A DNA stretch of 37,837 nucleotides from a candidate division CPR2 bacterium GW2011_GWC2_39_35 (GTDB taxonomy: Bacteria; Patescibacteriota; CPR2). The stretch spans positions 233,192-271,028 of the forward strand of contig LBWX01000003.1 in assembly GCA_000995065.1 (NCBI GenBank), in the 5' to 3' direction. A model generated the notes under the pieces. That model ran no database searches. It was not told where the DNA came from and saw only the letters and a program-made list of their open reading frames with translations. Position 1 is the stretch's first letter. Every line of letters starts with the position of its first letter. A program made the position numbers and the translations under genes. Below are positions 1 through 37,837 of this stretch, in pieces.

Positions 1-75
1 AACCATCGCAACCCCCAAAAAGGTAATAGCAAAAACAATCTCCATTAGAGTACTGCCCTTGGACCTAAAGGACAT
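1..75 (-). CDS. Prepilin-like protein, N-terminal fragment (runs off window)
   Basis: Only the first 25 codons are inside the window, starting at an ATG at 75 and reading leftwards off the edge. The residues contain KG-STLME followed by a hydrophobic stretch (IVFAITFLGVAMV). This is the class III prepilin signal: a basic leader, glycine at -1, and glutamate at +5 of the mature protein, then the N-terminal pilin helix. It would be processed by a prepilin peptidase and enter a type IV pilus or related filament. A GGAGGG lies about 30 nt upstream of this ATG, which is too far, so the true start may be a non-ATG codon further up in the same open frame. Major pilin versus minor pseudopilin cannot be decided from this fragment. 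Confidence 0.6.
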   Translation of the reverse strand, partial: MSFRSKGSTLMEIVFAITFLGVAMV

Positions 76-198
76 TCTTTTCTTTGCTATGCTCTTTATA
101 TCTTGCCCTCCGATTATCAAAAACAATCGCCAAAAAAGCCTTACCGGCGCTAAATATAGTATAGATTAGTTTAAGGATTTTGATAAGTTTTTTGCAAA

Positions 199-222
199 TC
201 AAAAACGGCCGAATAAGCCGTT
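199..222 (-). terminator. Rho-independent terminator after tRNA-Gly
   Basis: AACGGC (204-209) and GCCGTT (217-222) form a 6-bp stem with a 7-nt loop. On the minus strand the stem is followed by TTTTT. It lies about 20 bp past the 3' end of tRNA-Gly and fits as its terminator. Confidence 0.65.
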
Positions 223-242
223 CTTAAAACAAATAATTTATT

Positions 243-317
243 TGGAGCGGGTAACGGGAATCGAACCCGTATCTTCACCTTGGAAGAGTGACATAATAGC
301 CCTTATACGATACCCGC
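243..317 (-). tRNA. tRNA-Gly (anticodon TCC), CCA encoded
   Basis: Full cloverleaf on the minus strand. The acceptor stem GCGGGTA pairs with TACCCGC, the discriminator is T, and the CCA end is encoded at 243-245. The anticodon stem TCACT/GGTGA encloses loop CTTCCAA with anticodon TCC, reading glycine GGA/GGG codons. The T arm carries the standard GGTTCGAATCC. A terminator follows at 199-222. Confidence 0.97.
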
Positions 318-332
318 GCGTACGTTATTGTT

Positions 333-575
333 TTATACTATTTTTAATATATTTCTTAATTGTTCTCTAACTGAACCGCTTTTCAAATAAATCTCTCGAG
401 CTTTTGCATCTTTTTTATTGACGAAACACTCAAAATATATCAACTTGATTGGTAATCTATATGACGTTGATTTAACTTTGCCTTCTTTATGATACTCTAC
501 TCGTTTCTTTAAATTTGTAGATTAACCGACATACAGAGCATTGTTATGACATTTGAATACATACACGTAATACAT
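333..575 (-). pseudogene. GIY-YIG mini-nuclease gene broken by one in-frame stop
   Basis: Reading from an ATG at 575 gives an 80-codon frame that begins MYYVYVFKC and contains ALYVG, then a TAA at 522-524, then STNLKKRVEYHKEG and a good family-like C-terminus ending at TAA 333-335. The two tyrosine motifs (YVYV and YVG) and the following basic helix are the hallmarks of the single-domain GIY-YIG (UPF0213/YhbQ-like) family of about 80-95 residues. The stop falls where the family usually has an aromatic residue or a small extra residue, so a TAT or TAC to TAA change would explain it. Apart from this one codon the frame is intact over its whole length, which suggests recent inactivation. It lies between two tRNA genes. 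A homologous, unbroken gene is present at 36329-36589. Sequencing error cannot be excluded. Confidence 0.8.
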
Positions 576-684
576 GGTTATTATGGCCACGTCGAACGTG
601 GCTCAAGTCACTTTTAGCTCAAATGTAATCTATCCGACAACTCATTTCTTGTTAAAACAACATGGCGTTAAGCCAAGTTCGACT

Positions 685-760
<76 letters not shown>

Positions 761-862
761 AAAAATCAGAAACAAGGAACACTAACCAATAAGCATATCA
801 AAAATATAGAAATTCTTTTGATTCTTGATCACTTTTCACTGATCCTTGATATTTACTGCACA

Positions 863-891
863 ATTATATAACAAATTCGCTCAGTGGTCAA
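863..891 (-). promoter_or_regulatory. Sigma-70-type promoter for tRNA-Pro
   Basis: On the minus strand, TTGACC (886-891) and TATAAT (863-868) are separated by 17 bp, close to the ideal housekeeping promoter. It points at tRNA-Pro about 100 bp downstream. The IS30 element ends only 10 bp behind the -35 box. Confidence 0.8.
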
Positions 892-900
892 ATGAAATAG

Positions 901-927
901 CTTAAATTCCATTTCGAAGCTTTACAC
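901..927 (+). repeat. IS30 left inverted repeat (IRL)
   Basis: The last 15 bases (TTCGAAGCTTTACAC, 913-927) are repeated perfectly, inverted, at 1927-1941. The outer 12 bases match the right end at 7 positions. Confidence 0.85.
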
Positions 928-986
928 ATTAAACCAAAAAGACATCCCAATCCGTTCCTTGTAAAATGGTAAATGATGAATAAACC

Positions 987-1952
987 ATGATAAGGAGGAA
1001 TGACCGGGTTCGGTTAGATGTACTTTTAAGAGCTGGCTTAAGTATAACTGATTGTGCCTTAAATTTAGGAGTCAGTAGAATAACAGTGAGTAAGGAGGTA
1101 AGTAGAAATGGCGGCAGATATAATTACAATCCGTTTAAAGCCCAAAGAGAAGCTAGGAAACGAAGACTAGAAGCTAACCAGTACCACCGTAAATTTGATG
1201 AAAGCAATCCAGAAACTAAAGCAACAATTAAGCTGCTAAAGCTAGGCTGGTCACCAGAACAGATTGTTGGCAGAATAAAGCTGGAAGCAAAGGTAAAACC
1301 TTTTTGTGTCGCTACGATTTACAATAATGTGAATCCGAATAAAGGGCTGTCTAAGCTGTTACCAAGAAAACATAACAAATACAGGCGGACTAGGAATTGT
1401 AAGATTCGTAAAGGATTAAGAGAGAGTTTAGAATCAAAAAAGTCAATTGATCTAAGACCAGAAATAGTTGATTTAAGGGAAAGGCTCGGTGATTGGGAAG
1501 GAGATACGATAATTGGCAGGGAGAAAACAGCCAGAATTTTAACCCATGTTGAAAGAAAGTCCGGGTATCTACTTGCCAATTTGATGCTAAGCGTTACGGC
1601 AGAAAAGATCAGCTTCAAATCAATAGAAGCTTTTAAAAAGATCCCGAAACAAAAGAAATACTCCATTACCTATGACAATGGTTCAGAGTTTGCAGACCAT
1701 GAATGGACAGAAAGACAAGCAAAAATATCAATCTATTTTGCTCATCCTTACCATTCCTGGGAAAGAGGCACTAATGAGAATACTAACGGACTTTTAAGAA
1801 GATATTTTCCCAAAGGAACATTATTTAGTAATATTAGTGAAGAACAATTAACAAAAGTGGTTAAATCATTAAACCAAAAGCCAAGGAAAAGACTAGGATA
1901 CAAGACACCCCATGAGGTCTTCCATGGTGTAAAGCTTCGAACTCTAATCTAG
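987..1952 (+). CDS. IS30-family transposase (DDE)
   Basis: The 321-residue protein cuts and joins DNA during transposition of the surrounding element. A helix-turn-helix region spans about residues 10-45 (GLSITDCALNLGVSRITVSKE). The catalytic core shows GDWEGDT (Asp173), TYDNGSEF (Asp230) and WERGTNEN (Glu264), the DD(33)E triad with the IS30-typical GTNENTNG motif. The start is the first ATG after an in-frame stop at 981. The AAGGAGG at 992-998 is downstream of it and precedes an out-of-frame ATG. The protein lacks roughly 8 N-terminal residues found in many relatives, but the HTH is complete. It is probably active. Confidence 0.95.
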   Translation: MIRRNDRVRLDVLLRAGLSITDCALNLGVSRITVSKEVSRNGGRYNYNPFKAQREARKRRLEANQYHRKFDESNPETKATIKLLKLGWSPEQIVGRIKLEAKVKPFCVATIYNNVNPNKGLSKLLPRKHNKYRRTRNCKIRKGLRESLESKKSIDLRPEIVDLRERLGDWEGDTIIGREKTARILTHVERKSGYLLANLMLSVTAEKISFKSIEAFKKIPKQKKYSITYDNGSEFADHEWTERQAKISIYFAHPYHSWERGTNENTNGLLRRYFPKGTLFSNISEEQLTKVVKSLNQKPRKRLGYKTPHEVFHGVKLRTLI

Positions 1953-1953
1953 G
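1927..1953 (-). repeat. IS30 right inverted repeat (IRR)
   Basis: Inverted copy of 901-927. It overlaps the last codons and the stop codon of the transposase gene. Confidence 0.85.
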
Positions 1954-2019
1954 TAGCTTCGGAGCTCTAGACATTTTTACAATCTCATCCAAATCCTATG
2001 CGGCTATAGCTTAGCCAAC

Positions 2020-2355
2020 TTACTTTTTACTAGATACTTTTACTTTTGACTTAGGATTTATTTTTTTCTTGGGATTTGATAAATTAAACTTTTCCTTATT
2101 GTTTGCAAGATAATAAATGGCACCAAAAAGAGCTACTAAACCAATATCACCTAATACATATGCTGTTCTTGTTAATTTAACTCCGGCAAGACTAATTAGG
2201 ATAAAGGTGACGCACTCAAAAAAGAACGAAAAAACGGCCGAATAAAACCACTTTCCCACTGAATCTTCTTCCTTTAAAAAAGTTTCCACAAAAATCCGAC
2301 CTGGCAAAAAAAGAAAAACAATAAAAAATGCAAAGAAAAATATCTTAACTGTCAT
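2020..2355 (-). CDS. Small basic-tailed membrane protein
   Basis: The 111-residue protein is not a family I recognise. It has three likely membrane helices (about residues 4-24, 36-58 and 66-86) and a lysine-rich C-terminal tail (PKKKINPKSKVKVSSKK). The ATG at 2355 is preferred over the in-frame TTG at 2367 because GGAGGG lies 4 nt before the ATG. It overlaps the end of the upstream GT-C-like gene by 11 bp, so the two are translationally coupled. It may be an accessory subunit or membrane anchor for the larger protein; this rests only on position. Its downstream end is close to the IS30 insertion. Confidence 0.75.
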   Translation of the reverse strand: MTVKIFFFAFFIVFLFLPGRIFVETFLKEEDSVGKWFYSAVFSFFFECVTFILISLAGVKLTRTAYVLGDIGLVALFGAIYYLANNKEKFNLSNPKKKINPKSKVKVSSKK

Positions 2356-4306
2356 TATTCCCTCCAAAAGTGCTAACTTCTAGTTTGTCTAATAAAATGG
2401 TTGGGTTTGAACTGTCCGGAATCTGAAAAAATTCAATTCTATTCACGTTCTTCCAATCGTCCTTTAAGTTATCAAATTTATTTATAGGCAAGTGAACCAA
2501 ATTCCAGTCTTCAAAAAAAGCACTAGCTCTTGTTTCTGCTATTAAGTCCTCGTCGTTATACAGCTTTATTTTCAATGATGTATTTGTATTTCTTGGTTTA
2601 TAAACCCAAAAATCTAAAAATTGCCAATTATCTAGACCCTTACTATTCAAATTAAAGGAAAAAACTTTTTTAGGCTCCAGCTTTAAAGATTTAGATCCAC
2701 TTCTAACATTAGTGCTTTCAATAAAATCCGGATCATTATTTTCTTCAAAATCATTAATCGGCTGTTTATGAAAATTGTTTAAATTTACTTCTAATATTCC
2801 AGATCCTACTTCTTTACCAACACCCTTGTAGCTTTCATATAGATTTGGAGAAAATCCTTTAATTATAAGAGCCTTGTTAAAATCATTAGCTCTATTAACC
2901 GTTTCTTCATTTGCATTTTTTAATAAATCTAAGAGGTCCATCACATAGTCTGAGGTCATACCATTTTTTAAGAAATAGGGATCGCCGGCATAAATCCAAT
3001 CTGCCTTTTTTACAAAACCACCGTCTGAACTGGCTCTTAAATAATTGGGGAATAAATGAGCAAAGTTGACATATTTATTCCATTCAAGACGTTCGTTTGT
3101 AACTACAGTTCCTGAATCCAAATGATTGTTTAATTCTTTTAATGAAACTTGAGCCTCAGCCGGATAAAGCGTACCCGCAGTAATCCTCATATTAGTCCCC
3201 CTAATAATTGATAAGAATACCATAATAATTAAGATCGAGATGCTTAAAGAATTCTTATTGCTTAATTTAGAGTCAAAGAAGAAATTAAAACCAAGAATTG
3301 CTAAAATCGGTAACGGAAATAATAATTCAAATCGCTCTGCCGGCACTCCAGAATTGAAAAACAAGAAATAAAAAACGGCCAGCACAGCAACCAATATCCA
3401 AGAAAAAAGATACATTTCCTTTCTCTCCTTCTTAACCAAAAATAAATAAATTAGTCCCAAAATCTCAAACGGAACTAGTAAATTACTAAAACCAGACGTA
3501 AACTGTTTTAATTTAGGCCAAAAAGGAGTCATGGTAGTAAAGGCAGTTAGTGTATAATTTGCATAAGGCGTAAAATTTCCGTTAAAATTGCTGTTAATTA
3601 AAAAGAAGAGAAACATGGGGATTCCGACCACAATAATTGGCACAACCAATCTGAAAAAATCTTTCTTTCTAAAAGCTAAAAAAGTTTCCGTCAAAAACAG
3701 TATAGCTATAAATAGAATAAACATTTCCCTGTGGCTAAACGCCAGACCAATCACAGTGATAATTGACAAATAGCGGTATCGCTTGCTGTCAGTTAAACTT
3801 AATGTTAAAGAAGCCAGTAAAAAAATGATACCGGTAATATTATCGAAAAACTGCTCCCCATACATCACTACCGATAGGGAAAAAAATGAAACGAGATAGC
3901 CACTAATAAAGTAAAAGAAACTTTTTTTAAAGACTTTATATACAAAAAAGGAGGTTGATGAACTTAAAAAAACGGCAATGAGGTAGTGCATTATTTTCTG
4001 AGCGCTAAAATAATCAACCCCAACAACTTTTTGAAAATATGCTAAATATGTTGAGTAAAAGACCCTTATAGAAAGAATTTCGTCCTGAGACATACTAATA
4101 AGATCACGAATGCCAAAATTATTAAAAATCTTAGCTTTAATTATGTAATAAGCCGTATCGTATCCAGTAGAAAGATAGTCTCTTACAAAATATAGATAAT
4201 AAAAAGGCAATGCCGACAAGATTAAAACAAAAAAGATGATAAGTAATTTTAGTTGATAATCATCTATTATTTTAAATTTATTCTTTAATAGTTTTACAAC
4301 ATTCAT
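2345..4306 (-). CDS. GT-C-like polytopic membrane protein with C-terminal carbohydrate-binding-like domain
   Basis: The 653-residue protein has about 11 predicted membrane helices over residues 20-370. A first extracytoplasmic loop carries an acidic pair next to tyrosines (STGYDTAYY, about residue 50), as in GT-C glycosyltransferases that use polyprenyl-linked sugars. The last 150 residues are soluble and resemble a jelly-roll carbohydrate-binding domain (GSKSLKLEP, LDFWVYKP, NRIEFFQIP, ILLDKLEVS). Such proteins usually glycosylate surface proteins or build envelope polysaccharide. The start is the ATG at 4306; the ribosome site is weak. It forms a two-gene unit with the small membrane protein downstream. 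The exact sugar and acceptor cannot be read from sequence, and the GT-C assignment is moderate. Confidence 0.75.
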   Translation of the reverse strand: MNVVKLLKNKFKIIDDYQLKLLIIFFVLILSALPFYYLYFVRDYLSTGYDTAYYIIKAKIFNNFGIRDLISMSQDEILSIRVFYSTYLAYFQKVVGVDYFSAQKIMHYLIAVFLSSSTSFFVYKVFKKSFFYFISGYLVSFFSLSVVMYGEQFFDNITGIIFLLASLTLSLTDSKRYRYLSIITVIGLAFSHREMFILFIAILFLTETFLAFRKKDFFRLVVPIIVVGIPMFLFFLINSNFNGNFTPYANYTLTAFTTMTPFWPKLKQFTSGFSNLLVPFEILGLIYLFLVKKERKEMYLFSWILVAVLAVFYFLFFNSGVPAERFELLFPLPILAILGFNFFFDSKLSNKNSLSISILIIMVFLSIIRGTNMRITAGTLYPAEAQVSLKELNNHLDSGTVVTNERLEWNKYVNFAHLFPNYLRASSDGGFVKKADWIYAGDPYFLKNGMTSDYVMDLLDLLKNANEETVNRANDFNKALIIKGFSPNLYESYKGVGKEVGSGILEVNLNNFHKQPINDFEENNDPDFIESTNVRSGSKSLKLEPKKVFSFNLNSKGLDNWQFLDFWVYKPRNTNTSLKIKLYNDEDLIAETRASAFFEDWNLVHLPINKFDNLKDDWKNVNRIEFFQIPDSSNPTILLDKLEVSTFGGNNDS

Positions 4307-4336
4307 TATGCCACTCTAACATTTTTTTTAAGTTTT

Positions 4337-4366
4337 AAAAAGCCCCCATCTTAAAGGGGGCTTTTT
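4337..4366 (-). terminator. Rho-independent terminator after cluster A pilin
   Basis: AAAAAGCCCCC (4337-4347) and GGGGGCTTTTT (4356-4366) form an 11-bp perfect stem with an 8-nt loop. It lies 15 bp past the pilin stop codon. The sequence is symmetric and could terminate on both strands. Confidence 0.92.
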
Positions 4367-4380
4367 ATAAATTTTAAACT

Positions 4381-4809
4381 TTAGCCGCCAAAAGTAGACG
4401 TCCCTGTAGCGCCTTCCCAGCTTGGGCTGTAGATTGTATAACCTCCAGCAGTAATACTCATACTGATTATATAGCGAGTGGAACCATTTGGATCCATTGG
4501 ATATTGGCTTCCAGCTATATAAGTGTTTGGATAGCTAGTAGCAAGACCGGAAAAAGCAGCAGCATTATTATTAGTAGACAAAGTATACGACGTAGCTGCA
4601 GCAAGGCTAGATAATGCCCCGCCGTCTGTCCTATACCTCTCGATTGCATCTCTAATTTGACTCATGTCTGCTGCTCTTCTAGCATCTCTAGCGGCTGGTC
4701 CCTGGTTGCCGACTCTTATCATAATAATTCCGGCTAAAGCGGCAATAATAACTACCACCACTATAAGCTCGATAAGGGTGAAACCCTTGTTGTTTAATTT
4801 TTTAAGCAT
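4381..4809 (-). CDS. Type IV pilin (cluster A)
   Basis: The 142-residue prepilin has a short basic leader ending in KG, then FTLIEL and a 20-residue hydrophobic helix. Glycine -1, phenylalanine +1 and glutamate +5 are all present. The region after the helix (AARDARRAADMSQIRDAIERY) is the usual pilin helix, followed by a Ser/Thr/Ala/Gly-rich globular domain with no cysteines. It probably forms the filament subunit of pilus A. GGAGGG sits 7 nt before the ATG at 4809. The gene has its own promoter (4852-4881) and a strong terminator, so it can be expressed at higher level than the assembly genes upstream, as expected for a major pilin. Confidence 0.92.
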   Translation of the reverse strand: MLKKLNNKGFTLIELIVVVVIIAALAGIIMIRVGNQGPAARDARRAADMSQIRDAIERYRTDGGALSSLAAATSYTLSTNNNAAAFSGLATSYPNTYIAGSQYPMDPNGSTRYIISMSITAGGYTIYSPSWEGATGTSTFGG

Positions 4810-4851
4810 TAGCCCTCCATAAAAATTAATTACTTATTAATTGATATACTT

Positions 4852-4881
4852 ATGTTAGTTTAATGAAGCATGAATTGTCAA
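4852..4881 (-). promoter_or_regulatory. Promoter of cluster A pilin
   Basis: A perfect -35 box TTGACA (4876-4881) is followed, after 18 bp, by TAACAT (4852-4857). It lies about 45 bp upstream of the pilin ATG. The cluster B pilin has the same layout (TTGACA, 18 bp, TAATAT). Confidence 0.65.
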
Positions 4882-4894
4882 GCAATAATTAAGA

Positions 4895-4921
4895 GTTAAC
4901 AGATAACAGAAAACTGTTAAC
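4895..4921 (+). repeat. Left inverted repeat of four-helix-bundle cassette
   Basis: It begins GTTAACAGATAACAG and is itself partly palindromic (GTTAAC at both ends). It is repeated inverted at 5285-5311 with three mismatches. Confidence 0.9.
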
Positions 4922-4924
4922 GCC

Positions 4925-5281
4925 TTAAGAATTGATTTTTTCTTTTACCTTAACTATAACAGCCCATAAAATTTTACCGACTTCTTCTGCCAAAGCAATC
5001 ATTGTCTTGTAGTCCTCTTTAGTAATCCAACCTTCTTTAAAACTAAAATTAAGCAAATATTTGGTTTCTTTTAAAGAACCGTAAGAAATAAGCAAGAACT
5101 GTTTAAAGCTTCTATCTCCTTGCCTCGCAAATCCTTCAACAATATTTAATGGAACCGATAAGGCGGCACGTCTTAATTGTGATGTTAGTCCGTACAACTC
5201 TTCCTTTGGAAAATGCCTAGTAAGCGAATATACTAAATGTGCCAGTTCATCAGATTTTTCTAACAAAATACTGTCTTTCAT
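4925..5281 (-). CDS. Four-helix-bundle protein (23S rRNA intervening-sequence protein family)
   Basis: The 118-residue protein has the layout and signature residues of the S23/IVP family (TIGR02436-like): ELAHLVYSLTRHFPKEELYGLTSQLRRAALSVP is followed by NIVEGFARQ and FLLISYGSLKETKYLL. The family forms small four-helix bundles that oligomerise into barrels. It is related to the bAvd accessory protein of diversity-generating retroelements, but no reverse transcriptase is visible here. The cellular role is unknown. It has no link to pilus assembly other than position, and the inverted repeats 3 bp outside the ORF suggest it arrived as a unit. The ATG at 5281 is the only good start. Confidence 0.92.
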   Translation of the reverse strand: MKDSILLEKSDELAHLVYSLTRHFPKEELYGLTSQLRRAALSVPLNIVEGFARQGDRSFKQFLLISYGSLKETKYLLNFSFKEGWITKEDYKTMIALAEEVGKILWAVIVKVKEKINS

Positions 5282-5284
5282 AGT

Positions 5285-5311
5285 GTCAACTGTTTCCTGT
5301 TATCTGTTAAC
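5285..5311 (-). repeat. Right inverted repeat of four-helix-bundle cassette
   Basis: Inverted partner of 4895-4921. On the minus strand it contains AGGAAA, which may act as a distant ribosome-binding site for the ORF. Confidence 0.9.
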
Positions 5312-5325
5312 TTTATCACTACTTC

Positions 5326-6543
5326 CTATCCTCCCTTCATAGCGTCCATGGCGTCGTAAATCGGCGTTATGATGGAATAATAAACTAAGCCTACTCCTAA
5401 TCCAACAACGATAATAAGCATCGGCTCTAAGAGCTTAGAAAGATTATTTAAAGAGGTCTCCACTTCTTCCTCATAATACTCGGCAAGTTTTCTGGTTACC
5501 TCATCTAAGGCTCCCGTTTTTTCACCAACCGAAATCATCTGGATTATATCTGGTGTAAATCTCTTAGACCCTTTTAGGGCTTCGGATAAGCTCTCGCCAT
5601 TTTTAATCTTAGACTGAGTTCTTTTGAGCTCCGTTTCGTAATGAACATTACCGATAGATTTTGCCGTTAAGTCAACACATTTTAAGATAGGCAAGCCGCT
5701 GCCGATTAGGACTGATAATGTTCTGGAAAACCTAGCCATATAGATTTTTTCCATTATCTGGCCGATGACCGGAATTTTAGTAACTAAATTACTCCAAAAG
5801 TTCTGCCCGCTTCTTACATTTTTTATGTAATACAGAAATCCCACGACAGGCATCACTAGTATTGGAATGAAAATAAACCAATATTTAATTGAGAAATCGC
5901 TCATGCCTACCAAGATTCTGGTAGTAAAAGGTAGGTCGCCGCCAGCACTCATAATCATACCTTTAAGCCGAGGCACCAAGTAATATACCACGACGCCCCA
6001 AGCGCCAAATAAAGCCAGTAAAATCATGGCTGGGTATAAAGCAGCACTTTTGGCTTTCCGCTTCATCGCATAATCTTTTTCCATTTGTCCGGCCACTTTC
6101 TTTAGAAATTCATCTAACCGTCCAGCCTCCTCACCTGCAGCAATAAGATTTACAAAAACATCCGAAAACAGATTTGGAAATTGACTTAAGGAAGACGCCA
6201 GAGGAGTACCCCCTTCCACATCCTTTGCCACAATTTTAATAACTTGGGCAAAATTTTTGTTCTGCTGTTTTTGGGCAAGCGTAACAAGAGCATCAACTAT
6301 AGGCAAACCGCTGCTTATCATAATAGAAAGCTCTCTCACAAAGACAACTTTGTCTTTTAAACTTATGGGAGTAAAACGATTTTTGACATTCTCTACCGTT
6401 AAAGTCTCGTTTTTTCTATCTACTCCGGTCGTAATTAAGCCGTGGTCCCTAAGGATTGCCACCACCTCGTCTACATTCCTTGCTTCGAGAGCGCCCTCTG
6501 ACAAGTTGCCCTTTTTGTCTCTAGCTTTATATAAAAATTCCAT
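5326..6543 (-). CDS. pilC: Type IV pilus inner-membrane platform protein PilC (cluster A)
   Basis: The 405-residue protein has two GspF/T2SF repeats, each a helical cytoplasmic domain (about residues 68-190 and 272-395), and three membrane helices (about 170-190, 220-240 and 375-395). Typical motifs are visible: FVRELSIMISSGLPI in the first repeat, FSRTLSVLIGSGLPI in the second, GEEAGRL and GEKTGAL, and LLEPMLIIVVG near the end. PilC links the ATPase PilB to the growing pilus. The ATG at 6543 follows GAGGGG by 5 nt. The gene is separated from the upstream pilMNO genes by a palindromic repeat (6593-6691) and from the downstream pilin by the four-helix cassette. Confidence 0.95.
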   Translation of the reverse strand: MEFLYKARDKKGNLSEGALEARNVDEVVAILRDHGLITTGVDRKNETLTVENVKNRFTPISLKDKVVFVRELSIMISSGLPIVDALVTLAQKQQNKNFAQVIKIVAKDVEGGTPLASSLSQFPNLFSDVFVNLIAAGEEAGRLDEFLKKVAGQMEKDYAMKRKAKSAALYPAMILLALFGAWGVVVYYLVPRLKGMIMSAGGDLPFTTRILVGMSDFSIKYWFIFIPILVMPVVGFLYYIKNVRSGQNFWSNLVTKIPVIGQIMEKIYMARFSRTLSVLIGSGLPILKCVDLTAKSIGNVHYETELKRTQSKIKNGESLSEALKGSKRFTPDIIQMISVGEKTGALDEVTRKLAEYYEEEVETSLNNLSKLLEPMLIIVVGLGVGLVYYSIITPIYDAMDAMKGG

Positions 6544-6592
6544 TTATCCCCTCACTATTTTACTGTCCGAAGAAGCTATTTATATTAATTTC

Positions 6593-6691
6593 GTCATTCT
6601 AAACGTGTCCTCCCACCTCGGAAAGGTTTCAGAATCTCTTCGTAAAACCATTTTTTAGAAGTTACTGGATTCCCGCCTTCGCGGGAATGAC
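6593..6691 (+). repeat. Palindromic intergenic repeat (GTCATTC...GAATGAC family)
   Basis: The element starts with GTCATTCT and ends with GGGAATGAC. Its core is a perfect hairpin, ATTCCCGC-CTTC-GCGGGAAT (6669-6688). It fills most of the 180-bp gap between pilC and the small pilus protein gene. It contains TTTCAGAATC, also seen in the queA insertion at 15094-15161. Confidence 0.75.
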
Positions 6692-6723
6692 AATTCTCAG
6701 ACATTCTGAATCCTAGGAAAAAG

Positions 6724-6954
6724 CTACTCTAATGGATTGCTCTTAAACTCATTATACGTTTTATGAACATCTTTTGAACCGGCCTCTTTTTGAATGTTAT
6801 TCAGATAACTCTCATTGATGTAATATTGAAATTCATGAACTTTTTTCTTTTCCTCGCTTATTCCCTTAAAAATAGGGGGAACCATCAAAAAAGAAATTGC
6901 GAGATTAAAAATGATTACTGCCGCTATAATTAGTATGCGTTTTTTTGTATCCAT
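6724..6954 (-). CDS. Small single-TM protein downstream of pilO (cluster A)
   Basis: The 76-residue protein has one membrane helix (about residues 7-26) followed by a charged region that is probably helical. The ATG at 6954 has AAGGAGG just upstream and shares bases with the pilO stop (TGATG), so it is translationally coupled; the longer in-frame TTG start is not needed. I do not recognise the family. Cluster B has a protein of similar size and topology in the same place (24765-24971), which suggests a real pilus-assembly component. A PilP-like role is possible but no lipoprotein signal is visible. Confidence 0.7.
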   Translation of the reverse strand: MDTKKRILIIAAVIIFNLAISFLMVPPIFKGISEEKKKVHEFQYYINESYLNNIQKEAGSKDVHKTYNEFKSNPLE

Positions 6955-7484
6955 CAGTACCTCCTTGCCTCGATCTCCCAAGTAACGCTAGATAAATCCC
7001 CATTCTTTACGATATTTAAGTTAACAAGCTCTAAAGGCCTTTTATTATTCTCAACGCCTTTAGTAAATTTTTCGACTTCACTATTTTGACAATCAAAGCT
7101 TCCCTTAAAGATTATAATATCTGCAACATTACCGGCTTGGCTTTTTTCCATTTTGACATTACTCAGACTCAAATTTTTTACAATATTTTGTATATACACT
7201 GCAACGTCTTCCGGGCCTTCTTTGGCAGGGATAACCGTCTCCATCGCCTTGTTCCATACGGCAACACTATCCTTATATTTATCGTGGTTTTCTTTTAAAC
7301 TATTGTAACGCGACTCTGCCGTTTTTGCTTCCCCGTAGTTTTTAATATAGCTATCACTTTCTGCCCTTACCTTATTGTACCCGCCCTCAATTACGAGGTA
7401 ACCAACAAAGATACTCGCGGCGACTATCGCCACATTTGCAATATTTGCATATTTAGCCGGAATTTTTTCGAGTAATTTATCCAT
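6954..7484 (-). CDS. pilO: Pilus assembly protein PilO (cluster A)
   Basis: The 176-residue bitopic protein has a short cytoplasmic N-terminus, one membrane helix (about residues 18-38), a coiled-coil segment and a C-terminal ferredoxin-like domain. PilO pairs with PilN and joins the cytoplasmic PilM ring to the pilus machine. Identification rests on size, topology and position after pilM and pilN; sequence conservation in this family is low. The ATG at 7484 overlaps the pilN stop by 8 bp and is preferred to the ATG at 7517, which would overlap pilN by 41 bp. Confidence 0.8.
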   Translation of the reverse strand: MDKLLEKIPAKYANIANVAIVAASIFVGYLVIEGGYNKVRAESDSYIKNYGEAKTAESRYNSLKENHDKYKDSVAVWNKAMETVIPAKEGPEDVAVYIQNIVKNLSLSNVKMEKSQAGNVADIIIFKGSFDCQNSEVEKFTKGVENNKRPLELVNLNIVKNGDLSSVTWEIEARRY

Positions 7485-8064
7485 TTTGATACGCCCTATT
7501 CTTGTCAAAAGTCGCATTTATTTCAAAATCAACCCTATTTTCTGCATAATTTAAGTTAAAGCTCTTAAGCTCAACATTGCCAAACAAATTAGCGCCATTG
7601 TCTTTGGGATAGCGATACTCGTTAATTAAGGCGACGTAATCCTTGGCTATTTCCACCTCGAGACTATTTACATAACCGGTTAAAACAATTTTTTGCTGTC
7701 TGTCATCCAAGTTCATGCCTTTTATTATGATACTATTTTTAGGAGTAGAAGCAGCAATATGGCTTAAAAGATTTGACATCCGGATATGTTCCACGGACGA
7801 GCGATTAATTATCTCTGTTTTAGCACTGAGATTTCGAATTTCATTTTCAAAATTTCCGTATTCTTTGCTTTTGGCTTCGATTTGGGCAACTTCTGAACTG
7901 ACTTTCTTATTGCTAATCCCTAGATAGATATAAAGCCCTCCGAGAAGCAAGACAAAAAAGGAGAACGACGCCAACACTAAAATTAAGGGAAACTTGACAG
8001 AAATTTTTCGTTCCGGCTTTAGTTCTTCTACATATTCATCTTGGGCAATCAAATTAATAGCCAA
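7477..8064 (-). CDS. pilN: Pilus assembly protein PilN (cluster A)
   Basis: The 195-residue bitopic protein begins AINLIAQDEY, a variant of the INLLP motif that binds PilM. It has a membrane helix at about residues 26-48 and a periplasmic-type domain (NSIIIKGMNLD, KIVLTGYVNSLEV) typical of PilN/Fimbrial assembly family. The start is a TTG at 8064, with GGAGGG 5 nt before it. It lies 19 bp after pilM and overlaps pilO. Confidence 0.88.
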   Translation of the reverse strand: MAINLIAQDEYVEELKPERKISVKFPLILVLASFSFFVLLLGGLYIYLGISNKKVSSEVAQIEAKSKEYGNFENEIRNLSAKTEIINRSSVEHIRMSNLLSHIAASTPKNSIIIKGMNLDDRQQKIVLTGYVNSLEVEIAKDYVALINEYRYPKDNGANLFGNVELKSFNLNYAENRVDFEINATFDKNRAYQNG

Positions 8065-8083
8065 ACAAACCCTCCACTAAAAA

Positions 8084-9094
8084 TTATATCACATAATGTG
8101 ACAGGGCAAGACCTGCTGCCAAAGAAAACTTCGGTGCAGCCGGTATTATAACCTCACCGGGCCGATCGCCGCAATCTATCTTTTTCCATGGGTTAGCGAG
8201 AACAACCTTTTTTAATAAAATTTGAGATAAATAATCGGTTATCTGCGGCGTTAAAGCAACTCCACCAGAAAGGACAACTTCCTCAAAATCTTGAGCCTTA
8301 AATTGCTGTGACTCCATAACACTTCTTAACTCTTTAACAATCGGATCAAGCGACCTTACAATCGCATTATAGATATGCCCATCGAGTTTGCTTTTTTCCA
8401 AACCAAACTTCCGTTTTAACAACTCAGCGTTTTCTTTGGTAATATTCAGGCTACCAGCAATATTATTGGTGACTACTACTCCACCTGTTTGAACAACGTG
8501 TTCCATTTTAAGATTTCCGTTTATTAAAACCAAAAGTAGAGTGTATTGTGCTCCCCCATGGATAACGACAATATTCTTTTGAGGCTCTCCCAGTATTTTT
8601 GCAAGCGCCAATGACTCTGCATCGAAAGCAAGAGGATTCAAGCCTGCCTCTTTCATGACCAACGAGTATTTATTAGAAATATGCCTCGAGACGGCCGCCA
8701 CAAAAATATCTAAATTCCCATGAATATCCCGACCAAGAACATGCCAATCGCAAACCTGATCGTCTTTTAAATCTGGTATATGGTATTTTAGTTCGTATTT
8801 CATGGCAAATTTCAACTCCTCATTTGTCATATATGGAAACTGAAAGATGTCAGAAGAAATTTTGTTGCTGGAAATAGTAGACACAACATTCCGAGTTTTA
8901 AGCTGAGTTTGGGAAATAGCCTGCTGTATTAAACCCACAAGTTTTTTGCGGTCAGCATCAGAATCGCTCTCAGCCAAACCAAAGGGAATATTAAATTCCG
9001 ACAAAGCTACCAAAAAAGGTTTCGGCTTTTTTAAAGCTACTTGAACTATTTTTATTGAGCTGTTTCCAATATCTAAACCAAAGTAATCGTTCAA
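8084..9094 (-). CDS. pilM: Actin-like pilus assembly protein PilM (cluster A)
   Basis: The 336-residue protein has the FtsA/MreB-type nucleotide-binding fold: phosphate-1 motif GLDIGNSSIK at residues 5-14, a second phosphate region near VVIHGGAQYTLLL, and the adenosine motif VVLSGGVALTP near residue 270. PilM binds the N-terminus of PilN at the cytoplasmic face. The start is a TTG at 9094 with GGAGGG 8 nt upstream. It is the first gene of cluster A. The gap to hup holds a terminator and a repeat, and no clear promoter for pilM was found. Confidence 0.92.
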   Translation of the reverse strand: MNDYFGLDIGNSSIKIVQVALKKPKPFLVALSEFNIPFGLAESDSDADRKKLVGLIQQAISQTQLKTRNVVSTISSNKISSDIFQFPYMTNEELKFAMKYELKYHIPDLKDDQVCDWHVLGRDIHGNLDIFVAAVSRHISNKYSLVMKEAGLNPLAFDAESLALAKILGEPQKNIVVIHGGAQYTLLLVLINGNLKMEHVVQTGGVVVTNNIAGSLNITKENAELLKRKFGLEKSKLDGHIYNAIVRSLDPIVKELRSVMESQQFKAQDFEEVVLSGGVALTPQITDYLSQILLKKVVLANPWKKIDCGDRPGEVIIPAAPKFSLAAGLALSHYVI

Positions 9095-9113
9095 ATAAAA
9101 AACCCTCCATTAC

Positions 9114-9251
9114 AATAATAAACAATAAGCGAAGAACAATAAACAGTTTTATCCTTTAGCAGGCTCGCACCCCAAGAAGGGAACGGCCCTGCTTAATACA
9201 AAAGACCCCGCTTACAGGGCCTTTTTGTTCTTTGTTTATTGCTTATTCTTT
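9114..9251 (+). repeat. Intergenic palindromic region with AACAATAAACAG-type repeats
   Basis: The left part (9114-9147) has AATAAACAATAAGC and GAACAATAAACAG. The right part (9227-9251) carries similar words inverted (GTTCTTTGTTTATTGCTTATTC). Between them lie the AGCAGG/CCTGCT pair (9158-9163 with 9187-9192) and the hup terminator. The words resemble the inverted repeats of the four-helix cassette. Confidence 0.55.
9204..9226 (-). terminator. Terminator after hup
   Basis: GACCCCG (9204-9210) and CAGGGCC (9215-9221) pair over 7 bp with wobbles and a 4-nt loop. T-rich tracts follow on both strands, so it may be bidirectional. Confidence 0.65.
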
Positions 9252-9255
9252 TTGA

Positions 9256-9528
9256 TTACCTTACTGCTTCTTTAAGCTTCTTACCGGCTCTAAACCGAGG
9301 CATTTTCATTTCTGGAATGTTTATGTAATCTCCATTTTGAGGATTTCGACCTCTTCTGGCAGCCCTCTTTCCTAAATCGAAAGTTCCAAAACCGGTAATA
9401 GCCACTTTCTCACCCTTAGTAACTTTGTCAGTTATAATGGTTGTCATAGTGTCTAAGAAAGAATCTACGTTTTTCTTTGACATGCCGGTTTCTTTTGATA
9501 ATGCATCTACCAACTGTTGTTTGGTCAT
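9256..9528 (-). CDS. hup: Histone-like DNA-binding protein HU
   Basis: The 90-residue protein is the full HU length. It starts MTKQQLVDALSKETGMSKK and has the conserved GEKVAITGFGTFDLGKRAARRGRNPQ stretch (residues 40-65) and the C-terminal MPRFRAGKKLKEAV. HU dimers bend DNA and organise the nucleoid; the RRGRNPQNG arm enters the minor groove. The ATG at 9528 follows GAGGGG. The gene has its own promoter (9566-9594) and terminator. Confidence 0.97.
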   Translation of the reverse strand: MTKQQLVDALSKETGMSKKNVDSFLDTMTTIITDKVTKGEKVAITGFGTFDLGKRAARRGRNPQNGDYINIPEMKMPRFRAGKKLKEAVR

Positions 9529-9565
9529 TTTTATATCCCCTCTTTAATTAATGTAATGCACTCAA

Positions 9566-9594
9566 ATTATTGCATAAGCTTTTTAGTTGATCAA
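9566..9594 (-). promoter_or_regulatory. Promoter of hup
   Basis: TTGATC (9589-9594) and AATAAT (9566-9571) lie 17 bp apart on the minus strand. TG at -15/-14 (TGCAATAAT) gives an extended -10. Confidence 0.65.
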
Positions 9595-9635
9595 GAGTTT
9601 TTGAATTAAAGATTAAGAAATTATTAAGAAAATTC

Positions 9636-10427
9636 TCAGATCTCTGAGTCTATATCAACTCTCTTTATAGATTTTGCTTTGCCATCCTTACCTATTTCCA
9701 TAAGAACCGATTGAAACCAAACCGGACCCTCGGTAGGATTTTCGTGCTTTTTGGGTAGCGCGGTTAAAAATCTTTGAATTACGATTTCTGCTTTAACGCC
9801 AAGCGAGGTATTTTGCGGCCCCACCATTCCTACATCGGTAACCGCCGCTGTGCCGCCGGGAAGAACTCTGGCGTCGCAGGTAGGCACATGGGTGTGAGTT
9901 CCAATAACCGCCGAAACCTTGCCATCAGCAAATAAACCGAAGGCTACTTTTTCGGAGGTAATGTCGGCATGAAAATCCACAATTTTAATGCTCGCCTGGT
10001 CCCCGATTTTCTTTAAAATTTCCTCTAATTTGTAAAAGGGATTATCGAGATAGGCGTTTAGATAACCTTCTAACCCTAAAAGATTAATGATAGCGATGTT
10101 GCCAAAGGGATTTTTTATTACTTGCCACCCCCGTCCAGGCGTACCGTCCGGATAGTTTGCCGGACGAATCACCGGCACTTTAGGGTCATCTAGAAGCGGC
10201 ATAAATTCCGGTTTTTTCCAGATATGATTTCCGGATGTGAAGAAATCGACGCCAGCGGCCATCATCTCTTTCATAGTATCTTCAGTCATGCCATTACCGG
10301 TAGTGGAATTCTCGCCGTTTGCAATTACAAAATCTATCTGTTCCTTTTTTACAAGGTCAGGCAATATCTTTACAACGGTTTTTCGCCCAATACGAGCCAC
10401 AATGTCACCGATAAATAATATCTTCAT
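9636..10427 (-). CDS. ymdB: YmdB-family metallophosphoesterase
   Basis: The 263-residue protein belongs to the TIGR00282/YmdB family of cyclic-nucleotide phosphodiesterases. All family metal ligands are visible: Asp8 (GDIVARIGR), Glu39-Asn40 (NGENS), Asn67-His68 (GNHIW), His153 (DFHAD), and His178 and His180 (GTHTHVPT). In Bacillus the homologue hydrolyses 2',3'-cAMP-type substrates and affects RNase Y dependent processes. Here the gene directly follows rny with a TAATG overlap, a common arrangement that supports a linked role in RNA metabolism. Confidence 0.95.
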   Translation of the reverse strand: MKILFIGDIVARIGRKTVVKILPDLVKKEQIDFVIANGENSTTGNGMTEDTMKEMMAAGVDFFTSGNHIWKKPEFMPLLDDPKVPVIRPANYPDGTPGRGWQVIKNPFGNIAIINLLGLEGYLNAYLDNPFYKLEEILKKIGDQASIKIVDFHADITSEKVAFGLFADGKVSAVIGTHTHVPTCDARVLPGGTAAVTDVGMVGPQNTSLGVKAEIVIQRFLTALPKKHENPTEGPVWFQSVLMEIGKDGKAKSIKRVDIDSEI

Positions 10428-11956
10428 TATTTTGCGTACTCGATCGCTCGAGTTTCCCTAATTACGTTTACCTTAATCTGGCCCGGATATTTGAGGTCAT
10501 TCTCAATCTTATCGGCAATATCGCGAGCTAACTTAGTAGCCTCCAAGTCATCCATATTCTCAGGATTTACAATCACCCTAACTTCTCTTCCTGCTTGAAT
10601 AGCAAAGGATTTTTCAACACCTTCAAAAGCATTTGCAATGGCTTCTAGTTCGCCGAGTCTTTTTACATAATTATCTAGGGAATCCCGTCTTGCGCCCGGC
10701 CTGGCACCAGAAATTGCATCTGCCACCTTAACAATGACCGCCTCGATTGTTTTAAACTCAACTTCTTCGTGATGAGCCTCAATGGCGTGCAAAACTGGCT
10801 CTGGAAGGCTGAATTTTTTGGCAATGTCTCTCGAGATGATAGCGTGAGTACCCGTAATTTCCTGATCCACAGCCTTACCAATGTCATGAAGGATTCCGGC
10901 GACTTTAGCCACTTTAACATCAGCCTTAACTTCTGCCGCAATTGCCGCGGCAATTTTAGAAGTTTCGATGGAGTGACGAAGCACATTCTGCGCGTAAGAA
11001 GTTCGATATTTTAGTCTTCCTAAGATTTTGACGATTTCTGGAGACAAACCATTAACTCCAGCTTCATAAACTGCTTGTTCACCGGCTTCTTTGATACTTT
11101 TATCAATTTCTTTTTCGCACTTTCCAACCATTTCTTCGATTCTAGATGGATGGATTCGACCATCTTGTAAGAGTTTTTCCAGGGAAAGTTTGGCAACGGC
11201 TCGCCTCACCGGGTCAAATCCGGAAATAACAATGGTTTCCGGCGTGTCATCAACGATGATATCGCAGCCGGTAGCCCGCTCTATTGCATGAATATTTCGT
11301 CCTTCACGGCCGATAATTCTACCTTTCATTTCATCACTTGGTAAGGCAACCGTAGAAATAGTTGTTTCCGCCGTAAAGTCCTGGGCAATATGCTGAATGG
11401 CATAAGCTAAGATTTCTCTAGCCTTAGAATCTGCATCTTCTTTAACTTCTTCCTGAACTTTCCTAATCCAGTTAACCATGTCTTCTTTATAATCTTTTTC
11501 TACAAGCTTGAATAATTTTTCTTTGGCCTCTTCTTTGGTGAGTTTTGCCAAACCAACCAAGGTTTCTTCCTGCTTTGTTCTTATAGCCCGGAGCTGGTTT
11601 TTGATGTCCTCAATTTCCGCCCGACTTTTTGTAAGCTCTTCTTTTTTCTTATCAAGTTCATCGTACTTGTTCTCCAAATTCTCTTCTTTCGAAGCAAGTC
11701 TTTCCTCGAGTTTTAATATCTGGTCTCTTCTTTCTTTTTCTTCTTTTTTAGCCGCTTCCGAAATTTTTAGAGCCTCGTCTTTTGCCTCTAGAACAGTGTC
11801 TTTTGCCTTTCTTTTGGCATCTTCAATAAGCTTTGTAGCCTCTGCTTCGGCACCTTTAGCTTCTCTAGTTACTTTAACTTTTCGATAATAATAACCAGAA
11901 ACCGAGCCAGCTAAAGCGCCCCCAGCTAGAAGCACAATAAGTGTTACTGGGTTCAT
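10427..11956 (-). CDS. rny: Ribonuclease Y
   Basis: The 509-residue endoribonuclease starts mRNA decay at the membrane. It has an N-terminal membrane helix (about 3-22), a long charged coiled coil (about 30-190), a KH domain (GRIIGREGRNIHAIE) and an HD domain with the metal-binding His357-Asp358 (GILHDIGKA). The RNase Y C-terminal end VIRETRAIEYAK is present. The length fits the family (about 510-520). AGAGG precedes the ATG at 11956 by 7 nt. It is co-transcribed with ymdB. The leader upstream has an inverted repeat that might matter for regulation. Confidence 0.97.
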   Translation of the reverse strand: MNPVTLIVLLAGGALAGSVSGYYYRKVKVTREAKGAEAEATKLIEDAKRKAKDTVLEAKDEALKISEAAKKEEKERRDQILKLEERLASKEENLENKYDELDKKKEELTKSRAEIEDIKNQLRAIRTKQEETLVGLAKLTKEEAKEKLFKLVEKDYKEDMVNWIRKVQEEVKEDADSKAREILAYAIQHIAQDFTAETTISTVALPSDEMKGRIIGREGRNIHAIERATGCDIIVDDTPETIVISGFDPVRRAVAKLSLEKLLQDGRIHPSRIEEMVGKCEKEIDKSIKEAGEQAVYEAGVNGLSPEIVKILGRLKYRTSYAQNVLRHSIETSKIAAAIAAEVKADVKVAKVAGILHDIGKAVDQEITGTHAIISRDIAKKFSLPEPVLHAIEAHHEEVEFKTIEAVIVKVADAISGARPGARRDSLDNYVKRLGELEAIANAFEGVEKSFAIQAGREVRVIVNPENMDDLEATKLARDIADKIENDLKYPGQIKVNVIRETRAIEYAK

Positions 11957-12144
11957 CTTTACCTCTTTCTTGTCTATTAGATCAGGTCATCCGCTTTTAT
12001 AAGTAAAAAGCTAGAAATAGGTATTTGATTTTCTATATGAGTAAAAAAGCTTTATAACCTGATCGTCCGGCTTAGCCGGAAAATTAATTACTAAATAATA
12101 ATATACGTCTCAAATTTATCATTTTTTAGCCCGAAAAGCAAGAA
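11957..12144 (-). promoter_or_regulatory. Leader and possible promoter region of rny
   Basis: This 188-bp AT-rich gap contains GATCAGGT (11980-11987) and its inverted copy ACCTGATC about 70 bp apart, plus a perfect hairpin CCGGC-TTA-GCCGG at about 12068-12080. A possible promoter is TTGAGA, 17 bp, TAATTA on the minus strand upstream of these. The long paired leader could fold in the rny transcript. No known riboswitch was recognised. Confidence 0.35.
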
Positions 12145-12519
12145 TTAAATATTGATATTTGGTTCTCTGTCGTAAAAAGGTAAAATCGGAGTCTTAGAAT
12201 CATCTTTAAGTTTCTTAAGGCCCTCTTTTAGGAGTTCGCTGGGATCACTAATCCCTTTAATCCCCGCAATTGGCAAATCTAGAGCAAATGATAAGGCATT
12301 GGCTATAGATACTGCTACTCGTAATCCGGTAAACGGCCCGGGACCGGAATAAACAATAATTCCTTCTAACTCCTTGGGATTTACCATTTTTGTAACTTCT
12401 AAAAACAAATCCGGTCTCTTTGCCGGCTCGAAAAAAATTTCTTTAGTATCGAGGTATTCCCCACCCTTAACAGTTCCGATGAAAGTTTTTTGATTATTTA
12501 CCACCAAGACTAAGATCAT
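12145..12519 (-). CDS. tsaB: Short TsaB-like t6A synthesis protein
   Basis: The 124-residue protein matches the first half of TsaB/YeaZ: ILVLVVNNQK at the start, IIVYSGPGPFTGLRVAVSIANALSFAL in the middle (the GPGSFTGLR signature) and IAGIKGIS after it. TsaB is usually about 210-230 residues; here the second subdomain is nearly missing, but the end (PILPFYDREP) still resembles the family C-terminus, so this looks like internal shortening rather than a simple break. TsaB is the dimer partner of TsaD in making threonylcarbamoyl-adenosine on tRNA. The ATG at 12519 has GGAG 6 nt upstream and is preferred to TTG 12558. tsaE lies next upstream. Confidence 0.8.
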   Translation of the reverse strand: MILVLVVNNQKTFIGTVKGGEYLDTKEIFFEPAKRPDLFLEVTKMVNPKELEGIIVYSGPGPFTGLRVAVSIANALSFALDLPIAGIKGISDPSELLKEGLKKLKDDSKTPILPFYDREPNINI

Positions 12520-12593
12520 TAGTTGCTCCAATATAATTTTAACAAAATACTTAGACAAAATAAATTTCTAATTGCTCTAATGCCTAACCTGTC

Positions 12594-12717
12594 TCGCCTT
12601 TGGCTTGCCAAGGCGGATCAAATCCCAATGCTTAAATGACCAATTTGTTAAGAGTATTTAGCATTTGTTGTTTTGTTAATTGGTTTTTTATTAGGTTAAT
12701 TAGGAATTAGGAATTTT
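12594..12717 (+). repeat. Dispersed repeat remnants upstream of tsaB
   Basis: A hairpin CGCCTTTGGC...GCCAAGGCG (about 12595-12614, one bulge) is followed by AT-rich text with TTAATTAGGAATTAGGAATT. A related stretch (ATTAGGAATCAGGAATTTGG) occurs upstream of pilB near 16107-16126. The end of tsaE overlaps the right edge. Confidence 0.45.
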
Positions 12718-13166
12718 CTAATAATTTCCTCACCCTTCTCTCCAACCCCCTCTATCTCTATTTCCCTCTTGTTTTCATCCAGATAGGTAAATTTGATCTC
12801 GATTCTTTGCTCCGGTAGTAATTCTTTTAACACCTGAGGCCATTCCACAATTACCACCGTTTTGTCACTTTTGATACTCTCTAAAAATTCCATTTCCGCA
12901 ATATCTCCGCCACCCAAGCGGTAGAAATCATAATGAAAAACCGTTAGTGAATCACGTCCTTTATAAACTTGTTCTATTGTAAAAGTAGGGCTCGTGACCT
13001 CGGCTTCTACCCCCAAACCCAAAGCTAATCCCTTGGAAAAAGTGGTTTTGCCGCCGCCAAGATCGCCCTCAAGAAGAATTATTTCTCCGCCTTTAAGCAG
13101 CAGTCCAAGCTTCCGACCAAGGTCAATCGTTTCATTATCGTTTTTAGTTATATATTTTTTCTTCAA
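12696..13166 (-). CDS. tsaE: tRNA t6A synthesis ATPase TsaE
   Basis: The 156-residue P-loop ATPase has Walker A GDLGGGKTTF at residues 34-43, TSPTF at 58-62, HYDFYR at 78-83 and the VEWP motif at 108-110, all diagnostic of TsaE (YjeE). It works with TsaB and TsaD to make t6A37 in tRNAs that read ANN codons. The start is a TTG at 13166 with AGGGG 6 nt before it, overlapping the end of the lamin-tail gene by 23 bp. The C-terminus is slightly longer than usual and acidic. Confidence 0.95.
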   Translation of the reverse strand: MKKKYITKNDNETIDLGRKLGLLLKGGEIILLEGDLGGGKTTFSKGLALGLGVEAEVTSPTFTIEQVYKGRDSLTVFHYDFYRLGGGDIAEMEFLESIKSDKTVVIVEWPQVLKELLPEQRIEIKFTYLDENKREIEIEGVGEKGEEIIRKFLIPN

Positions 13167-14412
13167 TGTCGCCCCTGTTTATGTAGGCCAAGTAGCCGCT
13201 AGCCAGCACCACTCCTCCTAAGACAAAGAGTATACCTAAATTATCGCCTTTTTTTAAGTCTTTTTCTCCCAGATCATCCTCTGGTTCAGTTGATGCGCCT
13301 AAAACTTCGGCTTTTTTAGAAGTACTTTTACTCGAAGTACTAGTTTTTTTAGCCTTCGAGCTAGTGGAGCTAGCAGATGTCTTAGGCTTTGTCTGCTTTG
13401 TACTGGTAGTCTTTTTAGATGTCGATGAAACAGCAGCATCTAATGAGGCTTCTTTTTCTGTTACCTCTTCTTTAATATTGATGCTGCCTTTAGTCACTTT
13501 TTTAGTCCAAACCCAACTTTCATCGAAAAAAGCAAAACTTAAGCCGCTTTCTGTATCGCCATAGTCCGGGCTTGAACTAATTTCTGATCCGGCAGTATTT
13601 CTTAAGATAAGCTCATCACCATCATTATTAAGAGCAATTTTAGTAAGCGAGTTATTTAAAACTAAATAACCGTTTGGGCTAATCTTAGTTTGAGGCTGCA
13701 TAATAAATTTGTTCACAGAGCCTCTTTTATCCTCCAAACTCCAGCCGCTAATGTCTACTTCAAAGTTATTTGGATTAAATAATTCTACCCACTCATCCTT
13801 GCTTTCCGATTCGGTTGATAATGGATCGGGATACACTTCGTTTATTAAAACCTGGCTATCTTGGTTATGATCAGTTGACGTTGTTACGTTTTGCTCTGGA
13901 ACATTTTCAGTTTCAATCTGAAAATCATTAGCATTATTATCAGTATCAATATTATCCTTTCTAGAAAGGATTTGATCTTTAAGAAGAGGCACAGCAGCTT
14001 GAGTCTCAAAGTCCGAAGCCTTCCCAAAACCCACTTTATCCACCACATTTTTGGCTCTGTCATAAAGAACTATAGTATTATCAGACGCCATCGAATTTTT
14101 AGTAGAGTATTTTAAACTTTCATAGGCTGACTGAGGATGAGAAATCGTTAAATAATCATCTGGGTTTATAATTTGAGCAGTAAAAGCCGAAACTAAAGTA
14201 TATTCCGTGCCCGAGGCCGCTTTTTTGGTTAGCCTGAAACCTTCTATGGAAATTGGAGCCAAAGTCGGATTATAAAGAATTACATATTCGTCGTATGCCG
14301 ATTCGCCGCCAATTCTAATCTCCGAAATTACAAGATGATTTGCCGGCTCGGCACTAGCCATATTAATGGCACCAAATAGCAATAGGAAGGGAAAAATAAG
14401 CATTTTTAGCAT
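13144..14412 (-). CDS. Surface protein with two lamin-tail domains
   Basis: The 422-residue secreted protein has a signal peptide (MLKMLIFPFLLLFGAINMASA), two lamin-tail (LTD) immunoglobulin-like domains (about residues 25-140 and 185-300; motifs VISEIRIGG..YDEYVILYNP and LINEVYPDP..DEWVELFNP), a Ser/Thr/Lys-rich linker (about 325-385) and a C-terminal membrane helix (GILFVLGGVVLASGYLAYI). The linker is typical of an extended, possibly glycosylated stalk. The protein is likely displayed on the cell surface. The ATG at 14412 is chosen because it begins the signal peptide; an ATG at 14430 is in frame. Neither has a ribosome site. LTD proteins may bind DNA or other ligands, but the ligand is unknown. 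Confidence 0.85.
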   Translation of the reverse strand: MLKMLIFPFLLLFGAINMASAEPANHLVISEIRIGGESAYDEYVILYNPTLAPISIEGFRLTKKAASGTEYTLVSAFTAQIINPDDYLTISHPQSAYESLKYSTKNSMASDNTIVLYDRAKNVVDKVGFGKASDFETQAAVPLLKDQILSRKDNIDTDNNANDFQIETENVPEQNVTTSTDHNQDSQVLINEVYPDPLSTESESKDEWVELFNPNNFEVDISGWSLEDKRGSVNKFIMQPQTKISPNGYLVLNNSLTKIALNNDGDELILRNTAGSEISSSPDYGDTESGLSFAFFDESWVWTKKVTKGSINIKEEVTEKEASLDAAVSSTSKKTTSTKQTKPKTSASSTSSKAKKTSTSSKSTSKKAEVLGASTEPEDDLGEKDLKKGDNLGILFVLGGVVLASGYLAYINRGDIEEKIYN

Positions 14413-14859
14413 GATATTAATATAACACATAACAGTGCTATCATTGCAATAGAATTTTGCTTTATATGGACATTTATTTGCATAAATGAACGTAAAACCA
14501 GTGATTGATAACCCCGCAGAAAACTGACAAGGTGTCTTAAGAGGGTATAGCTTCTATTTCACACAGCAAAGCTGCGATGAATAGGCCCACAGAGATTAAA
14601 AGGAGCCCCTGCGCACCACCTTTTATCACATCATCACGTCTATTTTAAAATGATAAAATTGCTACGATCGTAGAAATTACGTCATCTTAAAGGTCGGCAT
14701 GAGAAATTTTAGAGCTTTCTGTTAACTGCTATCCGTTTACTGTTAGCTTTAGGGATGCCACCACGCTATCTCCATCTGCAACAACACCTCGCCCTAACCC
14801 CTTCCTTAAAGGAGAGGAAAATAAAACCCATTAGCCTATTCGCATATCAGCTCATTAGC
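14413..14859. other. Gene-free 447-bp region between queA and the lamin-tail gene
   Basis: No gene is supported here. Visible structure: complementary pairs TGATAA/TTATCA (14506-14511, 14623-14628) and AAGGTG/CACCTT (14529-14534, 14617-14622); an imperfect 14-bp hairpin at 14554-14584; a perfect 12-bp palindrome CTACGATCGTAG (14662-14673); an AACTG/AACAG-type repeat at 14717-14750; and a repeat-like stretch CGCCCTAACCCCTTCC..GGAGAGG near 14790-14818. It may hold a structured RNA or only decayed repeats. Confidence 0.5.
14419..14449 (-). promoter_or_regulatory. Possible promoter for a leaderless lamin-tail transcript
   Basis: TTGCAA (14444-14449) and TATATT (14419-14424) are 19 bp apart on the minus strand. 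The -10 box ends 6 bp before the ATG at 14412, so transcription would begin at or near that codon. The -35 spacing is long, so the call is weak. Confidence 0.35.
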
Positions 14860-15969
14860 CTACAAGACGAGCATTGCGTCGCCGTAGGAATAAAACCGAT
14901 ATGGTTCTTCTACGGCTTTTTTATATGTTTCCATCGTAAACTTTTTTCCGGCAAAAGCCGATACCAGCATGATTAGGGAGGATTTTGGCAAATGAAAATT
15001 CGTAATTAAACCATCAACAACCTTAAATTTGTAGCCCGGATAAATAAAGATATCCGTCCACCCAGAACCTAGCTGTACTTCCCAATCAATAACGTCATTC
15101 TGAACTTGTTTCAGAATCCTGTCTTGAAATTGGGGGGATCCTGAAATAAATTCAGGATGACGATTTGGAGTGTCATGATGACGGGTTTTATAGGATATCG
15201 ATTCCAGAACCCTTACTGTTGTGGTGCCAACAGCAATCACCCGCCTCCCCTCTTTTTTTGCCCTACTCACGGCCTCGGCTGTTTCTTTTGAAATGCTAAA
15301 GTATTCGGCATGCATTTTATGCTCTTCCACCACATCTGTTTTTACCGGCTGAAAAGTGCCAAGCCCGACATGGAGTGTTACAAACTCGATATCAATCCCC
15401 TTTTCCTCCAGTTCTCTAATAAGTCTTTTCGTAAAATGGAGTCCGGCTGTCGGAGCTGCTACCGAACCTTCTTCTCTTGCATAGATGGTTTGGTAATCGA
15501 TTTTGTCGTGCTCATATGGCGTCTCTCTTTTGATGTATGGCGGCAAAGGCATTTCGCCCACTTTGTGTACCGCCTCCATAAGTTCGCGGCTGCTTAAACT
15601 AAAACTAACCTCGAAATCATCGCCGACTTTTTTAACCAGACCACTAAACAAACCGAAATCGAGTTCCTGTTCCTTGCCGCCTCTTACCAAGGCTGTCCAG
15701 GTATTTTCGTTTTTAGGACTAACTAAGAGAACTTCAACTGTTTTGCCACTCACACTTTTTCCGTAAAGACGCGCAGGAATAACCTTTGAATCATTAGCCA
15801 CCAAAAGATCCCCTTCTTTTAAGAGGTCTTTTAACTCATAAAAATAATGGTCTTCTATAGTTTTCTTTTTCCGGTTTAAAACCATGAGTCTCGCGTGATC
15901 TCTCGGGATTACCGGCTCTAAGGCGATTTTTTCTTTTGGTAAATTGTAATTAAAGTCTTGGGTAAGCAA
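14860..15969 (-). CDS. queA: QueA, S-adenosylmethionine:tRNA ribosyltransferase-isomerase, with in-frame insertion
   Basis: The 369-residue enzyme transfers and rearranges the ribose of SAM onto preQ1 in tRNA, giving epoxyqueuosine. Family motifs: FNYNLPKEKIALEP at the start, NDSKVIPARL (60-68), GSVAAPTAGLHFT (168-180), HVGLGTFQPV (200-209), HKMHAEYF (218-224), and GSGWTDIFIYPGY (301-313), SYGDAML at the end. Between VRVLES (252-257) and GSGW there are about 43 residues where relatives have roughly 10-16. Residues 270-292 are encoded by a palindromic DNA element (15094-15161). The TTG start at 15969 has AGGAGG 7 nt upstream. The enzyme is probably functional because all flanking motifs are intact. 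queH in this window would complete the next step. Confidence 0.95.
   Translation of the reverse strand: MLTQDFNYNLPKEKIALEPVIPRDHARLMVLNRKKKTIEDHYFYELKDLLKEGDLLVANDSKVIPARLYGKSVSGKTVEVLLVSPKNENTWTALVRGGKEQELDFGLFSGLVKKVGDDFEVSFSLSSRELMEAVHKVGEMPLPPYIKRETPYEHDKIDYQTIYAREEGSVAAPTAGLHFTKRLIRELEEKGIDIEFVTLHVGLGTFQPVKTDVVEEHKMHAEYFSISKETAEAVSRAKKEGRRVIAVGTTTVRVLESISYKTRHHDTPNRHPEFISGSPQFQDRILKQVQNDVIDWEVQLGSGWTDIFIYPGYKFKVVDGLITNFHLPKSSLIMLVSAFAGKKFTMETYKKAVEEPYRFYSYGDAMLVL
15094..15161 (+). repeat. Palindromic element inside queA
   Basis: The 68-bp element has arms GTCATTCTGAACTTG.. and ..AAATTCAGGATGAC, 26 bp each, 22 matching. Each arm also holds a smaller palindrome (CTGAA..TTCAG). It is read in frame as RHPEFISGS...KQVQND. 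Related words occur at 6593-6715. Confidence 0.85.
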
Positions 15970-16061
15970 TATAGATCCTCCTAAATGACTCTTAAGCCCT
16001 AATTAATTAAACTCTCGCAAATATCTAATTTCTCTAACCATACTACTCACCTCATTACCTA

Positions 16062-16126
16062 TAATCCAAACTTTTTGTTATTTGGTGCTTGGGATTTATT
16101 TAGATCAATTAGGAATCAGGAATTTG
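16062..16126 (+). repeat. Dispersed AT-rich repeat remnant upstream of pilB
   Basis: Contains TTTGGTGCTTGGGATTTATT and ATTAGGAATCAGGAATTTGG. The second part resembles 12690-12715. No gene is visible between queA and pilB apart from this and the pilB promoter. Confidence 0.35.
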
Positions 16127-16175
16127 GCCTTCATCAATATTTTGACTTTCCCATCCCTTGTCAATCACCCGCACC

Positions 16176-16183
16176 TGCTATAA
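16176..16183 (+). promoter_or_regulatory. Extended -10 promoter of pilB / pilus cluster B
   Basis: TGCTATAAT (16175-16183) is a perfect -10 box with an upstream TG. The nearest -35-like TTGTCA (16157-16162) is 15 bp away, so the extended -10 probably carries most of the signal. The same TGCTATAAT occurs before ruvA. Confidence 0.65.
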
Positions 16184-16223
16184 TATAGTTATAGGGTGGT
16201 TATTTATTTTACAGGAAAATTAG

Positions 16224-18155
16224 ATGAAAATCAAAGGTAACGAAATAAAATACTTGCTTGTTTCCTCCGGCCTTATCGCTGAAGACCAACTTAAAGAGGC
16301 CGAAAAAGAAGCGTCTGAAGCCGGACAAAGCCTGGACCAGTATTTAGTCTCTAAAAAAATCGTTTCCGAAAGAGAGCTCTTTAAAACTTACGCCAAATAT
16401 ATAAACGTTCCTTATATCGATCTTCGAGACAGAATTGTTTCTAAAAATATTCTTTTTAAACTTCCGGAAAAACATGCCGAAAAATACCAAGCCGTATTCT
16501 TTGCCGAAGAAAACGGTATTTTCTTTTTGGCAATGTCGGATCCGGAAGATTTTCAGGCTGTCCAATTCATCGAGAAACAATCCGGCTTTCGAGTAAAAGT
16601 TTTTATGGCCACCAGCACCGATGTTTCTTACATTTTAGACCAATACAAAGAAGGTCTTCATTCCGAAATATCTCAAGCTATCGTTGAATCTGAAGAACAA
16701 GTCCAAGAATTTAAAGAAGAATTAAAAGATAACGCAACCACGGCACAAATTAATGAAATTGTTAAGGAAGCACCAATCGCCAAAGCTTTAAGCGTTCTCT
16801 TGGAATACGCCGTGAAGCAAAGAGCCTCCGATATCCATATCGAACCTAGAGAAAGCACAATCATGGTTCGCTATAGAGTAGACGGAGTTTTAAGAGAAAC
16901 AATGACTTTGCCTTTGGCTATTCAATCCGCTTTAGTCACGAGGATTAAAATAATCTCAAATCTTAAAATAGACGAGCATCGTATTCCTCAAGATGGGCGC
17001 TTTAAAGTAAATATTGGGGACAAAACTATCGCCCTCCGTGTATCTACCCTGCCTGTAATTTACGGCGAAAAAATTGTCATGCGTCTTCTCGACGAATCCT
17101 CCAAGCCCCTCAATTTAGAAGAACTTGGATTTAAAGGAAAAGCCTTAGAAATTATAAAAAGAAATTTAGACAAATCTCATGGCATGGTTTTAGTAACCGG
17201 ACCAACAGGTTCCGGAAAATCAACTACCCTTTACTCCATCTTAAACATTTTAAATACCACCGGAGTAAATATCTCCACCGTAGAAGATCCGATTGAATAC
17301 CGCATAAACGGCGTTAACCAAACTCAAACAAACACCAAAGCCGGTATGACTTTTGCCTCGGGACTTAGAGCTCTTTTAAGACAAGATCCTGACATCATCA
17401 TGGTGGGAGAAATCCGAGACACCGAAACCGCCGAAATGGCAATTCATGCTTCCCTTACCGGACATGTTGTTCTTTCAACTCTCCACACCAATAATGCCGC
17501 CACTACCCTGCCCCGATTTGCTGACATGGGCGTAGAGGCTTTTTTAATTGCCTCTACTGTTAATACAGTTATTGCCCAAAGGTTAGTACGAACCATCTGC
17601 CCGGAATGTAAAGAAAGCTACGAGCCAAATGCCGCCATGATCGAACAAATTCATGACGCCTTTAAGTTAAAAAGTCAAATCATAAATAATCCTAAAGACG
17701 AAGAAGATTCTAAGCTCCAAAATCAGGGCGAAAAGAAATTAAGAGGTCCGGCAAATAGCGAGCTTTATCATCGATCTATTTTAGAAAAGATTGCCGAAGA
17801 CCCCAGTATTTTAAACAGAAAAGCTGATGACGATAACGAAAAAACTACCGCAAAAGAAACAAGGCCAACCGAAACCAAAGAAAAAAACACCGAAAATGCA
17901 CCCGAAAAGATTGTTCTTTATAGAGGCAAAGGTTGCAGCAAATGCGATCAGGGTTATAAGGGCCGGATGGGCATCTATGAAGTATTGGAAATCGATACAG
18001 AAATTGGAGATATGATTATAAACCACAAATCCGCCGAGGATATCGAAGAAGCTGCCACAAAAAGAGGCATGCTTACCATGCAGCAGGACGGATTCTTAAA
18101 ATCCTTAGAAGGAATTACAACTATAGAAGAAGTATTAAGAGTAACTAAAGAGTAA
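16224..18155 (+). CDS. pilB: Pilus assembly ATPase PilB
   Basis: The 643-residue hexameric ATPase powers pilus extension. An N-terminal MshEN/GspE-N domain (about 1-150) is followed by the ATPase core with Walker A GPTGSGKST (326-334), VEDPIEY (Asp box), Walker B region DPDIIMVGEIRD, and the His box LTGHVVLSTLHTNNA. The zinc-binding tetracysteine is split: CPEC at 459-462 and CSKC at 571-574, with 108 residues between, most of them a charged, low-complexity insertion; most relatives have a few tens. AGGA lies 8 nt before the ATG at 16224. It is the first gene of cluster B and the only pilus ATPase in the window, so it may also serve cluster A. Confidence 0.97.
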   Translation: MKIKGNEIKYLLVSSGLIAEDQLKEAEKEASEAGQSLDQYLVSKKIVSERELFKTYAKYINVPYIDLRDRIVSKNILFKLPEKHAEKYQAVFFAEENGIFFLAMSDPEDFQAVQFIEKQSGFRVKVFMATSTDVSYILDQYKEGLHSEISQAIVESEEQVQEFKEELKDNATTAQINEIVKEAPIAKALSVLLEYAVKQRASDIHIEPRESTIMVRYRVDGVLRETMTLPLAIQSALVTRIKIISNLKIDEHRIPQDGRFKVNIGDKTIALRVSTLPVIYGEKIVMRLLDESSKPLNLEELGFKGKALEIIKRNLDKSHGMVLVTGPTGSGKSTTLYSILNILNTTGVNISTVEDPIEYRINGVNQTQTNTKAGMTFASGLRALLRQDPDIIMVGEIRDTETAEMAIHASLTGHVVLSTLHTNNAATTLPRFADMGVEAFLIASTVNTVIAQRLVRTICPECKESYEPNAAMIEQIHDAFKLKSQIINNPKDEEDSKLQNQGEKKLRGPANSELYHRSILEKIAEDPSILNRKADDDNEKTTAKETRPTETKEKNTENAPEKIVLYRGKGCSKCDQGYKGRMGIYEVLEIDTEIGDMIINHKSAEDIEEAATKRGMLTMQQDGFLKSLEGITTIEEVLRVTKE

Positions 18156-18158
18156 ATT

Positions 18159-19367
18159 ATGCCAAAATTCGAATATCTTGGAAAAGAAAAAAGTGGCCAT
18201 ATGGTTTCAGGAGATCTTGATGCTAAAAACAGAAATGAAGCCGTAAGTCTTTTAATTGAAAAAGGCCTGACACCCATTAAAATAAACGAATGTAAGAGGG
18301 GTATCTTTAAATCGAATAGCAAAAGAGAAGGTAGAATTTCCGGTAAAGAAAAAGTTGTCTTTTCCAGACAGCTAGCGATCCTTATAAATTCCGGCCTTCC
18401 CCTGGCCCAATCTTTTTCAATTCTCCAGAAACAAACCAGCAACCAAAAGTTTAAAAAAATCATCGAAGAAGTAGGCAAAGATCTGCAAGGTGGTATTTCA
18501 CTTTCAGACGCTCTATCGAAACACCCAAAAGCTTTTAGCACCATCTTTGTTAACATGGTTAGAGCCGGTGAAATTGGCGGAACCCTCGACCAAACCTTAG
18601 AAAGATTAGCGAACCAAATGGAAAAAGATAGAGAAATAATTGCAAAAGTACGAAACGCCATGATGTATCCATCGGTAATTATTGTCGCCATGATTGGTGC
18701 TGTTACTTTTTTAATGGTTAAAGTTGTTCCTCAACTTTCGACAATTTTCGAAGATATGGGAGGAGAACTACCTATAAATACTCGCGCCCTAATATTTATC
18801 TCCAATGTTTTAAAAAATTATTTGATTTTCGTTATACTCTCTGTTGTCGGCACAATTTATGCTTTAAGACGTCTTGTTAAAACAAATAAAAAATTTAAAT
18901 TCCATTTTAATGCTTTCCTTCTTAAAGTCCCGCTTATTAAGATGGTTATCATAAAGCTGAACACCGCCCGTTTTGCAAGAACGTTAGGCATGCTTCTAAA
19001 CTCCGGAATACCGGTTATGGAATCCCTGGAGATTGTGAACAATTCGATTTCCAACGAGGTTTTTTTACGCAAACTAGCAGAAGCAAGAAATGCCGTTAAA
19101 AATGGGCAGACGCTTTCCGGAGCCCTCACCCAAACTGCTTTGTTTCCCCCATTGGTTTGCGAAATGATTTCGGTAGGCGAAGAAACCGGCAATCTAGAAG
19201 AAATACTCGCCAAACTAGCAGACTTTAACGACAAAGAGCTTGATTCTATTATCTCTAACCTTTCGGCAATTTTAGAGCCGGTAATTATGCTGGCTCTTGG
19301 CGGAATTGTCGGATTTATTGTCATTTCCATTCTTCAACCGATCTACACCATGTCGGATCTAGTATAA
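18159..19367 (+). CDS. pilC: Type IV pilus platform protein PilC (cluster B)
   Basis: The 402-residue protein has the two-repeat GspF architecture with three membrane helices (about 168-188, 218-238 and 372-392). Diagnostic motifs are FSRQLAILINSGLPL (repeat 1), FARTLGMLLNSGIPV (repeat 2), RAGEIGGTLD, GEETGNLEE, and LEPVIMLALGGIVG. It starts 3 bp after pilB, with which it would interact directly. It is clearly a paralogue of the cluster A gene at 5326-6543 but the two differ at most positions. Confidence 0.96.
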   Translation: MPKFEYLGKEKSGHMVSGDLDAKNRNEAVSLLIEKGLTPIKINECKRGIFKSNSKREGRISGKEKVVFSRQLAILINSGLPLAQSFSILQKQTSNQKFKKIIEEVGKDLQGGISLSDALSKHPKAFSTIFVNMVRAGEIGGTLDQTLERLANQMEKDREIIAKVRNAMMYPSVIIVAMIGAVTFLMVKVVPQLSTIFEDMGGELPINTRALIFISNVLKNYLIFVILSVVGTIYALRRLVKTNKKFKFHFNAFLLKVPLIKMVIIKLNTARFARTLGMLLNSGIPVMESLEIVNNSISNEVFLRKLAEARNAVKNGQTLSGALTQTALFPPLVCEMISVGEETGNLEEILAKLADFNDKELDSIISNLSAILEPVIMLALGGIVGFIVISILQPIYTMSDLV

Positions 19368-19383
19368 ATCTAAAGAGAAAGTT

Positions 19384-19785
19384 ATGAACCAAAAAGCGCT
19401 TAAAAAAAAGTCCAACATCAGCGAAATAATTATCGTGCTCATTGTTTTGTCTACTATTACAGCTCTTGCAACCGGTCTTATTATAAAAAGAAACAATCAG
19501 TTAAATAATGACGGTAAACGCAAGGCTTCTATCCTTGAAATTCAAAAAAGTCTCGAGAATTATTATGGCGAAGAAGGCATGTATCCGGCAAATCTCGATA
19601 TGCTGATTCCAAATTATTTAGAAACTAAGCCCCCAGATATCGGTGATTATCCCTACGAATACATGCCTACAAGCAACAATATTACTTACAAGTTAAAAGT
19701 TAAGCTAGAGCGGCCGAACGTGGAAGATGATTACGTTGTTGACGATTCCGGCATGAAATACTATCAAGTTGAATCCAAACAGTAA
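19384..19785 (+). CDS. GspG-like pseudopilin without a standard prepilin cleavage site
   Basis: The 133-residue protein has a basic N-terminus, a 20-residue hydrophobic helix (SEIIIVLIVLSTITALATGLI) and a GspG-type body: SILEIQKSLENYYGEEGMYPANLDMLIPNYLE. The body is typical of type II secretion/type IV pseudopilins. The leader, however, reads KKKSNISE, with no glycine at the cleavage point; if Glu is +5, cleavage would follow a lysine. It may not be processed, or may be cut atypically. It lies between pilC and three other pilin-like genes, so it is probably a minor component that primes assembly. Confidence 0.8.
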   Translation: MNQKALKKKSNISEIIIVLIVLSTITALATGLIIKRNNQLNNDGKRKASILEIQKSLENYYGEEGMYPANLDMLIPNYLETKPPDIGDYPYEYMPTSNNITYKLKVKLERPNVEDDYVVDDSGMKYYQVESKQ

Positions 19786-19790
19786 AATTT

Positions 19791-20195
19791 ATGAAAAAAG
19801 ATAAAGGTTTTACAATTATAGAGCTTCTGGTCGCTGTTGTTATGGTTTCCCTTATTGCCGTTTCCATAGTGCCTCTTTATATAAACAGCATTAAAGCCAC
19901 CCGATCTTCTGCTAACAAAGCTAAAGCTACAAATATTGCGGCCGCAAAAATTGAGGAACTAAGAAACAGGGAATTTACCGCCTTAGTTAATAACGAAACT
20001 TTCTCGGTTATAGAGCTTGGAGGCAACGGCACAATTATGGTAGAAGATCAAAATTGGGATGGTGTCGGAGGAATCACAACCGCAGAACAAGAACTGAAAA
20101 AAATAACAGTAAGGGTTAGTTGGTCTGAAAGCGGGCGAGCTTTAGAAATAAGCCTCCCTACTTATATTGCTCAAAACGGGATAAATAAAAAATGA
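19791..20195 (+). CDS. Minor pilin, PilV/GspI-like
   Basis: The 134-residue prepilin has leader MKKDKG, then FTIIELLVAVVMVSLIAVSIV, with Gly -1 and Glu +5. The segment ATNIAAAKIEELRNREF is the usual helix of GspI/PilV proteins, which often carry an A-K-x-E-E-L-R motif. It is likely a minor pilin of the tip complex. ATG at 19791 is 5 bp after the previous gene; its stop overlaps the next start (ATGA). Confidence 0.88.
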   Translation: MKKDKGFTIIELLVAVVMVSLIAVSIVPLYINSIKATRSSANKAKATNIAAAKIEELRNREFTALVNNETFSVIELGGNGTIMVEDQNWDGVGGITTAEQELKKITVRVSWSESGRALEISLPTYIAQNGINKK

Positions 20196-20770
20196 AAAAT
20201 AATAAAGGTTATACATTTATAGAAATGCTCATTGTTATTTCGCTTATTGGCGTTGTAATGACCGTAGTATCAAGCCTCTATATTTCTAACATTAACGTTT
20301 TTAAGGATACTCTAGAAAAAAGTTCTATTCAGATAAAAAATAAAAGTACCGTAAAAAGAATTAAAGACGACGTTCTCCAAGGAATTAAAATCGAAGAGAT
20401 TTGGGTAGATGGCGGCACAACCTATACTTCTTCTACCAATCAAATCATTATTAATGTGCCATCCGTTAGTGCTGATGATAACTGGATTTATAGTGGTCCT
20501 GATCTTCGAATTGATCACATTGTTTATTGGACCGATGGGAATGGCGACTTGTGGCGCCGAGTTGATGCCACTTATTCTAATCCCACTAAAAGACAATCCG
20601 AGACGGCTCATGTAGTAGCAAGGGGAGCCACCTTAACCTTTACTTATAACGAAGCTCCCTCCACCGGAAATACAAAAAAAGTTGATATCGAGCTTCAAAT
20701 ACAAAAAAGCGCCAACGGCGAAAACTATTCTAACACAAATAAAACAAGCGCATTATTAAGGAATAAATAA
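20192..20770 (+). CDS. Minor pilin, PilW/GspJ-like
   Basis: The 192-residue prepilin has leader MKNNKG, then YTFIEMLIVISLIGVVMTVVSSLY, with Gly -1 and Glu +5. The larger C-terminal domain and position between a GspI-like and a PilX-like gene fit PilW/GspJ. The body is beta-rich by eye (ATLTFTYNE, KVDIELQIQ) and has no cysteines. It is translationally coupled to the preceding gene by a 4-bp overlap. Confidence 0.85.
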   Translation: MKNNKGYTFIEMLIVISLIGVVMTVVSSLYISNINVFKDTLEKSSIQIKNKSTVKRIKDDVLQGIKIEEIWVDGGTTYTSSTNQIIINVPSVSADDNWIYSGPDLRIDHIVYWTDGNGDLWRRVDATYSNPTKRQSETAHVVARGATLTFTYNEAPSTGNTKKVDIELQIQKSANGENYSNTNKTSALLRNK

Positions 20771-21997
20771 ATGCTAAACAGTAAGCAAAGAACAGTGAAC
20801 AGAGAACAAAATAATACAAAGGGATCGATTTTAGTTCCGGTTTTGGTATTTATGTTAATTCTGGTTGCTATTGCCACTTCGCTTACTTCTCTTGTCGTAA
20901 AAAACATTAAATCAAATCGCTTACTCTTAAATCAAACTCTTTCGCTTCAAGGCTCTGAGGCCGGAATAGAAAAAGCTCTCTGGAATTTAAAAAATGGCAT
21001 CAATGACCCTGCGATTACGGGCAGCGAGTCCGATTTTTGGGAATATGAAACCACCATAACAAGCGGCGTTGATGAGAAAATTATAACTTCAACCGGATAC
21101 TCCCCAAATAAAACCGGATACAAAGCCCGAAAAACAATTAGAACCGTTCTAAAAGATTCGCTATACATTAATTCAAGCCTCGCCTTCCAATATGCCGCCC
21201 AAATTGGCGATGGCGGACTAACAATGAAAAACTCGTCGACTGTTAAAGGTGCCGTCTACTCCAATGGAGATATAAACGCAAATATCGACACTCTAATAGA
21301 AGGAGATGCCTATACGTCAGGAGTCTTTACGGATGCCGTCTGGCCGGCCCTCCAAAACCACAATCCGCCATACGAAAAAAGTGCCGGAAATCCGCCAAAT
21401 CCCTCTATTCCTCTCCCCGATTTAAGACTAGAATCCTTTAAGGCACTGGGACAAAGCCCAGAAATAAGCGGGGGAGATTACACCGTTCCAACAAAAACAA
21501 CTGTAGAACTAGGACCTGGCAAAATTAACGGAAATCTAACTTTAGGAAAAGAAGCGACTTTAGAACTTAAAGGTGTTATTTATATCACTGGTAATTTAAA
21601 CGTTGGCAATGATTGTAAAATCAGGCTTCATCCTACGATGGATGCCGGCACCGCTATCGTAGTTCATGGCACCGTTACAATAGGCAATGGCACTACCGTT
21701 TTTAGAAAAGGGCCAGATTACATTATTATCTTTTCCGAAAGCACTAACATAGGATCTCCTGCTATTACTTTAAATACCGCTACAGAAACTGTAACTGATG
21801 AAAATGGCGGCGTTTATTATGCTGGGCAAGGTCTTATTAGTGTTCACAACAAAGCTTGGCCTATTGCTGTTTATGGCTATAAGGTAGAGCTAAATAACAG
21901 CGCCACACTAGACTACGATAATGGTCTGGCTAATGCTAAATTTAAATCCGGTAAAGGCGCAACCTGGGCCGTCGTCAGCTGGCAAGAAATAAACTAA
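20771..21997 (+). CDS. PilX-like minor pilin with polymer-forming-type C-terminal domain
   Basis: The 408-residue protein has a hydrophobic N-terminal helix (KGSILVPVLVFMLILVAIATSL) without Glu at +5, as is usual in PilX/GspK proteins, followed by a helix (LQGSEAGIEKALWNL). Residues 130-400 are glycine- and asparagine-rich, with repeating GAVYSNGDIN, GNLTLG, GVIYITGNLNVGN-like strands, a likely beta-helix as in bactofilin-like or DUF-type surface domains. The ATG immediately follows the previous stop codon. The first 15 codons (SKQRTVNREQN..) are made of repeat DNA (AACAGT..GTGAACAGAGAACA), so the leader is unusual. Confidence 0.75.
   Translation: MLNSKQRTVNREQNNTKGSILVPVLVFMLILVAIATSLTSLVVKNIKSNRLLLNQTLSLQGSEAGIEKALWNLKNGINDPAITGSESDFWEYETTITSGVDEKIITSTGYSPNKTGYKARKTIRTVLKDSLYINSSLAFQYAAQIGDGGLTMKNSSTVKGAVYSNGDINANIDTLIEGDAYTSGVFTDAVWPALQNHNPPYEKSAGNPPNPSIPLPDLRLESFKALGQSPEISGGDYTVPTKTTVELGPGKINGNLTLGKEATLELKGVIYITGNLNVGNDCKIRLHPTMDAGTAIVVHGTVTIGNGTTVFRKGPDYIIIFSESTNIGSPAITLNTATETVTDENGGVYYAGQGLISVHNKAWPIAVYGYKVELNNSATLDYDNGLANAKFKSGKGATWAVVSWQEIN
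20776..20812 (+). repeat. AACAG-type repeat within start of PilX-like gene
   Basis: Contains AAACAGTAAGCAAAGAACAG and GTGAACAGAGAACA. It resembles the words in the four-helix cassette ends and at 9114-9147, and here is translated. Confidence 0.5.
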
Positions 21998-22000
21998 CGC

Positions 22001-22030
22001 TTGACAACCAATAACGACATTCATTAATAT
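22001..22030 (+). promoter_or_regulatory. Promoter of cluster B pilin
   Basis: TTGACA (22001-22006), 18 bp, TAATAT (22025-22030). It lies 45 bp upstream of the pilin ATG and 4 bp after the PilX-like gene. Layout matches the cluster A pilin promoter. Confidence 0.7.
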
Positions 22031-22075
22031 AGAGATAAGTAATAGTACTAACAAAAAATTTTAACGGAGGGTTAA

Positions 22076-22474
22076 ATGAAAAACCTAAGAAAATCCGAAG
22101 GCTTTACCCTGATAGAGCTTTTGGTAGTTATTGCCATCATCGGCATCTTAGCCGCTTTTGTGATGGTAGCTGTATCTAGCTCCAAAAAGAAAGCTAGAGA
22201 TGCTCAAATTAAGTCTGCCTTAGCTCAAGTAAGAACGTCGGCAGAAGATTATTACGACACTAATGGTGATTATGACGGCTTTACCGCAGCAGCCGCACTA
22301 ACAGCTGATGTTACAGCAGCCGGAAGTACTCTAATAGTCAATGAAAATGATACCGGATATGCTGCTGGCGCTCAGCTTATAAATGTGCCGGCCGATTCTT
22401 GGTGTGTCGATTCTACTGGCGTTGCAAAGCTAGAAGTCGGTGTTACATTTGCTGCCCAGACTGCTTGTCCATAA
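22076..22474 (+). CDS. Major type IV pilin (cluster B)
   Basis: The 132-residue prepilin has leader MKNLRKSEG, then FTLIELLVVIAIIGILAAFVMVAV, with Gly -1 and Glu +5, a perfect class III signal. KKKARDAQIKSALAQVRTSAEDYYDTNG is the standard pilin helix. Two cysteines (WCVDS and TACP at the end) would close the C-terminal disulfide loop, unlike the cluster A pilin, which has none. GGAGGG lies 6 nt before the ATG. Own promoter and terminator suggest high expression, consistent with the main filament subunit. Confidence 0.95.
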   Translation: MKNLRKSEGFTLIELLVVIAIIGILAAFVMVAVSSSKKKARDAQIKSALAQVRTSAEDYYDTNGDYDGFTAAAALTADVTAAGSTLIVNENDTGYAAGAQLINVPADSWCVDSTGVAKLEVGVTFAAQTACP

Positions 22475-22490
22475 GAAATCTTCAATCTGA

Positions 22491-22518
22491 AACAACCCCT
22501 GTTTTTACGGGGGTTGTT
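22491..22518 (+). terminator. Rho-independent terminator after cluster B pilin
   Basis: AACAACCCC (22491-22499) pairs with GGGGTTGTT (22510-22518), followed by TTGTTTTTT. The loop is 10 nt. It separates the pilin from pilM-N-O. Confidence 0.9.
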
Positions 22519-22555
22519 TTGTTTTTTAGTTGCTCAGGTACCCGCGTCCTAAAAA

Positions 22556-22586
22556 ACTGTTTATTGTTTATCAGTTTTTGTTTATT
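22556..22586 (+). repeat. AACTGTTTATTG-type repeat before pilM
   Basis: AACTGTTTATTGTTTATCAG and a following TTTTTGTTTATT resemble the inverted form of the words at 9114-9147. It lies just before the pilM ribosome site. Confidence 0.45.
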
Positions 22587-22608
22587 ATAAATAAGGAGGG
22601 TTAAAAAA

Positions 22609-23670
22609 ATTAAAACGGATCTATTTTATAAAAAACATAAACCTACCATTGGGCTTGATATCGGAGCCACCTCTATTAAAGTTGTCCAGCTAAAAAAAGT
22701 TGGGGAAAACGCAAAACTACTTGGCTATTCAAAAATCGGTCTTCCGGGCGGATGCATTTCCGAAGGTATTATTTACGACCCCGAAACCGTAGCAAAATAT
22801 ATCGGTCAGCTAATAAAAGAGCCCAAATATGGCAGAATTAGAGCCGAAAGAGTAAATGCCGCAATTTCGGAATCTTTTATTTTTACGAGGGTCTTAGAGC
22901 TTCCTGAGATGAACCGGGATGAATTAGAACAAGCTATTACTTGGGACGCCGAACAATATATTCCCATAAGTCTTACCGACCTTTATATAGATTACCAAGT
23001 TTTAGGCCCCACACTAAGCGGTAAAGAGGGGGTTAACGACGTTGTTTTAGTAGCTGTTCCAAGAATGATAGTCGATTCCTTTATAAAAACAATAGAAATC
23101 CTTGGACTAGAAGTTGGCGTCTTAGAAACTAATCTTTCTTCAATCGCAAGAGCTGTAATCCCCAAAAAAGATCAAAGCGAAATTATCGCACTTGTCGACG
23201 TTGGCGGCGAAAAAACCAATATTGCTATTTTTGATAAAGCCATTAGGATCACGGGGTCGATCCCAAAAGGAGGGGTCGATTTTACCAGAAGCATTTCGGA
23301 GAAACTTAAGCTTAACATTCTCGAAGCTGAGGAGTTAAAAAACCACGAGGGATTGCCGGGAAAAAATAACAAGGTTAAAGACGCCATGGAACCTGCAATG
23401 CTAGAAATTATAGCGGAGATAAAAAAAGCCATCAATTATTATTTCGAAAAAACAAATGCTAATAAAAAAGCTCAGATTTCCAAAGTTTTAGTCTGCGGCG
23501 GCAATGCTTCGGTCCCTGGATTTGTTGAATTTTTGGGCGAACGCACCGGTGTTAAAACCTTGATGGGAAATCCTTGGGCCAATATTTCGGTTTATCCCTT
23601 GAAACCGGTACCAAAATTAGAAGCGCCAATGTACACAACCGCCATTGGTCTTGCAATGAAAGGCAATTAA
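22609..23670 (+). CDS. pilM: Actin-like PilM (cluster B), apparently starting at ATT
   Basis: The 353-residue reading starts at ATT (22609), with AAGGAGGG ending 9 nt before. No ATG, GTG or TTG occurs in frame between the stop at 22588 and ATG 22909, which would remove the essential phosphate-1 motif. With the ATT start the protein contains GLDIGATSIKVV (15-26), PEMNRDELEQAITWDAEQYIP, VDVGGEKTNIAI (phosphate 2) and VLVCGGNASVPG (adenosine). These identify PilM. It binds PilN, the next gene (2 bp away). Confidence 0.9.
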   Translation: MKTDLFYKKHKPTIGLDIGATSIKVVQLKKVGENAKLLGYSKIGLPGGCISEGIIYDPETVAKYIGQLIKEPKYGRIRAERVNAAISESFIFTRVLELPEMNRDELEQAITWDAEQYIPISLTDLYIDYQVLGPTLSGKEGVNDVVLVAVPRMIVDSFIKTIEILGLEVGVLETNLSSIARAVIPKKDQSEIIALVDVGGEKTNIAIFDKAIRITGSIPKGGVDFTRSISEKLKLNILEAEELKNHEGLPGKNNKVKDAMEPAMLEIIAEIKKAINYYFEKTNANKKAQISKVLVCGGNASVPGFVEFLGERTGVKTLMGNPWANISVYPLKPVPKLEAPMYTTAIGLAMKGN

Positions 23671-23672
23671 AG

Positions 23673-24251
23673 ATGCTTAGCGTTAATCTCCTGCCACCAC
23701 AATATAAAAAGGAAGTTGAGTTATCTAAGGATAATAGAAAGAAATTATCAAAGATATTTATAAGTACAGTAATCTTAGTTTTTGTTTTGGCTCTTTCCGG
23801 TGGAAGTTACTTGTATTTTAATCAAATTGTAAGGGAAAAAACAGATGCTATTTCGAAATTAGATCCGCAAATTAATGATTTGGGGAAGACTGAAAAAAAG
23901 TTTACCTCTCTTCAGGGGCGCATTGAATTGTTAAAGACTCTTGTAAACGATCATTTGTATTGGAATGACCTCTATGAAACGATATATGCCTCCCTGCCAA
24001 CAGACGTAAAATTTAATCAGATTATCTTAAACTCGGACCTTAAGAAATCACAGCAAATAACAGGGATATCGCCGGACTTAGAAAGAATCGCCACCTTCAG
24101 GGAAACTCTCGAAAATAATAACTTCATGAGTGAAGTAAAAATTGAAACGATTAGCTACTCCGACAATACAAATGATAAGGGCTATAGCTTTAAAATTAAT
24201 TTTAAACTATCTAAAGAAGCTTTTGCCATGCAAAAGGAGGGGAATAGATGA
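23673..24251 (+). CDS. pilN: Pilus assembly protein PilN (cluster B)
   Basis: The 192-residue protein begins MLSVNLLPPQYKKE, the classic INLLP-type PilM-binding motif, followed by a membrane helix (about residues 23-45) and a coiled-coil and C-terminal domain (VKFNQIILN). The ATG at 23673 is chosen because the motif starts there and it is 2 bp after pilM. The start 99 bp upstream would overlap pilM. It overlaps pilO by 4 bp (ATGA). Confidence 0.93.
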   Translation: MLSVNLLPPQYKKEVELSKDNRKKLSKIFISTVILVFVLALSGGSYLYFNQIVREKTDAISKLDPQINDLGKTEKKFTSLQGRIELLKTLVNDHLYWNDLYETIYASLPTDVKFNQIILNSDLKKSQQITGISPDLERIATFRETLENNNFMSEVKIETISYSDNTNDKGYSFKINFKLSKEAFAMQKEGNR

Positions 24252-24790
24252 CCGCCAGCTCCCTGAATAAGAATTTTAAAAATTTAGCTATCGTAGTTTT
24301 AGCTTTTATTTTAATGCTGTCAATTGGCTCGATTTACGTTATTTGGTCCAAAGGAAGTGAAGCAAATAGATTAGAAATGGATTATAAGGAAAAAAATAAT
24401 CGACTTGCCCATCTAAAGGAAGTGGAGAAGCAATACCAAAGGGAAAGTCAAATCGAACAAAGAGTCTTTGAGGCCCTCCCTACTTCCGAAGAAGCTTCTG
24501 AATTCTTACTTGACCTTTCGAACTTTGCCAAAGAGACGGGCGCCACTATAAGCAGCATCAGTTTCCCGCTATCAACAAGTAAAGACGATAAAATAACAAA
24601 CTACCAAACAAAAATACTATTAACGGCGCCGACAGCCGATCCGATTCATCAAGTTATAAAAAGATTGGAAGCCAACAAACGTCTTCTTGACATCCTCGAT
24701 ACCGACTTAAGAAACGATAGTAAAAATATACAAGCTAACATAACAATTAAAGTGTATTACAAAAATGATGAAAAAAAGCAAAACAACTAA
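24248..24790 (+). CDS. pilO: Pilus assembly protein PilO (cluster B)
   Basis: The 180-residue bitopic protein has a membrane helix at about residues 13-33, a coiled-coil (EANRLEMDYKEKNNRLAH..), and a domain with ALPTSEEASEFLLDLSNFAKETGA, matching PilO. It forms the PilN-PilO complex above PilM. AAGGAGG lies 9 nt before the ATG. Similarity to the cluster A PilO is visible mainly in topology. Confidence 0.9.
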   Translation: MTASSLNKNFKNLAIVVLAFILMLSIGSIYVIWSKGSEANRLEMDYKEKNNRLAHLKEVEKQYQRESQIEQRVFEALPTSEEASEFLLDLSNFAKETGATISSISFPLSTSKDDKITNYQTKILLTAPTADPIHQVIKRLEANKRLLDILDTDLRNDSKNIQANITIKVYYKNDEKKQNN

Positions 24791-24971
24791 AAAAATAGAT
24801 ATTATTAATATGTTGATGATTAGCTGCCTTCTTTTTGTCCTACTGCTGGCAGCAGAGATTGTCTTCCTTGGATTCTTTAAGAAATCACCCGATCCAGACC
24901 CCTTAAATCCGCCTCAAAGTAACAAAAAAGTACTCGATAAACTAGACGAATTCAACTCGCTTGCCAACTGA
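24765..24971 (+). CDS. Small single-TM protein downstream of pilO (cluster B)
   Basis: The 68-residue protein has a basic N-terminus (KKSKTTKK), one membrane helix (about residues 16-38) and a Pro/Asp/Asn-rich tail (SPDPDPLNPPQSN). It overlaps the end of pilO by 26 bp, so it is coupled to it. A second ATG lies one codon in. Not a family I recognise. Similar position and topology to 6724-6954 in cluster A suggest a conserved small pilus component, though the residues differ. Confidence 0.65.
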   Translation: MMKKSKTTKKIDIINMLMISCLLFVLLLAAEIVFLGFFKKSPDPDPLNPPQSNKKVLDKLDEFNSLAN

Positions 24972-24976
24972 TTAGC

Positions 24977-25552
24977 CTAGCTGGGTTTTGCCGGCTTTTC
25001 AACGCTCCCGGCCGAAGCTTCGTCATTATTTCGCTTGTAAATATAGGGCGATTTTTCTTGAGCATGCCTTGTTTTGTCTAGTAACTGATAGGGCTCTTTA
25101 ATGAAAGGGAATTCGATGCTTGGAACTTCTCCGGCCGTCATTACCTTAACGGTCCCGATTTTAAAAATAGTATTAATAATCCCCGTCACATCCACCTGAA
25201 CATCTTCAATATTTTCCAGTCTTGCAAAGGCTAACTTGCGGCTAATTAAGCTATTCTGATCGATATCCAAGATCCGCTCACTGGTTAAAATACCTACGGT
25301 AAGGTAATGCATCACCCAAGCGATATAAAAAGTAATAATTGCTGCTAGATACAATATCGAATCTAATAACATGAGCAGTTTTTTGACATCTCCTTCTATT
25401 GATACAAATAATGGTAAACTTAAAATAATAGTAGCGAGCGATAAAAGGAAGGCGCTAGAGGCGATATTTGGCCAAATCGCAAACCAATGTTTTCTAAAAA
25501 TATGCACGATTTTTTCATTTTCTCTCTGATCGGGAAAAGTCTTATCTATCAT
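24977..25552 (-). CDS. PH-domain membrane protein (YdbS/bPH2-like)
   Basis: The 191-residue protein has two membrane helices (about 27-50 and 62-87) followed by a bacterial PH domain: LTVGILTSERILDIDQNSLISRKLAFARLENIEDVQVDVTGI and GTVKVMTAG. Such proteins sit in the membrane with the PH domain in the cytoplasm; function is unknown. A charged tail (NNDEASAGSVEKPAKPS) follows. The ATG at 25552 overlaps the upstream gene by 11 bp. Its stop is only 5 bp from the convergent end of pilus cluster B, with no obvious terminator between. Confidence 0.88.
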   Translation of the reverse strand: MIDKTFPDQRENEKIVHIFRKHWFAIWPNIASSAFLLSLATIILSLPLFVSIEGDVKKLLMLLDSILYLAAIITFYIAWVMHYLTVGILTSERILDIDQNSLISRKLAFARLENIEDVQVDVTGIINTIFKIGTVKVMTAGEVPSIEFPFIKEPYQLLDKTRHAQEKSPYIYKRNNDEASAGSVEKPAKPS

Positions 25553-25796
25553 TTAAGCCACCTAAAATATTCATGGGTTTTGTTAACTTAATGTCAAAGC
25601 CCATATCCCAACTCTCACCGAATATGGACATAAAAGAATACAATAAAACGATGCCAATAATTATGGCTACTATTTTGATATAACGATTAGTTGGATCTCC
25701 GACAAAGCTATTTCTAATTAGCGTAAGAGATCCCACCACAAAAGAAGCTAAAAGCAGGAAAACGACAAATAAGTAAATGTATAAAAATATAATCAT
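25542..25796 (-). CDS. Small two-TM membrane protein
   Basis: The 84-residue protein has two membrane helices (about 3-26 and 41-60) joined by a short polar loop (RNSFVGDPTNRY). I do not recognise the family. The ATG at 25796 overlaps the upstream glycosidase stop (ATGA), and its own stop overlaps the PH-domain gene, so it is an integral part of this operon. It could partner the PH-domain protein. Confidence 0.72.
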   Translation of the reverse strand: MIIFLYIYLFVVFLLLASFVVGSLTLIRNSFVGDPTNRYIKIVAIIIGIVLLYSFMSIFGESWDMGFDIKLTKPMNILGGLNDR

Positions 25797-27634
25797 CCTT
25801 TAACTATCTTATAATACTGCCGTATAATTTGTCTACTCCCTACTGCCGACCAAAGCTGGATTTTACTCATCTGAGCCTCTATCCCCTCCTGAGAATCATA
25901 GTAAGCCGCCCGATCTTTATTCGAATCAAAATAATATAGCTCGGGAACACCTCTCATCGCGGCAATCGCCATAATAGTATTTTCAGCCGTAACTAATAAA
26001 GCGTTTCTTAAGATTTTTATAGTTTCATCAGACCATCCTTTTTTATAAGCCGAATCTATAACTTTAGATAAACCGAGCACCGTGTAAGCCGTCTGCTTTA
26101 TCCAAATTACTTCACCATGATAATCTAAAGTTCCAAAACCGCTTTTATGATCCACCACGGTTGGCCCGGCCGGCGTAAAAAAATATTCAGAGTTAAGAAG
26201 TCTCCTTGCAAAACTTAAGGCTTCATCTTCGGCGGGCTCCAGATACATAAATAAAGATGCTTCGTCGGTATGATTTACCCTTAAGGATTTAAAAGTTAAA
26301 TTTTTATTATCCTCGACCTCATAAAGCGCAAGGGCCGATCCCAAAAGACCATCCTCATTAAAAAACTCATATCTCTTTTGATTCTTATCCCACTTTAAGA
26401 TTAAATCTTCAATATCCGGAGCCTCTAACTCTAAAACCTCTAAAAAATCTCGGATGAGCCTTAAAGCAGCCGGATAATACACCACGTTTACATCATATGG
26501 CGCAATAGGCTGAGACACATATCTATATGCCGATCTGGAATCTCGCCAGTTTCCAGCGTCCCAATACTCATCTTTATTATAGAGCCTCTGGCGCGGCGGC
26601 TTCTTTCTAAAAGTAGCTACTTTTTTACTTCGAGCCTCCGAAAGAATAAACTTGGCGACATTTTTAAGCTTCATTTTATTTTCTTTTACAAATTCCGGAG
26701 AAACCACCTTTAAGCCCAAAATATAACGCGGTTCAATATCTATCATGTGTCTAGTTATTATCCGAGCATTTGCTTCCAGCATAGCGCTCGCCTCAAGTCT
26801 TTCGTGACGAAATTCACCTACAATGTCTTCGTGCCAACCCATGCCTTTTTTAGTAACAAACTTTAAAGCTTGAGCGTACATATAATCAATTATTTCCTGG
26901 GGAAAATCCCCTTCCCCAAGATCTGCGGCTTCCATCCAATCTCGTGGAAAAATCGTGCCGTATTCAAAACCGCTAGTTTTATCATAAGTTATCAAGTGCT
27001 CAATTTCGGCTTGAGTCCTATCTAAAATGTTACTGATCAGTTCTTGCTTGTCATCAAAAACACCAAGATCAATAATGGGAGCCGTTAAAACCGTTTTGAC
27101 TTTTCGCCGATAGATTTTATCAGATTCGGCAATAATTAAAACAGGGATATGATCGCGGCCTTCGAGCTTTAAATGAAATCCCCGCCTTCTTTCATCTCTA
27201 GAAAGCTTAATATCCTTGGGAAGATTAAAAGTTGAACCATACCAGTGATGGGCATAGCGACGCCTAAAAAAAAGCCTTTTTCGCTCGCTTAATTGCTCCG
27301 CGTATATATAATTAGGCTCCAAATCGGGATACTGATTCACCAATTCCTGATAATTTTTTCTCTTTTCATATGCCACTTCCGTAAGACGACGCACTCTTCT
27401 TACATTGCGAACTACCGGATCCGGTAAAAAAACATCATTTTTTTTAATTATGAGCTCAACATAAAGCTTGCCGCTTTTTGAATAAACTTTTTCTACACTG
27501 AGATCGTCTTTATAAATTCCTGACAAACCCAAAAATAAATGATTGCCCGGACCCACAATCCGGAGCTGGTCCAACGAATCAAAGTCCATGTAGTACGGGC
27601 CCTCAATCCAAAGGTTGCTCGCTTCTAATTTCAT
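25793..27634 (-). CDS. Six-hairpin glycosidase, glycogen-debranching-enzyme type
   Basis: The 613-residue protein resembles amylo-alpha-1,6-glucosidases and related (alpha/alpha)6-barrel glycosidases. The C-terminal catalytic part (about 215-610) has FPRDWMEAADLGEGDF (acid residues near 230), GWHEDIVGEFRHE, YWDAGNWRDS, VNHTDEASLFM, LDYHGEVIWIKQ and the terminal MSKIQLWSAVGSRQII, corresponding to family positions including general acid and base candidates. An N-terminal beta domain precedes it. It likely cleaves alpha-1,6 or other alpha-glucan links in the cytoplasm. GGGGGG precedes the ATG at 27634. No glycogen synthase or phosphorylase is in the window, so the substrate remains open. Confidence 0.8.
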   Translation of the reverse strand: MKLEASNLWIEGPYYMDFDSLDQLRIVGPGNHLFLGLSGIYKDDLSVEKVYSKSGKLYVELIIKKNDVFLPDPVVRNVRRVRRLTEVAYEKRKNYQELVNQYPDLEPNYIYAEQLSERKRLFFRRRYAHHWYGSTFNLPKDIKLSRDERRRGFHLKLEGRDHIPVLIIAESDKIYRRKVKTVLTAPIIDLGVFDDKQELISNILDRTQAEIEHLITYDKTSGFEYGTIFPRDWMEAADLGEGDFPQEIIDYMYAQALKFVTKKGMGWHEDIVGEFRHERLEASAMLEANARIITRHMIDIEPRYILGLKVVSPEFVKENKMKLKNVAKFILSEARSKKVATFRKKPPRQRLYNKDEYWDAGNWRDSRSAYRYVSQPIAPYDVNVVYYPAALRLIRDFLEVLELEAPDIEDLILKWDKNQKRYEFFNEDGLLGSALALYEVEDNKNLTFKSLRVNHTDEASLFMYLEPAEDEALSFARRLLNSEYFFTPAGPTVVDHKSGFGTLDYHGEVIWIKQTAYTVLGLSKVIDSAYKKGWSDETIKILRNALLVTAENTIMAIAAMRGVPELYYFDSNKDRAAYYDSQEGIEAQMSKIQLWSAVGSRQIIRQYYKIVKG

Positions 27635-27656
27635 TACCCCCCCTTAAATTATTAGG

Positions 27657-27758
27657 CTATGATGAGAGGTAAGGGCCAGGAAACCAGTTTGGTAAGAGGA
27701 CAAAGATACAACCAATCATAATGCCTACACCTAAACCTCTTAACCATACTGGCATCAT
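27657..27758 (-). CDS. 33-residue hydrophobic peptide
   Basis: A short ORF starts at the ATG (27758) that overlaps the queH stop (TAATG) and ends at TAG 27657-27659. The peptide is MMPVWLRGLGVGIM followed by IGCIFVLLPNWFPGPYLSS, one likely membrane helix. GAGGG lies just upstream of the second ATG. The next gene's ribosome site is 15 bp further. Coupling and hydrophobic pattern argue for translation, but there is no family match I know of. Confidence 0.5.
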   Translation of the reverse strand: MMPVWLRGLGVGIMIGCIFVLLPNWFPGPYLSS

Positions 27759-28297
27759 TACCCTCGCTCTAACCTATCATCATATTTTTCGGCAAACGAA
27801 TACGTGCAGCCGCAGAAATTTTGCATATATAATTCCATTTTCATTGCCGCTTCTCGACCTTCTTTAAATCCCGGTCTAAAATCCTCGCTTATAAACTCTA
27901 CTCCATAACAACAAGCTAATTCATCGCCAATTTTCATAATTAATTCCTGATTTTGATACGGGCTCACCAGAAGAGTTGTCGAAAAAGCCTTAAAGCCTAA
28001 TTCTTTTGCTTTTTTCGCCGTTTCCTCTAGACGCAAATTATAACAATTAAAACACCGCGTCTTATCGTTACTATTAATTGCTTGAAAATACGATTTTGGC
28101 AGATAGTCTCCCACTAGAATCCTTATACCTATAAATTCGGTAGCTTTTATTGCATTTAGAAACCTCAAGTCATATTCGGATTTCGGATGAATATTTGGAT
28201 TAAAATAGAATGCGGTAACCTCAAATTCTTTTTTTAAAACCTCGCCGGGATACGTAAGACATGGCCCACAGCAGGTATGCAATAAGAGTTTCTTCAT
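27758..28297 (-). CDS. queH: Epoxyqueuosine reductase QueH
   Basis: The 179-residue protein is of the QueH (DUF208) family, which reduces epoxyqueuosine to queuosine in tRNA. Motifs: HTCCGPC at residues 7-13, RCFNCYNLRL with Cys82 and Cys85, LVSPYQNQ, and FCGCTYSFAE with Cys162 and Cys164. The cysteines bind an iron-sulfur cluster and an extra iron in characterised members. The ATG at 28297 is standard. It acts just after QueA, whose gene is 12 kb away. It heads an operon with a small peptide, the glycosidase and two membrane proteins; no functional link to those is evident. Confidence 0.95.
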   Translation of the reverse strand: MKKLLLHTCCGPCLTYPGEVLKKEFEVTAFYFNPNIHPKSEYDLRFLNAIKATEFIGIRILVGDYLPKSYFQAINSNDKTRCFNCYNLRLEETAKKAKELGFKAFSTTLLVSPYQNQELIMKIGDELACCYGVEFISEDFRPGFKEGREAAMKMELYMQNFCGCTYSFAEKYDDRLERG

Positions 28298-28350
28298 AAG
28301 AGTTAATTATATTTGACTACGAGACATTTTCAAGAAGAATTATATCTTTT

Positions 28351-28392
28351 AAAAAGGGTCGAACCCTCCGGACGGAGGGTTCGACCCTTTTT
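28351..28392 (-). terminator. Strong symmetric terminator after giant surface protein
   Basis: Two perfect 20-bp arms, 28351-28370 (AAAAAGGGTCGAACCCTCCG) and 28373-28392, with T tracts on both strands. It lies 33 bp past the giant gene's stop and can also insulate queH. The GGGTCGAACCC core resembles the repeat at 34896-34942. Confidence 0.9.
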
Positions 28393-28424
28393 GAGGAATT
28401 GGCAGGTGTATTTGTAAGGAATTT

Positions 28425-31400
28425 CTAAAACCACTCATCTCTCTTAAAAAGCCCGCCTATGTTTTTCACCCAGGAGAAGGTGTCTTCTAAGGATTTTATG
28501 ATTAGCTGGAGGATGGATTTTTCCTGAGTTGGGGTTACAAATGAAAGGTCGCTGGATTCGGTTAGGTTGCCCCGTTTGTCTTTGGCCCTAATGTGAAAAT
28601 GATATGTAGTAGAAGGATTTAAGTCTTTGATTATTACCGTGTGACTCGTTGTGTGGTTTTGGTCTTCTGTGGTTTTGTACTCGTATTTACCGGAAATAAC
28701 GCCTTCGCCGTATTCTATCTGCTTAGTGGATGGTTTATTAGTTACCCAAGTAATTATAACTCCGGCATATTCGTCTTCTGAGCCCATGGGCAAGAGATCA
28801 ATCTTTATATCTTTTATTTCAGGGCCGGTGGTATCCAGCGGAGTTTTAAATTGGTAAACCTGGCTCTTTGCCTCGTTACCGTGTTTGTCCCTGGCTAAAA
28901 TCTGGAAATAATACTGGGTATTATCTTCCAGGGAATCGAGGGTCATTTCGTGGGCCTTGCCTTGCTGGGAAGATCCTTTTCTTAATCCTAAAGCCTCATC
29001 TTTACCATAAGCTATCTGGGAGTCGGTATTTACGTTAGTCTCCCAAAAAATTGTGGCATCGTAGAAGTTTAGATCCTTTATTTTGATATTAGGAATTTCG
29101 GGGCGTAAAACGGCAGTAAACTGGTATTCTTGGGAGACATATTCAATATTATAAGAATCCGTACCTTTAACCCGGTAATAGTAAACCTGACCGGGCGTTA
29201 AGTTCTTTAGATCGATAACGTGTTTTAAAGAATGATTGTTATCCCCGGCCGACATAGAGTAGTTTGCGGAAACAAGGCCGTACTCTACCCAAGAGGTGGT
29301 GGCAATAGCCGTATCCCAAACTATTCTGGCAGAGGTAGCGGTGATGTTTTCTTCCGCCACTTTAGTGGCATCGGGCGCAATAGTAAACTGGGCGCTGTCA
29401 AAGACTCTTGTCTGGAAGGTCTTAAATTCCGTTTCCGACAAAAACTTATCTCCCGTTACAGACCGTATCTTATAGGTATATGTGCGGCCGGGTTTTAGAG
29501 CCTTAATTATAACCTGATGATTTTTTACCAAAGACGGCTCGCCGGCTGTTTGAGATGGTTCTTCAGCTTCACCAGACAGTTTCTCCAGCTTATATTCAGC
29601 CGAGGAATCGGAATCTATATTAGTATTCCAGCTAACCGTAGCCGTGGTGGTGGTAGTTTCTACCCTGATATCCATAATCGCAAAATCTAAAGTGGAAAAT
29701 TCGCGCCAAGTTGCCGCCGCTGAGTCATCAATATTGCCTAGAGAGTTTCTGGAAACTATACGATATTCATAAGCTGATCCTTTGTTTAGAGCCTTTATAT
29801 CAACAGAGTGGTTAGCGGTTGGTTCGGTTCTGTCTTTACCGGCCGCAATTACCGTATTCGTTCCTTTTACCCTATATTCAACCAAAGAATCGGTACTTTG
29901 GTCGGTATCCCAGATGATAGTTGCTGAAGAAACACCAATATTTATTGCTTGCGGATTTGATACCGTGGGTTTGGCAATAGCCGGGTTTATAGAAACAGGA
30001 GCCAGATAACTAGATTCATTATTCATTGCCTGGCCGCCAACTGCCGGATTAATAACTGTTCCAGTTAAATACTTAAATTCGGTGCCGGCATTATCCACAG
30101 CCGTTACGTAATAATAAAATTCTTTATTTGAATCTGCCTCGACAATGCCATCAACATGGTAATTGTCTTCTATACTTGTTTTAGTGGCTATAACCTGGAG
30201 GTCTGTTTTAAAAACAGTATCAAAATAGCGATAGACCCGATATTCCTTAAAATCTAAAACACCATTTCTTTTATTCTGATCATCTAAACTTGACAGCATC
30301 TGCCAAGTAATAATGTTTCTTAAAAGAGTGTTTTCTATGCCATGAATATCTTTAACTTTTACGTCTTGGGGAGCCTTTGGCTTAGTTACATCCGGAGTTG
30401 TGTCCCATCCAAAATGAGGCTGATTTAAGTCAACAGAAGACAAGGTAGAAATAAATGGCACTGGGGTGTCATTGGAAAAAGCGGTGACACGATAATAATA
30501 AGCTGTAGCATCGAGTATCTTGGAGGTTTGGCCCTTGGTTAGCGTAAAACTTTGGGAGGCTCCAGCGCCAGAGCGGCTTAAATAAGATTTAGGAACGCCG
30601 GAGGCTACATCGGCATTGGAAATATCGTCATCAACATAGTTATAGGTAACGTTTGATTCGTCAAAAGATAAGTTTCCGCCCAAATTAACTGTTACAATTA
30701 AAGCTGCTTCATTTAGCCACTGAGTTGATGTTTGACCCTGGGGAGTAATAATCGAACGGTAAATCTTATAGCCAGCTATTCGATAGCTATTGCCGATATC
30801 CCCCGTTGGCATTTTTGAACCTTTATAAGTAACGGTATTTTTATGGCCGACTTCCGCATCGGTAATTAAACCAGTTCTAGTAGTTACCGTTACCTCCGTT
30901 GGCGCCGTTGGCGTTGAGTTGTTCGGCGTACTTGCTGTTACTGCTCCTGTAAAATAATCCGTGGCATCGCTCGGGTTACCCGCAGAATCAACGGCATAAA
31001 TCTTGTATTCATAGGTTTCCGCGCCGTTAGAACTAAAATTATAATTATCCGTCGCATTCGTGCTTGTATTGCTAGACCTATAAATATTTGCGGTGATATC
31101 TGCAAAAGAACCTTCCGGGGATGGAAAAGTTTTTCTCCTGTAAATTCGGTAATCTGTAGTTCCAGAACCGTTTCCGGATGGCGTTCTTAAAGTGTTTTTT
31201 ACATCAATGCTAGGCGCCCAGGAAAGATCAATCTGATTGTAGGCCACAGGATCAGCCGAAAGATTGGTTGGAATTGGCGGCGGTGTCGCGTCAACCGTTT
31301 TGGCTTTGTTCCAGTTTCTAATACCTGTTGGGTCTAAGAGATTAGATGATGGGATAACGGCTGATTTGTTTCCGGATGGATCAACAGCCACTATCCGATA

Positions 31401-34400
31401 ATGATATGTTGCAAAGTCGTTTAATTTGGTTGAAACCTCGGTTTTAACAATGCCGTCGAAAGCTAAATTGTTAGCGTCATTATCGTAGTAGACCAAAGCC
31501 GGTCCACCCTGCATATTTAAATAGCCCACTAATTTATAAACGTTTTGATCCCCCGATGGCTGATCGGCATCATTTTGATTCCGGTAAATTTCGTATCTGG
31601 AAATTGTACCCGAACCATCAGAAGCCGCGCCCCAGTTGATCTTTATTTCATATCCTTTATTGGCTACATCGAAGCAGTTGGGAGCCGTACCGTCGCACGC
31701 CGTAGATATAACATCTGATGGATCGCTTGGTGCGCTGGTGTCTAACGAGGTTACTTCAACATAATTGCTCCAATCAGAGGTAAGATTCGCCCCATCTTTC
31801 GACCGAATACGATAATGATATCTAATACCGTTTTCCAGGCCCGGATCGGTGTAGCTAGTTACATTTCCAAGCTGAAGCGTTACCGCATCAATGTTCCAAT
31901 CCTGATAATATTTAATTCTTTGGATTTCGTAACCGGCCATCCCGGCTCCGGTTCCGTCGCTCGAAGTATCCCACGCAAAAGAGATAGCTCCCGGATTAGA
32001 AGTGTCTACCACCCTAAAATTGTTAACGCCTGTTGGATTTAAATTATCAAACTTGTAGATAAACTCTGTTGGGGTCTCGCTTTCGTTGCCAGCATTGTCA
32101 TATGACACTACTCTAAAGTAGTATTGGCCATTAATTGCAAGACTTGTCACTTGATTATGATTGTTTCTCGTGGCCTCTGCAATCATAGTTGATGGCACAC
32201 CGGCGTTTAAATCAAAATAATATTTGTATCCGGCAATGCCCGAAGCATCAAGATTATTATTTTTGTCATTTGCAGTTTGATCCCAGGCAAAATACGGGTT
32301 TTGATAAGTCTGCCAATCGGCAGCGATAAGATCGGTCCCAGGGGTTTCAATATCAGGATGCACTTTTAGATTAGAAACATTGGCAGGAGGGGTAATGTCT
32401 AGGATAATTTGATCACTTTCATTGACACTTATATTCCCTGCCATATCTTTTGCTCTTACATAAACGGTTTTAGCAGCATCCGCACCTTCCAAATACCAAG
32501 CATTAGTAATATCCTGGGAAATCCCGGAAGCAGTTCTTTCCACATAATGCGTCCAGTCGGTACTTTTACTGTTTACGGTTCCGGTACCTGAATATGCCCC
32601 CCAATTCGTGCCGTCTTCGGAAAATTGAATTTTAAGATTACCCGATGAGCCGCCCGTATCGTTAAATATTCCGGATGCCGTTAAAGTTCTTGTTGAGGAA
32701 TTGGCATACGTTGTTCCGAAATTTAGGGAAAAATTAGACACGGTCGGCTGACCTTGTTCTATGTTAAACCGCCCTTCGGTACTAGACCAACCGGAAACCC
32801 TTCCGACAGAATCCAAATATCTTACTTTATACTTATAATTTCCAGGACTTAATCCTGTTTGGCTAACACTTAAAACTGCGGGTGAACCGTTATATGAAAA
32901 GGCCGAGCCCTCAGCAGTGTGATTTCCGGAAAAAGGATTAGCCAAAGGAACAACTTCAATTTGAGGAGTTAGTGTTGTGCCCCCTTCCACTCCGCTTGCA
33001 TAAAAACTGGATTTTATTTGAGTTTCGTTAGTCCAGCCGTCCCAGCCTATTACTGTTGTCCCATCGGAACGGTATGCACTGAGCGTACCGGGCGGGTCAA
33101 GAAAATTGTACATAAGCTTAAGCTCAAATAATGTCGGTTCTGCATCTGCCCCCGTTCCCGTAAACTGGAGTTTTATTTCTATTCTTCTTGTGGGTGTTAA
33201 ACTGCTTAGATTTATTTCACCTACGCCTTCATTAGGCCCTACTGATATATTGTCTCCATCAGGTAAGTCCTGCCAAGTACCGGAATAAGTATTAACTGCA
33301 TTTATCCAGTCATCATTAAAGGTACGGTATTGAACCTTAATAGCTCTTGAAACAGGGATGCTGGTAATGCTTCTTAAAGATGCCCATTTATATTTTTTTC
33401 CTTGCCCGGCATCAAAACGAAGACCACCCTCACCAATGGTACCGGAAGCATAAAAAGGATTCAGAACCTGGTATACATAAACTCCGCTTCCACCAGGTCC
33501 ACCATAACTGCCACTTGTATAGCCTGGCAAAACAGAAGGCGTGCCGGATACAGAAGGAGACTCAATCGTTATTCTGCCTCCGCCACCATGACCGCCGTCA
33601 CTAGAATTATAGGCCGTTTCGACACCGCCTCCGCCACCATTCGCAGAAATCAAATTAGCATTAGCGATATTGCTTGAGGATTTAATATATATACCTCCGC
33701 CACTACCTCCACCACCGGTATTACAAGAGAGGCAATTTGAGGAAGAACCACCACTAGCTAAAATAGTACCATTGTTGATCAGGTTTACCTGATATGCTTT
33801 GATTTGAGCCAATCCACCTCCATTACCGCCTACTTGGCCACTACTGCCACCGCTGCCACCCGAACCGTAATCAGGAAAGTCAAAATAAGGACCCCTTAGT
33901 ACGGGATTCCCAGGTTCACCCCACACAGAGCCATAACCCCCAACACCCCCATAAGCACCACCATTACCGGGGTGATTCAACAAGCCTCTTCCTCCCCCAG
34001 GTCCGGAGCCGTCTCCATAAAGACCACCTCCGCCATAACCCTTACCACTCGCATCAACCTTAGAAGTAGCACCATCAATAATAAATTTTCCTAAATTAGA
34101 ATCATCCCAGGTCATACCGCCTGGTTTAGTACTGGCTACATTGATATCGATGCCCTTTGTCGCATAGCCCGCCATGCCTTGCTGGTGCGTAACATTTCCA
34201 CCGTTTATTATTTTAAAACTTGTGAAGTTAAAGATTCTTTTCCCCAAGCCATGATTCGTTCCCGTAGAATTGTCAATGGCGTACGGAAGAGTTACTGTAA
34301 CCCCGTTCTTTAAGTAAGTGCCATCCGGTCTTCTGATGGTTAATATATTATTGTTTAAGAGAAACGAACCATCAGAACCGTCACCAAAATTAATAGACGT

Positions 34401-34982
34401 TGCCATCTTCACGTCTCCACCAGCCGTAACATCCAGCTGACCGGCCGGATTTTGCGTTGTTGCATCGCCTGTAGTGTTTGAATTATTAAGAAAATGACCC
34501 TGATCCGTCCAGCTAACACTATTCGCCCCGGCCTGCACCGGCTTGGGTTTGGGAGTAAAGTTATAGGGAGACAAAAATTGAATCGTCAGAAAAAGAACGG
34601 TCGAAAAAACAAAAGCCGAAATCGAAGTATAATGGATGTGTTTTTTGTAAGGAGAGGAAGACATCTTATAATAAGTCTTTTGCTTAGCATAAAGTTTGTA
34701 ATGAAATTTATAAAAAGTCACGTGCAAAAAATATCGAAGTTCTGCGATTACAAGACGAACAACCATTAAAGAACGAATAATGTTTTTAAGTAAACCCGGC
34801 TTATCTAAAATACTATCTTTCTTTTGATATTTCTTACCAACATGCTCTACATATTTAGAAAACCTAAAGAAAAGACGAGCCTCCCGGCTTATCCTCCCCA
34901 AAGGGTTAGACCCTTTTTGAAAGGGTCTAACCCTTTTTGGGGCTTTAATCTTTCTAATTTTCTTAAAGATTTTCTTGTTCAT
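28425..34982 (-). CDS. Giant glycine-rich, multi-FN3 surface protein
   Basis: The 2185-residue protein has a long basic N-terminal segment (1-115), a membrane/signal helix (about 116-136) and an extracellular remainder. Residues 313-470 are very glycine-rich (GYGGGG, GGSGGSSG, GGGGSGGG). From about 640 onward fibronectin-III-like beta domains follow (FAWDTSSDG, YRIRSKDG, INWGAASDGSG motifs). The last 470 residues hold five tandem purple-acid-phosphatase-type FN3 repeats, each with W[DEN]T or WVT, then STDS-like and EYG/EYK. A short amphipathic C-terminus ends FKRDEWF. It is probably a cell-attached adhesin or sheath protein. AAGGA lies 4 nt before the ATG at 34982. Residues 14-29 are encoded by a palindromic repeat. 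No sortase motif was seen. Confidence 0.9.
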   Translation of the reverse strand: MNKKIFKKIRKIKAPKRVRPFQKGSNPLGRISREARLFFRFSKYVEHVGKKYQKKDSILDKPGLLKNIIRSLMVVRLVIAELRYFLHVTFYKFHYKLYAKQKTYYKMSSSPYKKHIHYTSISAFVFSTVLFLTIQFLSPYNFTPKPKPVQAGANSVSWTDQGHFLNNSNTTGDATTQNPAGQLDVTAGGDVKMATSINFGDGSDGSFLLNNNILTIRRPDGTYLKNGVTVTLPYAIDNSTGTNHGLGKRIFNFTSFKIINGGNVTHQQGMAGYATKGIDINVASTKPGGMTWDDSNLGKFIIDGATSKVDASGKGYGGGGLYGDGSGPGGGRGLLNHPGNGGAYGGVGGYGSVWGEPGNPVLRGPYFDFPDYGSGGSGGSSGQVGGNGGGLAQIKAYQVNLINNGTILASGGSSSNCLSCNTGGGGSGGGIYIKSSSNIANANLISANGGGGGVETAYNSSDGGHGGGGRITIESPSVSGTPSVLPGYTSGSYGGPGGSGVYVYQVLNPFYASGTIGEGGLRFDAGQGKKYKWASLRSITSIPVSRAIKVQYRTFNDDWINAVNTYSGTWQDLPDGDNISVGPNEGVGEINLSSLTPTRRIEIKLQFTGTGADAEPTLFELKLMYNFLDPPGTLSAYRSDGTTVIGWDGWTNETQIKSSFYASGVEGGTTLTPQIEVVPLANPFSGNHTAEGSAFSYNGSPAVLSVSQTGLSPGNYKYKVRYLDSVGRVSGWSSTEGRFNIEQGQPTVSNFSLNFGTTYANSSTRTLTASGIFNDTGGSSGNLKIQFSEDGTNWGAYSGTGTVNSKSTDWTHYVERTASGISQDITNAWYLEGADAAKTVYVRAKDMAGNISVNESDQIILDITPPANVSNLKVHPDIETPGTDLIAADWQTYQNPYFAWDQTANDKNNNLDASGIAGYKYYFDLNAGVPSTMIAEATRNNHNQVTSLAINGQYYFRVVSYDNAGNESETPTEFIYKFDNLNPTGVNNFRVVDTSNPGAISFAWDTSSDGTGAGMAGYEIQRIKYYQDWNIDAVTLQLGNVTSYTDPGLENGIRYHYRIRSKDGANLTSDWSNYVEVTSLDTSAPSDPSDVISTACDGTAPNCFDVANKGYEIKINWGAASDGSGTISRYEIYRNQNDADQPSGDQNVYKLVGYLNMQGGPALVYYDNDANNLAFDGIVKTEVSTKLNDFATYHYRIVAVDPSGNKSAVIPSSNLLDPTGIRNWNKAKTVDATPPPIPTNLSADPVAYNQIDLSWAPSIDVKNTLRTPSGNGSGTTDYRIYRRKTFPSPEGSFADITANIYRSSNTSTNATDNYNFSSNGAETYEYKIYAVDSAGNPSDATDYFTGAVTASTPNNSTPTAPTEVTVTTRTGLITDAEVGHKNTVTYKGSKMPTGDIGNSYRIAGYKIYRSIITPQGQTSTQWLNEAALIVTVNLGGNLSFDESNVTYNYVDDDISNADVASGVPKSYLSRSGAGASQSFTLTKGQTSKILDATAYYYRVTAFSNDTPVPFISTLSSVDLNQPHFGWDTTPDVTKPKAPQDVKVKDIHGIENTLLRNIITWQMLSSLDDQNKRNGVLDFKEYRVYRYFDTVFKTDLQVIATKTSIEDNYHVDGIVEADSNKEFYYYVTAVDNAGTEFKYLTGTVINPAVGGQAMNNESSYLAPVSINPAIAKPTVSNPQAINIGVSSATIIWDTDQSTDSLVEYRVKGTNTVIAAGKDRTEPTANHSVDIKALNKGSAYEYRIVSRNSLGNIDDSAAATWREFSTLDFAIMDIRVETTTTTATVSWNTNIDSDSSAEYKLEKLSGEAEEPSQTAGEPSLVKNHQVIIKALKPGRTYTYKIRSVTGDKFLSETEFKTFQTRVFDSAQFTIAPDATKVAEENITATSARIVWDTAIATTSWVEYGLVSANYSMSAGDNNHSLKHVIDLKNLTPGQVYYYRVKGTDSYNIEYVSQEYQFTAVLRPEIPNIKIKDLNFYDATIFWETNVNTDSQIAYGKDEALGLRKGSSQQGKAHEMTLDSLEDNTQYYFQILARDKHGNEAKSQVYQFKTPLDTTGPEIKDIKIDLLPMGSEDEYAGVIITWVTNKPSTKQIEYGEGVISGKYEYKTTEDQNHTTSHTVIIKDLNPSTTYHFHIRAKDKRGNLTESSDLSFVTPTQEKSILQLIIKSLEDTFSWVKNIGGLFKRDEWF
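34896..34942 (+). repeat. Palindromic repeat translated in giant protein N-terminus
   Basis: AAAGGGTTAGACCCTTT (34900-34916) and its perfect inverse (34920-34936) with a 3-nt loop; outer CCCC/GGGG add a further 4 bp. It is read as APKRVRPFQKGSNPLG. Confidence 0.9.
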
Positions 34983-35093
34983 TTGTCCTTTGCAAAAATT
35001 GGCATGTGGGTTAATTAGAAAATACTATTTCTTAACCAATTGGCCCATTCTAAATACCAAAAATAAGCGGTCTCCCACCTAATACAAGAATAA

Positions 35094-35120
35094 TAAAAAA
35101 CCACCTATAAAACAAGTGGT
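35094..35120 (-). terminator. Terminator after ruvB
   Basis: On the minus strand ACCACTT and AGGTGGT pair (one wobble) with a 7-nt loop, followed by a run of T. It is about 65 bp past the ruvB stop. The rest of 34983-35185 holds an imperfect palindrome (GGTTAA..TTAACC, about 35010-35035). Confidence 0.65.
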
Positions 35121-35185
35121 AAGCCTTTTATAATACGGTGATTACGGTTGGTTAAATACAACCATCAGAAATATATTCTGGATTT

Positions 35186-36205
35186 TTAAAACAATTTATC
35201 CTGACCACTTCCAGAATGAGGCATATTTAGATGACGATAAGCCGCCGGAGTGGCCTTACGTCCCCTAGGGGTTCGCTCCAGAAATCCAAGCTGCATCAGA
35301 AACGGCTCGTAAACTTCTTCGATCGTGTCCCGCTCCTCGGAAGTTGATGCCGCAAGAGTGCCAAGGCCAACGGGACCACCGCTAAATTTATCGATTATAG
35401 TAGTTAAAATATTCCGATCGATTTTATCGAGTCCCAATTCATCCACGGCTAGAAGTTCCATGGCTTTTAAGACATCGCTCTCGCCTACCTTGCCATCGCC
35501 CTTAACTTCCGCGTAGTCCCGTACCCTCTTTAGAAGTCGGTTGGCAATCCGAGGCGTTTTTCTGGCTCTTTTGGACATTTCCAGAAGCGCTTCCTCATGC
35601 ACTAAAATATCCAGAATTCTTGCAGATCTTTTTAGAATCTGGGAAATCTCGTGATCCTCGTAATACTCTAACCGATGGATTAAGCCAAAACGATCTCTAA
35701 GCGGCGAGGACAGCATCCCGGCCCGAGTTGTGGCTCCTATTACCGTAAATTTAGGTAAGTCAATTCTAATAGACTTTGCCCCGGGTCCTTTACCGATAAT
35801 AATATCTAAAGCAAAATCCTCCATGGCCGGATATAAGATTTCTTCCACTACCCTGTTAAGACGATGAATTTCGTCTATAAACAAGACATCCCCCTCGGAC
35901 AGATTGGTTAGAATAGAAGCTAAATCCCCCGCCCGTTCAACGGATGGTCCAGCCGTAATTTTTAAGTTGGCTCCCATCTCTCCGGCAATAATGCCCGCCA
36001 AAGTGGTTTTGCCGAGTCCCGGAGGTCCATACAAAAGAATGTGGTCTAAGACTTCTCCCCTTTTTTTATGAGCCTCAAGAGTAATTTCTAAGTTTTCTTT
36101 GATGGTTTTTTGACCTATAAAGTCCGAGAACTTTTTAGGCCTTAATCCCACTTCAAATTCTTCTTCCTGCTCTTCTATTAGATTATTATCCGTTATTTCG
36201 CGCAT
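35186..36205 (-). CDS. ruvB: Holliday junction branch migration helicase RuvB
   Basis: The 339-residue AAA+ ATPase drives branch migration with RuvA. Walker A GPPGLGKT (60-67), Walker [12 protein letters not shown], sensor 1 GATTRAG, arginine finger region [10 protein letters not shown], and winged-helix C-terminus ([17 protein letters not shown].., [12 protein letters not shown]) are all present. The ATG at 36205 has AGAGGAA 5 nt upstream. An open extension to 36289 runs into a palindromic repeat (36221-36317) and is not considered part of the protein. Confidence 0.97.
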
Positions 36206-36220
36206 AAAATTCCTCTCATC

Positions 36221-36317
36221 TGTCATTGCGAGGAGGCTTTGCGACGCGACAATCTCTGCCCCAAAAAAATAATGGGATTGCTTCGTCATGAACTACTGTT
36301 CTTTCCTCGCAATGACA
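36221..36317 (+). repeat. TGTCATTGCGAG palindromic element between ruvB and GIY-YIG gene
   Basis: Perfect 14-bp terminal inverted repeats TGTCATTGCGAGGA / TCCTCGCAATGACA, total 97 bp. A second member with the same ends is at 36632-36712. Confidence 0.9.
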
Positions 36318-36328
36318 ATTATAAGACG

Positions 36329-36589
36329 CTATATATCATCATACAAATCTTTCCATTCCGGATTAAATCTATCAATTAACTCCATCTTCTTTTGTCTTGA
36401 TCCGGCTTTTATCTGTTTTTCTCTTAGAATGGCATTTTCTATATTATCAAATATCTCATAATAGACTAGTTCATTTACATTATACTTTTTAGTAAAACCT
36501 TCAACTAGCTTTTCTTTATGTTCCCATAAGCGTTTCTGCAAATTATTAGTTACTCCGATATAAAGGACCATATTTGCTTTGTTGGTCAT
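36329..36589 (-). CDS. Single-domain GIY-YIG nuclease (UPF0213/YhbQ-like)
   Basis: The 86 residues from ATG 36589 start MTNKANMVLYIGVTNNLQKRLWEHKE, with the YIG half-motif and the Arg of the active site, and continue with FTKKYNVNELVYYE, REKQIKAGSRQKKMELI typical of the family. The reading frame is open a further 10 codons upstream as IKSKQYYIYI, supplying the missing first half-motif (YIY); that start would be an ATT at 36619. The longer form is more likely functional. The gene sits between ruvA and ruvB, with palindromic repeats 11-12 bp from either end. A broken homologue is at 333-575. Confidence 0.9.
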   Translation of the reverse strand: MTNKANMVLYIGVTNNLQKRLWEHKEKLVEGFTKKYNVNELVYYEIFDNIENAILREKQIKAGSRQKKMELIDRFNPEWKDLYDDI

Positions 36590-36631
36590 GATGTAAATGT
36601 AGTATTGTTTGCTTTTAATTAAAACCTATTC

Positions 36632-36712
36632 TGTCATTGAGAGCGCTATCGAAGCAATCTCCTTAGCTTAAAAGCTAGATTGCCGCGCTCCTTAAAGTCG
36701 CTCGCAATGACA
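36632..36712 (+). repeat. TGTCATTG palindromic element between GIY-YIG gene and ruvA
   Basis: Ends TGTCATTGAGAGCG / CGCTCGCAATGACA match at 13 of 14 positions. Inner nested pairs GCAATCT/AGATTGC and TAGCTT/AAGCTA are perfect. Length 81 bp. Confidence 0.9.
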
Positions 36713-36717
36713 ATACT

Positions 36718-37278
36718 CTACCCTCTTATTATTTTCAACGCTTCTTTAATTCGATCTTCCGTCCCAATAACACCTCTATCCACTTTCTTAACTGCCTCAG
36801 CAGCTTCTTTTGAAGAATATCCGAGAGAAACTAGGGCGTCATAAACATCGTCTTGCTTTCCTGCTCCCACAGATATTTTTTCCAGCTTTCCCGCAAGCTC
36901 TAAAACCAATCTTTCCGCCGTTTTTTTACCGATTCCCGGGACGCTTACAATAAGATTTGGGTCACCGGCATCAATCGCTTCTAATAACTTTTCCGAACCT
37001 AAAGCCGAAAGAATATTAAGTCCGGCCTTTGGGCCAATTCCGGAAACCCCAATTATCTTTTCAAACAGCGCCAGTTCTTCTTCGGTTTCAAAGCCGTATA
37101 ATGCCAAAATATCTTCCCTGACCTGGAGATAAGTATGAAGTGAGATTTCTTCGTTTGCTTTAGCTCTACCAAGAACGCCAAACGAAACGGCTAACTTGTA
37201 TCCGACTCCACCAGAAGTCAAAACCACCAAATAGCCTTCTTTTTTATAGACTACTATTCCGCTCACTAAGCTAATCAT
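36718..37278 (-). CDS. ruvA: Holliday junction DNA-binding protein RuvA
   Basis: The 186-residue protein has the N-terminal OB domain (MISLVSGIVVYKKEGYLVVLTSGGVGYKL), two helix-hairpin-helix motifs (GVSGIGPKAGLNIL about 79-92; SVPGIGKKTAERLVLEL about 113-129), and a C-terminal domain III (YDALVSLGYSSKEAAEAVK) that binds RuvB. It forms tetramers on four-way junctions. The ATG at 37278 is used; the upstream promoter has a good extended -10. ruvB is the second gene beyond it, split off by the GIY-YIG cassette. Confidence 0.96.
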   Translation of the reverse strand: MISLVSGIVVYKKEGYLVVLTSGGVGYKLAVSFGVLGRAKANEEISLHTYLQVREDILALYGFETEEELALFEKIIGVSGIGPKAGLNILSALGSEKLLEAIDAGDPNLIVSVPGIGKKTAERLVLELAGKLEKISVGAGKQDDVYDALVSLGYSSKEAAEAVKKVDRGVIGTEDRIKEALKIIRG

Positions 37279-37310
37279 TGCAATCCTGTATTTAAACCAA
37301 CATCGCCCTG

Positions 37311-37319
37311 ATTATAGCA
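37311..37319 (-). promoter_or_regulatory. Extended -10 promoter of ruvA
   Basis: TGCTATAAT on the minus strand (37311-37319), identical to the one before pilB. No good -35 box. It lies 33 bp before the ruvA ATG. Confidence 0.6.
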
Positions 37320-37452
37320 GATTTTTATATAAGAACACAGATAATTAAGGCATGGGATTTACCAGTTATAAAAATAACGGGCTCAATAAGCAGGCTAGAC
37401 GGGCCAGGAAGAACCATCCTCTTTATCTTTGAAGAAAGGAAAATGTTGAGCA

Positions 37453-37837
37453 TCAATAAGCTTTTATATCATCTAATAAAACAGTGTAATCCGAACTTAC
37501 ACCTAAATTATTAGAAATCCTTAAGTACCTTACAGCATCTTTAATGGTATTTGGTATGCCCAAAATATCCCAAGTATTAGCCGTTGTCGTAAAGTCTTTA
37601 TTTTGCCAAGTTGAATTGTCCTCACTAAAGGAAACCGCAAATTTGGGAAAAGATAAGCTAATGCGTTCCTAAAAAGAGTTTAAGAGTTTCGGAGATTCAG
37701 CTTCATTTTACATACCCTCAGTCTGAATACTATTACTGCATTGCCGTTCTGTCATTTAAACCGGAAGAAATTTCCGGGACAAGAATAGCTGCCGACCAAG
37801 TATTTGCAACCGTATCATATTTCTTTAAAGCAAGTTT
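37453..37837 (-). pseudogene. Decayed C-terminal part of a surface protein (runs off window)
   Basis: On the minus strand the last 66 codons read cleanly (FPKFAVSFSEDNSTWQNKDF, then RYLRISNNLG and LLDDIKAY) and resemble the end of a discoidin- or jelly-roll-type domain, ending in TGA at 37453. Upstream of these there are several stops (TAA, TAG, TGA) in all plausible frames between about 37670 and 37740, then another readable stretch (YDTVANTWSAAILVPEISSGLNDRTAMQ) to the window edge. The pattern fits a mutated surface-protein gene. The 174 bp between it and ruvA hold only the ruvA promoter. Confidence 0.6.

Follow-up and report, generated by a model that had tools for sequence, protein, structure and literature searches.

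A four-helix-bundle gene between pilC and a pilin gene is very probably one copy of a widespread mobile cassette with inverted heptad ends

Intervening sequences (IVSs) carrying an ORF for the protein S23p are known from 23S rRNA genes of Leptospira and Coxiella (Ralph and McClelland 1993; PMC4990558). The Coxiella 23S IVS is 428 nt long and has a 28-bp stem, with heptamers GACAGAT just before the ATG of S23p (PMC4990558), and the RNA of rRNA IVSs is excised by RNase III with no subsequent ligation. Heptamer repeats have been described separately in cyanobacteria, Xanthomonas and Beggiatoaceae as STRR, GGGAATC, GGGGA(C/T)T and TAACTGA (PMC4692102, PMC4679880). Furthermore, two CRISPR surveys place the PF05635 family, to which the IVS protein belongs, in cas loci, and one of them lists 18 such genes (PMC3936711).

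The window analysed here, a stretch of 37,837 nucleotides from the candidate division CPR2 bacterium GW2011_GWC2_39_35, carries a member of this family in a protein operon. The initial annotation had reported a 118-codon ORF of the 23S rRNA IVS family, placed between pilC and a pilin gene and enclosed by inverted repeats 3 bp from its start and stop codons, and this description holds, with all features on the minus strand. The ORF (4925-5281, ATG start, 118 aa) matches PF05635 (23S_rRNA_IVP; E=5e-33, 113.8 bits against a curated cut-off of 33.8) and TIGR02436, 'four helix bundle protein' (E=3e-32, 111.3 bits, cut-off 24). Upstream of it in the operon lies pilC (T2SSF; 5326-6543; PF00482, E=3e-61), and downstream lies a pilin or GspG-like gene (4381-4809). 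In gene sense, the upstream arm (5285-5312, heptads AGTTAACAGATAACAGGAAACAGTTGAC) stops 3 bp before the ATG, and the downstream arm (4894-4921, GTTAACAGTTTTCTGTTATCTGTTAACT) starts 3 bp past the stop codon in inverted orientation; the two are 28 nt long and complementary at 25 of 28 positions. The entire cassette, if its outer ends are those of the arms, spans 419 bp (4894-5312). The repeats, first described as 27 bp long, are not unique 27-mers: each arm consists of degenerate heptads in tandem (GTTAACA GATAACA GAAAACT GTTAAC), and the downstream one scores as a period-7 array at 4880-4915. When the two 110-nt flanks were subjected to 3000 dinucleotide shuffles, the best score reached was 33 (mean 18.1, sd 3.0), compared with 49 for the observed arms; these shuffles, together with the control genes considered below, reject a chance inverted repeat.

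The 118-aa ORF, with PF05635 as its only domain, is the sole gene of the cassette, which thus encodes no transposase and contains no recognisable recombinase. To our knowledge, no catalytic domain is known in a four-helix-bundle protein of the PF05635 family. Six residues, namely, Q35, R38, S42, N46, E49 and E72, are invariant and would be the place to look for a putative binding or active site. An Rfam scan of the window returned two distant tRNAs only, and the cassette does not lie inside a 16S or 23S rRNA gene. Between cassette and pilin gene, a candidate promoter-like site on the minus strand (4852-4881, TTGACA-18-TAACAT, 10/12 consensus match) may mean that pilin transcription need not run through the cassette. 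Elsewhere in the window, a GspE/PilB-type ATPase gene on the plus strand (16224-18155, MshEN and T2SSE) is perhaps the start of a second pilus or secretion cluster, and positions 28425-34982 code for 2185 aa, probably of a large surface protein, in which domains of the fibronectin III and purple acid phosphatase N-terminal types are recognised.

The source genome (1.12 Mb) possesses two further PF05635 genes, which lie within imperfect inverted repeats of different sequence, again built of units of about 7 nt, so that all three copies show an inverted repeat and heptads. The family is present in 13 of 16 genomes of the class, with up to 13 matches per genome. At each locus, the downstream flank was reverse-complemented and compared with the upstream one, and own pairs were set against cross pairs. 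At 53 loci from class relatives, the mean arm score was 39.8 for own pairs versus 21.5 for cross pairs, and the own partner ranked first at 30 of them; the direct-orientation control at the same loci gave no signal (21.5 own, 21.4 cross). Self-matching of the flanks peaked at lag 7 (0.445 and 0.462, compared with about 0.29), and also at lag 14. An artefact of composition or of shared repeats is ruled out at these 53 loci by the cross-pair and direct-orientation controls. A wider sample of 79 PF05635 genes on 80 named contigs covered, according to the labels of the MAG contigs, Patescibacteria, Omnitrophota, Elusimicrobia, Desulfobacterota, Verrucomicrobia, Planctomycetes, Bacteroidota, Nitrospira, Chloroflexi and others; own-pair arms scored 38.1 versus 18.7 for cross pairs, and 58 loci exceeded the 95th percentile of the cross pairs. 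Almost no arm signal was obtained with 125 control genes from the same loci (19.4 versus 17.7; lag 7 0.31/0.30). The heptad inverted-repeat anatomy therefore surrounds most of the 132 PF05635 genes (53 and 79), in many phyla, these sets having automatically assigned ORF starts and including near-duplicates such as L041/L097, L166/L167 and L034/L056. About a quarter of the PF05635 loci are without a strong inverted repeat. The two heptad arrays are direct instead of inverted at L102, L142 and L186, the last of which has a long upstream run of AAAGCTA units. A search for the family in phages gave no match among 50,697 phages and two matches in viral contigs, and no rRNA-inserted copy was present among the 20 fetched loci that were scanned. 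In the source genome, solo heptad arrays (GTAAACAGATAACA...) whose units resemble those of the window cassette occur just upstream of start codons, with no adjoining four-helix-bundle ORF, at L023 (G000:C3:141185-141213) and L024 (G000:C4:79129-79157), and are possible footprints.

The arms differ between loci, and are alike only between close relatives. For protein pairs with an identity of 70% or more, nearly all of which occupy unrelated sites, the heptads match on the same strand with a score of 35.0 versus 17.9 on the opposite strand, and arms are kept in the orthologous copies L034/L056 and L015/L016. One Desulfobacteraceae genome carries, at two loci, two copies that are 92% identical, their similarity starting inside the left array. 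Below 50% protein identity, the heptads no longer correlate, and over all pairs the partial correlation between heptad and protein similarity (r 0.08) falls within the permutation range (maximum 0.12). Since only pairs above about 50-70% identity show the signal, we claim no general recognition code.

Sites filled in one replicon and empty in another provide direct views of insertion. The cassette of Trichormus variabilis plasmid C is absent from Aulosira, Nostoc, Microchaete and Tolypothrix plasmids, the flanks of which are 97.5-97.7% identical, and the filled site exceeds the empty one by 428 bp. The empty site reads AAGTAATTAACAAATAA, and in the filled one the left array is preceded by GTAATAAA and the right array is followed by GTAATTAA, which amounts to a 7-8 bp target duplication, GTAATTAA; in a degraded relative from Brasilonema, TAATTAA stands on both sides. 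Such a duplication is clear at this one site and ambiguous at the other filled/empty sites. At five further plasmid sites, one plasmid carries a cassette that others lack; among these cases, two plasmids of one Nostoc strain represent each other's empty site. In these comparisons, the difference takes in the arms as well as the ORF. Among plasmid copies 97% identical, that of Scytonema has exactly 14 bp, or two heptads, fewer in its left array. Where N. edaphicum carries the complete cassette, Nostoc ATCC 53789 pNsp_c harbours at the same point a heptad inverted repeat that lacks the ORF and measures about 260 bp (L194:712-973), which is MITE-like or a deletion derivative.

The same gap may also be occupied by different cassettes. 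In two relatives of the same genus, G001 and G002, one gap between the same two genes is occupied by cassettes unrelated to each other (L014 and L021), although the products of these genes share 98.6 and 97.5% identity (about 90% at the DNA level), and different cassettes stand before recR and before dnaJ in different genomes. REP-like repeats of the form GTCATTCCCGCGGAGGCGGGAATCCAG are found beside the cassettes in the L014 and L021 flanks. With regard to the pilC-pilin gap, that of G001 contains no PF05635 ORF, and a short run of heptads directly follows its pilC; relatives with 55-56% PilC identity have other sequence there in place of the ORF, and none provides an exact or near-identical empty site for the window copy. 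Comparison of this spacing in relatives, and a search of related genomes for the same ORF with flanking repeats, had been proposed at the outset; relatives thus do not all carry the ORF here, and repeat-bounded copies exist at many other loci. The element is not peculiar to the pilus operon, and the suggestion of an IVS-like, repeat-bounded mobile DNA unit in a protein operon gains support from both the recurrence and the filled/empty plasmid sites.

Cassettes lie between many unrelated gene pairs, near recR, dnaJ, pheS, ruvA, tRNAs and plasmid transfer genes, and one of them (L054:791-1145) sits between the genes for tRNA-Gly and tRNA-Arg on the same strand. Among the 113 cassettes with both neighbours, both neighbours run in the sense of the ORF in 94 cases and both against it in one, compared with 78 and 10 for control genes. 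PF05635 cassettes are also present inside cas operons (cas6-cas4; cas10-cmr3), at L186, L187 and L189, which are on cyanobacterial plasmids. Because these copies are flanked by repeats broadly like those of the other cassettes, insertion is the simpler reading of the association with cas loci.

On the strength of this anatomy and its recurrence, the co-inheritance of ends and ORF, the filled and empty sites with one 7-8 bp duplication, the re-occupation of gaps and the sense bias, we conclude that the window gene is very probably one copy of a very widespread mobile element of about 420 bp with inverted degenerate-heptad ends, inserted in sense between co-transcribed genes. It is unlikely, in our view, that the cassette is instead an IVS acting at the RNA level, which RNase III would excise from the mRNA, with RNA selection keeping the arms complementary and mobility being incidental or due to reverse transcription. 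The sense bias (94:1), the folding of the sense RNA of the window copy with its ends paired (z = -3.8), the tRNA-flanked cassette at L054 and the known cleavage of rRNA IVSs by RNase III (PMC4990558) would all suit such an element; however, the need for host-driven expression also explains the bias, and a few copies have direct arms. Moreover, mismatches in the arms at 42 loci comprise 81 G.U and 71 A.C, whereas selected pairing in RNA would be expected to give an excess of G.U; nothing shows selection for RNA pairing, which this lack of bias leads us to reject as the selected feature. The source genome encodes no RVT_1 reverse transcriptase, a result on which mobility of the diversity-generating retroelement (DGR) or reverse-transcriptase kind was likewise rejected.

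A classical IS-type transposon or MITE, for which a known transposase of the DDE or tyrosine type would act in trans and the four-helix-bundle gene would be a passenger, would account for the inverted ends, the 7-8 bp duplication and the ORF-less inverted repeat at the same plasmid point (L194), but appears quite unlikely, as the sequence of the ends is not fixed from one copy to the next and an ORF of the same family always occupies the same place between them, whereas a passenger would not show such conservation across phyla. No transposase element bearing these ends was encountered incidentally among the sequences analysed. We regard as very unlikely a scheme in which polymerase slippage and hairpin template switching build the heptads in gaps and homogenise the arms in place around a resident gene. 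Slippage has been blamed for the heptamer arrays over-represented in several genomes (PMC4679880, PMC4692102), and the solo arrays of the source genome and the two-heptad difference between 97%-identical plasmid copies fit it; yet the heptads accompany the ORF to unrelated sites, the orthologous pairs L034/L056 and L015/L016 have retained their arms, control genes have no such arms, and the filled/empty differences, by including the arms, refute slippage as the full explanation. It probably acts on top of mobility. Finally, a domesticated operon gene, such as a pilus or CRISPR regulator in need of flanking hairpins, would recur in pilus operons and in cas loci (18 genes, PMC3936711), as observed, but this reading is highly improbable given that the ORF occurs between many unrelated gene pairs and that the same gaps carry unrelated subfamilies or none.

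As to how the mobile cassette might move, the whole unit, including its ends, would enter a gap between co-transcribed genes in sense orientation, so that the host operon would express its gene. Insertion as DNA, through a staggered-cut reaction, is preferred because of the target duplication and the lack of wobble bias in the arm mismatches. The solved Xanthomonas campestris relative XCC0516 (2gsc) is a ring of five (PMC4990558), from which we infer that the protein is multivalent and, as a multimer, may bind the heptads repeated at both ends of its own element. Since the element has no recognisable recombinase, cutting would be supplied by the host or another trans-acting enzyme. As in rRNA IVSs, RNase III may nick the transcript once its ends have paired, an event that an intercistronic site would tolerate, and the rRNA IVSs would be a branch inserted into 23S helix tips. 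More tentatively, and with rather more doubt than conviction, we propose a new class of transposase-less element, present in most bacterial phyla, in which a ring-forming protein recognises the heptad arrays at the ends of its element and either drives or guides entry of that element, in sense, into transcribed gaps; if true, rRNA IVSs would be its rRNA branch and many bacterial heptamer repeats its remnants.

This is very probably a widespread mobile cassette that has been overlooked, its four-helix-bundle gene having been known till now mainly from rRNA insertions. It joins three puzzles, namely, the origin of rRNA IVSs, the abundance of the four-helix-bundle protein family and the intergenic heptamer repeats, at least part of which could originate from cassette ends. 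It would also explain the listing of this protein with CRISPR and pilus genes by insertion and not by function. With filled and empty plasmid copies in culturable cyanobacteria, the origin and movement of IVSs become directly testable.

Among known systems, rRNA IVSs are the closest. They share with the cassettes the protein family, a length of about 420-440 nt, an ORF closely enclosed by complementary ends, heptameric repeats immediately ahead of the start codon (for Coxiella, as given in PMC4990558), sense orientation in a transcription unit and a scattered distribution. They differ in that the cassettes are hosted by protein or tRNA operons and not by 23S rRNA, and in that insertion of the cassettes is documented by filled and empty sites. 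Given the anatomy shared with the Coxiella 23S IVS, rRNA IVSs are probably one branch of the heptad-ended element; for the window copy, 'works like an IVS' is a better description than 'is an rRNA IVS', as its host is not rRNA and excision at the RNA level is putative. The heptamer repeats of cyanobacteria, Xanthomonas and Beggiatoaceae are likewise intergenic and in tandem, often form inverted pairs in Xanthomonas campestris (70 cases) and lie near start codons in Beggiatoaceae, but were described without an associated gene, whereas in the present case such arrays form the two ends of cassettes with a four-helix-bundle gene. In the literature covered, which included few subscription papers or preprints, no link between heptamer repeats and PF05635 was found outside the Coxiella IVS. 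The DGR accessory proteins Avd/bAvd (PF22296, NF033474) are related four-helix bundles (E=7e-8 and 6e-6), but the window protein falls below their curated cut-offs (26.6 versus 80 bits), and the source genome has no RVT_1. MITEs and IS elements resemble the cassettes in their inverted ends and in the short target-site duplication, seen at one site, in a plasmid relative; they differ from them in that the cassette ends are variable heptad arrays and the one conserved gene carried between these ends is not a transposase.
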